Source: Nitrosomonas cryotolerans ATCC 49181 (GTDB lineage Bacteria; Pseudomonadota; Gammaproteobacteria; Burkholderiales; Nitrosomonadaceae). Taken from it: a DNA stretch of 64,000 nucleotides. A model generated the notes under the pieces. That model was given only the letters and a program-made list of their open reading frames with translations. It was not told the origin of the DNA and did no database searches. Shown in pieces: positions 1 to 64,000 of the stretch. The position numbers were made by a program, and so were the translations under genes. Numbering within the stretch: position 1 is the stretch's first letter; each line of letters opens with the position of its first letter. Location of the stretch: contig NZ_FSRO01000001.1 of assembly GCF_900143275.1 (NCBI RefSeq), forward strand, positions 1,506,116-1,570,115, written 5' to 3'.

Positions 1-2
1 CA

Positions 3-551
3 ATCAAGAACCGGATTGGCATTGACGAACGTCCGGTGATTGTGGAACAGAAGAGTCGCATAGGCGACTGGGAGGGCGACACCGTGATCGGCAAGAACCC
101 CCGAGGCGCATTGGTCACATTGGCCGAAAGGAGGTCGCGCTACATTCTGGCAGCCCGAGTTCTCGACAAACATGCGTTGGGTGTGACGGCGGCAGTAACG
201 CGGCTACTGCGCCCTCACAAAGGGAAGTGCTACACCATGACATTCGACAATGGGAAAGAGTTCGCGGAGCATCAAACCATCGCGGCGGAACTCAATGCGG
301 ATGTTTATTTCGCCCATCCCTACCATTCATGGGAGCGTGGCTTGAATGAGAACAGTAATGGGCTACTGCGACAGTATTTCCCCAAGGGGATGGAATTGGT
401 TGAGGCTACTCAAGAACAAGTGCAATGGGCGGTGGATAGACTCAACCATAGACCACGCAAAGTGCTTGGATTCAGAACCCCGTTTGAGGTATTCTTCGGA
501 AAGACGGTTCGCTACATCAAATCACCGTTAGGCGTTGCACTTCGAAATTGA
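3..551 (+). CDS. IS30-family transposase, 3' part (gene starts before the window)
   Basis: This is the C-terminal catalytic part of an IS30-type DDE transposase, which cuts and joins IS ends. The frame is open from base 3, so the N-terminal helix-turn-helix region lies outside the window. The IGDWEGDTVIG motif (first Asp of the DDE triad), TFDNGKEFAEH (second Asp) and YHSWERGLNENSNGLLRQYFPKG (catalytic Glu) are all present and typical of IS30. The reading frame ends at 551 in a stretch (about 530-560) that probably forms the right inverted repeat, but the left end cannot be seen to confirm it. The visible domain is intact, so the element may be functional if complete upstream. Confidence 0.93.
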   Translation: MKNRIGIDERPVIVEQKSRIGDWEGDTVIGKNPRGALVTLAERRSRYILAARVLDKHALGVTAAVTRLLRPHKGKCYTMTFDNGKEFAEHQTIAAELNADVYFAHPYHSWERGLNENSNGLLRQYFPKGMELVEATQEQVQWAVDRLNHRPRKVLGFRTPFEVFFGKTVRYIKSPLGVALRN

Positions 552-670
552 ATCCGCGCAGCAAATCAGGATAATAAATCGCTTATTCCGCAGTTTTTAT
601 GATTATGATCGGCTAAAACACATCAATTATTCAAAGTAACGACCATATTTGTGGGCTTTATTTTAAAAAC

Positions 671-689
671 TGGGTTTTGCAAAGATCTC
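671..689 (-). repeat. Half copy of the ~90-bp inverted-repeat family
   Basis: The sequence reads GGGTTTTGCAAAGATCTC, identical to the right end of the complete copies at 4140-4228 and 15016-15103. The other half is missing, so this is a truncated copy lying between two transposase remnants. Confidence 0.7.
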
Positions 690-693
690 ATAT

Positions 694-819
694 TTTCAAT
701 CATCTAAAAACATCTTGGCTGGCATCGAACTAATGCAAATGATTAGCAAAGGTCAGATGATGATGGAGGGAGCTGGCAAGATATCTTTTGCTGAGCAATT
801 TTATGGGCTGGCAGAGTAA
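694..819 (+). pseudogene. IS6-like transposase C-terminal remnant
   Basis: This short open frame ends at TAA 817-819. Its translation includes SSKNILAGIELMQMISKGQ and later FAEQFYGLAE. The pattern A-G-I-E-x-M-x-M-I-x-K-G-Q close to the C terminus is what I know from IS6-family transposases. No upstream catalytic part is present, because the frame is preceded by the truncated repeat at 671-689. It therefore appears to be a broken leftover of an insertion sequence. The identification rests on a short tail only. Confidence 0.5.
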
Positions 820-1000
820 ATCCGTCTAGTTTAAAGGGATAGCATGCCAACTCATTCGAAATATGCTTTTTTGCGCTTAATGCGACGGAATCGGCGCTGC
901 CAAACCTTGCCAGATGGCGCAATATTAAAAAAATTCCATAAAATCATGGATTTGCATCTTATTAAATGCTGTTTAGTGCCAGCTAGTACCTAACGCGTGA

Positions 1001-2563
1001 TCATTCCCATTCAATCGTAGCGGGTGGTTTACCTGAAATATCATAAACGACGCGGTTAATACCACGTACTTCGTTGATGATGCGATTAGAAACTTTACTT
1101 AATAAGGAGTAGGGAAGTTCCGCCCAGTTAGCCGTCATAAAATCCTGAGTTTGAACGGCTCTTAGTGCTACAACATAGTCATAGGTGCGTCCATCACCCA
1201 TGACGCCTACGGATTTTACTGGTAAGAATACCGCAAATGCCTGAGACGTTTTTTCATACCAGCCGGAAAGATGCAGTTCTTCAATAAAGATTGCATCTGC
1301 TTGTCTTAGTAACTCAGCATATTCGTGTTTCACCTCACCTAAAATACGGACGCCTAGGCCGGGTCCGGGGAAAGGGTGGCGAAAAACCATTTCGCGGGGT
1401 AAACCGAGAGCCAATCCGAGTTCGCGAACTTCATCTTTGAATAGCTCACGCAATGGTTCGAGTAACTGCAGGTGCAGTGTTTCGGGTAGACCACCTACAT
1501 TATGGTGTGACTTGATAGTATGTGCTTTATTTGTTTTGCTACCGGCAGATTCGATGACATCAGGATAAATTGTTCCTTGCGCAAGCCATTTCGCATCGGT
1601 AATTTTGGCCGATTCTCTTTGAAATACTTCTACAAATTCTCGCCCGATAATTCGTCGTTTTGTTTCTGGATCCGAGACACCTTGGAGATATTTAAAGAAT
1701 TCGTGACTGGCATCAACCTGAGTAACCGTAACATCTAGATTTCTTGTGAAAATATCCATGACTTGTTTGGCTTCATTGAGCCTAAGCAAGCCATTATCTA
1801 CAAATACGCAAGTTAATTGTTTGCCAATTGCTCGATGTATTAATGCAGCGGCTACAGATGAATCAACGCCACCTGATAGACCTAGAATGACTTTATCATT
1901 ACCCACGGCAGAGCGAATTTTGCCAATCGCTTCTTCCGCATAATTGGGCATATTCCAGCTATAATCGATGTTACAGATATCATGAACAAAATGTTCAATA
2001 ATCGCTTTGCCTTGCAAGGTATGGGTAACCTCAGGATGAAATTGAATGCCATAAAACTGACGTGTTTCATCCGCCATTGCCGCAATAGGGGTGGCCGTAT
2101 TGTATGCCATGATCTTAAAGCCAGGTGGTAATGTTACGATCTTGTCACCGTGACTCATCCAGACATCCAGAATATTCTGACCTTTAGTGTTAGTCCGGTC
2201 TTGAATATTCTGTAATAAGCTGCCGTCTGTTGCTGTGGATACTTCAGCATAGCCAAATTCTCTTATCCGGGCGGTCTCAACCGTGCCACCTAATTGTGCT
2301 GCCATCGTTTGCATACCATAGCAAATGCCCAATACCGGAATGCCTAGCTCAAATACAATTTGTGGTGCACGGGGTGTTTCATCTTCGGTGACCGATGCGG
2401 GGCCACCCGATAAGATGATTCCTTTAGGATCATAGTCTTTAATGAATTGTGGACTGATATCGTAAGGATGTAGTTCGCAATAGACACTGGTTTCTCGCAC
2501 ACGCCGCGCAATTAATTGTGTGTATTGAGAACCAAAGTCTAGAATAAGAATTTTCTGGTGCAT
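1001..2563 (-). CDS. guaA: GMP synthase (glutamine-hydrolysing)
   Basis: Converts XMP, ATP and glutamine to GMP, the last step of guanine nucleotide synthesis in the cytoplasm. The class I glutamine amidotransferase domain has its nucleophile in GICYGMQ (Cys81) and the His/Glu pair in FHPEVTH (H176, E178). The ATP-pyrophosphatase domain has the P-loop GLSGGVDSS near residues 228-236. The C-terminal dimerisation domain ends in the conserved KPPATIEWE. At 520 residues it is slightly shorter than the E. coli protein and complete. The gene starts 12 bases after guaB, so the two almost certainly form one transcript. Confidence 0.98.
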
Positions 2564-2575
2564 ATAGGATCGTTT

Positions 2576-4502
<1,927 letters not shown>

Positions 4503-4958
4503 ATGCGACATATCCTGCTGCCAGCGCTACTATTTGTATTAAGCATCGTTGCACAGGCTCAAATATATAAGTGGGTTGATAAAAATGGTCATATGCAATA
4601 TTCCGATTTGCCACCGCCATCAGATGTCACCCAGGATAACAGGGGGCTCAGTATTCAATCGATGCCACCGCGATTCGATGACAATAATAAAACTAATACT
4701 GGAAAAAGTTTGTCTGAAGAAAAGTTGGAATTCGAGAAACGACAGCTTGCCAGGCGAGAAGCTGAGAATAAACGACAGATTGAGGCTGAAGAAAATAAAA
4801 AGAAGTGTAACGAGGCTCAAGGTAGATTGAAAATATTCCGGGAGTCACCCCGCTTGACTATACCTGATGGAAAAGGAGGAATTGTTTATGTTGATAGTCA
4901 TATGCGGGATGAGAAAATAGAAAAGGCGAAAAAGAATATCGCGGCCTACTGCAACTAA
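4503..4958 (+). CDS. Secreted DUF4124-domain protein
   Basis: This 151-residue protein has an N-terminal signal peptide (MRHILLPALLFVLSIVAQAQ). It is followed directly by the IYKWVDKNGHMQYSDLPPP motif that defines DUF4124, a small periplasmic domain widespread in proteobacteria with no settled function. The rest is a charged, probably helical segment rich in Glu, Lys and Arg (about residues 70-105), then a short C-terminal region. It is preceded by a Shine-Dalgarno-like GGAGAG ending five bases before the ATG. It stands alone, converging on the glycosylase gene downstream. Confidence 0.85.
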   Translation: MRHILLPALLFVLSIVAQAQIYKWVDKNGHMQYSDLPPPSDVTQDNRGLSIQSMPPRFDDNNKTNTGKSLSEEKLEFEKRQLARREAENKRQIEAEENKKKCNEAQGRLKIFRESPRLTIPDGKGGIVYVDSHMRDEKIEKAKKNIAAYCN

Positions 4959-5017
4959 GCAAGGGTAGAAACCTTATAATAAGTTAATAAGTGCTCACGC
5001 ACTCTCATTCATTGAGC

Positions 5018-5106
5018 GAGATCTTTGCAAAACTCCAATAGCTTAAAAATTAATCTTTTATAATCAAGATTATATAACTTTCGGTGGGGGCTTTTGTAAA
5101 AGTCTC
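5018..5106 (+). repeat. Small inverted-repeat element, complete copy 2
   Basis: It runs from GAGATCTTTGCAAAACTCC to GGGGGCTTTTGTAAAAGTCTC, with the family core AAAATTAATCTTTTATAATCAA between. Its right part (5070-5106) overlaps the 3' end of the converging glycosylase gene and supplies that gene's last codons and stop. Confidence 0.8.
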
Positions 5107-5690
5107 TGAGCAAGTATGTTTGACAGATGTACCTGAAGCGCTGGAAGTACGTCGGCTTCAAACCACGGATTCCGGCGTAGCCAAAGATTGTTTCTCGGGC
5201 TTGGATGTGGTAGCGGGATTATGTGCGGCCAGTGGGTGCGCCATGCTTTAACCCGGTTAGTGACAGAAAGATTCGCTTCGTTAAAATAATATGTTTGCGC
5301 GTATTGCCCGAGCACTAGAGTAACTTTCAGATGTCGCAGGTGTCTGAGAAGCGCTGTGCGCCAAATAGGGGCACATTCGGGTCGGGGGGGCAAATCTCCC
5401 GATTGTCCTGAACCGGGGAAGCAAAAACCCATCGGTAAAATAGCGATCTGCTTGGGGTCATAGAAGGTTTCGTATGTTATGCCCAACCATTCACGTAAGC
5501 GATTCCCGCTAGCATCATTGAACGGTATCCTTGAGTTATGAGCTCTTCTGCCGGGTGCTTGCCCCGCAATCAGAATACTTGCTTCTGGATCCAGTTGAAG
5601 GATTGGCCGAGGGTCGAGCGGTAAATGGGCTTTACAGGCTGTGCAGGCCAGCACTTCAACTAATAAAGATGAAAAGGGCATTCTGGACAT
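5070..5690 (-). CDS. Uracil-DNA glycosylase family protein
   Basis: Probably excises uracil, or is a relative of such enzymes, in base-excision repair. Motif 1 appears as LIAGQAPGRRAHNSRIPF, resembling the GEAPG(xxE) region of family 4/5 glycosylases. A CTAC pair (CTACKAH) near the N terminus recalls metal or Fe-S ligands, but the four-Cys set of family 4 is not obvious. LPHPSPRN corresponds to the conserved HPS motif 2. I chose the ATG at 5690 because GAGGAAA lies just before it; an upstream in-frame ATG at 5720 is possible. The final residues (about QRLLQKPPPKVI) and the stop lie inside the small repeat at 5018-5106, so the native C terminus may have been replaced. Confidence 0.85.
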   Translation of the reverse strand: MSRMPFSSLLVEVLACTACKAHLPLDPRPILQLDPEASILIAGQAPGRRAHNSRIPFNDASGNRLREWLGITYETFYDPKQIAILPMGFCFPGSGQSGDLPPRPECAPIWRTALLRHLRHLKVTLVLGQYAQTYYFNEANLSVTNRVKAWRTHWPHIIPLPHPSPRNNLWLRRNPWFEADVLPALQVHLSNILAQRLLQKPPPKVI

Positions 5691-5720
5691 GGTTTCCTCA
5701 CTTGAGTGGCTAAACATCAA

Positions 5721-6265
5721 TTCAGCAGCTGTAGTGGCAACATCGCTTTTTCCATCATAAGCTTATACTTCCCAAACCTGTTTCATCAAGGCATTTTAAT
5801 ATGGCTGGAAATTCAAATATTTTTTGTGTACAGTATATTAGGAGAGACCTTTACAAAGCCCCAATAGTTTAAAAATTAACTCTTTATAATCAAAAGTCGA
5901 AAACTTCTGGCGAGGGCTTTTGCAAAAGCCTCCAGGAATGGTTCCTTGTCTGTATTTAGCTTAGATAATTTTTAATTTAATTTAAATTAGAAAGAATGGG
6001 ATGGAGGAATCGTTCTGCTTTACCGTGGAACATCAGTGTTATTTTTATCTAAGTTATTGTTTGTGTATTAGTATTCTATATGCTTGTTGTTTGGATAACG
6101 TGTATGTTCTGAATAAAAATCAAATCTTACACGTTGTTTCCGCAGACATAATGAATTGACACATGTGCAAAGCATGCGTCTCATGCCTGTGGCGTAGTGA
6201 TATACCGTAAAGAGTGAAAATATTTCGGCCTCTTGGGCCAGAACGACCACTAATCGGAGATTATT
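5721..6265. other. Intergenic region with repeat copy 3
   Basis: No supported gene. It contains the inverted-repeat copy at 5844-5933 and AT-rich sequence before the cytochrome gene. A 60-codon minus-strand frame at 6068-6250 has no recognisable features and was not accepted. Confidence 0.6.
5844..5933 (+). repeat. Small inverted-repeat element, complete copy 3
   Basis: It begins GAGACCTTTACAAAGCCCC and ends GCGAGGGCTTTTGCAAAAGCCTCC around the usual AAAATTAACTCTTTATAATCAA core. It is in the same orientation as copies 2, 4 and 7. Confidence 0.8.
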
Positions 6266-7573
6266 ATGTCAAAACGTTATCAATGTATTATTTTTATCGT
6301 AGTAAGTCTGATCAGTTTCGTCTTTGTTATTCCATACAGCTCTGCGAGAGATCGCGGCAGGTCGAATGACAGTCAACTTGAGAATGCGCTCAGGACGCTG
6401 GAAGAAGGGAAAGAGATCTTCCGTTTTGATACATTTGGGGATGAAAAGTTTTGGGGCGATACGTTGAGGCTCCATGAATCCATTTCCCAGGCTGTTGATC
6501 CAAAAACTGCATTCGCAGTGGGTCTGAAAGTTGATGTTAGTGCACTTCCCAGACGATTACAGCGAGCTCTTGAGCGTGGTGAGGTGGATCTCACTGACCC
6601 GGCAACCACGCTTACCTTAATTAAACAGGATGCGGTTCTAGGCGTAAAAGGGCGGTTTGATGGGAACAACATGACCTCAATCGGGATTACTTGTGCGTTG
6701 TGTCATTCGACCGTTGATGATTCTTTTGCGCCGGGAATCGGCCATCGCCTGGATGGCTGGGCCAATCGCGATCTAAATGTTGGTGCGATCATTGCATTGG
6801 CACCTAATTTACAGCCGTATGTTAATTTATTGGGGGTTGATGAAGATACTGTCAAACTTGTTCTGAATAGCTGGGGGCCTGGTAAATTTGATGCCGCATT
6901 GGGTTTCGATGGAGCAGCATTTAAGCCAGATTCTCAGATTCCGGGCGCGGTGCTCATTCCACCGGCGTTTGGATTGGCAGGTGTTAATCTGCATACCTCA
7001 ACGGGCTGGGGCGGCGTTTCACATTGGAATGCATTGGTTGCTGTACTTGAGATGCATGGCCAAGGAACTTTTATTGATGCGCGTTTGAAAGATAGTACTA
7101 AATTTCCGCTTGCGGCCGCTAATAACTTTGACAATGTGCGGCCTGGTCCCGGTGAGGAGGATTTAGTGACATCAAAATTACCTGCGTTACACCTCTATCA
7201 GTTAGCGCTTAAATCACCAGAACCACCAAGAGATAGCTTTAGCGAAGTAGCGGCGGCTCGCGGAGAGGAGCTATTTAATAATAAGGCGGATTGTGCACGT
7301 TGCCATGTGCCGCCTCTGTTTACTGAGCCGGGCTGGAATATACATACACCTGAGGAAATTGGTATTGATGATTTCCAGGCTAAGCGCGGACCTGAAAATG
7401 GGTATCGTACCGCTCCATTAAAGGGCTTATGGGCACACACAAAAGGAGGGTTTTATCATGATGGGCGTTTCATGACGCTACAGAGTGTTATTGATCATTA
7501 TGATACCTTTTTCGGATTGTTGCTATCGGAAGGAGAAAAAGTGGATTTAGAAGAATATCTGAAATCGTTGTAA
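6266..7573 (+). CDS. Periplasmic diheme cytochrome c
   Basis: This 435-residue protein has a cleavable signal peptide (about residues 1-27, ending SSA) and two heme c attachment motifs, CALCH at 143-147 and CARCH at 343-347. The second motif sits in a typical cytochrome c domain (GEELFNNKADCARCHVPP), with a likely distal ligand region near the C terminus (GGFYHDGRFMTLQSVIDHY). That C-terminal layout (YRTAPLKGLW then FYHDG) resembles the cytochrome c peroxidase/MauG superfamily, but the N-terminal half is different, so I do not name a substrate. It presumably carries electrons in the periplasm. It appears monocistronic, with a hairpin about 40 bases after the stop. Confidence 0.85.
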   Translation: MSKRYQCIIFIVVSLISFVFVIPYSSARDRGRSNDSQLENALRTLEEGKEIFRFDTFGDEKFWGDTLRLHESISQAVDPKTAFAVGLKVDVSALPRRLQRALERGEVDLTDPATTLTLIKQDAVLGVKGRFDGNNMTSIGITCALCHSTVDDSFAPGIGHRLDGWANRDLNVGAIIALAPNLQPYVNLLGVDEDTVKLVLNSWGPGKFDAALGFDGAAFKPDSQIPGAVLIPPAFGLAGVNLHTSTGWGGVSHWNALVAVLEMHGQGTFIDARLKDSTKFPLAAANNFDNVRPGPGEEDLVTSKLPALHLYQLALKSPEPPRDSFSEVAAARGEELFNNKADCARCHVPPLFTEPGWNIHTPEEIGIDDFQAKRGPENGYRTAPLKGLWAHTKGGFYHDGRFMTLQSVIDHYDTFFGLLLSEGEKVDLEEYLKSL

Positions 7574-7613
7574 TTCTAATTTTTATATTTAGAAACGACT
7601 TGTTATGGTTTAT

Positions 7614-7640
7614 GTGCACTGTTTGAAGTTAGCAGTGCAC
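7614..7640 (+). terminator. Stem-loop after the diheme cytochrome gene
   Basis: GTGCACTG (7614-7621) and CAGTGCAC (7633-7640) form a perfect 8-bp stem with an 11-base loop, 40 bases past the cytochrome stop codon. No clear U-tract follows, so it may be a transcript end stabiliser rather than an intrinsic terminator. Confidence 0.45.
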
Positions 7641-7802
7641 ACTAATACTAGAATCATAGTCTGACGGTTTTATTATTGTACTTTGTAGACTAACAGTAGT
7701 TATTGTCTTGTTATCACAAGGTGAAGATAACAATGAAACGGTATTATTTTTCATTTCAATAAAAAGATAACCGATTCCTTTTTTTTATTTTAATCATGAT
7801 TA

Positions 7803-7893
7803 GAGATCTTTGCAAAATCCCAATAATTGAAAAATTAATACTTTATAATCAATAGCATAAAATTTTTGGCAAGGGCTTTTGCAAAAGCCTCTC
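7803..7893 (+). repeat. Small inverted-repeat element, complete copy 4
   Basis: It begins GAGATCTTTGCAAAATCCC and ends AAGGGCTTTTGCAAAAGCCTC. It lies between two converging genes, the commonest position for this family here. Confidence 0.8.
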
Positions 7894-7923
7894 AAAAGCT
7901 AAACGGTTATCATTTGAATGGTG

Positions 7924-8232
7924 CTATGTATTTTGTGTTGTTTTTTTCATTGCTCGTTTTCTTCGCATTTCCTTGGGATTAACAATAACCGCTCGATAAA
8001 TCTCGACACGGTCACGATGGCGTAGGATCGTTTCAGGATCTACAAATTGGCTGAATATACCCAACTTGTTTTTTGCCAAGTCTATATCCGGAAACAAAGT
8101 GATTATCTCAGAAAGTATAATTGCTCGCGTTACGGTTGTCCCTGCCGGCACACTTAATCGCTTAAGTATCTGGTTACGGGGTAATGCATAGGCCACTTCG
8201 ATGTCTATGTATTGTTTGTCATGGTTTTCCAT
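7924..8232 (-). CDS. rnfH: RnfH-family ubiquitin-fold protein (RatB)
   Basis: A small beta-grasp protein (about 102 residues) of the RnfH/UPF0125 family. The name comes from linkage to rnf genes elsewhere; the molecular role is unsettled. IDIEVAYALP at the N terminus and DPETILRHRDRVEIYR near residue 75 are the family hallmarks. A basic tail (KEMRRKRAMKK) follows. I place the start at the ATG at 8232, which overlaps the end of ratA by 14 bases; the frame extends further upstream into ratA without conserved sequence. The overlap implies translational coupling with ratA, the usual partner. Confidence 0.93.
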   Translation of the reverse strand: MENHDKQYIDIEVAYALPRNQILKRLSVPAGTTVTRAIILSEIITLFPDIDLAKNKLGIFSQFVDPETILRHRDRVEIYRAVIVNPKEMRRKRAMKKTTQNT

Positions 8233-8656
8233 AGACTGTACCTGCGCGTTCGATGAAAGCTTCCACAAAACTATTGGCAATCATATAGAACACTGGTCCC
8301 ACCAGTTTCTCCAGTAGTGCATGAGAAAAAGTGTAATGCAAACGGAACTCTATCTTGCAAGCATCATCTGATAATGGAATAAAGCGCCAGTGGCCGTCGA
8401 GATGCTGAAAAGGGCCATCCAGTAATGTCATCTCAATTAATTCGGGTGGATGGCGCGTGTTCTCGGTAGTAAAACTATGTTTAACATGAAGATAATTAAT
8501 TTTTACTGTTGCATGCGTTATCTTCTCGTTCTGTGGCTCCACTGATGCGCCGCCGCACCATGGAAGAAACTCTGGATAGTCTTCAACCGCATCAACCAGA
8601 GCAAACATCTGGCTTGCTGAATATTCAACTAAAACTGATTTTTTTATTTCTGCCAT
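8219..8656 (-). CDS. ratA: RatA/Coq10-type START-domain protein
   Basis: A 145-residue START/SRPBCC-fold protein. The family includes E. coli RatA, reported to block 70S ribosome association, and Coq10, a ubiquinone-binding protein; which role applies is not settled by sequence. Typical are VEYSASQMFALVDAVEDYPEFLPWC at the N terminus, LLDGPFQHLDGHWRF in the middle and LEKLVGPVFYMIANSFVEAF in the C-terminal helix. It overlaps rnfH downstream and is divergent from smpB with about 100 bases between, the widespread proteobacterial arrangement. Confidence 0.93.
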   Translation of the reverse strand: MAEIKKSVLVEYSASQMFALVDAVEDYPEFLPWCGGASVEPQNEKITHATVKINYLHVKHSFTTENTRHPPELIEMTLLDGPFQHLDGHWRFIPLSDDACKIEFRLHYTFSHALLEKLVGPVFYMIANSFVEAFIERAGTVYGKP

Positions 8657-8757
8657 AAATGAATCACCTCGCTTGAATGAGGTAATGTTGATAAACTGAT
8701 AAAATACCCGAAATTTAAAAAATTACTTATTTCAAAATTACTTATTTTCTTTCCCAC

Positions 8758-9201
8758 ATGAGCATCGTCCAAAATAAAAAAGCTTACCATGATTATTTTA
8801 TCGAAGAAAAATACGAATCAGGTATGGTGCTTGAAGGTTGGGAAGTCAAAGCAATCCGTGCCGGGCGAGTTCAATTAAAAGAAGCCTATGTTGTCATCCG
8901 GAAAGGAGAATTATACCTCATTGGTTGCCATATTAGTTCCCTACCAACTGCATCGACTCATATCCTCCCTGATCCAGTACGGACTCGCAAGTTATTATTG
9001 CATATTGAGCAAATAAAACGACTTATCGGAAAGGTTGAACGTTCCGGTTACACTTTAGTTGCACTAGATATGCATTATAAAGCAGGTAGAATTAAGCTGG
9101 AAGTGGGATTAGCTAAGGGTAAGAAACAACATGATAAACGTGAATCTGAAAAACAGAAAGAATGGGAACGTGATAAGCAGCGACTCATGCGTGATAAATA
9201 G
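8758..9201 (+). CDS. smpB: SsrA-binding protein SmpB
   Basis: Binds tmRNA and delivers it to stalled ribosomes for trans-translation. At 147 residues it is near the usual length. The N-terminal [29 protein letters not shown] and the [12 protein letters not shown]-like segment in the basic C-terminal tail ([12 protein letters not shown]) are diagnostic. The tail rich in Lys, Arg and Glu is the part that enters the mRNA channel. The tmRNA gene itself is not seen in the window. Confidence 0.97.
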
Positions 9202-9255
9202 TGTTCAGACTATCAGTATTAAATTTAAAAACCTGTAAACGAGATTGTTAATGAT

Positions 9256-10269
9256 ATGCAAAAACCGATTGCTATTTGGCTGTTAATTTGTGGTGTCATG
9301 GTATTTGCCATGGTGGTTGTAGGTGGCGTTACACGATTGACGCATTCAGGCCTCTCTATCGTTGAGTGGCAGCCTATTGTTGGTACGATTCCTCCATTAA
9401 GTCAAGGTGATTGGGACGAACTCCTCGAAAAATACCAGGAGACACCACAGTATCAGAAAATAAACAAAGGAATGAGCCTGGATGAATTTAAAGGTATATT
9501 CTGGTGGGAATACTTTCACCGCTTATTGGGACGTGCTATCGGATTCATATTCTTTATTCCTTTTGTTTATTTCCTAGTGAGAAAGAAAATCGATCGCCCG
9601 CTAGGAATGAAGTTAACTGGCATTTTTGTATTAGGCGGGTTACAAGGATTAATGGGTTGGTATATGGTAATGAGTGGATTGGTGGATAATCCACATGTGA
9701 GCCAGTATCGGCTGACAGCGCATCTGGGGCTGGCATTTGTTATTTATGCGGCTATACTCTGGGTGGCTATGGGATTATTATCTCCAAAAAATCATGATCA
9801 GCAGGATAGAAATAGCTTATTAAATTTACGTCGATTTTCTATTGGATTGACGAGTCTCATTTTTATCATGATTCTGTCCGGTGGTTTTGTTGCCGGTATT
9901 CAAGCTGGATTAGCCTATAATACTTTTCCGCTTATGAATGGTTACTTAATACCACCAGATCTGTTTTTATTAGAACCCTGGTATCGTAATTTCTTCGATA
10001 ATATAACAACAGTGCAATTCGATCATCGCCTCATTGCCTGGCTACTGGCGATTCTGGTGCCTGTTTTCTGGTTTAAAGCAAGGAAATACCCATTTTCTGG
10101 TTCTGCGCGCTTGGCATGCCATTTTTTGCTTGTTATGTTAATGATACAGATTAGTCTGGGTATAGGAACTTTATTGTTAGCGGTTCCACTGCCTTTAGCA
10201 GCTGCACATCAAGCAGGTGCAATGTTACTTTTTACTGCTGCACTTTGGATGAGTCACCAATTGCGTTAG
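9256..10269 (+). CDS. ctaA: Heme A synthase (CtaA/Cox15 family)
   Basis: Oxidises the C8 methyl group of heme O to give heme A for aa3-type cytochrome oxidases, in the cytoplasmic membrane. The protein has 337 residues and about eight membrane helices. Family signatures are [20 protein letters not shown] near residue 20, [15 protein letters not shown] near residue 85 (heme-ligand His), [16 protein letters not shown] near 145, [12 protein letters not shown] near 255 and [11 protein letters not shown] near the C terminus. The pseudo-duplicated four-helix pattern is complete. Presence implies a heme-A oxidase elsewhere in the genome. Confidence 0.95.
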
Positions 10270-10417
10270 ATTCAAAAGATCTGCCTGGTGTAGAGTGGCG
10301 TGACGTATTTGTTGGTTGAAAAACAGTTTTCATGAAAAGGTTGATTAATTTTTAGCGATTCATCGGTCATAATTATGTCAGATTCTTTTATTTACCTAAT
10401 AGGATAATTTTTTACCG

Positions 10418-11098
10418 ATGACAATATGTTCTGCGCTTCCTGTACTTTCTTTGCTTGAAACGCGGGTCCTGGCTGTGTTGGCTGAGAAACAATACACAGT
10501 ACCAGACACTTATCCGCTGACATTAAATACGTTGGTGACGGGTTGTAATCAGAGAACCAGTCGTGATCCGATTATGAATGCTTCTCAGGTAGAGATTCAG
10601 ATAGCTATTGATAATTTAAAGCATATGTCGCTGGTTATTGAATCAAGTGGAGGACGGGCGGCTCGTTTTGCACACAACCTGAAACCGGTATTGCAGATTC
10701 CTATACAGTCGGCTGCTCTGATGACGACACTGATGTTGCGAGGTCCGCAGACAGCGGGGGAATTGCGTATTAATAGTGAAAGATTGCACAAATTTGCTGA
10801 TATTTCTTCGGTTGAGAGTTTTTTAGCAGAGCTGGCTGAACGTACAGCAGGTGCTCTAGTGATGGAATTGCCGCGCCAGCCTGGTTCGCGCGAAAATCGT
10901 TGGATGCATTTGCTTTCCGGTACGTCTGGTATCGAAGAATATAAGATGATGATGACGCAGACAGCAGACCCGGTAATCGCTATAGATGAAATAGCTGTGC
11001 TTAAAGCAGATATGGCTAGGTTGTCATCTGAAGTCAGTGCCTTACGCAAGATAATCGCTAAATTGTGTACAGAATTGGATATTACCATCGATGATTAA
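10418..11098 (+). CDS. YceH-family (DUF480) protein
   Basis: A 226-residue protein of the DUF480/YceH family with tandem winged-helix folds and no established function. Family marks are LLETRVLAVLAEKQYTVPDTYPLTLNTL at the N terminus, NQRTSRDP near residue 45, and the second domain with LMLRGPQTAGELR. The C-terminal tail (about 190-226) looks like a short coiled coil (AVLKADMARLSSEVSALRKI). It is alone on its strand between ctaA and the flavin reductase. Confidence 0.92.
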   Translation: MTICSALPVLSLLETRVLAVLAEKQYTVPDTYPLTLNTLVTGCNQRTSRDPIMNASQVEIQIAIDNLKHMSLVIESSGGRAARFAHNLKPVLQIPIQSAALMTTLMLRGPQTAGELRINSERLHKFADISSVESFLAELAERTAGALVMELPRQPGSRENRWMHLLSGTSGIEEYKMMMTQTADPVIAIDEIAVLKADMARLSSEVSALRKIIAKLCTELDITIDD

Positions 11099-11170
11099 AT
11101 TTTTGGAAATTTCTAAAGAAATTCATTACGCTGTTACCTATATGCGGCCACGATATTTAAAGGAGTGCCC

Positions 11171-12259
11171 TTGAATACCGTCGCCACTATTCTGTCTGCG
11201 ATTCAGGTTGGCCCTTATACATTAGAAAACCGGGTAATTATGGCCCCGCTGACACGTAGCCGGGCAGGACAAGGGAACATGCCAACAGCGCTGAATGTTC
11301 ATTATTATACGCAGCGTGCGAGTGCTGGTTTAATCATTACAGAAGCAACACAGGTATCATTAGAAGGGGTAGGGTATCCCTTAACGCCGGGTATTCATAA
11401 TGCTGAGCAAGTGGCAGGGTGGCGGCGCGTGACTGATTCAGTGCATGCCAAGGGTGGACGAATATTCTTACAATTATGGCACGTTGGGAGAATCTCACAT
11501 CCTTCTTTGCAGCCGAACGGGGCATTGCCACTGGCACCTTCAGAGATTCGACCAGGAGGACAGGCATTTACTTATGCGGGACTTAAAGATTTTGTAACGC
11601 CTCGGGCGCTTAAGCTAGCAGAGATTCCCACTATTGTTGAGCAGTTTCGCAAGAGTGCGGCCAATGCATTGACTGCTGGTTTTGACGGAGTAGAAATTCA
11701 CGGGGCCAATGGGTATTTGTTAGACCAGTTTTTACGTGATGGCACGAATCAGCGTTTGGATGCCTACGGCGGCTCGATCAAAAATCGAGTGCGATTGGTG
11801 CTCGAAGTCACTGAAGCAGTTTGTTCTGTATGGGGAGCGAACCGTGTTGGTATTCGATTATCACCCTTGACAGCCTTTAATGACATGCGTGATTCTTGTC
11901 CAGAGGAAACGTTTAGCTTCGCAGTGAGGGAGCTCAATCGCTTTGGTTTAGCTTATTTGCATATAACCGAAATGGGTAAGGATAAGCCGGGTGCAGCTGG
12001 TCCGACGTTTGATTTGATTAAACTGCGCCATATTTGGAAAGGTCCCTATATGACTAATGGCGGCTATGATCTTGAGTCTGCGAATGCGGTATTGGCGCAG
12101 GGTGCGGCCGATATGGTTGCGTTTGGTACTTTATTTATCGCTAATCCCGATCTGCCGCTGCGCTTTGCAGAACATGCCCCGCTTAATGTGCCCGATCCAG
12201 AGACATTTTACGGTGGTGATGAAAAAGGTTATACGGACTATCCATATTTAGATGATTGA
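11171..12259 (+). CDS. Old Yellow Enzyme family alkene reductase (NemA-like)
   Basis: An FMN-dependent ene-reductase that reduces activated C=C bonds, or nitro compounds, with NADPH; the natural substrate is unknown. The TIM barrel shows ENRVIMAPLTRSRAG at the N terminus, FLQLWHVGRISHPSLQPNGALPLAPS, the substrate-binding His/Asn pair in EIHGANGYLLDQFLRD, and NQRLDAYGGSIKNR. FMN phosphate contacts include GGYDLESA and MVAFGTLFIANPDLP. I prefer the TTG at 11171 because AAAGGAG lies about five bases before it; a GTG at 11165 overlaps that site. Confidence 0.93.
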   Translation: MNTVATILSAIQVGPYTLENRVIMAPLTRSRAGQGNMPTALNVHYYTQRASAGLIITEATQVSLEGVGYPLTPGIHNAEQVAGWRRVTDSVHAKGGRIFLQLWHVGRISHPSLQPNGALPLAPSEIRPGGQAFTYAGLKDFVTPRALKLAEIPTIVEQFRKSAANALTAGFDGVEIHGANGYLLDQFLRDGTNQRLDAYGGSIKNRVRLVLEVTEAVCSVWGANRVGIRLSPLTAFNDMRDSCPEETFSFAVRELNRFGLAYLHITEMGKDKPGAAGPTFDLIKLRHIWKGPYMTNGGYDLESANAVLAQGAADMVAFGTLFIANPDLPLRFAEHAPLNVPDPETFYGGDEKGYTDYPYLDD

Positions 12260-12442
12260 AACTATTAATACAATTATTAATGAAGGGGCTCTTAACAGGT
12301 GATGACCTCAATGTATTGTGTCGTATAGCGAAAATAACAGCCTATCATGATTCTCTAATTTTTGGATAGCGTAGCGTATCACATTGACAATCGAACGATA
12401 GGCCATTTTTTAGCCGCATCCTACGACTCTAATTGGTGATTA

Positions 12443-12937
12443 TTATAACAATTTCATAATCCTTGTTATATTTTGTTCGGCCTGATCGGGTGTGTATCCT
12501 TGACCCTCAAGTTCTGTTCTCAGCTTATACGCTAATTCTAGCTTAAGTATCTGAGTCGTTTTATCGTCTTCGTCCTGTAATGCTTTTTGGTATTCCTGCT
12601 GAAACTGGCTGATATAAGATGCCGTTGCGCCATTCTTGTTGTTTGACAATATTAAATCAAGTTCATATTTTAGATTAGGTGATAATACTGATTGGAATTG
12701 CTGCACATTTGGTTCAGTTTCAGGCTCGTAAGGGAAATGTTGATGAAAAAGAATCGATGACATAATCAGCAAGACGCCTGAGCCAATCGTGCTTAATGTA
12801 AAACGCCAAGACGTATATTCTTTGCCCATTAATTTTACTATCTTGATTTTTTGTATTCCAAACCAAGCAAGGACAAATATACCAATTAAAAAGGTAATGG
12901 CGCCAAGTGCCATGATAGCAGGTACAATCGGGTGCAC
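12443..12937 (-). CDS. Small membrane protein of unknown function
   Basis: I do not recognise a family. The 164-residue protein has two predicted membrane helices (about residues 5-28 and 47-65). A soluble C-terminal half follows, rich in Gln, Glu and Leu, with helical character (QFQQEYQKALQDEDDKTTQILKLELAYKLRTELEG). It ends with a short helix QAEQNITRIMKLL. The length, composition and isolated position are compatible with a real gene. The topology is likely both ends outside or both inside, and this cannot be fixed from sequence alone. Confidence 0.6.
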   Translation of the reverse strand: MHPIVPAIMALGAITFLIGIFVLAWFGIQKIKIVKLMGKEYTSWRFTLSTIGSGVLLIMSSILFHQHFPYEPETEPNVQQFQSVLSPNLKYELDLILSNNKNGATASYISQFQQEYQKALQDEDDKTTQILKLELAYKLRTELEGQGYTPDQAEQNITRIMKLL

Positions 12938-13169
12938 TGTGTTTACTCCTAATATCTTATTTTAAGATTTGAAAGCTGTTAATATTGCTATAGAAAAATC
13001 CAATTTAAATGATTACCTTGAATACCGGTACTCATTCTAAATTGAATACATATTTTAGCCTAATATGATTTCAAACCTAAAATAATCATAGAAATTCTAC
13101 TTTTTTATCAAATAGCGCGTAAAACTTCGTCCTTCAGGGCGGAGATATAAGCACACAGGCGAAGCCTGT

Positions 13170-13586
13170 TTAATGCGGTCTTTGCTGTTGTTCAATATAT
13201 TGCTTAATAATCGAGAGTGGTGCTCCACCACAACTACCCGCAAAATAGCTTGGACTCCAAAGCATATTACCCCAAAGCTTATTTTTAATTTCGGGATAAT
13301 TCTTTTTGCGAATAAGTCGGCTTGAAACGCCTTTCAAACTATTTACCAAGTTAGAAATAGCAATTTTTGGTGGATAGTTAACTAAAAGGTGAATATGATC
13401 ATGCTCACCGTTAAATTCCACCAATTCTGCTTCAAAATCCAAACACACGTTTTTAAATATTTCTTCCAAATCAATTAATACCCTTCCGGAGAAAACATCT
13501 CTACGGTATTTTGTTACAAAGACCAAATGAACATGAAGATTAAAAACGCAATATCTTCCTGTTCTTACATCGTTATTAACTTGCAT
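13170..13586 (-). CDS. tnpA: IS200/IS605 transposase TnpA (Y1, HUH endonuclease)
   Basis: The single-strand DNA transposase that excises and inserts the element by a 5'-phosphotyrosine intermediate. The HUH motif is HDHIHLLVNYP near residue 65, and the catalytic Tyr is in SIIKQYIEQQ close to the C terminus. The N terminus VFNLHVHLVFVTKYRRDVF is the family signature. I take the ATG at 13586 (MQVNNDVRTGRYC), giving about 138 residues; the longer open frame adds unrelated residues. The start lies 30 bases from that of tnpB in the opposite direction. Confidence 0.93.
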   Translation of the reverse strand: MQVNNDVRTGRYCVFNLHVHLVFVTKYRRDVFSGRVLIDLEEIFKNVCLDFEAELVEFNGEHDHIHLLVNYPPKIAISNLVNSLKGVSSRLIRKKNYPEIKNKLWGNMLWSPSYFAGSCGGAPLSIIKQYIEQQQRPH

Positions 13587-13616
13587 AGACCAATTCTTTT
13601 TTGTATAATTATAACC

Positions 13617-14849
13617 ATGAAGCAGATTATACGCAAAGCCTTTAAATCTCGACTCAATCCAAATTCTGACCAAGTACAGAAGATGGTTGAGTTTGCGGGT
13701 GCTAATCGGTTTGTTTGGAATAAAGCCTTAGCAATGAATCTGTTCAGATTAGAGCAGAAACAGCCATTGCTTTGGTACAACGAGTTGTCATTTTGGCTAA
13801 AGCTATGGAAATCCTCAGAAGATTATGGATTTCTAAAAACCGTTCATTCTCAACCGTTGCAACAAGCCTTAAAAAACTTAGAAAAAGTGTTCAAAGACGG
13901 TTTTGATAAAAAACAGCCTTTAAAACGGATTCCAAAATTCAAGAAAAAAGGTTTGAGTGACAGCTTTCGTTATCCACAAGGATTTAAGCTGGAGCAAGAG
14001 TCTAGCAAAGTGTTCTTGCCTAAAATCGGTTGGGTGAAATATCGTAATTCACGCCAAGTCATTGGTGACGTTAAAAATATGACGATTTCCCGTAAAGGCG
14101 GTTATTGGTACGTGTCGATTCAGACTGAGTACGAGACCGAGCTAAAGCGTCATAGCTCAACCAGTATGATTGGTGTTGATATGGGCGTTACCCGCTTTGC
14201 AACCTTGTCAGACGGCTCATACGTAGAACCTTTAAACAGTTTCAGAAAGTTATCAAAGAAACTGGCTTTTGAACAGCGTAAGCTGTCTAAAAAAGTCCGT
14301 TTCTCTGCTAACTGGAAAAAGCAGAAACAAATCATTACCCGACTGCATGAGCGTATTGCCAATGCTCGTTTAGACTTCTTACACAAAACCTCAACCGAAA
14401 TCAGCAAAAATCACGCAATGGTCGTAGTTGAGAATTTAAAGATAGGAAACATGTCTAAGAGTGCCAAGGGCAGTGTTGAAAAGCATGGTAAAAACGTCAA
14501 AGCGAAATCGGGTCTAAACAAATCCATTCTTGACCAAGGATGGGGAATGTTCGTTTCGTTTTTGGAGTATAAACAGGCTTGTTCAGGCGGGGATGTATTG
14601 AAGGTAAACCCTCAATACACCTCTCAAACCTGCCCTGGATGTCAACATGTTAGTCGTGACAATCGCAAAAGCCAAAGTGCTTTTGAATGTACAGAATGTG
14701 GATTTAAAGCCAATGCCGACTTGGTAGGTGCCTTGAATGTACTTGAGCGAGGACATCGCTTGTTAGCCTGTGGAGTTGAAACGTTAGTTTCGTCTAAGAA
14801 GCAGGAACCAGTAGGCAGTAGCAATACAAACCTACTCTTAACGGCTTAA
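13617..14849 (+). CDS. tnpB: TnpB (OrfB) RNA-guided nuclease of IS605 type
   Basis: TnpB proteins are RuvC-fold nucleases guided by an omega RNA derived from the element's right end; they cut the excised donor site and favour retention of the IS. The 410-residue protein begins at the ATG at 13617 (MKQIIRKAFKSRLNPN). RuvC motifs are visible: GVDMGVTRFATLSDG (Asp), VVVENLKIGNM (Glu) and NADLVGALNVL (Asp). The zinc ribbon is CPGCQHV then CTECGFKA. All three catalytic acids and four cysteines are present, so it should be active. Upstream in-frame codons from 13527 overlap tnpA and are not the start. Confidence 0.95.
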   Translation: MKQIIRKAFKSRLNPNSDQVQKMVEFAGANRFVWNKALAMNLFRLEQKQPLLWYNELSFWLKLWKSSEDYGFLKTVHSQPLQQALKNLEKVFKDGFDKKQPLKRIPKFKKKGLSDSFRYPQGFKLEQESSKVFLPKIGWVKYRNSRQVIGDVKNMTISRKGGYWYVSIQTEYETELKRHSSTSMIGVDMGVTRFATLSDGSYVEPLNSFRKLSKKLAFEQRKLSKKVRFSANWKKQKQIITRLHERIANARLDFLHKTSTEISKNHAMVVVENLKIGNMSKSAKGSVEKHGKNVKAKSGLNKSILDQGWGMFVSFLEYKQACSGGDVLKVNPQYTSQTCPGCQHVSRDNRKSQSAFECTECGFKANADLVGALNVLERGHRLLACGVETLVSSKKQEPVGSSNTNLLLTA

Positions 14850-14912
14850 TAAGTCGCTAGGAATCCCCTTCGTTTAGGAAGGGGAGGATGTCAAACAGAT
14901 TACTAATCTCAA
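14700..14912 (+). ncRNA. Putative omega RNA (reRNA) of the IS605 element
   Basis: In characterised IS605-family elements, the guide RNA of TnpB covers the 3' end of tnpB and the right end, and its guide is the flanking DNA just beyond the element. Here that would be the tail of tnpB, the 14865-14884 hairpin and the sequence after 14894 (ACAGATTACTAATCTC...). Limits are inferred from the family, not seen. Confidence 0.35.
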
Positions 14913-15015
14913 ATAGTCGCTTCTCTAAAAAAACATTTGTCTGAAAATCAGCGATGCAATTAAGATTTCCTGTGGTGGATGCGGAAATAGTAGGCTGTAT
15001 TTTATTTAACACCGA

Positions 15016-15103
15016 GAGACTTTTGCAAAAACCCTCGCTATAAATTTCAACCTATTGATTATAAAGGATTGATTTTACAGCTATTGGGGTTTTGCAAAGG
15101 TCT
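15016..15103 (-). repeat. Small inverted-repeat element, complete copy 5
   Basis: It begins GAGACTTTTGCAAAAACCCTCGC and ends GGGGTTTTGCAAAGGTCTT, in opposite orientation to copies 2-4. It lies in the 300-base gap between the IS605 element and the glycine-zipper gene, which holds no other gene. Confidence 0.8.
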
Positions 15104-15150
15104 TACCGAATAGATTTCTGACCATTATTAGCTGTACACTCTTGAAAATT

Positions 15151-15696
15151 TTATCGAGGTGGCGGCGGTGGAGGGTTGCCCGTGGGTGGGGGGGGCGGTA
15201 TAAAATTTGATGGCGGATTTAAAATATTGCGACTACGATTACTTGTTGTGGATGGATTGCTCATAATTTGACCTGATACAGGAACACGATGTCCTTTTGC
15301 GTACATACATTGAACATAGCCCATATCATAGCGTTCCTGACCGGCATAACCCGAGGTTCTAGCGCTATCAGATCCGAGTAAGCCTCCCATCAAAAGACCT
15401 GCGCCGGCACCAACTGCAGCGCCACGCCCACCACCTAGGGCGGCACCCGCTGCTGCACCTAGCCCTGTACTAATAGCTGTGCTTTGAACACCGCTTGCCG
15501 TCGATGCTTGTTGAGCAGTTGTCCCGCCGATTTGTTCATAAGCAAATTGCCGACATTCATAATCATCAAACCGGAATTGCTCAAAACTTTTACCTGCGCC
15601 GGGCAAAGTCATAACACTTGGCCCAGTCGGAAAGTTCACGCATGCAACCAACAGGAATGACATGAATAGTATAAATAACCTTGGTATTGTTAACAT
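15151..15696 (-). CDS. Glycine-zipper lipoprotein with proline-rich tail
   Basis: A 181-residue predicted outer-membrane lipoprotein with a signal peptide ending in the lipobox LLVAC (Cys19). A short domain follows (FEQFRFDDYECRQFAYEQIGG), then a YMGG-like glycine zipper of alternating Gly/Ala (about residues 78-110). After it comes YDMGYVQCMYAKGHRVPV, a motif I associate with this family. The C terminus is poly-proline (PPPPPTGNPPPPPPR). The function of such proteins is not settled. The gene starts 16 bases after the His-rich gene and probably shares its transcript. Confidence 0.8.
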   Translation of the reverse strand: MLTIPRLFILFMSFLLVACVNFPTGPSVMTLPGAGKSFEQFRFDDYECRQFAYEQIGGTTAQQASTASGVQSTAISTGLGAAAGAALGGGRGAAVGAGAGLLMGGLLGSDSARTSGYAGQERYDMGYVQCMYAKGHRVPVSGQIMSNPSTTSNRSRNILNPPSNFIPPPPPTGNPPPPPPR

Positions 15697-15712
15697 GTTT
15701 TACCTCGTTGCA

Positions 15713-16279
15713 TTAGTGTGCAGATGGTTGGGGTGCTACTTGTAACCAGCCATCTGGACATTGCCTGACATATGGATAATAACCTTCTGGGTTTTGGCAA
15801 TAGTGCCAGTAGTTTGTCTGAGGTTGGACCGGCTTGATTTCCTCTTGTTGTATATATACGGGCGGTGTTGCAGGTATTACAACTGTTTGTGGATATGTAT
15901 AATAAGGTGGATATGAAAAAGGATCACGATAACCATAACCGCGATAGCCATAGTAACCTGGCCCGGCATAACCTGGATTATAATAACCGGAGCCCAAGAA
16001 ACCGGAATTATAATAACCGAGGTTGATTCCAAGATTCACTCTGCCGCGGTTATGACGATGTCCGCCTCCGACATGACGATGTCCACCTCCGACATGACGA
16101 TGCCCGCCTCCGACATGGCGATGCTCGTTTCTAGCATGATGATGCCCGCTTCCAGCATGACGATGATCCTGATGAAGGTGTCGATTCCCGTTACTTTTCC
16201 TGTCATGTGCCCAAACTAACCCATTCGCAGTAATTCCGAACAATGCAATGGTGAAATAGATCCATTTTATATGATTCAT
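15713..16279 (-). CDS. Secreted His-rich repeat protein
   Basis: An exported protein of about 188 residues with a signal peptide (about residues 1-24, ending LVWA). The mature N terminus is dense in histidine, with three consecutive copies of HRHVGGG and several further HxH groups (about residues 30-75). It is followed by a Gly/Tyr-rich segment (YYNSGFLGSGYYNPGY and similar). A short C-terminal region carries two cysteines (YCQNPEGYYPYVRQCPDGW) and looks like a small disulphide-bonded motif seen in other exported proteins. Metal binding is inferred from composition. I use the ATG at 16279; a TTG seven codons upstream is less likely. Confidence 0.75.
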   Translation of the reverse strand: MNHIKWIYFTIALFGITANGLVWAHDRKSNGNRHLHQDHRHAGSGHHHARNEHRHVGGGHRHVGGGHRHVGGGHRHNRGRVNLGINLGYYNSGFLGSGYYNPGYAGPGYYGYRGYGYRDPFSYPPYYTYPQTVVIPATPPVYIQQEEIKPVQPQTNYWHYCQNPEGYYPYVRQCPDGWLQVAPQPSAH

Positions 16280-16781
16280 ATCAATCTCATCCCGTATCAA
16301 TTTCGTTCTAGCAAATCATTGATCCGCTCATAGCTGATTAATGACAATACGAAGACGATCATAGTTGAAGAAACGAATATAATCGACATCCTTACACCTT
16401 TATCAGATATCAAGATCCAATTATTTAAAGTACCACACTGTATTTTCATTAATAATAAATAATCGCTCACATGAACTTCGACATTGTTTAAATTCTATTA
16501 GTTTCCATTACTTTCCTAATTTTCCATTAATAATTGAGAAAATTTCGGCAAGATGCTTTGATAACAAGACTTGTATTGTAAGAAGCATTACCTGGTCGGA
16601 GCTTGGAGAGAACCGGCGTTAATATTTTTTAAAATGACGTTAAACATTAGCTGTATTATTATCATCCGCCAAAATTGATGTGAAAAAAGGTATCATACCC
16701 GCCAGAGAAACATCGTCTATAGATTATCAAAGTCGATGAAACTAATATTTTATTATTTTTTTATTTAAGGAGAGCGTTTAC
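16280..16781. other. Intergenic region upstream of prk
   Basis: No gene is seen in these 500 AT-rich bases. They separate the divergent His-rich protein gene and prk and must hold both promoters. No LysR-type cbbR gene is present beside prk. Confidence 0.6.
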
Positions 16782-17651
16782 ATGTCTCAAAAACACCCGG
16801 TTATTGCTGTTACCGGATCATCCGGTGCAGGTACATCTACGGTGAAAAATAGTTTTGAGCATATTTTTCACGGTGAGAAATTAAATGCAGTTGTGGTTGA
16901 GGGTGACAGTTTCCATCGTTATGATCGCGAAGCAATGAAATTAGCTGTTGCCGACTCGGAAAAAGGAGGTGGGCGGCCAATTAGTCATTTTGGACCAGAA
17001 GCGAACGAATTTGAAAAACTGGAAGCACTTTTCAAACAATATGGTGAAAATGGCACAGGAAGTACGCGTTTATATTTACATAATGACGAAGAAGCTGAGC
17101 CCTGGGATCAGAAGCCTGGTACTTTTACGCCCTGGACACCTGTTGTGGAAGGCTCCGATTTATTATTTTATGAGGGGCTGCATGGCGGGGTAAAAAGTGA
17201 TACGGCTGATGTCGCAAGATATGTGGACTTACTGGTTGGTGTTGTGCCAATTGTTAATCTGGAATGGATTCAGAAGATACATCGTGACACCAATGCACGC
17301 GGTTATTCACCCGAAGCGGTAACGCACACGATTTTGCGTCGCATGCATGATTATGTGCATTACATAACCCCACAGTTTTCACGAACACATATCAACTTCC
17401 AGCGAGTGCCGACAGTGGATACGTCCAATCCATTTATAGCGCGTGATATCCCGACACTAGACGAAAGTCTCGTGGTCATTCGCTTTAGTAATGCTGAGCA
17501 GGCTGACTTTCCTAATTTACTTGCCACTATTCATGATTCATTCATGTCTCGGCCAAATACTATCGTTGTGCCGGGTGGAAAAATGGGAATGGCGATTGAA
17601 CTGATTCTGACGCCACTCATTCTAGAAATGATGACTAAAAGCAAGGGCTAG
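16782..17651 (+). CDS. prk: Phosphoribulokinase
   Basis: Phosphorylates ribulose 5-phosphate with ATP to give the Rubisco substrate, a step specific to the Calvin cycle. The P-loop is GSSGAGTST (residues 12-20), EGDSFHRYDR carries the catalytic region, and FYEGLHGG is the typical Walker B-like segment. At 289 residues it matches the proteobacterial class. A strong Shine-Dalgarno AAGGAGAG lies before the ATG. The gene stands alone: no Rubisco, cbbR or other cbb gene is within the window. Its presence argues for autotrophic growth. Confidence 0.97.
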   Translation: MSQKHPVIAVTGSSGAGTSTVKNSFEHIFHGEKLNAVVVEGDSFHRYDREAMKLAVADSEKGGGRPISHFGPEANEFEKLEALFKQYGENGTGSTRLYLHNDEEAEPWDQKPGTFTPWTPVVEGSDLLFYEGLHGGVKSDTADVARYVDLLVGVVPIVNLEWIQKIHRDTNARGYSPEAVTHTILRRMHDYVHYITPQFSRTHINFQRVPTVDTSNPFIARDIPTLDESLVVIRFSNAEQADFPNLLATIHDSFMSRPNTIVVPGGKMGMAIELILTPLILEMMTKSKG

Positions 17652-17929
17652 TTTCAGCTAACTTTATTGACAGGGTTTCTTCACGATATTATGTAGCTTA
17701 TATGTAATACGGAAGAAATCGTGTTAGTCTGAAAACTCCAGCTTGAACAGGAAAATTTACATTATTATCGAAATGTTCGATAAACTAAACCAGCCTGTTT
17801 TGTCAATTAGAAGCATTATTAAAAAAAGCAAGTTTTACCTGACCAGTAATAAATCCATTAATCATTCTCTGCATATACTAAATCATCCGTGAGTTATAGG
17901 TTATATGCCATCAGATAACATACTTGTTT

Positions 17930-20146
17930 ATGTCTTCCTTATTAGCTGATCTTAATCCCCAACAACTCGCAGCTATTACATTGCCGCATCAGTCAGCGCT
18001 GGTATTGGCGGGCGCGGGAAGCGGTAAAACCCGCGTGTTAACCACGCGTATTGCCTATTTAATCCAATCGGGACAAGTCAGTCCATACGACATACTTGCG
18101 GTTACTTTTACGAACAAAGCAGCGAAAGAAATGCTAACGCGTATTTCTGCCATGCTGCCGATCAATATACGTGGCCTATGGATGGGGACTTTTCACGGTC
18201 TTTGTAATCGTATGTTACGTGCACATCATCAGGCAGCAGGGCTGTTGCCGGCATTCCAGATTCTGGATTCATCTGATCAGTTAGCAATGATTAAACGTGT
18301 CTTGAAAAGTTTGACCGTTGATGAAAAAGAATTTCCACCGCGCCAAGTGCAATGGTTTATCAATAATGCAAAGGAAGCAGGACTGAGAGCAAAAAATATT
18401 GAAGTGAATGATAATATGACGCGCCAAATGGCCGCATTTTATCTGGCTTATGAACAACGCTGTAATAAAGAAGGTGTTGTGGATTTCCCCGAATTATTGC
18501 TGCGCAGTTATGAGCTGTTGAATCGCAATGAAACATTGCGGATACATTATCATGATCGTTTCAAACATATATTGGTTGACGAGTTCCAGGATACCAATCG
18601 GTTGCAGTACAAATGGCTCAAGTTATTAGCGGGGATGGATTCGGAAACCTGTGCGGCTGTGTTTGTGGTTGGGGATGATGATCAGAGTATTTATGCATTC
18701 CGGGGTGCGAATACGGGCAATATGGTGGAATTTGAACATGATTTTAAGATATCAAAAATTATTAAACTCGAGCAGAATTATCGCTCACAAGCAACTATAT
18801 TGGATGCTGCCAATGCACTGATACAAAATAACAGCGGGCGCCTTGGAAAGAACTTATGGACTGCTGAGGGGAAGGGAGCGCCATTACGGGTGCATAATGC
18901 GCCTAACGATTTTGATGAGGCCGCTTTTATTATTGATGAGATAAAAGCATTGCAGGCAGAAGGTGTCGCACTATCCCAGATCGCCCTGCTTTATCGTTCT
19001 AATGCACAATCCAGAGTATTGGAACACAGTTTGTTTAGCGCTGCTTTGCCTTATCGTGTCTATGGCGGCATGCGTTTCTTTGAACGCCAGGAAATTAAGC
19101 ATGCATTGGCTTATTTGCGACTTATCGCTAATCCGGATGATGACAATGCATTATTGCGTATTATTAATTTTCCTGCACGTGGAATTGGGGCACGCGGCCT
19201 TGAGCAACTGCAAACGATAGCAAGGGAGCAAGGCGGCAGCTTGTGGGCTGCTGCCTTGCACAAATATGGCGGTGAAGCGATGCTTTCCGGGGAGTCAGAA
19301 AAACCTAAAAAAGGCGTTGCTGAATTTGTCAGGCTAATTACTTCAATGCGTCAGGATTGTGCGGCTTTGCCATTGCCACAGATTATTAAGCAAATGCTGA
19401 CACAGAGCGGGTTGATGGGGCATTATCATATAGAGCGGGAAGGTGCGGATCGACTGGAGAATCTAAACGAATTGATTAATGCTGCGCTCAGTTTCATACA
19501 TGAAGCTGAAGACGATAGTCTGTCTGCATTTCTTGCTCATGCTTCGCTTGAAGCAGGTGAGCATCAGACCGGGAGTATTCAAGATGGACTTCAATTGATG
19601 ACAGTGCATGCAGCTAAAGGATTGGAGTTTCATAGTGTATTTCTGAGCGGACTGGAAGAGGGCCTCTTCCCGCATGAAAATAGTCGTAATGAAGTCAATG
19701 GATTAGAAGAGGAGCGTCGCTTAATGTACGTTGCGATAACACGTGCTCGTCATCGTCTATATTTAAGCTTTGCTCAAACTCGTATGTTACATGGGCAGAC
19801 TCGTTACAATGTGCCATCGCGTTTCCTCAATGAGATACCGGAGAGCTTGATGAGATGGTCGCAATCTGTGCAGAAAACCAAGGATGGTTATTCTGAATTT
19901 AATATAAAAAAGCGGCTATTCGATTTGACGATACCTAATTCAGAATTAGGTAAAACGGGTGTAATGAGTCAGCAGACCCAGGGAGTCCAGTGGAGAATAG
20001 GACAGGCCGTATCGCATAACAAATTTGGTACAGGTAAGATCGTTAATTATGAGAGACAGGATGGTAATGCGCGCGTTCAGGTAAATTTTGATCGTTCCGG
20101 AATGAAATGGTTGTTGTTGGAGTACGCGAAGCTGACCCCGGTATAA
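17930..20146 (+). CDS. uvrD: DNA helicase II (UvrD/Rep superfamily I)
   Basis: An ATP-dependent 3'-5' DNA helicase of nucleotide-excision and mismatch repair. Motifs in order are LAGAGSGKTRVL (Walker A, near residue 30), TFTNKAAKEM, LVDEFQDTN (motif II), VGDDDQSIYAFRGA (III), LEQNYRS (IV), LMTVHAAKGLEF (V) and EEERRLMYVAITRARHRLYLS (VI). The C terminus (WRIGQAVSHNKFGTGKIV...) is the Tudor-like tail of UvrD and PcrA rather than Rep, so I prefer UvrD. The ATG at 17930 is used; an upstream TTG two codons earlier is open. Confidence 0.95.
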   Translation: MSSLLADLNPQQLAAITLPHQSALVLAGAGSGKTRVLTTRIAYLIQSGQVSPYDILAVTFTNKAAKEMLTRISAMLPINIRGLWMGTFHGLCNRMLRAHHQAAGLLPAFQILDSSDQLAMIKRVLKSLTVDEKEFPPRQVQWFINNAKEAGLRAKNIEVNDNMTRQMAAFYLAYEQRCNKEGVVDFPELLLRSYELLNRNETLRIHYHDRFKHILVDEFQDTNRLQYKWLKLLAGMDSETCAAVFVVGDDDQSIYAFRGANTGNMVEFEHDFKISKIIKLEQNYRSQATILDAANALIQNNSGRLGKNLWTAEGKGAPLRVHNAPNDFDEAAFIIDEIKALQAEGVALSQIALLYRSNAQSRVLEHSLFSAALPYRVYGGMRFFERQEIKHALAYLRLIANPDDDNALLRIINFPARGIGARGLEQLQTIAREQGGSLWAAALHKYGGEAMLSGESEKPKKGVAEFVRLITSMRQDCAALPLPQIIKQMLTQSGLMGHYHIEREGADRLENLNELINAALSFIHEAEDDSLSAFLAHASLEAGEHQTGSIQDGLQLMTVHAAKGLEFHSVFLSGLEEGLFPHENSRNEVNGLEEERRLMYVAITRARHRLYLSFAQTRMLHGQTRYNVPSRFLNEIPESLMRWSQSVQKTKDGYSEFNIKKRLFDLTIPNSELGKTGVMSQQTQGVQWRIGQAVSHNKFGTGKIVNYERQDGNARVQVNFDRSGMKWLLLEYAKLTPV

Positions 20147-20202
20147 ATAATACAGTATTCTACTGTTTTAAAATAATTAAGTAACATCGGTATTTAATGT
20201 AA

Positions 20203-20238
20203 GCACCGGCAGAGCCGATATATTTGCTCTGCCGGTGC
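20203..20238. terminator. Perfect 13-bp stem-loop between converging genes
   Basis: GCACCGGCAGAGC (20203-20215) and GCTCTGCCGGTGC (20226-20238) are exact inverted repeats around a 10-base AT loop. The hairpin lies 57 bases after uvrD and 20 bases before the 3' end of the next minus-strand gene. It could terminate in both directions, though the U-tract is weak on both sides. Confidence 0.65.
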
Positions 20239-20257
20239 ATGATACGTCTATTGCCTG

Positions 20258-21220
20258 CTATTCTCTTGTTGAGGATTCATATTGGCGACGATGCTCATCA
20301 CTGCAGAAATATTGATCATTAATTTTGACCGCTTTTTCTTTGGGTAAATGCAAACCACAGTATGTACATTGAATCTCATTCTGATCTGCATTGATGGCAA
20401 TATTTTGATCTGTTCCGGACTCGGTACCCTTTTTTGTAATGCTATCAGGCTCATCTGACCAGTTTGCTTTTTGGCTAGTTTCTTTGAGCGGGGTATCTTG
20501 GATGATCAGTGGTTCGGAAAGAAAAATATCTTTATAGCTGACATAAATTGAGGCAAATACGGTTGGTATCAATACGATCAGACCCAGTCCATAGGGCATG
20601 ACCGCAAATATGGTGAGTATGATGAGTGTGATGCCGTAGATCTGGAAAGGAATAAAGTTTCTGAGGCAGGCGAAAAAACTTTTTTTCATTGCGACAATGG
20701 GCGGTGTATTATTAAAGATCACGAGCAATGGCGAAAACCAGGCGGCCATCATTAAAGGGATGGAGAGTGTCAACGCTACGAGCGATGCTGTTAACATATT
20801 GTCCATTACAACCATTAATTCATTTTCATCGACCCTTTTTCCGTAAAGCAGCATGTCCATCATTACCGTACCACCGATCAGCATGACAAGACCAACGATC
20901 AACACTTGCCCAATCAAATAAATTCCGCCAATAGTTATGAGTGGCGCTACATTTTTCTTGAAACCCAGAAATAAATGAAGTAATTCTAGTTTTTTACCTT
21001 GCTCTAAATCTTTGCATCCCATCATGAGCCCAGCAAGAAAGACCGGTGAGATCAATGTAAAAATGAATTTTCCCAATAAGGGAACCAGGGCGAGTGTCAT
21101 GGCGATCAGGACCAGTGTGAAGCCTGCTAATATCCAGGCAGCCGGCGCCATTCGAAATAGATAAAAACCGCTGATAATCCATTGCCACCCTTGCTTTGCA
21201 TTGACTTGTCTAATTTCCAT
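20258..21220 (-). CDS. BPSS1780-type membrane protein with C-terminal zinc-ribbon (PP0621-like)
   Basis: The N-terminal ~240 residues resemble the BPSS1780 family of betaproteobacterial membrane proteins: VNAKQGWQWIISGFYLFRMAP, then several hydrophobic helices. A soluble linker (about 245-280) is followed by a small metal-binding module IQCTYCGLHLPKEKAV...YFCSDEHRRQYE, typical of PP0621-like zinc ribbons that usually form separate small proteins. The combination suggests a fusion. Function is unknown for both parts. I use the ATG at 21220, where GGAG sits about eight bases upstream; two further in-frame starts lie above it. Confidence 0.8.
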   Translation of the reverse strand: MEIRQVNAKQGWQWIISGFYLFRMAPAAWILAGFTLVLIAMTLALVPLLGKFIFTLISPVFLAGLMMGCKDLEQGKKLELLHLFLGFKKNVAPLITIGGIYLIGQVLIVGLVMLIGGTVMMDMLLYGKRVDENELMVVMDNMLTASLVALTLSIPLMMAAWFSPLLVIFNNTPPIVAMKKSFFACLRNFIPFQIYGITLIILTIFAVMPYGLGLIVLIPTVFASIYVSYKDIFLSEPLIIQDTPLKETSQKANWSDEPDSITKKGTESGTDQNIAINADQNEIQCTYCGLHLPKEKAVKINDQYFCSDEHRRQYESSTRE

Positions 21221-21271
21221 TTCCATGTCTCCAATGAGGTTCAATATGACCGTTTCTTAGTGAATTAAGGT

Positions 21272-22222
21272 TTAAATCCAGATTTGTTTTAATCTAGATT
21301 GATCTGCCAAATAATTTTTTAGGATTTCTCTGAAATGAATGGGATCCTTGGCGTGCGTGAGCTCTCCTGGACGAGGCAAATGGTAATCATGCAATCGTGA
21401 TATCCAGAAACGCAGGGCACCAGCACGCAGCATTGCCGGCCAGGCTTGGTGCTCTAAAGGAGTCAGGGGTCGTATTTGATGATACGCTGTAATCAGAGAA
21501 CGTGTACGTGCTTCGTCCAATAATTTATTCTGGGTAATACACCAGTCATTGCTGGTAATAGCAAGATCGTACAGTAAAATATCATTACAGGCGAAATAAA
21601 AATCAATGACGCCCCCAATCGTGTTGCCTGTAAATAATACATTGTCACGAAAAAGATCTGCGTGAATGATGCCGCGTGGTAACCCTTCAGATTGATAGGC
21701 AGATTGAAAATATAATTCTTTTCTAAGTAATATTTGTTCTTCTTGAGAAAGAAACGGCGTCATTTCATGTGCTTTCGCTTTCCACCATTCTAACCCACAT
21801 GGATTTTTCATTTTTCCGGAATAAGACTGACCAGATAAGTGCATATTTGCTAATAGTGTTCCAACTGCAGCACATTGATTAGTAGTTGGGTATTCAAGTG
21901 ATTTTCCCGGCAAGCAAGTAACGATTGTAGCGGGCTTACCGTTCAATTCTCCCAATAGTTTATTATCCAGTGTCGCTATGGGATTAGGACAGGGTATATC
22001 ATGATGCGACAAATGTGCCATGAGGCTGAGGTAGAAAGGCAGTTCTGTGGCAGTAAGCTTTTCAAATAGAGTCAGAACATATTTACCTTGTGTGGTGGTC
22101 ATGAAAAAATTGGTATTTTCGATACCAGAAGTAATACCTTGTAAGTCGACTAATGTGCCTAATGAATAGCGTTTTAGCCAGGCAGAGAGTTGGTTATGAG
22201 TAACTGGAGTAAAGACGGACAT
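21272..22222 (-). CDS. thrB: Homoserine kinase (APH-fold, type II)
   Basis: Phosphorylates homoserine on the way to threonine. It belongs to the aminoglycoside-phosphotransferase-like class of homoserine kinases found in many proteobacteria, not to the GHMP class of E. coli ThrB. The N terminus [18 protein letters not shown] and [13 protein letters not shown] are diagnostic. The Brenner motif is [14 protein letters not shown], and [19 protein letters not shown] carries the metal-binding Asp. The length of 316 residues is standard. The position two genes from polA, next to a DUF2782 gene, is a known betaproteobacterial order. Confidence 0.95.
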
Positions 22223-22309
22223 GAGTGGAAAAGAGAAAAAGGTAGCAGAAAATTAAATGAAGAGTGATTTTATCAAAATCACACCCTTTGTTACCTTTAT
22301 AGTTAGAAG

Positions 22310-22726
22310 TTAGAAGCTTTCTAGTAACCACATAGGCGCACGTACACCACTTCCTGGGTCTCCCGGATGATTAAAAATGCCATCACCACGCCGGTTAACC
22401 AGATAGTAGGGTAAACCAATACGGGGTGTAACTTTAATCATGTAAAGTTCGCCATTAACACGGTATTCTTCAATCGTATCTTCTCCGCGTTTGATAATGG
22501 TAATCTGAGGCTCCAGTTCGAAATCCTGTTCGATATCGGGTGGTAGTGGTACCGAGGAAATGTCGTCTCGGATTTGTGGTTCTAGCTCGAAGTCTTGTTC
22601 AATATCGGATGGCAGTGGAGGTGGTTCTATTATTTCGGGTAATGGTTGTAGATTCTGAGGCTGACCGGATTGTGCCAAGACAGGAAATATGAAACTTAAA
22701 AATAAAGTAATAGTTATTCGATGCAT
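22310..22726 (-). CDS. Secreted DUF2782-domain protein
   Basis: A 138-residue exported protein with a signal peptide ending LAQSGQ. The mature part contains two near-identical copies of PLPPDIEQDFELEPQI/PLPSDIEQDFELEPQI. They are followed by the DUF2782 core (TIIKRGEDTIEEYRVNGELYMIKVTPRIGLPYYL). The family is regularly found beside polA and thrB in betaproteobacteria and has no assigned function. The ATG at 22726 follows AGGAG with five bases between; a GTG two codons earlier overlaps that site. The tandem acidic-proline repeat is a small local duplication. Confidence 0.85.
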   Translation of the reverse strand: MHRITITLFLSFIFPVLAQSGQPQNLQPLPEIIEPPPLPSDIEQDFELEPQIRDDISSVPLPPDIEQDFELEPQITIIKRGEDTIEEYRVNGELYMIKVTPRIGLPYYLVNRRGDGIFNHPGDPGSGVRAPMWLLESF

Positions 22727-22779
22727 GTTCACTCCTGATAGGTTCTTGCACGTATTTTAATTAACGCAGCAGGAATCAA

Positions 22780-23499
22780 TCACAGACTGAGCTGGGTTTC
22801 TCGTTCTGCTGCAGTGGGTTCGAAGCCATAAGTTTCATAATACTGGAATATTGCATTAACGACCTGGCTGGGTTCATCAATGACTTGTACCAGATTCATG
22901 TCTTCAGGTGATATAAACCCTTCGACTATTAGAACTTGCCGAAACCAGTCAAGTAAACCGCTCCAGAATTCCGAGCAAACCAGAATGATGGGCATCTTTC
23001 TGGTTTTCTCGGTTTGTACGAGAGTGAGTGCTTCCATTAGCTCATCTAATGTGCCAAATCCACCCGGCATAACAACATAAGCCGTAGCAAATTTAACAAA
23101 CATGTATTTACGTGCAAAGAAATGCCGGAAAGTCTGGCTAATATCCTGATAAGCATTACGATGCTGCTCATGTGGTAACTGAATATTTAAGCCGATACTG
23201 GGTGATTTTCCGAAATAAGCGCCTTTATTGGCTGCTTCCATGATACCTGGACCCCCTCCTGAAATAACCGAGAAACCGGCGTCAGAGAGTTGTTTGGCAA
23301 TGTTCTCAGTCAATTGATAGTAGGGATGATCCTGATTGGTGCGTGCGCTACCAAAGATACTAACGGCCGGTTGGATTGCATCAAGTCGCTCCGTTCCCTC
23401 GACAAATTCTGCCATAATCCCAAACAAGCGCCATGACTCTCTTGCTGACCAGGGTTTTTCCAGGGACATAACGGTGGCTGGCTTATCTTGTAGACTCAT
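22780..23499 (-). CDS. LOG-family protein (TIGR00730 Rossmann fold)
   Basis: A 239-residue member of the Lonely Guy family. Some members release cytokinin bases from their nucleotides by phosphoribohydrolase activity; the role in most bacteria is nucleotide hydrolysis of unclear purpose. The motif SGGGPGIMEAANKGAY (near residue 80) and PGGFGTLDELMEALTL (near 145) include the catalytic Arg/Glu region of the family. It starts 16 bases from polA in the opposite direction, so the two share a promoter region that must extend into their coding parts. Confidence 0.92.
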   Translation of the reverse strand: MSLQDKPATVMSLEKPWSARESWRLFGIMAEFVEGTERLDAIQPAVSIFGSARTNQDHPYYQLTENIAKQLSDAGFSVISGGGPGIMEAANKGAYFGKSPSIGLNIQLPHEQHRNAYQDISQTFRHFFARKYMFVKFATAYVVMPGGFGTLDELMEALTLVQTEKTRKMPIILVCSEFWSGLLDWFRQVLIVEGFISPEDMNLVQVIDEPSQVVNAIFQYYETYGFEPTAAERETQLSL

Positions 23500-23515
23500 A
23501 GGAAAAAAATTTTAA

Positions 23516-26278
23516 ATGAAAACATTGTTGCTGGTTGATGGTTCGTCTTATCTATATCGTGCTTTCCATGCCTTGCCGGATTTACGCAACCGCCAAAACG
23601 AACCAACGGGCGCAATTCATGGTGTGCTCAATATGTTACGCCGCTTGCATAAGGATTACTACGCTGATTATAGCGCGTGTGTGTTTGATGCAAAAGGTAA
23701 AACTTTTCGTGATGATTTATATCCAGAATATAAGGCACATCGTCCCCCGATGCCAAATGACCTGGTGGCACAGATTGAGCCATTATATGATTGTATTCGT
23801 GCCATGGGATGGCCGATGTTGATTATAAACGACGTGGAGGCAGATGATGTCATCGGCACACTGGCGAAACGGGCGGTACATGAAAAAATGCGTTGTATCA
23901 TTTCAACGGGAGATAAAGATATTGCACAATTGGTGAATCCACAGGTAACACTGGTTAACACCATGAATAATGAAATACTCGACGAAGCAAATGTATTAAC
24001 TAAGTTTGGCGTGGCCCCCGAACGTATACTAGATTACCTCACGCTGGTAGGTGACAGTGCCGATAATATTCCCGGTGTTGCAAAAGTTGGCCCCAAAACT
24101 GCGGTGAAGTGGCTTGCACACTATGGAACATTGGATAATATTATTGCTCATGCGGATGAGATTAAGGGGGTAGTCGGAAATAATTTACGTGAAGCGTTGG
24201 ACTGGCTGAATCTTTCTCGTAAATTACTCACTATAAAATGTGATGTAGCGTTACCAGTAGATGTGCATGATCTTGAAATTAAATCACAGGATACCGAGAA
24301 ACTGATAGCGTTATATGAACGATTGGACATGAAGACTGCGTTGCGGGAGTTAAAGCGACATATGGGATTAGCGCAGCCAATCATGTCAGATATGGGTGAA
24401 AATGGTAATAAAGGTAATGTAGAAAATCAGGCGGCGAAAGAGAGTGATAACGTGTTGTTTGTCAGCACTTCTCCGGCAATTTATCAAACGATATTGACCG
24501 AATCGGAGTTGAATGACTGGTTAGTGCGTCTTAATGCCGCTACGCTGGTTTCAATCGATACCGAAACGACAAGTTTAAATCCAATGCAAGCACAGCTGGT
24601 TGGCTTATCATTTTGTATTGAAGCATCTCATGGCGCTTACCTGCCGCTCATGCATAGTTATACTGGTGCGCCGCAGCAACTGGCCATTGATTTTGCACTA
24701 AAAAAATTAAAGCCCTGGCTGGAAGATGCAACTAAACCTAAGTTAGGTCAGAATCTTAAATATGATCAGCATATTTTTTCCAATCACGGTATTCATCTGA
24801 AGGGGATTGTGCATGACACGCTATTGCAGTCTTACATACTGGAATCTCACCATCCCCATAATATGGATAGCCTGGCGCTGCGCCATCTGAATGTCAATAC
24901 CATTAGTTATGACGAAATCACTGGGAAGGGTGTCAATCGTATCGGATTCGATCAGGTAGCGATCGAGTCCGCTACCCGGTATGCGGGGGAAGACGCTGAC
25001 ATTACGCTGCGATTGCATCAGTATCTATATCCGAAAATTAAATGTGATGCGCGTCTTAATTTTGTTTATCATCATATTGAAATGCCTGTACTGGGTATAC
25101 TCTTCGAAATTGAGCGTAATGGTGTATTGCTGGATTCGAGCCTACTGGAAATGCAAAGTCATGAACTGGGTGAGAAATTATTGATTCTAGAGCAACAGGC
25201 ATTTCTGCACGCGGGGCAACCATTTAATCTCAATTCACCGAAACAAATACAGGAAATTCTATTTAATCAACTCAAATTACCTGTTATCAAAAAAACGCCT
25301 AAAGGTGTACCTTCCACTAATGAAGAAGTGTTGCAACAACTCGCATTAGATTATCCTTTGCCGAAAATATTGCTCGATTATCGTGCACTTGCCAAGCTAA
25401 AATCAACCTATACCGATAAATTACCACTCATGGTTAATGAGACTACGGGGCGGGTGCATACTAATTATGCGCAGGCTGTCGCTGTAACAGGCCGGTTGGC
25501 TAGTAACGATCCGAACTTGCAGAATATTCCAGTACGGACTGCTGAAGGTCGGCGTATCCGTGAAGCTTTCATTGCTTCACCCGGAAATAAGATTATCTCT
25601 GCAGATTACTCACAGATTGAGCTGCGCATTATGGCGCATATCTCACAAGATACGGGCTTGCTTAAAGCATTTTCTGCAGGTGAAGATATTCATAATGCGA
25701 CTGCTACTGAAATATTTGGTGTACCGCTGACAGCAGTGAATAAGGAACAGCGTCGTTATGCCAAAATAATTAATTTTGGGTTGATCTATGGCATGTCTGA
25801 ATTTGGCTTGGCAGCGCAGTTAGGTATTGAGCGCAGCGCTGCAAGAACTTATATGGATCGTTACTTTGCGCGTTATCCCGGCGTAGCCGATTATATGGAG
25901 CATGCCAGAGAGCATGCGAGGCAATCAGGCTATGTTGAAACAGTACTGGGACGGAGATTATGGTTGCCTGATATTAATAGCGCTAATGGTCATCGCAGAC
26001 ACAGTGCAGAACGGGCTGCTATCAACGCACCGATGCAGGGTACCGCAGCAGATATTATCAAGCTGGCTATGATTGCTGTACACAACTGGTTAGTGCGGGA
26101 GAATATGCGCAGCAAACTCATCATGCAGGTCCATGATGAATTGGTATTAGAGGTGCCTGATGCTGAGATTGAGGTTATAAAAAATGGATTACCAGTCTAT
26201 ATGAGTAATGCCGCAAAGCTGGATGTGCCATTACTGGTTGAAGTGGGTATTGGAGAGAACTGGGAGCAGGCGCATTAG
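23516..26278 (+). CDS. polA: DNA polymerase I
   Basis: The repair and Okazaki-fragment polymerase. All three activities look intact. The 5'-3' nuclease domain has LLVDGSSYLYRAFHA and GDKDIAQLV. The 3'-5' exonuclease domain has SIDTETTSLNPM with the catalytic Asp and Glu (near residue 347). The polymerase domain has motif A SADYSQIELRIMAH, motif B RRYAKIINFGLIYGMS and motif C MQVHDELVLEVP. The 920 residues match the family. An AGGA lies about 12 bases before the ATG, a weak ribosome site. Confidence 0.98.
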   Translation: MKTLLLVDGSSYLYRAFHALPDLRNRQNEPTGAIHGVLNMLRRLHKDYYADYSACVFDAKGKTFRDDLYPEYKAHRPPMPNDLVAQIEPLYDCIRAMGWPMLIINDVEADDVIGTLAKRAVHEKMRCIISTGDKDIAQLVNPQVTLVNTMNNEILDEANVLTKFGVAPERILDYLTLVGDSADNIPGVAKVGPKTAVKWLAHYGTLDNIIAHADEIKGVVGNNLREALDWLNLSRKLLTIKCDVALPVDVHDLEIKSQDTEKLIALYERLDMKTALRELKRHMGLAQPIMSDMGENGNKGNVENQAAKESDNVLFVSTSPAIYQTILTESELNDWLVRLNAATLVSIDTETTSLNPMQAQLVGLSFCIEASHGAYLPLMHSYTGAPQQLAIDFALKKLKPWLEDATKPKLGQNLKYDQHIFSNHGIHLKGIVHDTLLQSYILESHHPHNMDSLALRHLNVNTISYDEITGKGVNRIGFDQVAIESATRYAGEDADITLRLHQYLYPKIKCDARLNFVYHHIEMPVLGILFEIERNGVLLDSSLLEMQSHELGEKLLILEQQAFLHAGQPFNLNSPKQIQEILFNQLKLPVIKKTPKGVPSTNEEVLQQLALDYPLPKILLDYRALAKLKSTYTDKLPLMVNETTGRVHTNYAQAVAVTGRLASNDPNLQNIPVRTAEGRRIREAFIASPGNKIISADYSQIELRIMAHISQDTGLLKAFSAGEDIHNATATEIFGVPLTAVNKEQRRYAKIINFGLIYGMSEFGLAAQLGIERSAARTYMDRYFARYPGVADYMEHAREHARQSGYVETVLGRRLWLPDINSANGHRRHSAERAAINAPMQGTAADIIKLAMIAVHNWLVRENMRSKLIMQVHDELVLEVPDAEIEVIKNGLPVYMSNAAKLDVPLLVEVGIGENWEQAH

Positions 26279-26282
26279 TGTT

Positions 26283-26309
26283 GAGACCTTTGCAAAGCCT
26301 CAATAATTG
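26283..26309 (+). repeat. Half copy of the ~90-bp inverted-repeat family
   Basis: GAGACCTTTGCAAAGCCTCAATAATTG matches only the left end of the complete copies. It starts five bases after the polA stop codon; the rest of the element is absent. Confidence 0.65.
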
Positions 26310-26426
26310 TATGGTGATATGAAGTCGAATGATTTACTTGCTTCTGAAGTTCGATAATTAATGCTATCCCTTAGGGATCATGGCTAGACTCCGTTGCTTG
26401 TAATAGGTCGACTTTAGGTAATCTAC

Positions 26427-26457
26427 CGGACTATTAAAAATATTTTTTAACAGTCCG
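26427..26457. terminator. Stem-loop between polA and rne
   Basis: CGGACTATTAAAAA and TTTTTTAACAGTCCG pair with one G-U or mismatch position, forming a long stem with an A/T-rich upper part. It lies between the converging ends of polA and rne (a gap of 290 bases) and may serve either transcript. Confidence 0.45.
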
Positions 26458-26568
26458 ACTTTATTTAAAAATCAGATTTATGCCTGTCTATCATACAGCG
26501 TGACAGTATAAAACTAAAAATTATGAATATTTATGGGAGAAGTGCTGGATTCTTTCTTTGACATATAA

Positions 26569-29166
26569 TTATTTATTTGTTTCTATTTGCATCAGGGTCT
26601 CGGTTTCGGTTGTCACTTTTTCGACCTTTTTTCTTTGTTTCTTAGGTAATGCTAGTTCCTCTGTTGTGACGGCAACTCCTTCTGTTGTCGTTTCGATCAT
26701 GACGAGTCCATTTTTGGTTAAGTCTAATGGTTCGATAGCGGATAATGGTTTAAAGGATTCCAGAACGTCTTGTTTTTGGGAGGCAGATTGATGATCAGTC
26801 TCGACGATCACTTTGTCTGAATCTGATATTGCTTCTATCGTTTCATGTGTGTCGATATTCGTATTCTTCTTCGCGGCATCAACGGGTATTGTCGTTACAA
26901 AAGATTCCACAGCAGTTGCCTCCTGTTGTGTTATTTCTTGCGTAATAAGTGGATGACTTGCTTTCTCCTGTGTGTTCGATAATATATCATTCGATGTACT
27001 TTCGCCGTGGAGTGCGGGTTGAGCTATCTGTTCGTATTCAGAAAGTGCGTTTTGTGTATTTGCTTCCACGGGTTTTCTTTCTCGTGATGAGCGGTCACGC
27101 TGTCTGCCACCGCGACGTCGTCGAGACCGTCCGGGTTCTTCAGTACGCGGTGAATGACTGTCAGCTGTAAGTGCTGCTTCTGTTGATAGTCTGTTCTCCG
27201 CTGATGGTTGCTTATCATCTAACAATGATGAATTTTTCAATACAGATAACGCTTCATCAGCCCCCTGTTCATGATCGGTTATGTGCTGAGTAGAAGGTTG
27301 GTCCTGCAGTAAGATGGTGCTTTCGCTTATGGCTGGTTCACCCTGATTATGATCCTTATATTGTTCAATACTTGTATTACGCTCATTACGATTACGATCA
27401 CGCCGTCCACGGTTGCGTCCACGTCCATGATGTGGCTTTTCTTTATTTTTCTCCAGCTCCAGGTCCGTCTTTATTTCTACCATATCTACTGGTTTAAACC
27501 AGCTAAAAAACTTATCAAGAAACGTGGGCTCTCGAGACTTTTGTTCGTGGATTGGAGCCGGTTGGGTTGGCGTGATACCTTGTACAACAGCCTTTTGACG
27601 TATTGGTTTTATTTTTTGTTCCGTTGATGGAAGTACTATTTCTTCAGTCGATTTTTCGACCATTTGATAGCTGGCGAGTGTTTCGCTGGGCCTTGTCTCA
27701 TCATGACGTAAGCGTGTAATACTGTAATGTGGTGTTTCTATGTGAATATTCGGGATGAGTATGATGTCCATTTTAAAGCGCGCTTCAATATCGTGAATTT
27801 CTGCTCGCTTCTCATTGAGTAGATATGTTGCAACATTCACGGGCAGCTGGACGTGGAGTGCGCTCGTATTCTCTTTCATTGCCTCTTCCTGAATGATTCT
27901 GAGTACATGCAGCGCTGTTGAATCTGTTCCACGAATATGACCTGTACCATGGCAGCGTATGCATGGAATATAATTACTTTCACCGAGTGACGGACGAAGG
28001 CGCTGACGTGATAGTTCCAGTAAGCCAAAGCGAGAGATTTTCCCAACTTGTATGCGTGCGCGATCATGCCGCAGTGCCTCGAGCAGCCGATTCTCTACTT
28101 CACGTTGGTTGCGTACCACTTCCATGTCAATAAAATCAATAACAATTAACCCTCCTAAATCACGCAAGCGGAGTTGCCGTGCTATCTCATCCGCCGCTTC
28201 CAGGTTGGTATTTAATGCAGTATGCTCGATATCAGTACCACGAATAGCGCGCGCTGAGTTTACATCGATTGATACCAGTGCTTCAGTATGATCGATAATG
28301 ATCGAGCCGCCCGAGGGCAGGGTTACTTGTCGAGAATATGCCGTTTCAATCTGATGTTCAATTTGAAAACGAGAGAATAAAGGCACGTCATCATAATAAA
28401 GCTTAAGGCAATCAACATTGGCGGGCATGACATGTGTCATGAACTGGCAAGCCTGTTCATAGATATCTTTGCTGTCAATCAGAATCTCGCCAATTTCATG
28501 ATGAAAGTAATCGCGAATGGCGCGTATGACTAAGCTGCTTTCCTGGTAAATTAGAAAGACCCCATTCTGATTACCGGCCGCTTCTTCAATAGCTCGCCAT
28601 AGTTGTGTCAGATAGTTCAGATCCCATTGCAGCTCTTCTTCACTGCGGCCTATTCCGGCGGTTCGCGCAATAATGCTCATGCCTGTAGGCACATCCAGCT
28701 TTAAAATAACTTCTCGCAGTTCAGCGCGTTCTTCGCCGCTCATGCGACGAGATACACCGCCACTGCGTGGATTGTTAGGCATGAGAACCAGATATCGTCC
28801 CGCAAGAGAGATATAGGTGGTTAGCGCCGCACCTTTGCTCCCACGTTCATCTTTATCAACCTGAACAATGAGTTCCTGACCTTCATGGAGTAAATCCTGA
28901 ATGCGACCGCGCGTAGAATCTGTTTTTTCACCCAGACAGGCGGCGGATATTTCTTTAAATGGTAAAAAACCATGACGTTCTCTTCCATAGTCGACGAAAG
29001 CAGCCTCAAGACTAGGTTCTAAACGGGTAATAATTGCTTTATATATATTGCTTTTGCGTTGTTCCTTGCTGACAGATTCAATATCCAGATCAATTAGTTT
29101 CTGGCCATCAACAATCGCGACACGCAGCTCTTCTGGCTGTGTCGCGTTAAATAACATTCGTTTCAT
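26569..29166 (-). CDS. rne: Ribonuclease E
   Basis: The endonuclease that initiates mRNA decay and processes rRNA and tRNA precursors; scaffold of the degradosome. I start at the ATG at 29166 ([22 protein letters not shown]), giving 865 residues. The S1 domain spans about 35-120 and the DNase I-like catalytic domain carries SIDVNSARA and VIDFIDM (metal Asp residues). The zinc-link is [12 protein letters not shown] near residue 400. The C-terminal half (about 520 onward) is low complexity with two Arg-rich RNA-binding patches ([16 protein letters not shown] and [13 protein letters not shown]) and acidic stretches, as in the non-catalytic tails of long RNase E. Confidence 0.96.
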
Positions 29167-29603
29167 TTTATGCCCCCCGCGCCCTGTCCACGGGTAGACT
29201 ATCTGCACATAGGCAGAATAGCTTTATTCGGTACGCGTATTCGTAAATATAATTTATTGACCGAGCTATTTTGTTATAGTGCTGACTTATCAATTAGTTA
29301 ATCATTTATTCTTATTAATGAGTATTCTTTAGTTTGTCATTTTTGATGCCTGAGGTTTACTTTTAGTAAACAGAGTCAGGAATACCAAGTTTTATTTAGG
29401 TTAAGACTATAAACTTATTTTAAAGTAGGTGTCAGGAAACCATAAGCAAAAAATCTACAATCTACATGTACTTTGAGCGCGCAAATCAATTATTATCGCT
29501 ACTTCTATTGGTGAGCGATATTAACCAGGTTCAGAGCTGATTCTTGTTTCCGGTCGAACAAGAATCTACCACCATTACGATATAGCACCGGATAAAGGAT
29601 AGA
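29167..29603. other. Divergent rne-rluC intergenic region
   Basis: About 440 bases without a gene separate the divergent starts of rne and rluC, an arrangement conserved in proteobacteria. In E. coli the rne leader is long and mediates feedback control by RNase E; a comparable leader could fill this space, but I cannot fold it here. A palindrome at 29539-29566 lies on the rluC side. Confidence 0.55.
29539..29566. promoter_or_regulatory. 28-bp palindrome 38 bases before rluC
   Basis: GATTCTTGTT (29539-29548) and AACAAGAATC (29557-29566) are perfect inverted repeats around TCCGGTCG. It may be an operator or a hairpin in the leader of rluC. No T-run follows on the plus strand. Confidence 0.4.
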
Positions 29604-30617
29604 TTGGATCTCAGTGTGAGAAGTATAGGTAAAATTAATAATTTAGGCAAAAAAAATCTATCCGATAGTGTGACTCGGGAAGATATTGGAGAAGATGGGC
29701 ATGATCAACGCATTGATAATTTTTTATTCAAGCGTTTCAGGGGCGTTCCCAAAAGTCATATTTACCAGCTTTTGCGCAGTGGTCAAATACGTGTTAACAG
29801 TAAGCGTATTAGCGCCAGTTATCGGTTGCAATTGAATGATAGTGTGCGCATTCCACCGATTAGACAGGGAGAGAAGAGTATTACCCAGCATGCGGTAATG
29901 AAATTTGTTACATTTGACATCTTATTTCAAGATGAAGCGCTGTTGATCATTAACAAGCCTGCAGGTATGGCAGTGCATGGTGGTAGCGGGGTGAGCTTTG
30001 GTGTTATTGAGCAGCTACGGGCGCAATATTCTAATTGGAAATTCCTTGAACTGGTACATCGTCTCGATAGAGAAACTTCCGGTATTTTACTGCTAGCAAA
30101 AAAGCGCAGCGCACTGACTGAACTGCATCGGCAAATTCGCGAAGGAAAGATCCAGAAATTTTACCTTACCTTGGTTAGCGGTAAATGGGAAGATTCTCAC
30201 CGTAGTGTGAAATTACCACTTCATAAATATGTGACCACAATGGGTGAGCGGCGTGTAGCTGTTGTTTCGGATAAGAACGGTCATGCGAAGGCAATACCGG
30301 CGCATACGATATTCAGATTAAAAAAATCCTGGGAGAGTTTTAGTTTGCTGGAAGCAGAATTGAAAACTGGGCGCACCCATCAAATTCGCGTACACCTGGC
30401 TCATCTGGGCTTTCCTATTATCGGGGATGATAAATATGGAGATTTCGTTTTGAATAAACAAACCGCTCGGAAATCTCAGGGGGCATATCTACAGCGCATG
30501 TTTCTACATGCCTATAAAATTGTTATTACGCATCCTTTATCGGGAGAACGATTACAATTGGAGGCACCATTGGCGAAAGATCTAAAGGAATTCATAAATG
30601 GGCTGGACAAGCCATAA
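29604..30617 (+). CDS. rluC: 23S rRNA pseudouridine synthase, RluC type
   Basis: Converts specific uridines of 23S rRNA (955, 2504 and 2580 in E. coli numbering) to pseudouridine. An S4 RNA-binding domain comes first (DQRIDNFLFKRFRGVPKSHIYQLLRSGQIRVN, about residues 34-65). The RluA-type catalytic domain follows with HRLDRETSGILLLAKK, whose Asp is catalytic (near residue 156), and LKTGRTHQIRVHLAHLGFPIIGDDKYG. The start is a TTG at 29604 with AAAGGA four bases upstream; no in-frame ATG is available before the S4 domain. Divergence from rne is the usual context and supports RluC. Confidence 0.94.
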   Translation: MDLSVRSIGKINNLGKKNLSDSVTREDIGEDGHDQRIDNFLFKRFRGVPKSHIYQLLRSGQIRVNSKRISASYRLQLNDSVRIPPIRQGEKSITQHAVMKFVTFDILFQDEALLIINKPAGMAVHGGSGVSFGVIEQLRAQYSNWKFLELVHRLDRETSGILLLAKKRSALTELHRQIREGKIQKFYLTLVSGKWEDSHRSVKLPLHKYVTTMGERRVAVVSDKNGHAKAIPAHTIFRLKKSWESFSLLEAELKTGRTHQIRVHLAHLGFPIIGDDKYGDFVLNKQTARKSQGAYLQRMFLHAYKIVITHPLSGERLQLEAPLAKDLKEFINGLDKP

Positions 30618-30668
30618 TATTTTAACCCTCATCCTGTGCCAGACAGTGCCGATCCGGAATAATAAAGA

Positions 30669-31322
30669 TTATTTGATATTTATGTTTACTGCAACTTGGT
30701 TTGCTTGAAACATCGTATATAAAACTTCCCAGACATTATCTACAATTTTTTCTTGTGCGATTATATTGGGGTGTATTCCATCAGACTGAAAGAATTCACG
30801 TTTATCTCCAAAGCCCGCTAGTAAAAAGGGTACTAATTTAATTTGATATGCTTTTGCAAGTTGCGGAAAAATATCTCGGAACTTTTGTGTATAAGCTATG
30901 CCATAATTAGGTGGTAATTGCATGCCGACTAAGAGTACTAACGCGTTATTTTTTTGGCAAGCTTCGATGATCGCTTTCAGGTTGTCATAAATAGAATTAA
31001 TCGATGAACCACGTAATCCATCATTGGCTCCAAGCCCAAGAATAACAATATCGGGATGATGTGTTTCAAGTGCCTGTTCAATACGATTGCGTCCACCTAG
31101 TGTGGTTTCGCCACTAATACTAGTGTTAACCACTTGATATACGGGTGACTGCAACTGTAATCGTTCTTTCAGCAGTGTAACCCAGCCGGCCTCTGTTGGC
31201 ATACCATAGTTGGCAGACAGACTATCACCAAACACCATAACGGTAATGGCATTAGTAGATGCAGCCATGGTGCTAGGTATCATCGTAAAAAAGAGAAATA
31301 GAATAATCAGGAATTTTTTCAT
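30669..31322 (-). CDS. tesA: SGNH-family lysophospholipase/thioesterase I
   Basis: A periplasmic esterase with acyl-thioesterase, lysophospholipase and arylesterase activities in E. coli TesA. It has a signal peptide (MKKFLIILFLFFTMIPSTMAAS). The catalytic Ser is in VMVFGDSLSANYGMP, the oxyanion residues are Gly and Asn in GANDGLRG, and the Asp-His pair is in SDGIHPN. The ATG at 31322 overlaps the start codon of the divergent ybbA; the tesA/ybbA-ybbP order is the same in E. coli. No clear Shine-Dalgarno precedes it. Confidence 0.94.
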   Translation of the reverse strand: MKKFLIILFLFFTMIPSTMAASTNAITVMVFGDSLSANYGMPTEAGWVTLLKERLQLQSPVYQVVNTSISGETTLGGRNRIEQALETHHPDIVILGLGANDGLRGSSINSIYDNLKAIIEACQKNNALVLLVGMQLPPNYGIAYTQKFRDIFPQLAKAYQIKLVPFLLAGFGDKREFFQSDGIHPNIIAQEKIVDNVWEVLYTMFQANQVAVNINIK

Positions 31323-32007
31323 GGTAAATAATTTTGTTAAACAACCTATTCTTTGGGCAAATGCTTTAACTAAACAAGTCAATACCGGAGACCAGCAGCT
31401 CACCATTTTGCAGAATATTAATCTGGAAATAAATGCGGGTGAAGCTGTTGCAATTATAGGTGCGTCTGGCTCAGGAAAATCGACCCTTCTGGGATTACTT
31501 GCAGGATTGGATGTTCCGACTTCAGGTAAAGTTCATCTTGATGGTGTTGATATTTTCACTCTGGATGAAGATAATCGGGCCGCTTTACGAGGCAGGGTAC
31601 TGGGTTTTGTATTTCAATCATTTCAATTACTCTCAGCATTGACTGCCATCGAAAACGTAATGTTACCACTTGAGCTCTCTGGAATAAATGATGCACAAAT
31701 AACGGCACAAAAATTACTGGAGCGTACGGGATTAGCAATGCGCTTAAACCATTATCCCAAGCAGTTATCTGGTGGAGAGCAGCAACGTGTTGCGATCGCC
31801 CGAGCTTTTGCTACACAGCCGAAATTATTGCTTGCTGATGAACCAACTGGGAATTTAGATTCCGCCACGGGCATCCAAATTATAGAGTTAATGTTTGAGT
31901 TGAACCGTGAACATGGCACTACATTGGTACTGGTTACTCATGATGAGGCGCTGTCTAAGCGTTGCTCGCGCCAGATACGATTAGCGAACGGTAAACTTAT
32001 ACAATAA
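31321..32007 (+). CDS. ybbA: ABC transporter ATP-binding protein, YbbA type
   Basis: The ATPase of a MacB/LolD-class ABC system that works with the FtsX-like permease encoded next. Walker A is GASGSGKST, the signature is LSGGEQQRVAIARA, and Walker B is LLLADEPTGNLDS, followed by the switch His in VTHDEA. LD-class ABC proteins of this kind drive lipoprotein or periplasmic handling rather than import. The ATG at 31321 (MVNNFVKQP) shares bases with the tesA start on the other strand; AGGA lies about ten bases upstream within tesA. At 228 residues it has the family length. Confidence 0.94.
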   Translation: MVNNFVKQPILWANALTKQVNTGDQQLTILQNINLEINAGEAVAIIGASGSGKSTLLGLLAGLDVPTSGKVHLDGVDIFTLDEDNRAALRGRVLGFVFQSFQLLSALTAIENVMLPLELSGINDAQITAQKLLERTGLAMRLNHYPKQLSGGEQQRVAIARAFATQPKLLLADEPTGNLDSATGIQIIELMFELNREHGTTLVLVTHDEALSKRCSRQIRLANGKLIQ

Positions 32008-32095
32008 TCATCTTCTCGTAAATCAGATAAGATTTACGTATACCACCCACCGGTTACGTAGCACGCAATATATTTTGTAAGGAATAAATTTTTCT

Positions 32096-34606
32096 ATGAA
32101 TTTTTTTAAGCTTTCCTTTCTCATGCTGCATCGAGATTGGCGTGCGGGTGAACTGCATATTTTGATATTAGCATTAGTGATTGCAGTGGGTGGTATGACG
32201 ACTGTGAGTTTTTTCTCTGACCGGGTAGCGCGCGCACTTTCGCATGAAAGTAACCAATTGCTGGGTGCCGATCTGCTGGTTATTTCTAATCACCCACTAC
32301 CAGTAGATTATGCTGATGAAGCAGAACGATTAGGATTGGCTGTTTCTAATATTACCAAGTTTCCCAGTATGATTTCTAATGGTGAGAGTAATCAGTTAGC
32401 TAACATTAAAGCGGTTACCGAAGGTTATCCGTTGCGGGGCCGGTTATATCTTGCTGATGGCGCTGAATTCATAGGATCACAGCAAAACAGTCGTGTAGCG
32501 AATGCTATTCCAGTACCCGGTACGATATGGATTGATGAAAAATTAATGACAAGCCTTGCACTCAAGCGGGGAGATAAGGTTGATGTGGGTGCGTTACAAC
32601 TAACCGTAGCGGAGTTGATTCTACGTGAACCGGACCATTCCATTGGCTTTATTAATATGGGATCACGTGTACTGATTAATGCAGCTGATCTGCCGGCGAC
32701 AGGTTTGATTCAACCAGGCAGCCGTATTGCCTATCATTTATTGATAGCAGGTGAGGCTGGTGTAGTAGAACAATATCGTGATTGGGCACGGCCATTACTG
32801 ACAGCGACACAGCGTATAGAAGGTATCCGTGACGCACGCCCTGAAATTAAGGCCGCTTTGGATCGTGCTGAAAAGTTTCTAAGCCTGTCGGCGCTGGCCA
32901 GTGTGATATTGGCAGCTACCGCCATTGCACTCGCAGTGCGCCGTTTTACATTGCGTCATCTGGATGGCTGCGCCGTTATGCGTAGCCTGGGTGCAAGCCA
33001 GACGGGTCTGCTTTATTTATATCTCTGTTATTTTCTGGTACTCGGAATTGTTGCGAGCACATTGGGTTGTTTGCTTGGCTTTGCTTCACAGGAAATTTTG
33101 GCCACTTGGCTGTCTGGCCTGACAGAAACAGGATTACCCTGGCCTGGCTGGATGCCTGCCATACATGGTCTGCTAATTGGGATAGTGCTGTTGCTGGGTT
33201 TTGCCTTGCCACCGATACTTAATCTGCGTAGCGTGTCGGCATTACGTGTATTACGTCGAGATATCGGCGTACCTAATATGCAAAGCCTGACGGGCTATGT
33301 GTTGGGGATAATAATTTTGTCTTTATTATTAATATGGCAGGCTGGAGATCTGCGGCTAGGATTTTATATTATTGGCGGATTTATCGCATCGATAGCTATT
33401 TTTGGTTTGTTTGGCTTCTTGCTGATAAAGTGTTTATCAGGTTTGCGTCATCAATCGGGTAGCGCTTGGCGTTATGGCTTAGCAAGCATTAGACGGCGCG
33501 CCGTTTCTAGTGTAGTGCAGGCTGTTGCGTTGGGATTGGGATTAATGGCGCTGTTGATACTGACCATGATTCAAGACGATATGGTGCAGGAATGGCACGC
33601 AAATTTACCGCCGGACTCGCCTAACCGCTTTCTGGTTAATATCCAGACAGACCAATTACAGCCATTAGAGGAATTTTTTGATCAGTATGATATTGACCAA
33701 CCCATTGTATTTCCTATGGTACGTGGTCGTCTAATTGAGATTAACGGTAAAAAGATATCGTCGGCGGATTATGCGAATCCCCATGCGGCAAATCACATCA
33801 GGCGCGAGTTCAATCTATCATGGACGGATACTTTGCGAGATGATAACCAGATCGTTGCAGGTTCTTGGTGGAATAAGGAAGATGATGGTACGGAGGCAGT
33901 TATCTCGATTGAGGATGGGATTGCAAAAACGCTTGGCATCCGACTGGATGACCAGTTAACCTATGATATCGCGGGTAGTCATTTTTCTGCCAAGGTCATC
34001 AGCTTGCGGAAGATAGAGTGGGATACGTTTCGCGTGAATTTTTTTGTTGTGACACCACCTGGTTTATTAGAGCAATATCCGGTAAGTTATATTACGAGTT
34101 TTTATTTGCCGCCATCTCAGGAAATAATGATGCATGAATTGGTCAGGGCTTTTCCCAACTTACTGGTAGTTGATGTGGCGGCTGTGGTCGGGCAAGTACA
34201 AAAGATGATTGCACAGGTATCTCAAGCAATTGGGTTTGTTTTCCTGTTTACATTATTGGCCGGGCTTATAGTGTTGTATGCGGCGATTGCTTCTACTCAG
34301 GATGAACGCATTTATGAAGCTGCTATATTTCGTACACTGGGAGCCAGGCGTGATCAGTTGATGCGCGCCTGGGCTGCTGAGTTTGCGATATTGGGTGGAT
34401 TATCCGGTTTGTTTGCTGCTGCTGGTGCCAGTGTACTCGGATATCTTATCGGTCATTATGTATTACATTTAACTTACACATTTAATCCATGGATATGGTT
34501 CATCGGTTTTCTGACAGGCGTATTGGGTGTGGTGATGGCCGGTCTAATGGGAACGCGCGCTACGCTTTCAGAATCGCCATTGTTGACATTGCGAAAGACT
34601 GGTTGA
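32096..34606 (+). CDS. ybbP: ABC transporter permease, YbbP type (double FtsX)
   Basis: An 836-residue inner-membrane protein with one N-terminal helix, a periplasmic domain (about 45-250), and a FtsX/MacB-like helix block around 260-400. A further helix pair (about 395-450) and a second periplasmic region follow, and then a C-terminal FtsX block with the AAIFRTLGARRDQLMRAWAAEF coupling segment. The equivalent ALAVRRFTLRHLDGCAVMRSLGASQ sits in the first block. It follows ybbA by 88 bases and pairs with it. Substrate is unknown; association with tesA across species suggests envelope lipid or lipoprotein work. Confidence 0.93.
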   Translation: MNFFKLSFLMLHRDWRAGELHILILALVIAVGGMTTVSFFSDRVARALSHESNQLLGADLLVISNHPLPVDYADEAERLGLAVSNITKFPSMISNGESNQLANIKAVTEGYPLRGRLYLADGAEFIGSQQNSRVANAIPVPGTIWIDEKLMTSLALKRGDKVDVGALQLTVAELILREPDHSIGFINMGSRVLINAADLPATGLIQPGSRIAYHLLIAGEAGVVEQYRDWARPLLTATQRIEGIRDARPEIKAALDRAEKFLSLSALASVILAATAIALAVRRFTLRHLDGCAVMRSLGASQTGLLYLYLCYFLVLGIVASTLGCLLGFASQEILATWLSGLTETGLPWPGWMPAIHGLLIGIVLLLGFALPPILNLRSVSALRVLRRDIGVPNMQSLTGYVLGIIILSLLLIWQAGDLRLGFYIIGGFIASIAIFGLFGFLLIKCLSGLRHQSGSAWRYGLASIRRRAVSSVVQAVALGLGLMALLILTMIQDDMVQEWHANLPPDSPNRFLVNIQTDQLQPLEEFFDQYDIDQPIVFPMVRGRLIEINGKKISSADYANPHAANHIRREFNLSWTDTLRDDNQIVAGSWWNKEDDGTEAVISIEDGIAKTLGIRLDDQLTYDIAGSHFSAKVISLRKIEWDTFRVNFFVVTPPGLLEQYPVSYITSFYLPPSQEIMMHELVRAFPNLLVVDVAAVVGQVQKMIAQVSQAIGFVFLFTLLAGLIVLYAAIASTQDERIYEAAIFRTLGARRDQLMRAWAAEFAILGGLSGLFAAAGASVLGYLIGHYVLHLTYTFNPWIWFIGFLTGVLGVVMAGLMGTRATLSESPLLTLRKTG

Positions 34607-34840
34607 TTAAAAAATATTTGCCGTACTTCCGGGTAGTTATTTAACAGTGTGTGCACTGGATGATAGATAATCGATTCCGATCTGCCTATATGATTTGACG
34701 ATGATGAAGTGTGTAACTGGAGAGATATGAATAGACTCATGAAGAAACGTGAACATTCGATTTTTTCTAGTATTGTTTGCATGTTTGAGAATGTCGATAT
34801 TGAGCGCTAATTTATCTAATTAATTTTATAAATATTTTTA

Positions 34841-36148
34841 ATGATGCAAGTAAAATCTTTTTTATTACGACGCCAAGAGATGGCATCTAAAATGCAAAAT
34901 GGCGTGGCTATTATTCCTACGGCATCAGAACAATTGCGAAACCAAGATGCACACTATCCCTATCGCTTTGATAGCTATTTCTATTATCTGACGGGGTTTC
35001 GTGAACCCGAATCGGTATTGGTTATTATTGCTGAAGCCAGTCAGTCCTGTTCAAGGCATATCTTATTTTGCCGCGACAAGGATGTTGAACGTGAAATCTG
35101 GAATGGTTTCCGCTATGGTCCTGAAGCTGCGAAAGAAATATTCGGTTTTGATGAGGCTTATTCCATCTCCAGAATGGATGAGCTATTGCCTCAATTGATC
35201 GCTAACCAGCCTGCAATTTATTGTACTCTCGGGCGAAATGTTGCTTGGGATACGCGTGTTATCGGCTGGATTAATCGCGTTCGTGAACAAGCACGTAGAG
35301 GTGTTACGGTACCGGCAGAAATTCGTGATAGTCATTTATTACTGGACGAGATGCGTTTATTCAAAAGTAAGGAAGAAATTCAGATTATGCGTGATGCCGC
35401 AGCCATTTCAACTGATGCTCATCGACGTGCTATGCAGATTACGTGCCCTGAAATGAATGAATATGAAATTGAGGCTGAGTTGCTCTATACATTTCGTCGA
35501 CGTGGCGCACAAGCGCCGGCTTATACGTCGATTGTTGCTGGTGGCGCGAACGCTTGTGTACTTCACTATATGGAGAATAATGCAGTACTCAAGGGAGGTG
35601 ATCTGTTATTGATTGATGCCGGTTGCGAACTAGATGGTTATGCATCAGACATTACGCGTACGTTTCCCATTAATGGTAAATTTACGCCAGTACAGAAAGA
35701 TGTGTATCAATTAGTATTGTCTGCTCAGGCAGCCGCGATAGATGCGGTCAAACCGAGTAACTCATGGAATGATCCCCATATCAGCGCATTAAGAGTACTG
35801 GTTCAGGGCTTTATTGATTTGGGGCTGTGTCAGGGCAGTGTCGATACAGTTATAGAGACAGAAGATTATAAGCGTTTTTATATGCATGGCACTGGTCACT
35901 GGCTGGGACTGGATGTGCATGATGTTGGTCAGTACAAGCAGGGCGGAAACTGGCGTTTGCTGGAGCCAGGGATGGTTTTAACTGTGGAACCGGGTTGTTA
36001 TATTCGACCGGCAGATAATATTCCAGAAGTATTCTGGAATATCGGTATTCGTATCGAAGATGATGTGGTGGTGACTCAGGTGGGCCATGAGCTTCTGACG
36101 ATTGCTGCACCTAAAGAAATAGCCGAGATAGAGGAGTTAATGCAATGA
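34841..36148 (+). CDS. pepP: Xaa-Pro aminopeptidase
   Basis: A dimetal peptidase that removes N-terminal residues preceding proline. The pita-bread domain shows the five metal ligands: Asp in LLIDAGCELDGYASDITRTF (two Asp), His in MHGTGHWLGLDVHDVG, and two Glu in LTVEPGCYI and IGIRIEDDVVVT. The N-terminal domain (FDSYFYYLTGFREPESVLVI) matches PepP. The 435 residues are standard. Its stop overlaps the start of the small membrane gene by four bases (ATGA), indicating translational coupling. Confidence 0.95.
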   Translation: MMQVKSFLLRRQEMASKMQNGVAIIPTASEQLRNQDAHYPYRFDSYFYYLTGFREPESVLVIIAEASQSCSRHILFCRDKDVEREIWNGFRYGPEAAKEIFGFDEAYSISRMDELLPQLIANQPAIYCTLGRNVAWDTRVIGWINRVREQARRGVTVPAEIRDSHLLLDEMRLFKSKEEIQIMRDAAAISTDAHRRAMQITCPEMNEYEIEAELLYTFRRRGAQAPAYTSIVAGGANACVLHYMENNAVLKGGDLLLIDAGCELDGYASDITRTFPINGKFTPVQKDVYQLVLSAQAAAIDAVKPSNSWNDPHISALRVLVQGFIDLGLCQGSVDTVIETEDYKRFYMHGTGHWLGLDVHDVGQYKQGGNWRLLEPGMVLTVEPGCYIRPADNIPEVFWNIGIRIEDDVVVTQVGHELLTIAAPKEIAEIEELMQ

Positions 36149-36483
36149 ATGATGACCATAAACGAATAATAATTAGTAGAATCTCCGAGTATAGGCAGAC
36201 AGGATCAACAGATAATGAAGCAACGCCCGCTTCTCCAAGAAGTCGCTGGGCGGTGTATGCGATGCTGATTCCTGTTGTTATCATTATGGCAGTATTGGGT
36301 GCTTTCTTTTTTGCTGCTTTTTTTGCTTTGTTTGTGGTTGCTGCGGCAGGCCTTGGTTTAAGGCTTTGGTGGTTGCGTCGGAAGTTACATAAGTCCACGC
36401 GAGCGGAAGAAGGACAATATGTTGTTATTGAGGATGCCGAAATCGTTGAAGAAACTGAAGCAAACAGAAAGAAAGGCAAATAA
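36145..36483 (+). CDS. Small membrane protein coupled to pepP
   Basis: A 112-residue protein of unrecognised family. The N-terminal ~35 residues are hydrophilic. Then come two closely packed hydrophobic stretches, roughly residues 36-56 and 57-73 (a phenylalanine/alanine-rich block). A basic patch (RLWWLRRKLHKSTR) and an acidic tail (GQYVVIEDAEIVEETE) follow. The basic patch just after the helix predicts a cytoplasmic C terminus. The ATGA overlap with pepP argues that it is a true gene of that operon. The acidic VIEDAEIVEE tail recalls small proteobacterial membrane proteins of unknown function. Confidence 0.7.
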   Translation: MNDDHKRIIISRISEYRQTGSTDNEATPASPRSRWAVYAMLIPVVIIMAVLGAFFFAAFFALFVVAAAGLGLRLWWLRRKLHKSTRAEEGQYVVIEDAEIVEETEANRKKGK

Positions 36484-36507
36484 AGCGAGTGACCAGATTG
36501 GAACTAT

Positions 36508-37608
36508 CTATTCCCTGGCACCCATTTCCAGTGCTAACTTCCTGGACTGCTCTGTTTCTTCTTCTGATTGCTGCAATTCCAGCCATCCTTGCAAATGAGT
36601 ATAAGTAATATCTGATAATGCTTGTATCCAGTCATCGCGCTCATTAAGACAAGGAATGTAGTGAAATTCTTTACCGCCAGCTTCTATGAAGGTTGCTTTG
36701 CCTTCTATCGCGATTTCTTCTAGTGTTTCGAGACAGTCGGAAACGAAACCGGGACAAATGACATCCACGCGGCGAGTCTGTTCTTTGCCGAGTTGCTTGA
36801 GTATCACTGCTGTATAAGGTGTCAGCCATTTGGCCCTGCCAAAGCGTGATTGAAAGCAAATCTGATATTGATCTGCATCGAGTTCGAGTGCTTCAGCTAA
36901 TAGCCGTCCCGTTTTCTGGCAGCTACAATGATATGGATCTCCCTTATCAAGGGTCATGCGTGGGACGCCATGGAAGCTCATGATCAGTTTGTCTGGCCTG
37001 CCGTTTTTTTCCCAGTAGTCTCGTACATTTTGTGCCAGTGCTGAAATATAACCTGGATGATCATGGTATTGCTTAACGGTACGGACTGCAGGAAGATTCC
37101 GCATTTTCTTTAATTCTGCAAAAATATTATCCATCGCTGAAGCGGTGCTGCTGGCAGCATATTGTGGAAAAAGGGGTAGAACCAGAATACGTTCACAGCC
37201 CCGCTCTTTCATGCGACCTAATACCTCAGCAATGGATGGGCTCCCGATATTCATGGCATATTCAACAATTGGTGCAGGTTTAGTACGTGCCTCTAACGAA
37301 TTGAAGAGTAATTTCGTCTGGCGTTCAGTATGCACTCTAAGTGGAGAACCCTCCGGCATCCAGACTTGTGCATATTTTTCTGCCGATTTCTTGGGCCGGG
37401 TGTTGAGTATGAATCCATGCAGAATCAACCACCATATCCATTTTGGCACCTCTATTACACGTGGATCACTTAGGAATTGTTTTAGATAAGGCCGCAGTGC
37501 CTCTGCAGTAGGTGCGTTGGGTGTACCGAGGTTGATCAATAAAACACCGGTTTTACTGGGCGTGCCATGTTGATAAATGGGTTCAGGAGACATTAATTTA
37601 GATTTCAT
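36508..37608 (-). CDS. hemH: Ferrochelatase
   Basis: Inserts Fe2+ into protoporphyrin IX, the last step of heme b synthesis, which matters for an organism rich in cytochromes. Conserved elements are [27 protein letters not shown] at the N terminus, the active-site His in [18 protein letters not shown], the [16 protein letters not shown] segment, and [19 protein letters not shown] with the catalytic Glu region. The 366-residue length is normal. It converges with the pepP operon, with about 25 bases between. Confidence 0.96.
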
Positions 37609-37688
37609 AAAATAAACAAAACGGGCAGGTTGTTCTTTAATGTATTGTTTTATAAGTAGGGTATCGGATATAAATAAGCGATGATGTT

Positions 37689-38708
37689 TTAATGTTGGGA
37701 TAATCCCTGAGAAAGCAGTCTTGCCGTAACATCAACAATCGGAATGATGCGTTTATACGCCATGCGTCTTGGACCAATAACCCCCACGGTGCCGACAATT
37801 TCTCCTTTCATTTCATAGGGTGCTGTAACCAGACTAAACTCTTCCAATGATGCAACGTCTGATTCGCCACCTATAAAAATCTTGACGCCTTGTGCATGGT
37901 GACTCAATTCCAGCAATTGTAACAGCTTCGTTTTGCGTTCAAATAGATCAAATAATTTTTTCAGGCTGGTCAAATTACCGGATAAATCATGTATATCCAG
38001 AAGCCTGCGTTCCCCTACCAATATAACAGCTTCGCTGCTTTCATTGATGGCATCACCGCCTGCTTCAATTGCCGCGTTCATAAGACTCGTCATATCATAA
38101 CGCAGCTGCTTTAATTCCTTGTGAAGGCGGCTGCGGATTACGTCGAGTGTGCATCCAGCATAATTTTGATTGATAAAATTCCCGGCTTCTATTAAATCGG
38201 TCTGGCTATAAGTTGCATCGGTATGGATGATGCGATTCTGCACATCGCCTTCGGGCGTCACAATAATCAGCAAGATACGTTTTTCTGATAATGCCATAAA
38301 TTCAATGTAACGAAATACGGCACCCGTGCGCTTGGGTGTTACCACTACACCGGCAAAACGGGTCAATTCTGACAAAAGTTGAGATGCGGCATTGATTAAT
38401 CGGGTTGGATTATCCGGATGTAACTGGCTTTCCAAATGGCTGAGTTCTGCGCTATCGAGCGGTTCCATAACAAGCAGGGTATCCACAAAAAGACGATAGC
38501 CTTGTGGTGTTGGTATGCGACCTGCAGAAGTATAGGGGCTGGTGACTAAACCCATGTCTTCAAGATCGGCCATGACATTACGAATAGTTGCAGGACTTAA
38601 ATCAAGCCCAGAGAACTTCGAAAGAGAACGGGAGCCCACAGGTTGCCCTTCGTGTATATAACGTTCAATCAGTGTTCTTAGTAAGATTTGTGCGCGTTCA
38701 TTAAGCAT
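37689..38708 (-). CDS. hrcA: Heat-inducible transcription repressor HrcA
   Basis: Represses groESL and sometimes dnaK by binding the CIRCE operator. The winged helix at the N terminus ([66 protein letters not shown] in sequence order, residues 2-66) is characteristic. The C-terminal domain ends with [24 protein letters not shown]. The length of 339 is standard. No CIRCE inverted repeat is visible around this gene and no chaperone gene is adjacent, so any target lies elsewhere. Confidence 0.95.
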
Positions 38709-38987
38709 AGGCTAATTCTACACCAATCGGGAGGATTCGATGCTTATTGCAGCGAGTGATTTTATTTTAATATGCTACACTTTCCGTGTATTCTGCATAC
38801 TTTGATTAAGGTATCGTTTTCATTATATATCTTAATGTTTAATTAACGGGCGATCTTAACTATCGTGCGTGCAGGCTAAGTTAATATTCCACATTTATAT
38901 GCTCTTTAGTAATCTGTATGCTTATCGGCAATTCGGACTACTATTTGGCTCTCTAATAACTATAGTTATTTTTTGTTTTTTCAAGTA

Positions 38988-39860
38988 ATGAATTCTCCAT
39001 TTCAAACGATTGCACTGATTGGTAAGCATAAGAACCCAGAAATTGTGGTGCCCTTGTTAAGTTTAGCTCAGTACCTGACTGATCATAATTTTGTGGTGTT
39101 ATTTGATCACCTCACTGCTTCTTATGCCCCCATCAAGGAATATCCTGCTTTGACGCTTGAAGAAATTGGCCTACAGGCTGATCTGGCAGTCGTAATGGGT
39201 GGCGACGGAACGATGTTGAATATCGCACGCATGCTGGCATCTTATGATGTGCCTCTGATCGGTATAAATCAGGGGCGACTTGGATTTCTCACTGATTTAT
39301 CTACAGATACTATGTTGGAAACACTCAGCGCTATGCTTGATGGTCAATATGTGACCGAGCGCCGTATGTTGTTATATGCTGAGGTCAATCGTTATAAAAC
39401 CAATATGTTCAGTTCGTTGGCATTTAATGACGTAGTGCTGTATCGGGGTATCAGCAGTGGTATGATTGAATTCGAGGTGCGAATAAATAATGAGTATGTT
39501 TATACGCTGCGCTCAGATGGGCTGATTGTGGCAACCCCGACGGGTTCTACCGCCTATGCCTTATCATCAGGGGGACCTATTCTGCACCCCAGTCTTGATT
39601 TAATCGCGCTAGTACCAGTATGCCCGCATACACTCAGTAATCGCCCGATTGTAGTTGGGCCGGATGCCAGCATAGAAATCATCATGCAGTGTTCAACGGA
39701 TGTGCGTATTCAGTGTGACAGCCATTCCAGTTTTGATCTGGAACAAACTGATAAAATCATTGTGCGCCGTTTTCCCAAAACAGTCCGGTTTTTGCATTCA
39801 ATTAATCATAGTTATTATCGTATGTTGAGAGAAAAGCTGGGATGGAGCGAGTTCCCTTAA
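38988..39860 (+). CDS. nadK: NAD kinase
   Basis: Phosphorylates NAD+ to NADP+. The GGDGT motif (VVMGGDGTMLNIARML, near residue 65) and the second glycine-rich site TPTGSTAYALSSGGPI (near 180) are both intact. GINQGRLGFLTDL lies between them. I use the ATG at 38988 (MNSPFQTIALIGK), giving 290 residues; a TTG five codons earlier is also open. It is divergent from hrcA with a 279-base gap, as in many proteobacteria. recN, often found next, is not present. Confidence 0.96.
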   Translation: MNSPFQTIALIGKHKNPEIVVPLLSLAQYLTDHNFVVLFDHLTASYAPIKEYPALTLEEIGLQADLAVVMGGDGTMLNIARMLASYDVPLIGINQGRLGFLTDLSTDTMLETLSAMLDGQYVTERRMLLYAEVNRYKTNMFSSLAFNDVVLYRGISSGMIEFEVRINNEYVYTLRSDGLIVATPTGSTAYALSSGGPILHPSLDLIALVPVCPHTLSNRPIVVGPDASIEIIMQCSTDVRIQCDSHSSFDLEQTDKIIVRRFPKTVRFLHSINHSYYRMLREKLGWSEFP

Positions 39861-39924
39861 TCGATAAGTAAAATGGTTAGGCAAATACTGCGGATTGGTT
39901 CGTTATTGGTTCATTCATTCAGTC

Positions 39925-40148
39925 CTAACGTATTAGGTGCTTGGTGCCCATTAAATCGGCAAGTATACGCCGATAATCCTTTGATTTACGTGCCTGTAGC
40001 GATTCGAGCGGGTTGAGGTTATCCGTTAGAATAACGCCTATATTTTGATCAAGCTGCACAAGTCGCTGTTTTAGCCAGGTACTTTGTTCAGATCTCAGCG
40101 TATCTTTCTCAAGATCAATGCGATGATTGGATGCAAGAAAGATAAGGT
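39925..40148 (-). pseudogene. Possible gene tail cut by repeat copy 7
   Basis: A minus-strand frame runs from the edge of repeat copy 7 to TAG at 39925 and translates to protein-like sequence (for instance SEQSTWLKQRLVQLDQ and SKDYRRILADLMG). It has no start of its own outside the repeat. It may be the C-terminal fragment of a gene disrupted here. I recognise no family, and chance openness cannot be excluded. Confidence 0.3.
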
Positions 40149-40237
40149 GAGACCTTTGCAAAACCCCAGCAGCTGAAAAATTAACCCTTTATAATCAATA
40201 GTGAAAAACTTCTGGCGAGGGCTTTTGCAAAAGTCTC
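40149..40237 (+). repeat. Small inverted-repeat element, complete copy 7
   Basis: It begins GAGACCTTTGCAAAACCCC and ends GCGAGGGCTTTTGCAAAAGTCTC, with AAAATTAACCCTTTATAATCAATA between. It is the copy closest to what looks like the family consensus. Confidence 0.82.
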
Positions 40238-40364
40238 TCAATAATAGTTTGAAATCTGTTTGGTTGATAGGTGCGACATTATGTCGCATTGTGTTTTCTG
40301 GAACAAAGCAAGATACTGTATGTCCATATTTATAAGACTAGAATAAGGAAGGAGCTGTCCCGGT

Positions 40365-41105
40365 ATGATAAAATCTGATAACTTTCGATTATATATTAAT
40401 GCATTAGCGGCTATTTTATGGATGAGTGCAGGACAGGCCGCATTTGCGCATACGCGATTACAAGTACCACAGATCAATGAAGGTGAGAGGGTTTTCAATA
40501 ACGTGGTGATTGGACATGGCTGTGGTGATAAGGCCATTATTGGCTCTTCTGTTGTTTTTCCAGATGGCGTGGATTCGACAATACTGGTCAATGATGTCGC
40601 GCATGAAGGCCCGTTGACCGACTTTGTTGAAAATTGGGGCAATCTCAATCAAATGGCCATAACACGCGCTGTATTTACAAATGCAGATGAGAAAGTGGAC
40701 GCGAATGGCAATGTTGTTGGATTCTGGTTTGGTGGAGGTGAGGGTATGAATGCGCACCATATGGCGCTGCTACCATTCAGAACGAGCGCTGCGCTTATTA
40801 ATCCAGAGTCTTGTGCCAGGAGTGTAACATTCAATATATCAATCGTTGATGTCTGTGAGATATCAGGTATTGATGGTTTGGTGCATGGAGAAACCGCTAA
40901 TCTGTGGACCCAAAAAGTAGGTACGGTTTTTGATTATACCGGAGAGACGGATACAGGCCCGGCACCGCTAAAAATCCAGCGCGTTTCCGCATTGCCGGAA
41001 TCTTGCGGGGAGGGTGTGGATGTGATCGTCAAGCCTTCAGCCAATCAAATTAATCGTGATATGCCAATAAAAATTAATGGTCAGCAAGTCTGGCCACAGC
41101 CTTAA
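40365..41105 (+). CDS. YcnI/DUF1775-like secreted protein, putative copper binding
   Basis: A 246-residue exported protein. The signal peptide ends AAFA, so the mature protein would begin HTRLQVPQ. The segments NEGERVFNNVVIGHGCG and SVVFPDGVDSTI resemble the VxHGCxGSxT..IPEGV region of DUF1775/YcnI proteins. Characterised members bind Cu(II) through the amino-terminal His (a mono-histidine brace) plus Glu and Trp. Four Cys may form disulphides. A strong AAGGAAGGAG precedes the ATG. It heads the 40.3-46.8 kb cluster. Copper binding is inferred; the match is partial. Confidence 0.7.
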   Translation: MIKSDNFRLYINALAAILWMSAGQAAFAHTRLQVPQINEGERVFNNVVIGHGCGDKAIIGSSVVFPDGVDSTILVNDVAHEGPLTDFVENWGNLNQMAITRAVFTNADEKVDANGNVVGFWFGGGEGMNAHHMALLPFRTSAALINPESCARSVTFNISIVDVCEISGIDGLVHGETANLWTQKVGTVFDYTGETDTGPAPLKIQRVSALPESCGEGVDVIVKPSANQINRDMPIKINGQQVWPQP

Positions 41106-41374
41106 TATTGAGGTAAGTACGGATGGCAATGACTCTCCGATTCCGTCCGTATTCATAAAATAAGTGGATCAATCCGGGTTTTGATATGGACAGGGCCGGT
41201 CATTAAGAAGGCTTGATTAGATGACGGATGTTATTCTTTTAATTGGTCGATATTGAGTGATTCATGGGTTATGGTGATATATTAATCATGAAGTCGGTTT
41301 TTATAGTCGGCTATCGTGATCAGTATCTTACTCAGCAGGTTAAATAACGTATATAGAGAGAGGAGGACTTGGTG

Positions 41375-41857
41375 ATGCTATCCCTATTCTTAAGAAAGGC
41401 GACATTCTGCGCTCTTATTATTTTATCAATAGTTCTCTATGCTGGCGTGAGCCATGCACATACGGGAGGTGGTACGCTTGATTCCGAAAATATGTTCAGA
41501 AATTTTACGGGCCAAGCACAAATTACCTGCTTTGATGATGGTAACGGGCCTGCAGATCACGTGATTGTCCGAATCAGGGATAACTCGCCTCCAGTACCGA
41601 ATTTGCTGGTAAATCTTCAGGTCTATAAAGGCAATAAGGCAAATAGTATTAGTGATACGACCTCAGGCGATGCGAATTTTAGTCCGTTTATTACCTTACA
41701 AGCCGGTCCGGGTGTTTATTGGATACTGGTGAATAAAACCGATGTGGGAACTCGATTTTTTGAAATTGAATGGCACTGTAATACGATCGATAGTGTGCAT
41801 ACGGGAACAGATATTGGTGTAACTCAATTTGGAATCCCGGAATTTAAACCGAGGTGA
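41375..41857 (+). CDS. Secreted protein of unknown function with predicted mature N-terminal His
   Basis: I do not recognise the family. The 160-residue precursor has a signal peptide ending GVSHA, giving a mature start HTGGGTLDSENMF. The mature region is beta-rich, with two cysteines (ITCFDDGNG and EWHCNT) that probably pair. GVYWILVNKTDVGTRFFEIEWHC looks like the end of a beta-sandwich. An amino-terminal His as in the preceding gene suggests metal binding, but other ligands are not evident. The start is the ATG at 41375, eight bases after GAGGAGG; in-frame TTG and GTG lie just before it. Confidence 0.7.
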   Translation: MLSLFLRKATFCALIILSIVLYAGVSHAHTGGGTLDSENMFRNFTGQAQITCFDDGNGPADHVIVRIRDNSPPVPNLLVNLQVYKGNKANSISDTTSGDANFSPFITLQAGPGVYWILVNKTDVGTRFFEIEWHCNTIDSVHTGTDIGVTQFGIPEFKPR

Positions 41858-42260
41858 ACGCAATATTTGTTATTGCATTCTATAAATACTGGAGCAGCAT
41901 CATTTTTGTTGTGTGCCCGATAAAAATACAGAGACATACAGAGACCAGAGGGTAATTTTAGTCGTTGTGCTGTGAAGCGCTGTCTCTGTTATTCAGGGTA
42001 ATGATATAGCGTGGTTCCATGCTAAGTTTTTCCAGCTAGTCGCGTCGGCATTTACTACGGCACGATGACAGATACGGTATCTCGCAAGATATGCGGATAA
42101 AACCGTGGAGATATGGTTTAGTCGCTTGCTGAAAGAGAGTGTCTAGACAGCTCGGAGTTGGATTGAGTGCGATGGGAGTCTCCTGACTTCAGGCAGGGAG
42201 ATGTCAACTAAGTAAGCAATAAAAGTAAGATGATTAGTTTACACTAGACGGTAATTTGTG
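41858..42260. other. Gap before the thioredoxin-like gene
   Basis: About 400 bases with no supported reading frame. It probably contains the promoter for the tlpA-like to apbE operon; I could not assign -10 and -35 boxes with confidence. Confidence 0.5.
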
Positions 42261-42773
42261 ATGATAAGACAGATTTGGTTATTATTCTTGACAGGGTTCG
42301 TACTGACTCTAGCTACGACAATGTCTGTATCGGCTCGCTCTGTCGGAGAGGTGCAGCCATCTTGCATGCTCACTTCACTGGAAGGTGAACACGTCTATAA
42401 TTTGCAAGAGCTAAAAGGAAAAGTAATTTACGTTGATTTCTGGGCTTCCTGGTGTCCGCCTTGTGTCAGATCTTTTCCATTTCTAAATCAGTTAGAACAC
42501 GATTTGAAAGATCAGGGTTTGCAAGTAATTGGTATTAATCTGGATGAAAAGCTTATGGATGCAAAAAAATTCCTGGACAAATATCCGGCTGGTTTTACCA
42601 TTGCACTTGATCCAGATAAGCAATGCGCCCGAGATTTCGGTGTGATTGCCATGCCCACTTCTTACATAATTGATCAAGAAGGCATTATCCGGCACGTTCA
42701 TCAGGGATTTCGATCTGGAGATAAACAAGAATTGCGCGGTGTACTTGAACATCTATTGACAGAATCACTATGA
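42261..42773 (+). CDS. TlpA/ResA-like thioredoxin-fold protein
   Basis: A periplasmic thiol-disulphide oxidoreductase of about 170 residues. The signal peptide ends VSARS. The active site is FWASWCPPCVRSFPF (CPPC), and the cis-proline is in VIAMPTSYIID. VIGINLDEKLMDAKKFLDKYP is typical of TlpA/ResA proteins. It probably reduces or assembles partners of the following genes, for example cysteines of the DUF4266 lipoprotein or a copper centre. That role is inferred from position. The start is the ATG at 42261, following an in-frame GTG. Confidence 0.9.
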   Translation: MIRQIWLLFLTGFVLTLATTMSVSARSVGEVQPSCMLTSLEGEHVYNLQELKGKVIYVDFWASWCPPCVRSFPFLNQLEHDLKDQGLQVIGINLDEKLMDAKKFLDKYPAGFTIALDPDKQCARDFGVIAMPTSYIIDQEGIIRHVHQGFRSGDKQELRGVLEHLLTESL

Positions 42774-42848
42774 GTTTCCTTGCTTGTCATTCAGACTAGA
42801 TCTGCCATACGTTTAAAACACCTCGATAATTTTCTGTTATTGAAAATA

Positions 42849-43073
42849 ATGAAGAATACGCGAATTACGGTAGTCCTATTTGTTTTGACTGGCGTCATCT
42901 TATCAGGTTGTGCCAATGTGGCGCCCTGGGAGCGTGGTATTCTTGCTAAACCACAGATGGCTCTGGATCCGCACCCCTTGCAAAGTACCATACGCGCACA
43001 TAATTATGGTAGTCGTGAAGCAGCGGCAAGTCCCCATTCTGCCGGTGGTGGAGGTGGCTGTGGTTGTTTCTGA
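42849..43073 (+). CDS. DUF4266-type lipoprotein with GGGGGCGCF tail
   Basis: A 74-residue lipoprotein with a signal peptide and lipobox VILSGC (Cys21). Right after the lipidated Cys comes ANVAPWERGILAKPQMA, the WERGxLAKxxM motif of DUF4266. The protein ends with a glycine run and two cysteines (GGGGGCGCF). The family is known to me from clusters with thioredoxin, DUF3570 and ApbE genes, but its function is not described. The Gly-Cys tail could bind a metal or receive a modification. The ATG at 42849 is used; longer open frame upstream lacks a signal. It is 25 bases before the next gene. Confidence 0.88.
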   Translation: MKNTRITVVLFVLTGVILSGCANVAPWERGILAKPQMALDPHPLQSTIRAHNYGSREAAASPHSAGGGGGCGCF

Positions 43074-43098
43074 AGCTTGAGGCGAGGAAACGCGTTTC

Positions 43099-45852
43099 AT
43101 GGAATCAGATAGCTTGAAGTCTGGTGGCAGAGACCGGTGTTTCATTGTTAGTCACCAGTCATGCGAACCAGCATCTCATATCACCTCATCGAAAAATACT
43201 ACCTTACAGGCACTGACTTCTGCAGCGCTGGTTCTACCAGGTCTGTTGTTGCCGCCGGCTCAGGCTGCTGATGTGGGGGCTGACAGTTTCAGCTTCCAAT
43301 ATAGCCGGTTTCAGGAAGGGAAAAGAAAACTTTTTACCGTACCCAATAGCGCTAAACCGATTGAGGCAGAGGTGATTCATGCAAGTGGAAATCTTTCTTT
43401 AACGGATCGTGTTAAATTTTCTTTTAACTATACGCGCGATACTTGGTCTGGTGCGACACCGGTTACTACGGCTCCTTTGGCGACCAATGGCAATCGACCT
43501 ATTCTGAGGAATTTACCTTCCGGAGTTGTTGTAGCAGGCGCTTCTCCTTTTGTGAATACACAGATTCTACTGGATCGACAACTCAATCCGATTAGACAAG
43601 ATGCTTTGACTGGGCAAATAATTGGTAAGGATACCCGGGCAGTGGAGATTTTATCTTCTGCATCGCCGGAAACGCGTAATGCGGCTGATTTTAAACTAGG
43701 TTATGAGTGGAATGAAGCGGCTTTAGATATTGGAGGGGGGCTCTCGCTGGAGAATGATTTCGAATCCCGCTACGGTAACGTGAGCGGACGACTCGATTTT
43801 AATCAGAAGCTAACCAGCCTGAAACTGGGGCTGGGTTATACCAGCAGCGATATTTCCGCTATTCTTGACCATGATATTGTACCTTATCTGACTCGAACGG
43901 CTTTTGCAAGCCAGATAGAAAGTCGCGGGGGGTCGGAGATATTGCATGGCAGTCGTCAAGACTGGACAAGCCATTTTGGTCTGACTCAGATTCTGAGTAA
44001 GCATGCGCTGATCGATGCCAATATTGACTATACCCATAGTACGGGATTCATGGAGAATCCCTACAAGGCGATGACCGTTATCTTTGTTGATCCGGCGTCC
44101 CTTAATGATAATCAGAATACGCCGATTGTAGGCGATGTGCGTGCCTTGATTGAGCAACGGCCCAATATTCGTAACCAGTTAGCCATCAGTACGAAATATG
44201 TTCAATATGTCAGTAAATTTGATGCAGCCTTACATTTGAACTATAAGTTCTCCTATGACGACTGGGGCATTAATACTAATACATTTTCGGCTGACTGGAT
44301 TCAACCGCTTGGTCGTGGCTGGACGCTAACACCCAGAGTTCGTTATTACTCGCAGGATGCGGCCAGTTTCTATCAACCGTATCTCTTTTCCCAGCAGTCG
44401 TTTAGTAGTCGGGCGGTAGATCAGCTGGGGCGGCAGATATGGGTTGATGTAAATAATCCAGATATGCAGTTTGTGCGTGACGGAAATTTTAATCTGCGCG
44501 ATAGTAATGGGGATCTGGTTGACGAATCCTTGCTGAATGTACAACCGAAGACCGATACTTTTGATGCGGATAAATTACCGGATAATTTTTCCAGTGATCA
44601 TCGCTTGTCTGGTTTTGGTTCGTTGAGTGGGGGTTTTGCATTGAATAAAACCTTTGTCAAAGGAATCGAACTGGAAGCCGGTTTCGAATATTATACGCGT
44701 GCAAGTTCATTAAAATTAGGTGGAAGTGGCGGAACAGGTTTTGCTGATTTTGATTATTATGTTGCGAATGCTGTCATAAAGATTAATGTGGAGCAGTTGA
44801 ATTTTTCCACCGATGATAATCATCATCGTTCACATTCAGACCATAATAGTGTGTCAGATCATCATCATGGCGAACATGGGCCGGCGGGCTTGATGTATAG
44901 TCATATGCTGGATAAGGCAGGTGATTTTATGTTCGGCTATCGTTTCATGTACAGCCGCCAGGCGGGTAATATGCTGCGTGGTGCCCATCCGGCCAGTGAT
45001 CAGATGATTGTAGATCTGGGCTGCAGCGATAGTACGCAATGCAGATTTACGCCGACTTATATGAACATGAATATGCATATGCTCAATATCATGTATGCTC
45101 CAACTGATTGGCTGAATGTGATGTTGATGCCTAATTTTATGGATATGGATATGGATCTTCGCGCGCTATCTGGACGTCCTGCTGCTATACCTGGTATTCA
45201 TGAGCATACTGGCATCGCCGGACATGCTACAGGTGGTGTGGGTGATACCGTCATGTCTTCTCTGGTTAAATTGTATGCAACATCCGGGCACCAGCTTCAC
45301 ATGGGTTTGGGACTCAGCGCACCTACCGGGAATGTGGATTTGGAGTTAAGACGTATTTTTCAGATTGATGGTGGACTGATTCATTTTGGCATGCAGTTGG
45401 GAAGTGGCACATGGGATTTTCTACCCAGCCTTACCTACACAGGACACAGTAGGCGCTGGTCCTGGGGAGCACAGTTAAATGGTGTCAAGCGCATGGAAGA
45501 GCAGAATAAATCCGGTTATCGTTTGGGTGATATGTTTCAAGCCACAACGTGGGGTGGCTACCGTTTGAACCGATGGCTGTCTGCCTCAATACGCGGCATT
45601 TATACCTTACAAGGTGCGATTAAGGGCGATTTTAATGTGTTTAATGCTCGTATCGGACCAATGGATTTTCCCACCAATCAGGGCGGGCAATATTGGGATA
45701 TCGGGTTGGGTTTAAATGTTTCTGTTCCTAGCGGTAAATTTGTCGGTAACAGTCTGGGTGTTGAATGGCTGCAACCCCTGCGCGATGATGTTAACGGTTT
45801 TCAATTAGAACGCAAGGGTGCGCTTGCCGCGACCTGGGGCTATAGTTTTTAA
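43099..45852 (+). CDS. DUF3570 outer-membrane protein fused to a His/Met-rich second barrel
   Basis: A 917-residue exported protein. After a long N-terminal leader (signal-like segment about 33-56, ending PPAQA) comes a DUF3570-type beta-barrel (about 60-580). Residues 114-120 read D-T-W-S-G-A-T, matching the Dxx(S/T)GA(T/S) consensus flavinylated by ApbE. A His-rich linker (about 573-595; HHRSHSDHN and DHHHGEH) joins a second barrel-like domain (about 595-917). That domain has a Met-rich stretch, YMNMNMHML to MDMDMDL, and C-terminal strands ending WGYSF, the aromatic end usual for BAM substrates. DUF3570 proteins I know are about half this length, so this looks like a fusion. Confidence 0.82.
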   Translation: MESDSLKSGGRDRCFIVSHQSCEPASHITSSKNTTLQALTSAALVLPGLLLPPAQAADVGADSFSFQYSRFQEGKRKLFTVPNSAKPIEAEVIHASGNLSLTDRVKFSFNYTRDTWSGATPVTTAPLATNGNRPILRNLPSGVVVAGASPFVNTQILLDRQLNPIRQDALTGQIIGKDTRAVEILSSASPETRNAADFKLGYEWNEAALDIGGGLSLENDFESRYGNVSGRLDFNQKLTSLKLGLGYTSSDISAILDHDIVPYLTRTAFASQIESRGGSEILHGSRQDWTSHFGLTQILSKHALIDANIDYTHSTGFMENPYKAMTVIFVDPASLNDNQNTPIVGDVRALIEQRPNIRNQLAISTKYVQYVSKFDAALHLNYKFSYDDWGINTNTFSADWIQPLGRGWTLTPRVRYYSQDAASFYQPYLFSQQSFSSRAVDQLGRQIWVDVNNPDMQFVRDGNFNLRDSNGDLVDESLLNVQPKTDTFDADKLPDNFSSDHRLSGFGSLSGGFALNKTFVKGIELEAGFEYYTRASSLKLGGSGGTGFADFDYYVANAVIKINVEQLNFSTDDNHHRSHSDHNSVSDHHHGEHGPAGLMYSHMLDKAGDFMFGYRFMYSRQAGNMLRGAHPASDQMIVDLGCSDSTQCRFTPTYMNMNMHMLNIMYAPTDWLNVMLMPNFMDMDMDLRALSGRPAAIPGIHEHTGIAGHATGGVGDTVMSSLVKLYATSGHQLHMGLGLSAPTGNVDLELRRIFQIDGGLIHFGMQLGSGTWDFLPSLTYTGHSRRWSWGAQLNGVKRMEEQNKSGYRLGDMFQATTWGGYRLNRWLSASIRGIYTLQGAIKGDFNVFNARIGPMDFPTNQGGQYWDIGLGLNVSVPSGKFVGNSLGVEWLQPLRDDVNGFQLERKGALAATWGYSF

Positions 45853-45863
45853 TTCGGAGAATA

Positions 45864-46796
45864 TTGGCAAGTTTAGAGTTTTATCAATGTGACTTTACAG
45901 CGATGGGCACTCCCTGCGCTATTCAACTGTATGCGAAGACACGCAGTAAAGCCAAGTGCGTGGCTGATAAAGCGATTGGGGATGTTCAGCGACTGGAAGC
46001 GATTTATTCGCGTTATCGTGAAGATAGTTTTTTATCCGAAATTAATCGTACCGCGGCACTGGGTGGTCGTATATCAGTAGATGCTGAAACGGCCGGATTG
46101 TTGGATTATGCAGCAATCTGTTATCGAGAGAGTGATGGGTTATTTGATATTACCTCCGGTATCTTGCGTCGGGCTTGGAATTTTAAATCAGCCCATTTAC
46201 CTTCCGGTGAAGTCATTCAAAGTCTGCGCGAAAGAGTGGGCTGGGATAAGTTAAGTTGGATTTCACCCATACTGGAATTTCCTATGGCAGGCATGGAGAT
46301 TGATTTTGGTGGAATAGTGAAGGAATATGCGGTTGATCGTGCTGCTGCATTGTGTTGGGAAGGGGGTATCCAGCATGGCATGGTCAATTTGGGTGGAGAC
46401 ATTAAAATTATCGGTCCTCACGCTGATGGAAATCCCTGGCGTATCGGAATACGCCATCCACGTCAGACCAATGCGGTGTTGCTGACACTACAGCTGTATA
46501 CGGGCGCTTTGGCCAGCAGCGGCGATTATGAGCGTTGTATTATTCTCAATGGCATGCGCTATGGACACGTGCTCAATCCTAAAACAGGTTGGCCAGTACG
46601 GCAAATGGCATCAGTCAGTGTTGTGGGTGATTTCTGTGTTGTTGCGGGCAGTGCTTCGACTATTGGTATGCTTAAGGAAGAGAAAGGACAGAGCTGGCTT
46701 GATGAGTTAAATTTGCCACATTTGTGGGTAGATATCAATGGGCAAACCGGTGGTTCGCTGACCAGTACGGCGAGCGATAATGTATATAAAGTTTAA
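45864..46796 (+). CDS. apbE: FAD:protein FMN transferase (ApbE family)
   Basis: Transfers FMN from FAD to a Thr/Ser of target proteins. The 310-residue protein shows FTAMGTPCAIQLYAKT at the start, RLEAIYSRYREDSFLSEINR, MEIDFGGIVKEYAVDRA, GMVNLGGDIKIIG and ALASSGDYER followed by YGHVLNPKTGWPV, all family signatures with the metal-binding Asp/Ser region. The start is a TTG at 45864 with GGAGA just before it. No signal peptide or lipobox is present, unlike the typical periplasmic ApbE. It starts 11 bases after the DUF3570 gene, so that barrel is the best candidate substrate. Confidence 0.93.
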   Translation: MASLEFYQCDFTAMGTPCAIQLYAKTRSKAKCVADKAIGDVQRLEAIYSRYREDSFLSEINRTAALGGRISVDAETAGLLDYAAICYRESDGLFDITSGILRRAWNFKSAHLPSGEVIQSLRERVGWDKLSWISPILEFPMAGMEIDFGGIVKEYAVDRAAALCWEGGIQHGMVNLGGDIKIIGPHADGNPWRIGIRHPRQTNAVLLTLQLYTGALASSGDYERCIILNGMRYGHVLNPKTGWPVRQMASVSVVGDFCVVAGSASTIGMLKEEKGQSWLDELNLPHLWVDINGQTGGSLTSTASDNVYKV

Positions 46797-46831
46797 TCGA
46801 GCCGATGATAATTTTCTTACAGAAAAGCGGG

Positions 46832-47566
46832 CTAGAATTTATAGCCTCGATGAAGCGCAACGATACCCATTGCCAGATTAAAGTATTCTACACGTTCAAA
46901 GCCAACCTGTTCCATGAGCTCCTTTAATGTTTCTTGGGATGGATGTACGCGGATAGATTCAGCCAGGTAGCGGTAGCTTTCCGCATCGTTTGCGATGATT
47001 TTACCCATTGTAGGTAATATCTTGAATGAGTAAGTGTCGTATAGAGGGCGCAGGGGCTTCCATATTTTAGAGAATTCTAAAACAATAACAGATCCACCAG
47101 GTCGCAATATACGCAACATCTCTTTCAGTGCAATATCCTTATGTGTCATATTTCTGAGACCAAAAGCAACGCTGACACAGTCAAAATAACTATCAGGGAA
47201 GGGGAGTTTCTCTGCGTCGCACTGTGTGACGGGCGTCGCTATTCCCGCATTTAGTAATCGATCACGGCCAATAGTCAGCATGGAATTATTGATGTCGGTT
47301 AACCAAACCTCACCCTGTTTGCCAACTTGTTTCAAGAACAATGTACTTAAATCTGCTGTGCCACCGGCAATATCCAGCACTCGATCGCCTTTTTTAACAC
47401 CACTGGTTTCTATAGCAAAACGCTTCCATAAGCGATGTAAGCCCACTGACATGACATCATTCATTAAATTATAACGTTCGGCTACCGAGTCAAATACGCT
47501 CGCGACTTTACGTGCTTTTTCTGTTTCAGAAATGGTATTGAAGCCAAAATGTGTGGTTTTTGTCAT
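46832..47566 (-). CDS. ubiE: Ubiquinone/menaquinone biosynthesis C-methyltransferase
   Basis: Methylates the quinone ring in ubiquinone (and, where present, menaquinone) synthesis using SAM. Motifs are [31 protein letters not shown] at the N terminus, the SAM site [12 protein letters not shown] (near residue 65), and [28 protein letters not shown]. The length of 244 residues is normal. It converges on apbE. The DUF971 gene lies upstream, as is usual in betaproteobacteria. Confidence 0.97.
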
Positions 47567-47705
47567 GATAGTTTATACAATACGTAATTGTGATATCGTT
47601 TTCTAATAAGCGAGTGATCAGCTCAGTACTCGTTGAATATGAAGTTACACCGGGTCTGAATAAACAAAATAGTTTATAATTATTTTTCTAATTTCTTTAT
47701 TGCAT

Positions 47706-47737
47706 TAAGCCACGAGATATTCCGGAATCGTGGGCTT
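47706..47737 (-). terminator. Stem-loop between the DUF971 gene and ubiE
   Basis: TAAGCCACGA and TCGTGGGCTTA form a 10-bp stem with one bulged C around GATATTCCGGAA. It lies after the DUF971 gene stop (47806) on the minus strand, before ubiE, so it could end or attenuate that transcript. Confidence 0.45.
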
Positions 47738-47805
47738 AGCTATTCCTACTTCGCTGCCTTTTGTATGATGAATGAACACATGTAGCGTGCTTTTTTAGAT
47801 TACAA

Positions 47806-48201
47806 CTAATTATTGCATTTACCCACTATTGGTTCTCGACTGGCACCGACTTGTTCCATCCGCTGCAAATAATGTTGCCACATCTCATCTTGATGAAGGC
47901 CGTAGCGATATAATAAATCCCATGAATAAAGCCCAGTATTATGGCCATCCGTAAAGTTTAGCTGGATTGCATAATTTCCTACAGGTTCGATTTGTTTTAT
48001 ATTTACGTTCTTTTTGCCAGCTTGTAATATCTCTTGCCCAGGACTATGACCGCGTACCTCAGCCGAAGGGGAATGGACGCGCAGAAATTCACAAGAAAAT
48101 TGAAAAGTCTTGCCGTCAGAAAAAGAAATATCAAGCAATCTGGACTGCTGATGTAATTTGATTTCTGTGGGAGTGGGTGTTCCCTTGTTTAGCCCTGCCA
48201 T
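47806..48201 (-). CDS. DUF971 (GBBH-like N-terminal domain) protein
   Basis: A 131-residue protein of the family related to the N-terminal domain of gamma-butyrobetaine hydroxylase. Marks are PTEIKLHQQSRLLDISFSDGKTFQFSCEFLRVHSPSAEVRGH, IEPVGNYAIQLNFTDGHNTGLYSWDLLY and a C-terminal helical region YLQRMEQVGASRE. Some homologues bind zinc or occur in Fe-S related contexts; the role is unknown. The start is taken as the ATG at 48201 (MAGLNKGTPTP); an alternative lies five codons upstream. It usually precedes ubiE in betaproteobacteria. Confidence 0.9.
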   Translation of the reverse strand: MAGLNKGTPTPTEIKLHQQSRLLDISFSDGKTFQFSCEFLRVHSPSAEVRGHSPGQEILQAGKKNVNIKQIEPVGNYAIQLNFTDGHNTGLYSWDLLYRYGLHQDEMWQHYLQRMEQVGASREPIVGKCNN

Positions 48202-49358
48202 GATGCTACACCTCAAACGTACAATGATGCGTGATAATAACCAGCTGAGATTAATCGAGCATCAACATTGTGCAGAAATTATTTGTATGTATTTAAAAGA
48301 TACATTTCGAAGCCTCTTTATTGTCAATACACCTATTGATAAACTAGAGGCATTTTATGCTTTCAATCTGGTTTTTTTATCATAGAACCATGAGCACATA
48401 TAAACTACCATAGTTTCTCTTGAAGAAAAAGCTTAATTTATCAAAGTCTCCTAAAAATACCGGAGTTTAGGCCGGGGGGATAAGAAAATGATTTTGGTTT
48501 GTCGTCCCGGGCGGTTTTTAAGTAACGGTTATTGAGACGCGAGTAGTCAGCAACATGCAACAGAACCCTTGTCTATCGAAGTCGATCAGTGATGTCGATC
48601 GGTTCGAATTCGCTTGGCAGGTTAAATATCCATTATTGTGATATAGGCGTACTTTGATCGGTATGGATAAATAATATTCATATGAGGACGCTATGAACCG
48701 CCGCTTGCCGGAGCTGGCTGATGATATAATTGAATACGATGAATTCGGCCTTGACTCAGCCATTCATCACATCATTGTTCGTGACAACCCAGTATGTTGA
48801 GTCCAACTGAGCCTCGCTTATTATATTTTGTGATGACACATGCCGAGCAGATATACACACGTAGGCAATGACCTGATCGCGGGGGATGAGCCTATCTTTT
48901 TGGAAGATCGTGTAGCCAATGTACATATTTGTGGATTACATAAAAAAGACCGCTGCATAACTGTGTTTTTAAGCTTTTCTGATTACTTGAAACATTGATA
49001 AATCAAATATTTAAAAATATTTCCCAGCCCGAGATAGCCAGTTATGCAGCGGTCTTTAAAATATCACCATGAAAATGGGTAAAAATAGATGGGCACAAGC
49101 TGTAACAGGATCCGTTATTGTTTTTCTGTTAGTTCCGAGGATCATTCAAACGAAACCTGAATCATGATAGAGAGTGTATGAAGCCTGTGTATTTTTCCAC
49201 ATTCCACATTCCATAATTTTCCAGGATAATATGCAAATTGGCGTTTATATACGCCTTACAGGCAATGTGATGGTATATGTCGACAGATTCAACTTTCTTA
49301 ACAACTCTTAAATTCTTAATAGAATTTGGCTTAACTCCCATCTTTTGAGATTATTCAA
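48202..49358. other. Gene-poor 1.15-kb region before phoR
   Basis: I find no convincing full gene. There is a 35-codon plus-strand frame at 48693-48800 (MNRRLPELADDIIEYDEFG at its start) with GAGG seven bases upstream; it could be a small gene or a remnant. The rest holds the MITE-like element at 48945-49057 and AT-rich sequence. A phoB regulator, which normally precedes phoR, is not here. Confidence 0.5.
48945..49057. mobile_element. 113-bp MITE-like element
   Basis: The ends are a perfect 19-bp inverted repeat: AAAGACCGCTGCATAACTG at 48945-48963 and its complement at 49039-49057. About 75 bases of AT-rich sequence without coding capacity lie between. GACCGCTGCATAACTG-like ends are of the kind seen in IS5-related elements, so it may be a non-autonomous derivative. 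A target duplication is not clear. It is unrelated in sequence to the 90-bp repeat family. Confidence 0.65.
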
Positions 49359-50660
49359 GTGTCTGACTTCTGGCAACGTTTCAGCGGCATTATTTTTGTT
49401 ACTTTTATAACGGCTTTGTTATGGGCAGCACTGGGTGCAGCCAAGGCGCTCATGTTCTACAGCATCATTTTGTTGTGGCTAGTCATTTATCATCTGCGTA
49501 ACTTAGCAGCACTGGATCGCTGGTTACAGCTTCCTGAGCTCACTTCATCAACGATACCTGATAGTTCTGGATCCTGGGGTGATGTATTGGCACGGCTAGC
49601 CCGCTATGTGCGTCGTCATAGTCAAAGCCAACAGAAACTCAGTATGGCTTTAGAACGCATACAGCGTGCTACTTCAGCGATGCCGAATGGCATTGTGATT
49701 CTGAATGAAAAAGACCGTATTGAATGGTGTAATCCAATGGCTGAACAGCATTTAGGCGTGAATCTTAAACTGGATGCCGGTCAGCAGATCACTTATCTGG
49801 TGCGCCAGCTACAGTTCGTGGAATATCTAGCCACGCGTGATTATAGCAATCCATTAGTATTAAAACAGATGCACTATCATCAACTGACTCTCTCATTACA
49901 GCTGGTTCCTTATGGAGATAAACAGAAATTACTAATCAGTCAGGATATTACGCATCTCGAAAGAATTGAAACGATGCGCAGAGATTTCATTGCCAATGTT
50001 TCCCATGAGTTACGAACACCCTTAACTGTAATTGGTGGTTTTCTCGAAACGCTTTCGGAAGAAAACAATACGGATTCTGACGTGCGTCAGCGCGCATTGG
50101 CACTCATGTCCGAGCATACTACACGTATGCAACGTCTGGTCGAAGACTTATTAATGTTATCTCGTTTGGAGAATGCGCAGAATATAGTCTCGGAGAAAAA
50201 TATAAATATCGTGGAAATGTTGCATGATTTATCTCAAGAAGCGGAGTCACTGAGTGCAGGGCGTCACCAGATCAGCCTGAATCTGGCTACGGATGCACAG
50301 CTGTTAGGTAGTGAGGATGAGTTACGGAGTGCTTTTGCTAATCTGGTGAGTAATGCTGTCCGCTATACGCCAGAAGGTGGGGAAATCATGCTACATTGGA
50401 TGATACATGAGGGTCAGGGACTGTTTTCTGTTCAAGATAGCGGCATAGGTATTGGATCCGAGCATATTCCGCGATTGACTGAGCGTTTTTATCGAGTGGA
50501 TAATAGTCGTTCGCGTGAAACAGGCGGCACCGGTTTAGGGCTTGCTATCGTTAAACATATAGCGAATCGCCACCAAGCACGGCTAGAAATTGTTAGTAGA
50601 GTGGGGAAGGGAAGTCGTTTTAATATTTGGTTTCCTGTGAAGCGCTTGATATTGGCATAA
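49359..50660 (+). CDS. phoR: Sensor histidine kinase, PhoR type
   Basis: A 433-residue membrane histidine kinase, in E. coli the phosphate-limitation sensor partner of PhoB. Two closely spaced hydrophobic segments (about 8-47) form the membrane anchor. A PAS-like domain follows (about 100-195; MPNGIVILNEKDRIEWCNPMAEQHLG). The HisKA box is FIANVSHELRTPLTVIGGF, and the ATPase shows NLVSNAVRYTPEGG, DSGIGIGSEHIPRLTERFYRVD and GTGLGLAIVKH. The start is GTG at 49359. No response regulator is adjacent, which is unusual, so the PhoR name is based on domain order and the YRVDNSRSRETGGTGLGL pattern. Confidence 0.85.
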   Translation: MSDFWQRFSGIIFVTFITALLWAALGAAKALMFYSIILLWLVIYHLRNLAALDRWLQLPELTSSTIPDSSGSWGDVLARLARYVRRHSQSQQKLSMALERIQRATSAMPNGIVILNEKDRIEWCNPMAEQHLGVNLKLDAGQQITYLVRQLQFVEYLATRDYSNPLVLKQMHYHQLTLSLQLVPYGDKQKLLISQDITHLERIETMRRDFIANVSHELRTPLTVIGGFLETLSEENNTDSDVRQRALALMSEHTTRMQRLVEDLLMLSRLENAQNIVSEKNINIVEMLHDLSQEAESLSAGRHQISLNLATDAQLLGSEDELRSAFANLVSNAVRYTPEGGEIMLHWMIHEGQGLFSVQDSGIGIGSEHIPRLTERFYRVDNSRSRETGGTGLGLAIVKHIANRHQARLEIVSRVGKGSRFNIWFPVKRLILA

Positions 50661-51352
50661 TGAACTCAGCTACCATCGATTCACGATAATCACCGAATAA
50701 AAAAGGGTGTTAGTGTCATTACCAAGGAAAACTGGTGGATTAATTACCAGAGGACGTTGTCGTAATACCCTGCCAATATTTCACTAGTCTGGCAACGAAT
50801 CAATCGTCGTTATGCTAGGTAATGCGGTCATGAGATTCTTGCTCAGAAAGCAGTACATTTTAGATTTTTACAAAAATCCACCCCAGAGGTTTTTTACCGT
50901 TGATTATAAAAGATTAATTTTTCAACTGTTGGAGTTTCGCAAAGATCTCACCTGGTTTATACAGCGGCAAGGAATGAAGCGGTTTTTTGGCATATCTTGT
51001 GGCGAGGCCGTGCCGCTACCACCTTCCTTTTATGAAACTTCGGGCTCCATGGAAATGAGTATACTTCAATAGTTGACTGCTCGGATTTGCAGGATCACTG
51101 TCGCTTGATGATTGCGGTCCGATTCCAGAAATAGCTGAAGTTTGCAATTGATACCTTATTCATTTATTGTTTGTATATACTCATTCGCTTGCCAGGAAAA
51201 TTGGATAGTCTTGATAGACGAAAAATCATGAGATGTTTCGTTTGTAGCGTGTGATGTGGCAGCGACAGGATACGTTAAGTGGATAAACAGCATGTGTATT
51301 AGGTTTTCAATCCCCAGGCTGGATATCGTTTCGAAAGAAAGGACAACGTAAT
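50661..51352. other. Intergenic region after phoR
   Basis: Nearly 700 bases without a supported gene. It holds repeat copy 8 (50861-50949). A short frame over the repeat (50812-51072) was not accepted. The last ~40 bases carry GAAAGAAAGGACAACGTAAT, including the ribosome site of the next gene. Confidence 0.55.
50861..50949 (-). repeat. Small inverted-repeat element, complete copy 8 (diverged)
   Basis: It begins TAGATTTTTACAAAAATCC and ends GGAGTTTCGCAAAGATCTC around the core TTGATTATAAAAGATTAATTTTTCAA. It is the most diverged of the full copies, with changes in both ends. Confidence 0.75.
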
Positions 51353-51853
51353 ATGTTTAATTTAGGCGCCATACTGAATCTGGGTTCTACCGAGCCTGTC
51401 ATAGGCAGAGCATCGATCATTGTTGAATGTTCCAGCAGTGAACTATTTCAATATCTCGGGAATGACCTGTTTCAGAATTATCCCAAATGGTCTCCGGAAG
51501 TCAAAGAGCTTGAGCAGATTACGCCTGGCCCGGTGCAACTTGGAACGATAGGCCGGCAAGTGCGCGTTGACCAGGGGCGCCGTTCAGAATCCCGTTTTAA
51601 AATATTCGATTATGATAAGGATAAGCGTTTAACCCTTCTTGGCGTATCCGATCCTTTTCGCTGCTCGTATGAATTGCAGGTTATTGATTCTGGCAATTCG
51701 ACAAAATTGACGTTTACATTTGAGTTGCTTGAGTTGCTGGCGATAATGCGTCCGCTTGAGGGATTAGTGCGTGCTGCCATAAAAGATGGCGCCGAGCGCA
51801 CTGTTCAGAATATCAAGCGTCTGGTTGAAGCTGAAAAATCCGGATCTGCCTGA
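51353..51853 (+). CDS. SRPBCC-fold protein
   Basis: A 166-residue protein with the helix-grip fold (polyketide cyclase/START superfamily), a ligand-binding cavity fold. The N-terminal beta strand and helix (RASIIVECSSSELFQYLGNDLFQNYPKWSPEVKELEQ), the middle strands and the long C-terminal helix (GLVRAAIKDGAERTVQNIKRLVEAEK) are clear. The ligand is unknown. AAAGGA lies before the ATG. It is followed after about 100 bases by a methyltransferase in the same direction, and the two may act on one small molecule. Confidence 0.85.
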   Translation: MFNLGAILNLGSTEPVIGRASIIVECSSSELFQYLGNDLFQNYPKWSPEVKELEQITPGPVQLGTIGRQVRVDQGRRSESRFKIFDYDKDKRLTLLGVSDPFRCSYELQVIDSGNSTKLTFTFELLELLAIMRPLEGLVRAAIKDGAERTVQNIKRLVEAEKSGSA

Positions 51854-51949
51854 TCATGGAAGTTTTTAATCAAAAACGAATGAAATAACACGTGTGTATT
51901 GATATTGACCCGTTTCATTGATCAAAACATATAAGCAAGAGGAAGCGTG

Positions 51950-52987
51950 ATGATGCAAGATAAAATTCCCAGTATTCAGGTGCCGCAGGTGGATGATCGC
52001 CCATTATGGGATGTGATTTTTGCTATTTATGGTTATCCTGCACTGCTCCTGGCGCACCGGCTCAAAGTTTTTCCTTTGCTGGCTGAAAATGCGCGCACGT
52101 TGCTAGAGATTTGTGGTGCACTTAATATCCAACAGCGGCCCGCTGAGGCAATATTGACGACGGCGACTGCATTGGGTTTCTTGTCTTTGCAGGATGGGCG
52201 CTATTGTTTGACTCCGGTGACTGAAGCATATCTGCTTGAGACAAGCCCAAATTACTTCGGATTTTTTTGGGACATGATGATTGATAATTATCAGGTGAGT
52301 TCAATTGCGGGTCTGGAAAAAGCGGTTCTTACCGATTCTCCACAGGCATATGGAGGCGGCGATATTTTTAAATCACATGAAGAGCAAATTAAACTGCTCC
52401 GCCGTTTTACCGCCGGCATGCACAGTATCAGCATCACCTCAGCACTGGTCTGGCCAACAATAATGGATTTTTCAGGACATCGCGTCATGCTTGATATTGG
52501 GGGTGGTTCAGGCGCGCATTCAATTGGCGCTGCGTTGCGGCTGCCAAACCTGCAGCAGGCATTGCTTCTGGATTTTTCACAAGTGTGCGAAGTGGCCGAA
52601 GAATATATTGCCCAGTATGGTTTACAAACTCGTGTCAAAACATATGCTGGCAATATATGGCAGGATCGCTGGCCTACTGCTGATCTTCATTTTTTCTCAA
52701 ACATGTATCACGATTGGTTGCCGGATAAATGTCATTTTTTGACAGCCAAAAGCTTCGGCAGCCTTGAATCTGGCGGGCGAATAGTCATTCATGAGATGCT
52801 CTATAATGACGAAAAAACAGGCCCGTTTACCTCTGCTGCGTACAGCATGATCATGATGGGCTGGACGGAAGGCAGGCAATATTCAGGCCAGGAATTGACC
52901 GCCATGTTAGACGAAATCGGCTTTGAGGAAATTCAAATCCATAAAGCATTTGGATATCACAGCATCGTAACGGGTCTCAAACCTTAA
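51950..52987 (+). CDS. SAM-dependent O-methyltransferase (class with N-terminal dimerisation domain)
   Basis: A protein of about 345 residues with the architecture of acetylserotonin/hydroxyneurosporene-type O-methyltransferases. An N-terminal winged-helix dimerisation domain (about 20-110) is followed by a Rossmann domain with the SAM motif VMLDIGGGSGAHSIGAA near residue 180. Later comes HFFSNMYHDWLPDKC, in which the His-Asp pair corresponds to the family's catalytic His region, and GGRIVIHEML. The substrate cannot be told. The start is one of two adjacent ATGs at 51950 and 51953, after AGAGGAAG. Confidence 0.87.
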   Translation: MMQDKIPSIQVPQVDDRPLWDVIFAIYGYPALLLAHRLKVFPLLAENARTLLEICGALNIQQRPAEAILTTATALGFLSLQDGRYCLTPVTEAYLLETSPNYFGFFWDMMIDNYQVSSIAGLEKAVLTDSPQAYGGGDIFKSHEEQIKLLRRFTAGMHSISITSALVWPTIMDFSGHRVMLDIGGGSGAHSIGAALRLPNLQQALLLDFSQVCEVAEEYIAQYGLQTRVKTYAGNIWQDRWPTADLHFFSNMYHDWLPDKCHFLTAKSFGSLESGGRIVIHEMLYNDEKTGPFTSAAYSMIMMGWTEGRQYSGQELTAMLDEIGFEEIQIHKAFGYHSIVTGLKP

Positions 52988-53260
52988 CACTTCATAAACG
53001 TCGGAATTTACGTTGGAATGTACAGGCATTACCTTGGGTAATAATCAATGTTCTTTTCGCAGGTCTCTGGTTTATGAACGTACTGAATCGCCCTGACTTT
53101 TCTAGAGGCTTTTTTGTTTGAGTCAAGCCGCACCAGCTGACTCTACCGTTGGCGATAATATACTATTTCAAATTTTGCCGGTGGAATGCTTCCAATCGGC
53201 TTTATTTAGACATAAGGGCTTCTTTCTGTATATAAAAAAAGGCTAATATCGATATTCAAA

Positions 53261-53680
53261 TTAGTCCGGCTTGATTGCAAATTTTCCACTTCCCATAAGA
53301 AAAACTGTCAAACCGCACAATAAGAAAAAACCTTGTAGCTCGAGCGCCCACCCACCTTGTGCATCCAGGCTTAACAGTTCATCCTGGTGCACTAGAAAGA
53401 GCGCAAACAGCATATTACCCACGATCAAAAGCCCACCAAATCGTGCAAAAATGCCTAAAATAATTAACAATGGCGCAACAATTTCTCCCAAAAATACGCC
53501 ATAAGCTAAATAGGGTGTAAGATCGAAAGTTGCAAGTTGGCCTTTGATGAATTCCAGCGAACCGGGATTAAAAATCTTTGCCATACCATGAAACAATATA
53601 AAAATACCGAGTGTCAAACGTAATACCAACTTGCCGAGTGCGTCATTTACACTAAAAATCGCTTTGAGTGTGTTATTCAT
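53261..53680 (-). CDS. DoxX-family membrane protein
   Basis: A 139-residue protein with four hydrophobic helices and the DoxX/DoxD-like signature LGKLVLRLTLGIFILFHGMAKIFNPG, then YGVFLGEIVAPLLIILGIFARFGGLLI. The family takes part in redox and thiol stress responses in some bacteria. The specific role here is unknown. It is divergent from wrbA, with about 170 bases between the starts, and both may respond to the same stress. Confidence 0.92.
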   Translation of the reverse strand: MNNTLKAIFSVNDALGKLVLRLTLGIFILFHGMAKIFNPGSLEFIKGQLATFDLTPYLAYGVFLGEIVAPLLIILGIFARFGGLLIVGNMLFALFLVHQDELLSLDAQGGWALELQGFFLLCGLTVFLMGSGKFAIKPD

Positions 53681-53850
53681 TCATTTGCTCCTATATTAAT
53701 GGTTGACAGTTTTTATACTATACCGATTAGTTTCTTCGATATCGATCAGTTTATGGTCAAATCCGAAACTATAAGTTCATTTAGATTGATTCTGTTGCAA
53801 AGTTTTCACATGGATTGAGTTGGCGTTCATATAAAACCAGGAGGTGCAAC

Positions 53851-54456
53851 ATGGCAAAAGTTCTTATCCTGTATTACAGCATGTATGGTCATATCGAAAT
53901 TATGGCCAAGGCAGTAGCTGAAGGTGCACGCAACTTCGAGAATACAGAGGTTGTCGTTAAGCGCGTACCCGAGCTTATGTCAGAAGAAGTGGCACGGAAG
54001 GTTGGTGCCAAGCTTGATCAGGTGGCACCGATTGCGACAGTGGATGACTTGCCGAATTATGATGCCATCATCTTTGGTACGCCCACGCGTTTTGGCAACA
54101 TGTGCGCGCAAATGCGCAATTTTCTTGACCAGACAGGCCGATTATGGCTAAGCGGCGACTTGATTGGCAAGATTGGCAGCGTGTTCACGTCCACGGGTAC
54201 CCAGCACGGCGGACAGGAAACCACGATTACCTCGTTTCATACTACTTTGCTCCATCACGGCATGATCATCGTGGGTGTTCCCTATTCCTGCCAGGAGATT
54301 ATGAACATGAGTGAAATCACCGGCGGTTCACCCTACGGGGCAAGCACGCTGGCCGGTAGCGATGGCAAACGCCAGCCGTCAGACAATGAAATAAAAATTG
54401 CACGCTTTCAGGGTGCTCATGTCGCGCAAGTGGCCGGTAAGCTATGCCGCGAATAG
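53851..54456 (+). CDS. wrbA: NAD(P)H:quinone oxidoreductase WrbA
   Basis: A flavodoxin-fold enzyme that reduces quinones with two electrons, limiting semiquinone formation. The FMN-binding loop is [19 protein letters not shown]. The family insert and FMN contacts appear as [25 protein letters not shown] and [25 protein letters not shown], and the C terminus carries [23 protein letters not shown]. The ATG at 53851 follows AGGAGG with a good spacing, giving 201 residues; twelve upstream in-frame codons are ignored. Confidence 0.96.
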
Positions 54457-54902
54457 GTCGTTTAGAATGGTGGTACACAGGCTTAACAAAATATTCGCGC
54501 TCCTACAATTAAAACGTCTTTCTTTGGCCAGATGGTTAAGCGGGACTCTTCGTTTGTGCGATGCACCGAATACGACCAATTGTTTCTCACGCACGACGTA
54601 GTCAATAACATGGCTTACGCCAGGAAAACTCAATGGGCTCGATCCAACATCTGGCCTTGATTTTCTGAAGGCGGGTATTTAACTGACAATCGAATCGCTC
54701 TCTGGGCAAATATCTCATGATTACATTATCTAAACTGTCCGCACGGGTAACAAATATCTGTCCGGATTATCTTTAGCCCAGGAGGGTTGCAGATGAAGCG
54801 GACAAAATGACTACAGGAGACATGGGCACTTTATTTGTTACCTATAATCCTCAAGGTAATAGATTGACGACTTTGTAGGGTAAGCATATAGTCTTGGCTG
54901 TT
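54457..54902. other. Intergenic region between wrbA and the efflux cluster
   Basis: About 445 bases. No gene is supported. It probably holds the promoter of the metal-efflux operon; I could not identify a metal-regulator operator by eye. Confidence 0.5.
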
Positions 54903-55268
54903 ATGAAAAAAAGACCCTCGGCTATTAACCTTGTTGCACTCGTACTGTTTGTTAATTTATTAACAAACGCAGTTGCGTGGACATTTGTTTTTATGCATGA
55001 ACTTGACCACCATCATACGTCGCTAACGCAGGTAGAGAATATAGAACATCATCAGCATAACAAGATAGCAGATGATGAGATTCTGGATTCCATAATACAT
55101 TTAAGTCTTCATGCAGTAGGACAGCATCAGTTTTTCTATTTTACAATTTCCCCCTCATTATCAGCTGTAACAGGTAAAGAAGCCGTGGTTGCATTTATTC
55201 CTTTATTTATCCCCGATTCGATTCGGGATTCGCCTTTTCGCCCTCCCCGAAATATTTCCGTCAGCTAG
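54903..55268 (+). CDS. Small His-rich secreted protein ahead of the efflux genes (CzcI-like)
   Basis: A 121-residue protein with an N-terminal hydrophobic segment (INLVALVLFVNLLTNAVAWTFVF, about 8-30). It is followed by His-rich groups, LDHHHTSLTQ and IEHHQHNK, and a second hydrophobic-to-beta region. Size, His content and position in front of czcC resemble the CzcI/CzcE group of small periplasmic proteins of heavy-metal resistance loci. Similarity in sequence is weak, so the name is by analogy. The ATG at 54903 is chosen; GTAGGGTAAG lies upstream. Confidence 0.6.
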   Translation: MKKRPSAINLVALVLFVNLLTNAVAWTFVFMHELDHHHTSLTQVENIEHHQHNKIADDEILDSIIHLSLHAVGQHQFFYFTISPSLSAVTGKEAVVAFIPLFIPDSIRDSPFRPPRNISVS

Positions 55269-55582
55269 AGCTTCAGGTTAAGCTGGACGCTTGGCTAATT
55301 TATCCAAATGAAAAAGCTATTTGAGCCGCTTAGGTATCTTGCCTTTCAAAGGTTGCTGTGCTTTTAGCTGAGTTGGGACTGTTTGTTCATTGCCGGATCC
55401 AGCCTGAAACTCTCAATGGTAATCTCATTGCAGAAAACCTGATCTACCAGAGGTTCGTAGAGCGAAGATAGTATGTGAAAAATGCGCCTGAGATTTTCCT
55501 TGCTTAAGGATAGTCTCGAGTCCTTACACATTCTGAGCTGTTTATAATATAACCCCGATATAAGTCTGGCGGAGGATTACTC
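55269..55582. other. Gap between the His-rich protein and czcC
   Basis: About 310 bases without a reading frame of note. A GGAGGA lies at its end, before the czcC start. No strong hairpin is evident. Confidence 0.5.
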
Positions 55583-56941
55583 ATGAATTATTTTTTATTA
55601 TTCATGGCATTGTGGCATCGTGCAGTCATTATACTTATTCTTAAGTTCGTTTGTATTTCGCCATCCTTTGCCGAAAATACAACTTCTACAGTATTTTCAA
55701 AACAGGATATAAGCAATACTGCACAGTCTTTGGTTAATGATAAGACTGACCTTACATTACGTGATGCGATTCAGCTGGCATTACAACATAATCCGGATTT
55801 AGCCGCTTTTGATAAAGAAACACGTGCATTGGGCGGCGTAATCCTGCAAGCAGGCTTGTTGCCAAATCCGCTATTACAAATTGATTCGGAGGATATTGGT
55901 ACGCGGCCTAATAGCCCGGGCGCGCGATTTGTGTCTATTCGAATTAGTCAATTAATTGAGATGGGTGGAAAACGTACAGCGCGAATTAATTCCGCTTCAC
56001 TGGGGCAAAAACGGGCCGAGCAGGACTTTGAAACCCGGCGTTTGGATTTGATTGCTCAAGTGGCAAATGTATTTACTGACGTATTGGCGGGCCAGCGGCG
56101 ATTACAACTCGTAAATGAAAGCCTGGCGTTAGCACAAACGGTGGTTGATACCGTCGCCAAACGTGTACTTAGCGGGAAAGTTCCGCCCATTGAGGAAACC
56201 AGAGCGAAGGTTGCATTTGCAACAACAAGAATTGAATTTGAACAGGCGTACCAGAATTTAGAGATTGCGCGTAAACAATTAGCCTTGCTGTGGGGTGAGC
56301 CCATGCCAGGATTTGAGCGGGCTCTGGGTGATCTTGAGTCGTTTGTCGCTATTCCAGATTTTAATATCCTTGCTGAGTCTCTTCATTCCAACCCGGCAGC
56401 ATTAGGTAGTCGGTTAAACCTGGCACAGCGAAAAGCAATACTGGAATTGCAGAAGGCGCAGCGTATTCCGGATATTACGCTTGATGCGGGTGTCAGGCGA
56501 TTTATGACCACGGAACACCGCCAAGATACGACGGCATTGGTCGGTCTTTCCATACCATTGCCAATATTTAACCGAAACCAAGGTAATATTCTTGAGGCAC
56601 ATGAGCGCGTGGATAAGGCGGAGGACGAATGGGCGGCAACTGATTTGCGGCTAAGAACCTTGCTTGTGCAGGCTTATGAAGCATTAATTGCGGCGCACAA
56701 TCAAATCAATATGTTGCGTGAAGAGATATTGCCGGGCGCGCGAGAAGCTTCTGTGACTGCACGCAGAGGCTATGAGCTGGGGCGCTTTGGATTCCTGGAA
56801 ATGCTGGATGCACAGCGTACGTTGTTTCAGAACCAGGCATTATATTTGCAGGCGCTTGCAAACTATCAGCGTCTGGTCAATGAAATAGAACGTCTGATTG
56901 CTCAGCCGATTGATAAAGATGCGCGTCAAATAATTAATTAA
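55583..56941 (+). CDS. czcC: Outer-membrane efflux protein of the Czc type (TolC fold)
   Basis: The outer-membrane channel of a tripartite metal efflux pump. The 452-residue protein has a signal peptide and two TolC-like repeats (about 55-240 and 260-445). The LRDAIQLALQHNPDLAAFDKE segment near residue 56 and VTARRGYELGRFGFLEMLDAQRTLFQNQ near 400 are the standard outer-membrane factor signatures. GGAGGA lies before the ATG. It is the first of three co-directional genes, with gaps of 38 and 58 bases. Confidence 0.92.
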   Translation: MNYFLLFMALWHRAVIILILKFVCISPSFAENTTSTVFSKQDISNTAQSLVNDKTDLTLRDAIQLALQHNPDLAAFDKETRALGGVILQAGLLPNPLLQIDSEDIGTRPNSPGARFVSIRISQLIEMGGKRTARINSASLGQKRAEQDFETRRLDLIAQVANVFTDVLAGQRRLQLVNESLALAQTVVDTVAKRVLSGKVPPIEETRAKVAFATTRIEFEQAYQNLEIARKQLALLWGEPMPGFERALGDLESFVAIPDFNILAESLHSNPAALGSRLNLAQRKAILELQKAQRIPDITLDAGVRRFMTTEHRQDTTALVGLSIPLPIFNRNQGNILEAHERVDKAEDEWAATDLRLRTLLVQAYEALIAAHNQINMLREEILPGAREASVTARRGYELGRFGFLEMLDAQRTLFQNQALYLQALANYQRLVNEIERLIAQPIDKDARQIIN

Positions 56942-56979
56942 AGCTTAAGCGCAGACTCAGATTCCTCAAGGAGCAAGTT

Positions 56980-58473
56980 ATGGATAAAACCAATCTAAAG
57001 CCGATCATTATTGTGATTGTAATGGGTGTAATAGTGGGCGCGCTGATACTTAGCTGGGACAAAACGGTATCTCGAGATGATGACGCAGGATCAGTTAGTG
57101 TTGACGATAGAAACAGCGAAGAGAAAAAAGGTCCAAAAGGTGGAAAGCTGTTTACGACAGATAATTTTAGTGTGGAAGTTACCATTTATGAAAAAGGGGT
57201 GCCGCCACAATTTCGCCTTTATCTGTATGAGAATGACAAGCCACTGCCTCCAACCGCTGCCCAAGCTGCGATTACATTGTCGAGGCTTGGTGCTCCGGCA
57301 CAATTAGTCAAATTTAAAGCGGAGGGTAATTATTTGCTAGGTGATCAAGTGGTTGTAGAGCCTCATTCCTTTGATGCGGCGATTGCAGTTGAGTGGATGG
57401 GAAAGACTTTCCATTGGGGTTACAGCCAGATTGAAGCGCGCATAGAAATGTCAGATGAAACGTTGGAAAGTAGCGGTGTTGAAATAGAAACCGCAGGACC
57501 GGCCATTCTCCGACCGAAGCTCCAGTTGCCCGGCGTAGTTACTTTTAATCATCATAATATTGTTCGCGTTGTGCCTCGTGTGCCAGGTATTGTCGTTAAT
57601 GTTGAGCGTCATCTCGGAGGGCAGGTGGAAAAAGGAGAGGTGTTGGCCGTTATCGAAAGCCAGGTGTTGGCGGAATTGCGTAGCCAGTATCTGGCCGCTC
57701 AGAAGCGACTGGATTTAGCCCGTATTACTTTTGAACGGGAACAGCAGTTGTGGAAAGAAAAAATCACGGCGAAGCAGGACTACCTTACTGCGCAGCAGTT
57801 ATCCAGTGAAGCAGAAATAGCGCTGGAACTTGCCTCGGCAAAATTACGTGCGTTTGGAGAGCAGCCGGAAAAGTTAAATCAGGTAAAGAATCTTACCCGT
57901 TTTGAGATTCGTGCGCCGATTTCCGGGCTGGTGATTACTAAGGAAATTGCTCGCGGTGAGGTTCTAAAAGAAGACAAAGAAATTTTTACTTTGGCGGATG
58001 TTTCGACTATGTATGCTGCACTGACTGTTTATCCCAAAGATTTGAATGTGATCAAAATTGGGCAGACAGCGATCATCAAGGCAGTCGCATCGGATGTGAA
58101 AGGGGAAGGGGTTGTGTCCTATATCAGCGCGTTCATCGATGAGCAAACGCGCACCGCTCAAGCGCGCATTACGCTTGATAATAAAGAGAGACAGTGGCGT
58201 GCCGGTATGTTTATTAACATTGCGCTAATCGCTGAGGAGATTGAGGTACCTGTCGCGGTATCAATGGATGCGCTGCAGACTCTGCACGACTGGACCGTGG
58301 TATTTGGTCGCTATGGTGAATACTTTGAAGCCCGTCCATTGGAACTGGGGCGCAGTGATGGAGAGCAGGTGGAAGTGCTCGAAGGGTTGTCTGCTGGAGA
58401 GAAATATGCTGGGGGCAATAGTTTTGCCATCAAAGCCGAGCTGGGTAAGTCTGGTGCGACACATGATCATTAA
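56980..58473 (+). CDS. czcB: Czc-type RND periplasmic adaptor (membrane fusion protein)
   Basis: The adaptor that connects the RND pump with the outer-membrane channel. An N-terminal membrane anchor (PIIIVIVMGVIVGALILSW) is followed by an extra CzcB-type N-terminal domain (about 50-150). Then come the lipoyl/barrel-sandwich hybrid (VPGIVVNVERHLGGQVEKGEVLAVIES), an alpha-hairpin (about 235-300), and a beta-barrel and membrane-proximal domain. The protein ends in HDH, three residues that may bind metal. The 497 residues match CzcB-like adaptors of heavy-metal pumps rather than drug pumps. Confidence 0.93.
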   Translation: MDKTNLKPIIIVIVMGVIVGALILSWDKTVSRDDDAGSVSVDDRNSEEKKGPKGGKLFTTDNFSVEVTIYEKGVPPQFRLYLYENDKPLPPTAAQAAITLSRLGAPAQLVKFKAEGNYLLGDQVVVEPHSFDAAIAVEWMGKTFHWGYSQIEARIEMSDETLESSGVEIETAGPAILRPKLQLPGVVTFNHHNIVRVVPRVPGIVVNVERHLGGQVEKGEVLAVIESQVLAELRSQYLAAQKRLDLARITFEREQQLWKEKITAKQDYLTAQQLSSEAEIALELASAKLRAFGEQPEKLNQVKNLTRFEIRAPISGLVITKEIARGEVLKEDKEIFTLADVSTMYAALTVYPKDLNVIKIGQTAIIKAVASDVKGEGVVSYISAFIDEQTRTAQARITLDNKERQWRAGMFINIALIAEEIEVPVAVSMDALQTLHDWTVVFGRYGEYFEARPLELGRSDGEQVEVLEGLSAGEKYAGGNSFAIKAELGKSGATHDH

Positions 58474-58531
58474 GCCATAAGCAAAATTAGCCGGCGGAAT
58501 AAACCAAATTACTCACCCAGGACAAATAAAC

Positions 58532-61500
58532 ATGTTTGAACGCATTTTACAACTATCGATAAATCACCGCGGTCTTGTCCTGGTGACTGTGTTTGCAATG
58601 GCTTTGTTTGGCGTTCATAGTTATCAGAACCTTCCCATTGATGCGGTACCGGATATCACCAATATACAGGTCCAAATAAATACCTCGGCACCGGGTTATT
58701 CGCCACTGGAAGCTGAGCAACGTTTGACCTTTCCGATTGAGATAATCATGGCGGGTCTTCCTGGGCTTGACTATACCCGCTCTATTTCGCGTTATGGTCT
58801 GTCGCAGGTTACCGTTGTTTTTAAGGAAGGCACGGATATTTATTTTGCACGTCAATTAGTCAGTCAGCGTATTCAAGAAGCAAAGGGAAAGCTGCCTGTA
58901 GGGATAGAGCCTATCATGGGGCCAATCTCCACCGGGCTGGGTGAAATCTTTATGTGGACGGTCGATGCTGAAGCGGGCGCATTAAAGCCGGATGGCAACA
59001 CTTATAATTCAATGGATTTGCGCGAAATCCAAGACTGGATAATCCGGCCACAGTTGCTTACCGTCAAAGGCGTAACGGAAGTTAATTCTATTGGCGGTTT
59101 TGTCAAACAGTTTCATGTTACGCCTTATCCGGAAAAACTAATTTCTTTTGGCTTGTCCTTGCAGGACGTGGTGACTGCGCTGGAGCGCAATAATCAGAAT
59201 ATTGGCGCAGGCTATATCGAGAAAAGCGGAGAGCAATACTTGATTCGCGTGCCTGGGCAGGTGACAAATCTGGATGAAATCGGTGAGATTATCCTGAGTA
59301 CTCGGCAGAGTATACCGGTGCGCATTAAGGATGTTGCGGATGTCATATTGGGCAAGGAATTGCGCAGCGGCGCGGCTACTCAGAATGGCAAGGAAGTCGT
59401 GTTAGGCACCGTTCATATGCTGATTGGAGAAAACAGCCGTACAGTTGCCCAAGCGGCTGCCGATAAACTGACAGAGATTAATCGCAGCTTGCCGGAAGGC
59501 ATTGTCGCAGCACCGGTTTATAATCGTACTTCATTAGTGGACAAAACCATTCAAACCGTTGCATCCAATCTGTTTGAAGGTGCTGTCCTGGTTATTATAG
59601 TGCTATTTTTGTTCCTTGGTAACATCCGTGCGGCCCTGATCGCCGCGCTGGTTATTCCTCTTTCAATGTTATTTACTTTAAGCGGCATGGCGGCAAACAA
59701 CGTCAGCGCAAACCTGATGAGCCTGGGTGCGTTGGATTTTGGAATTATTGTAGACGGCGCTATCGTGATCATTGAGAACTGTATTCGACACCTAGGAAAA
59801 GAACAGGTGCGATTAGGCAGAACACTCACCCTCAGTGAGCGTTTGGTCGTGGTATTTGCTGCTTCCAAGGAAGCACGACAGGCGCTATTTTTCGGGGAAT
59901 TCATCATTATAATAGTTTATTTGCCAATCTTCGCTCTGTCCGGTGTGGAAGGTAAAATGTTCCATCCAATGGCTTTCACCATTGTGACTGCGCTGCTCGG
60001 CGCGTTTATTCTTTCAGTGACGTTTGTTCCCGCCGCAATCGCACTATTTTTAACTGGAAAAATAGAGGAGAAAGAAAGTCGCATAGTCATTTGGTCCAAA
60101 AAAATCTATTCTCCCATGCTGACTGCCGCGATGCATAACAAAGGACTGACTATCACACTTGCTGTGGTTATTGTGGTGTTATCAGGTTTGTTGACGACCC
60201 GCATGGGCAGCGAGTTTGTGCCGAGTCTTAATGAGGGGGATATTGCACTTCATGCGTTACGGATTCCTGGCACAAGCCTGACGACAGCTGTTGAGATGCA
60301 AAATGAACTGGAACGGAAAATCAAGACATTCGCAGAAGTTGAACGGGTTTTCTCCAAAATTGGAACTGCAGAGATTGCCACCGACCCAATGCCACCGAGT
60401 GTGGCCGATATTTTTATCATACTGAAACCCCAGGAAGAATGGACGGGCTCATATCGTACCAAGCGTGAATTAATTGCCGCCATGGAGCTGGCTGTAAATG
60501 ATGTACCCGGCAATAATTATGAGTTTACCCAACCGATACAAATGCGATTTAATGAATTGCTGTCGGGTGTGCGCGCGGATGTGGCGGTAAAAGTATTTGG
60601 TGATGATATGGATACATTGCTTTCTGTGGGCGAGGAAATAGAAAGAATCCTGGAGTCTATTCCCGGTGCGGCCGACGTAAAAATAGAACAGCTAACAGGA
60701 TTGCCGACGCTCTCTATTCAAATGAATCGTATAAAAATGGCACGCTATGGTTTGAATGTGTCTGATGTGCAAAATGCTATTACGATTGCGATAGGCGGTA
60801 TGAGTACTGGCCTCATTTATGAAGGTGATCGCCGTTTCGAATTACAAGTTCGACTGCCGGAGCAGCTGCGTGTTGATATCGAAACATTTAAGCGTTTGCC
60901 ACTAACACTGCCTGGAACGCCCGTGCTTCCCGGTATGCCAGCGAATGTAACCACCTATCTTACGTTGGGTGAAGTTGCTGATTTTAATATTATTGAAGGG
61001 CCTAATCAGATTAGCCGTGAAAATGGAAAACGCAGGGCCGTCATTAGCGCAAATGTTCGCGGACGGGATCTCGGCTCTTTTGTTAATGAAGCGCAAGGAC
61101 GGATTGCTGAGCAAGTGCAGATTCCAGCGGGATACTGGATAATGTGGGGAGGACAATATGAGCAGCTGGTTTCCGCTACCGAGCGTCTTCAAATCGTTGT
61201 GCCGGTTGCACTGGGTTTGATTTTCATCTTGCTCTACCTGATGTTCGGGAATTTTCGTGATGGGCTAATTGTATTTACTGGTGTTCCATTTGCACTGTCT
61301 GGCGGCGTAGTGGCTCTGTGGTTACTTGATATTCCTTTTTCCATCTCTGCAGCAGTGGGCTTCATTGCTCTTTCTGGTATAGCCGTATTAAATGGAATCG
61401 TCATGTTAACGTTCATTCGTAACTTGCGAGAGAAAGGCTATGCGCTTAATGATGCGATAGAACAAGGCGCTTTGACGCGACTGCGTCCGGTGTTGATGAC

Positions 61501-61696
61501 GGCTTTGACAGATGCGATCGGTTTCGTTCCCATGGCGATAGCCACCAGTATAGGCGCAGAAGTGCAGCGACCTTTGGCTACCGTCGTTATTGGGGGTATT
61601 TTATCTGCGACTGCGTTAACCCTGCTAGTACTACCTGTTTTATATCAATTGGCACATAGAAAAAATATCCCTAATGTAATAAGTGTGCACGATTAG
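58532..61696 (+). CDS. czcA: Heavy-metal RND efflux pump, CzcA type
   Basis: The inner-membrane proton-driven pump that exports divalent cations from periplasm or cytoplasm. The 1,054 residues carry the RND fold: 12 predicted helices and two large periplasmic loops. Helix 4 reads ALDFGIIVDGAIVIIEN, with two Asp and one Glu. This DFGxxxDGAxxxxEN form is typical of the Zn/Co/Cd (HME1) group and not of the copper/silver CusA group. SAPGYSPLEAEQRLTFPIE and GGQYEQLVSATERL are further signatures. It completes a czcCBA operon. Confidence 0.95.
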   Translation: MFERILQLSINHRGLVLVTVFAMALFGVHSYQNLPIDAVPDITNIQVQINTSAPGYSPLEAEQRLTFPIEIIMAGLPGLDYTRSISRYGLSQVTVVFKEGTDIYFARQLVSQRIQEAKGKLPVGIEPIMGPISTGLGEIFMWTVDAEAGALKPDGNTYNSMDLREIQDWIIRPQLLTVKGVTEVNSIGGFVKQFHVTPYPEKLISFGLSLQDVVTALERNNQNIGAGYIEKSGEQYLIRVPGQVTNLDEIGEIILSTRQSIPVRIKDVADVILGKELRSGAATQNGKEVVLGTVHMLIGENSRTVAQAAADKLTEINRSLPEGIVAAPVYNRTSLVDKTIQTVASNLFEGAVLVIIVLFLFLGNIRAALIAALVIPLSMLFTLSGMAANNVSANLMSLGALDFGIIVDGAIVIIENCIRHLGKEQVRLGRTLTLSERLVVVFAASKEARQALFFGEFIIIIVYLPIFALSGVEGKMFHPMAFTIVTALLGAFILSVTFVPAAIALFLTGKIEEKESRIVIWSKKIYSPMLTAAMHNKGLTITLAVVIVVLSGLLTTRMGSEFVPSLNEGDIALHALRIPGTSLTTAVEMQNELERKIKTFAEVERVFSKIGTAEIATDPMPPSVADIFIILKPQEEWTGSYRTKRELIAAMELAVNDVPGNNYEFTQPIQMRFNELLSGVRADVAVKVFGDDMDTLLSVGEEIERILESIPGAADVKIEQLTGLPTLSIQMNRIKMARYGLNVSDVQNAITIAIGGMSTGLIYEGDRRFELQVRLPEQLRVDIETFKRLPLTLPGTPVLPGMPANVTTYLTLGEVADFNIIEGPNQISRENGKRRAVISANVRGRDLGSFVNEAQGRIAEQVQIPAGYWIMWGGQYEQLVSATERLQIVVPVALGLIFILLYLMFGNFRDGLIVFTGVPFALSGGVVALWLLDIPFSISAAVGFIALSGIAVLNGIVMLTFIRNLREKGYALNDAIEQGALTRLRPVLMTALTDAIGFVPMAIATSIGAEVQRPLATVVIGGILSATALTLLVLPVLYQLAHRKNIPNVISVHD

Positions 61697-61783
61697 AGTT
61701 TGAGCCTTATTGACCAGGCTATGTCATCGTTAAGTTTGAAAAAGTATAAGGCATTCTATCTTGATCTATTTAAATATTACCGG

Positions 61784-61813
61784 CTATCTCTATCTCTATC
61801 TCTATCTCTATCT
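61784..61813. repeat. Five tandem copies of CTATCT
   Basis: Five exact CTATCT units occupy 61784-61813, between czcA and the ligase gene. The array's edge includes two of the three bases of the ligase stop codon (TAG at 61812-61814, minus strand). Because the unit is six bases, changes in copy number would not shift a frame. Confidence 0.85.
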
Positions 61814-64000
61814 ATGACGTATTTGAGGTCGTTGAGGAATGATGTTGTGCAGGTATAAAACGTACCTCCGCCATCAAACCAATAATCAGCAAAAAATAGA
61901 ATAAAAAGCTGAGACGTGGTTCATCATTCCAGCTATTGAGTAGACCTATTACCAGAAAAGCGATAAAAGAAGCAAATAGGACTAAACTCAATTTGTCGTT
62001 GCGCCATGCACATGATGACCAACGGATCAGTGCATAAATAATCAGTGAAAATAAACAAATGAGGCCGGGCCAGCCTTGTTCAAAAAATATATTTAAATAG
62101 AAATTCTCAATATGCCATGGCCAATAGTTATCGACAGAAAAAAACCAGTGATGCATTGCTTCAGAAAAATCACCATTGCTGATTAGATTTTTACCAGTAA
62201 GATCCCGTAAGGCGATATTATCAATGTCTACAATGGTATCGACATTGCTGTTTTTTAACGATAATTTAACTGGTCGCCGCATTTGGCTGCCAGGCGGGCC
62301 AAAATGCCGAGTATAGATCTGGGTTTCATATCGGGCCCAATGTCCAGCGGATGATTTGAGATGCAGGGATACCGGAATGCAGGTATATGAGTACAATAAT
62401 GATTTTTCACAAATAAAAATTGTTAAGGTCGCATTTTCAGTGTTAGCTCGTAAGTCCAGAGTGAGTTGATATCTTTGTTCTGGCAAAACGGCTACTGATT
62501 GTTCGAAATATAGGGCATCTCCACTACCCAGTCGCAGAAATTGATTGTTACTTTCAGAAGAAAAAGTATAAGTAGCGGGACGAGTAGGGGAATCTGAACT
62601 CCAGAAATAGGCCGCTGGAAATGAGCCCGGGCCGGCACCAAAGACTGAGGTATCTTGCAACCGAAGAATATCCAGTACTTTCGCCCAATGATTTGTGCGT
62701 TTAATGATATCTTGCTCAATAGTAGCCCAGCGCGACTGACTATATTGCCCCCCAAAGATTGGCCAGGCTACAGCTATTATGATGCATATGAGTGAAATGG
62801 TCGTGCCGATATTAATAAAACGCCGCATATGTGTTTGTAATATCAGTTTTATAAAGCCAAAAATAACAATAATAGTGGTCAGTATGAATGCAGCCTGCCC
62901 GGTGCGTGAGAAGGTCACCATAATGCTATAAGTACCTAGACTAAATAAACAGGCGGCTGCTATTGAAGTACGCATACGCCGTTGTTGCCAGACCCACAGC
63001 GCTACAAATGGTAATGTAACTGCTAAATAAGTTTCGATATAGGCCCCGCCGACATGCATCCCCGGAAAAGGTCCAGTAATACGATAATGTGTTGTAAAAT
63101 TGAAGAGTCCAGAAAATGTTGCACGCTCCCAGAGTACGTACAAAACAACACCTAATAAACCAAGCGTCATACCCAAGGCCAGCTTCTGTATGGCCTGTTC
63201 AGGTTTATTCCATTCCTTAACCAATAGCGGAATAAAGGCGAGTGCAAAGAATAAGCCTTTCGCAACACGAAATGCGTTATAGGGGCTGTGATAATGACTA
63301 AAAGCATTAGAGTCGGGTGCGGTGAGCGGTAGTATGCTAATACCTAGGCTGATGACCGCAGACAATGTGAATAATGACAGTAAGAGCCCGGGTAGTCGAT
63401 TAAATGCGGGCTGGATATATCGATCTGGATGTAAACGTAAATAACCAATTCCGATGGTTACCAGAAGCAGCGTGTCATATGTGGTCCAGAACAGGCGCCC
63501 GCTCCAGGGGGTTAAATCGAGCAAAGGCAGTAAGGCCAATACCCATACTAACCACCAATCCGATCGCCACCAGAGTAATGCCGCATAAATGGTCAGTGCC
63601 ACTGGAATCCATATTGTGCTGAGCGGACTAGAGAGTGCGGCAGTAGTTGCAATACACAACGTTAGAATGCCGAGTATTTTAATCCCGGTAATTGATTGTG
63701 TGACCGAGGCTAACTCCTGATGCATCAATCCGGATGTAATGGGTATGTTTGTGGTTGGCGAAAACATGAGATTTAACAAGTGATAAGCTATCGCTGCGGC
63801 GGCTGCTGCGATCCAGATATCGGTTGGATCGGGATGTAAGCCTGATACGAAAAGCTTGCCGGTTTCAGCTAAACACGCCAAGGTGGCAGCGATCACAGCA
63901 GACCAGATAGGCCCATGTTGCCATTTATCTGCAGATTCGCTCCAATGCCATAGCCAGAATCCAATGCCAATAGGTAGATAGAGTCCGGTTTGGAATAACA
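61812..64000 (-). CDS. O-antigen ligase/polymerase-type membrane protein, 5' end outside the window
   Basis: The frame is open to the window edge with no in-frame ATG, so the start lies beyond 64000 (a GTG at 63896 is internal). The visible ~729 residues contain about ten or more hydrophobic helices. A periplasmic Wzy/WaaL-like region contains HVGGAYIETYLAVTLPFVALWVW and FSRTGQAAFI, which fits the O-antigen ligase superfamily. A 200-residue hydrophilic, beta-rich insertion (residues about 430-640 of the visible part) contains NQFLRLGSGDALYFEQSVAVLPEQRYQLTLDLRA and SNGDFSEAMHHW, like a carbohydrate-binding module. The protein ends in two more helices. Likely role: glycan polymerisation or ligation at the membrane. 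Confidence 0.82.
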   Translation of the reverse strand, partial: LFQTGLYLPIGIGFWLWHWSESADKWQHGPIWSAVIAATLACLAETGKLFVSGLHPDPTDIWIAAAAAAIAYHLLNLMFSPTTNIPITSGLMHQELASVTQSITGIKILGILTLCIATTAALSSPLSTIWIPVALTIYAALLWWRSDWWLVWVLALLPLLDLTPWSGRLFWTTYDTLLLVTIGIGYLRLHPDRYIQPAFNRLPGLLLSLFTLSAVISLGISILPLTAPDSNAFSHYHSPYNAFRVAKGLFFALAFIPLLVKEWNKPEQAIQKLALGMTLGLLGVVLYVLWERATFSGLFNFTTHYRITGPFPGMHVGGAYIETYLAVTLPFVALWVWQQRRMRTSIAAACLFSLGTYSIMVTFSRTGQAAFILTTIIVIFGFIKLILQTHMRRFINIGTTISLICIIIAVAWPIFGGQYSQSRWATIEQDIIKRTNHWAKVLDILRLQDTSVFGAGPGSFPAAYFWSSDSPTRPATYTFSSESNNQFLRLGSGDALYFEQSVAVLPEQRYQLTLDLRANTENATLTIFICEKSLLYSYTCIPVSLHLKSSAGHWARYETQIYTRHFGPPGSQMRRPVKLSLKNSNVDTIVDIDNIALRDLTGKNLISNGDFSEAMHHWFFSVDNYWPWHIENFYLNIFFEQGWPGLICLFSLIIYALIRWSSCAWRNDKLSLVLFASFIAFLVIGLLNSWNDEPRLSFLFYFLLIIGLMAEVRFIPAQHHSSTTSNTS

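Follow-up and report, generated by a model that had tools for sequence, protein, structure and literature searches.

The question raised by this locus is whether an outer-membrane barrel protein of Nitrosomonas cryotolerans carries a covalently bound flavin, which enzyme would attach it and what it would serve for. The 64,000-nt stretch of DNA that was analysed (the window) holds a gene for a DUF3570 protein, with genes for an exported thioredoxin, a DUF4266 lipoprotein and an ApbE on the same strand (Table 1). For the family, the headline of a flavinylated DUF3570 protein is right and was published in 2021: coexpression with the cognate ApbE led to modification of the Chlorobium luteolum protein, and flavinylation was abolished only by serine replacement at both of its [S/T]GA[S/T] motifs (Meheust et al. 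2021, PMC8238504). As the same paper described clusters of ApbE, DUF3570, thioredoxin-like and DUF4266 genes, both DsbD-linked and DsbD-less, the novelty that the initial annotation had seen in a flavin on an outer-membrane barrel has to be given up. In the literature search, DUF3570 or DUF4266 was named in PMC8238504 alone, while a follow-up paper (mSystems 2024) mentioned the outer membrane, with DUF3570 absent from its text. What looks new is that the partner ApbE belongs to a separate cytosolic clade lacking the catalytic Asp, and that nitrifiers and methanotrophs, which depend on copper, have the barrel joined to a second one rich in Met. The gene in the window probably encodes an outer-membrane electron-transfer protein, flavinylated before export by its cytosolic neighbour ApbE and using the flavin to reduce a metal substrate.

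The DUF3570 gene and its flavinylation motif

The 917-aa protein matched Pfam family PF12094 over residues 37-555 (E 1e-106, 357.8 bits vs. a cut-off of 25), while NCBIfam returned no name for it. The letters GATACTTGGTCTGGTGCGACA at positions 43438-43458 translate into DTWSGAT, residues 114-120 of the ORF, just as the initial annotation had read them, and they gave the sole D..[ST]GA[ST] match in the six frames of the 64-kb window. The apbE gene was likewise found 11 bases past the DUF3570 gene, as annotated (stop at 45852, TTG start at 45864). Because 998 of 100,000 shuffled versions of the protein contained such a motif (about 1%), its presence in a single sequence is weak evidence, and it is conservation that decides. 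In an alignment of 46 fused homologues, D114, W116, G118, A119, T120 and P121 were invariant. Position 117 was S with few A or G exceptions. This conservation rules out a chance motif, although the 1% shuffle rate is not negligible. The putative FMN acceptor is Thr120 (codon 43456-43458).

This is the only intact [S/T]GA[S/T] site of the protein, and a degenerate second site follows it, of which G147 and A148 were invariant in the 46 fused homologues. The second site was intact in three loci (L064, L065 and L138), reading DTITGATP, DTISGATP and DGVSGATP, respectively; these are fused DUF3570 proteins with two intact flavinylation motifs, like the published C. luteolum case.

Table 1. Features of the locus, with positions counted in the window and residues in the protein concerned.
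Feature	Position	Strand	Basis or detail
Secreted protein, predicted mature N-terminal His (AFA/HTRLQ)	40365..41105	+	In 29 other loci
Secreted protein, predicted mature N-terminal His (SHA/HTGGG)	41369..41857	+	In 38 other fused loci
Exported TlpA/ResA-like thioredoxin	42258..42773	+	W-C-P-P-C
DUF4266 small lipoprotein	42780..43073	+	PF14086, E 3e-18; likely ATG start 42849
DUF3570 protein, 917 aa	43099..45852	+	ORF call; Pfam PF12094
N-terminal signal segment of DUF3570 protein			About residues 36-57
First barrel, DUF3570 part			Residues 60-565, about 16 strands; predicted model and fold matches
ApbE flavinylation motif, D114-T-W-S-G-A-T120	43438..43458	+	Pattern search and homologue conservation
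Degenerate second site, A146-G-A-S149, then P	43534..43545	+	Motif D and S/T absent
His-rich linker between barrels	44806..44883	+	Low model confidence at 569-591
C-terminal Met-rich COG4313-like outer-membrane barrel (predicted)	44887..45849	+	Residues 597-917, about 12 strands
ApbE, cytosolic clade	45864..46796	+	PF02424, residue alignment, tree
E154 (K-E-Y) of ApbE	46323-46325	+	
G262 of ApbE, replacing triad/metal Asp	46647-46649	+	

The AlphaFold2 model of the protein (mean pLDDT 78.6, pTM 0.69) showed two barrels, with strands over residues 63-563 and 610-916. In the fold search, the predicted first barrel matched various porin-like barrels and BamA, and the predicted second barrel matched 4rl8_C (Z 24.9, 2.7 Å over 254 residues). 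In the model, the end of strand 3 (residues 105-126), a strand that comes after a four-residue turn (101-104), holds the motif. Short turns of such barrels are normally periplasmic, so the motif, being preceded by one, should lie close to the extracellular end of this strand, judging from the order of strands; this placement was not found in the literature. The second site (146-149) falls in the loop after this strand, a poorly modelled part. A motif near the outer strand end would need to be modified before the barrel is assembled, which agrees with a cytosolic ApbE.

Kind of ApbE and conservation of the motif across loci

In the alignment of 145 DUF3570 loci, the motif columns read D-x-x-[ST]-[GS]-[AGS]-[ST] in nearly all, and the [S/T]-G-A-S-P version that the initial annotation had named for the equivalent place was indeed present in many unfused proteins. 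The 86 ApbEs encoded in the fetched DUF3570 flanks departed from the usual family pattern, with Gly replacing the Asp of A-D-A-x-x-T in 81, Glu replacing the Gly of K-G-Y in 81 and both changes in 80, while the triad Ser and His were kept in all 86, the Lys was kept and the Thr mostly so. The usual Asp and Gly were found in 28 of 31 controls, which were 30 ApbEs of DUF3570-negative genomes plus the window genome's own second ApbE. Moreover, median N-terminal hydrophobicity was 0.12 in the Gly/Glu-type enzymes vs. 2.66 in the Asp-type, and in a tree built without the two diagnostic columns all Gly/Glu-type ApbEs (82/82) formed a single group without any Asp-type member (support 0.985). Four exceptions near DUF3570 (L186, L194, L199 and L204) were exported Asp-type ApbEs, adjoining Gly-less motifs.

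The pairing of motif and enzyme was counted from the 145 loci, scoring Gly at motif position 5. A Gly/Glu-type apbE was nearby in 80 of 115 scorable motif-Gly loci vs. none of 22 Gly-less loci, the latter mostly reading D-x-x-[ST]-S-A-S (Fisher 2e−10, a value free of phylogenetic correction that overstates the evidence because related genomes are not independent). The expectation that the motif would track with a neighbouring apbE thus held for the kind of apbE, but not for about 30 full-motif loci in which none was found nearby, partly since contigs end. The stricter rule, that the motif is always lost without apbE, was rejected, given that these loci keep it and that Gly-less loci often had an apbE of exported length on the same contig, 7-12 kb off. 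Divergent loci (L186, L194, L199 and others) encoded a DUF3570 protein with D-x-x-[ST]-S-A-S-I-D-V and a close apbE of the exported type, while many other divergent loci had apbE on the contig at a distance of 7-12 kb. An ApbE somewhere in the genome was found in 106 of the 106 DUF3570 genomes tested and in 240 of 339 genomes of a class-wide sample, which takes in the DUF3570 genomes. The plasmid collection yielded no non-proteobacterial DUF3570/ApbE pair for comparison, only relatives of the C-terminal barrel. That the motif is a structural element of a barrel hairpin, unmodified in this lineage, is very improbable: its residues do sit in a conserved strand end, and some Gly-less DUF3570 proteins keep D-x-x-[ST]-S-A-S in that position with no apbE close by, but the motif Gly goes with the kind of neighbouring apbE, and flavinylation was demonstrated directly in the family (PMC8238504).

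The ApbE of the window matched PF02424 (E 1.3e-72, 245 bits vs. a cut-off of 25.6) and retains Ser219 and His235 of the catalytic triad. Neither a signal peptide nor a lipobox was found in the sequence upstream of the conserved MGT, and a stop codon in frame, lying seven codons ahead of the TTG and 19 residues from the MGT, leaves no room for a signal peptide. The Asp replaced in this enzyme aligns with Asp285 of Vibrio cholerae ApbE, which belongs to a set of three conserved catalytic residues (PMC12052999), while in Escherichia coli ApbE metal 1 is bound by D280, D283 and T284, and E169 is a ligand of metal 2 (PMC4767422). The Glu of K-E-Y adjoins the E169 position in the alignment, and Glu154 may compensate for the lost Asp, the loss of which could abolish or alter ApbE activity. 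Since Gly262 takes the place of the conserved Asp, the enzyme was filed as a PF02424 relative rather than a canonical ApbE, and from its sequence it probably works like ApbE, in a non-canonical form. No earlier report of a signal-less, Asp-less ApbE clade was found in the literature searches made; the survey of Meheust et al. (2021) was filtered on signal peptides, and the phrase 'cytosolic ApbE' had no match in its eLife text (PMC8238504).

Two readings dissociate this enzyme from flavinylation of the barrel. Enzymes of the Gly/Glu type might attach another group, or only bind or hydrolyse FAD, so that DUF3570 would carry something else or nothing. The change of the triad/metal Asp to Gly in 81 of 86 ApbEs near DUF3570 speaks for this, as the residue is catalytic in V. 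cholerae (PMC12052999) and the E. coli aspartates bind metal 1 (PMC4767422), but it is quite unlikely in view of the retained Ser, His, Lys and mostly Thr, of the Glu beside the metal-2 ligand position, and of the flavinylation of C. luteolum DUF3570 by its cognate ApbE, which could be of either type (PMC8238504). Alternatively, flavinylation might be periplasmic, by a second, exported ApbE or through an unrecognised export of the neighbour, with the cytosolic ApbE serving another substrate or function. The genome does have an exported, Asp-type second ApbE (G000:C1:2827745-2828593, L206), near an FMN_bind gene in an apparent nqr cluster, and the known flavinylation of extracytosolic substrates is mostly periplasmic (PMC12052999). 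This reading is nevertheless unlikely, because about 80 loci have a Gly/Glu-type ApbE near DUF3570 and none lies beside Gly-less motifs, because another genome of the genus (G102) has, next to its gene for the fused protein, a signal-less ApbE that is the only one of that genome, and because the motif, near the outer strand end in the model, would be poorly reachable once the barrel is assembled. Modification by the neighbouring ApbE, as proposed in the initial annotation, is favoured by the Chlorobium biochemistry (PMC8238504) and by the match between motif and kind of apbE, but the neighbour is not the standard periplasmic enzyme, having neither the signal peptide nor the conserved Asp.

The fused Met-rich barrel and its possible metal substrate

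The fusion of DUF3570 to a Met-rich COG4313-like barrel was found only in Nitrosomonas and methanotrophs (Methylococcales), to which all 44 named contigs belonged in a search that was seeded with the window protein and favoured its close relatives; it was not found in the literature. Met residues 657, 659, 661, 665, 675, 677, 683 and 685 of the second barrel were invariant in the 46 fused homologues. Furthermore, among 80 sampled genomes with DUF3570, PF02461 (amoA/pmoA) was present in 4 of 4 fused vs. 2 of 76 unfused ones, and the window genome has three amoA-family copies. Elsewhere, the C-terminal barrel domain was seen behind a different N-terminal barrel on plasmid NZ_AP022335.1 of Methylosinus sp. 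C49 (L207), by PepSY-TM and FeoB genes, and in Ruegeria a protein related to the second barrel bears the annotation of a transporter.

Upstream of the DUF3570 gene, the two genes for secreted proteins, neither with a Pfam match, also adjoin the fused DUF3570 in relatives, and His35 was conserved in at least 95% of each. A conserved His at the mature N-terminus resembles that of copper-binding histidine-brace proteins, and these residues are possible copper ligands. The DUF4266 lipoprotein has the lipobox LSGC and a C-terminal C-G-C-F. Sigma-70 promoter-like sites occurred at chance level only, while terminator-like sites exceeded the mean of the shuffles. For the fused protein, the preferred function is to reduce or take up copper, with iron as the main alternative, favoured by the VIT1 iron transporter carried by 25 of the published clusters (PMC8238504) and by the C-terminal-barrel relative located by FeoB.

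Proposed pathway and comparison with known systems

Under the preferred explanation, the signal-less partner ApbE would move FMN from FAD onto Thr120, and possibly also onto Ser149, of the unfolded cytosolic precursor, since an outer-membrane protein served by an ApbE clade without signal peptide would be flavinylated before export. The precursor would then be exported, although the bulky group on an FMN-bearing chain may hinder its passage through Sec, and would fold into a barrel of about 16 strands, placing the flavin on strand 3 close to its extracellular end. The flavin would receive electrons from the periplasm via the thioredoxin of TlpA type and the DUF4266 lipoprotein with its CxC, and would in turn reduce an extracellular or barrel-bound substrate. 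In the Nitrosomonas/Methylococcales form, for which the fused His/Met-rich second barrel suggests a metal ion, we infer that this substrate would most likely be copper for ammonia or methane monooxygenase. Taken in its full detail, the account is tentative, namely that a cytosolic ApbE clade whose metal site has been remodelled (Gly for Asp, K-E-Y) flavinylates an outer-membrane protein while it is still unfolded and ahead of Sec export, that the flavin ends up close to the cell surface, and that in copper-monooxygenase bacteria the fused Met-rich barrel reduces or takes up copper. For a functionally open family, it makes testable whether a covalent flavin can be added before export across the inner membrane, how an ApbE works without the conserved aspartate, and whether a surface flavin serves nitrifiers and methanotrophs in acquiring the copper of their key enzymes.

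The system shares with that of C. luteolum the Pfam family, a [S/T]GA[S/T] motif in ApbE context, the neighbouring apbE and the thioredoxin-like and DUF4266 partners of the family clusters. Unlike C. luteolum, with two modified sites (PMC8238504), the window protein has a degenerate second site and an extra fused Met-rich barrel, and its ApbE is of the cytosolic clade without the triad Asp, while the C. luteolum enzyme could be of either type. The cytosolic ApbE of Klebsiella pneumoniae, which acts with fumarate reductase, likewise has no signal peptide and a dedicated substrate, but that substrate is soluble and cytosolic (cited in PMC12052999), while the one proposed here is an exported outer-membrane protein. 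Finally, the predicted C-terminal barrel shares its fold with the COG4313 outer-membrane channel of Pseudomonas putida (4rl8), but differs in lying behind DUF3570 via a His-rich linker and in its rows of invariant Met.
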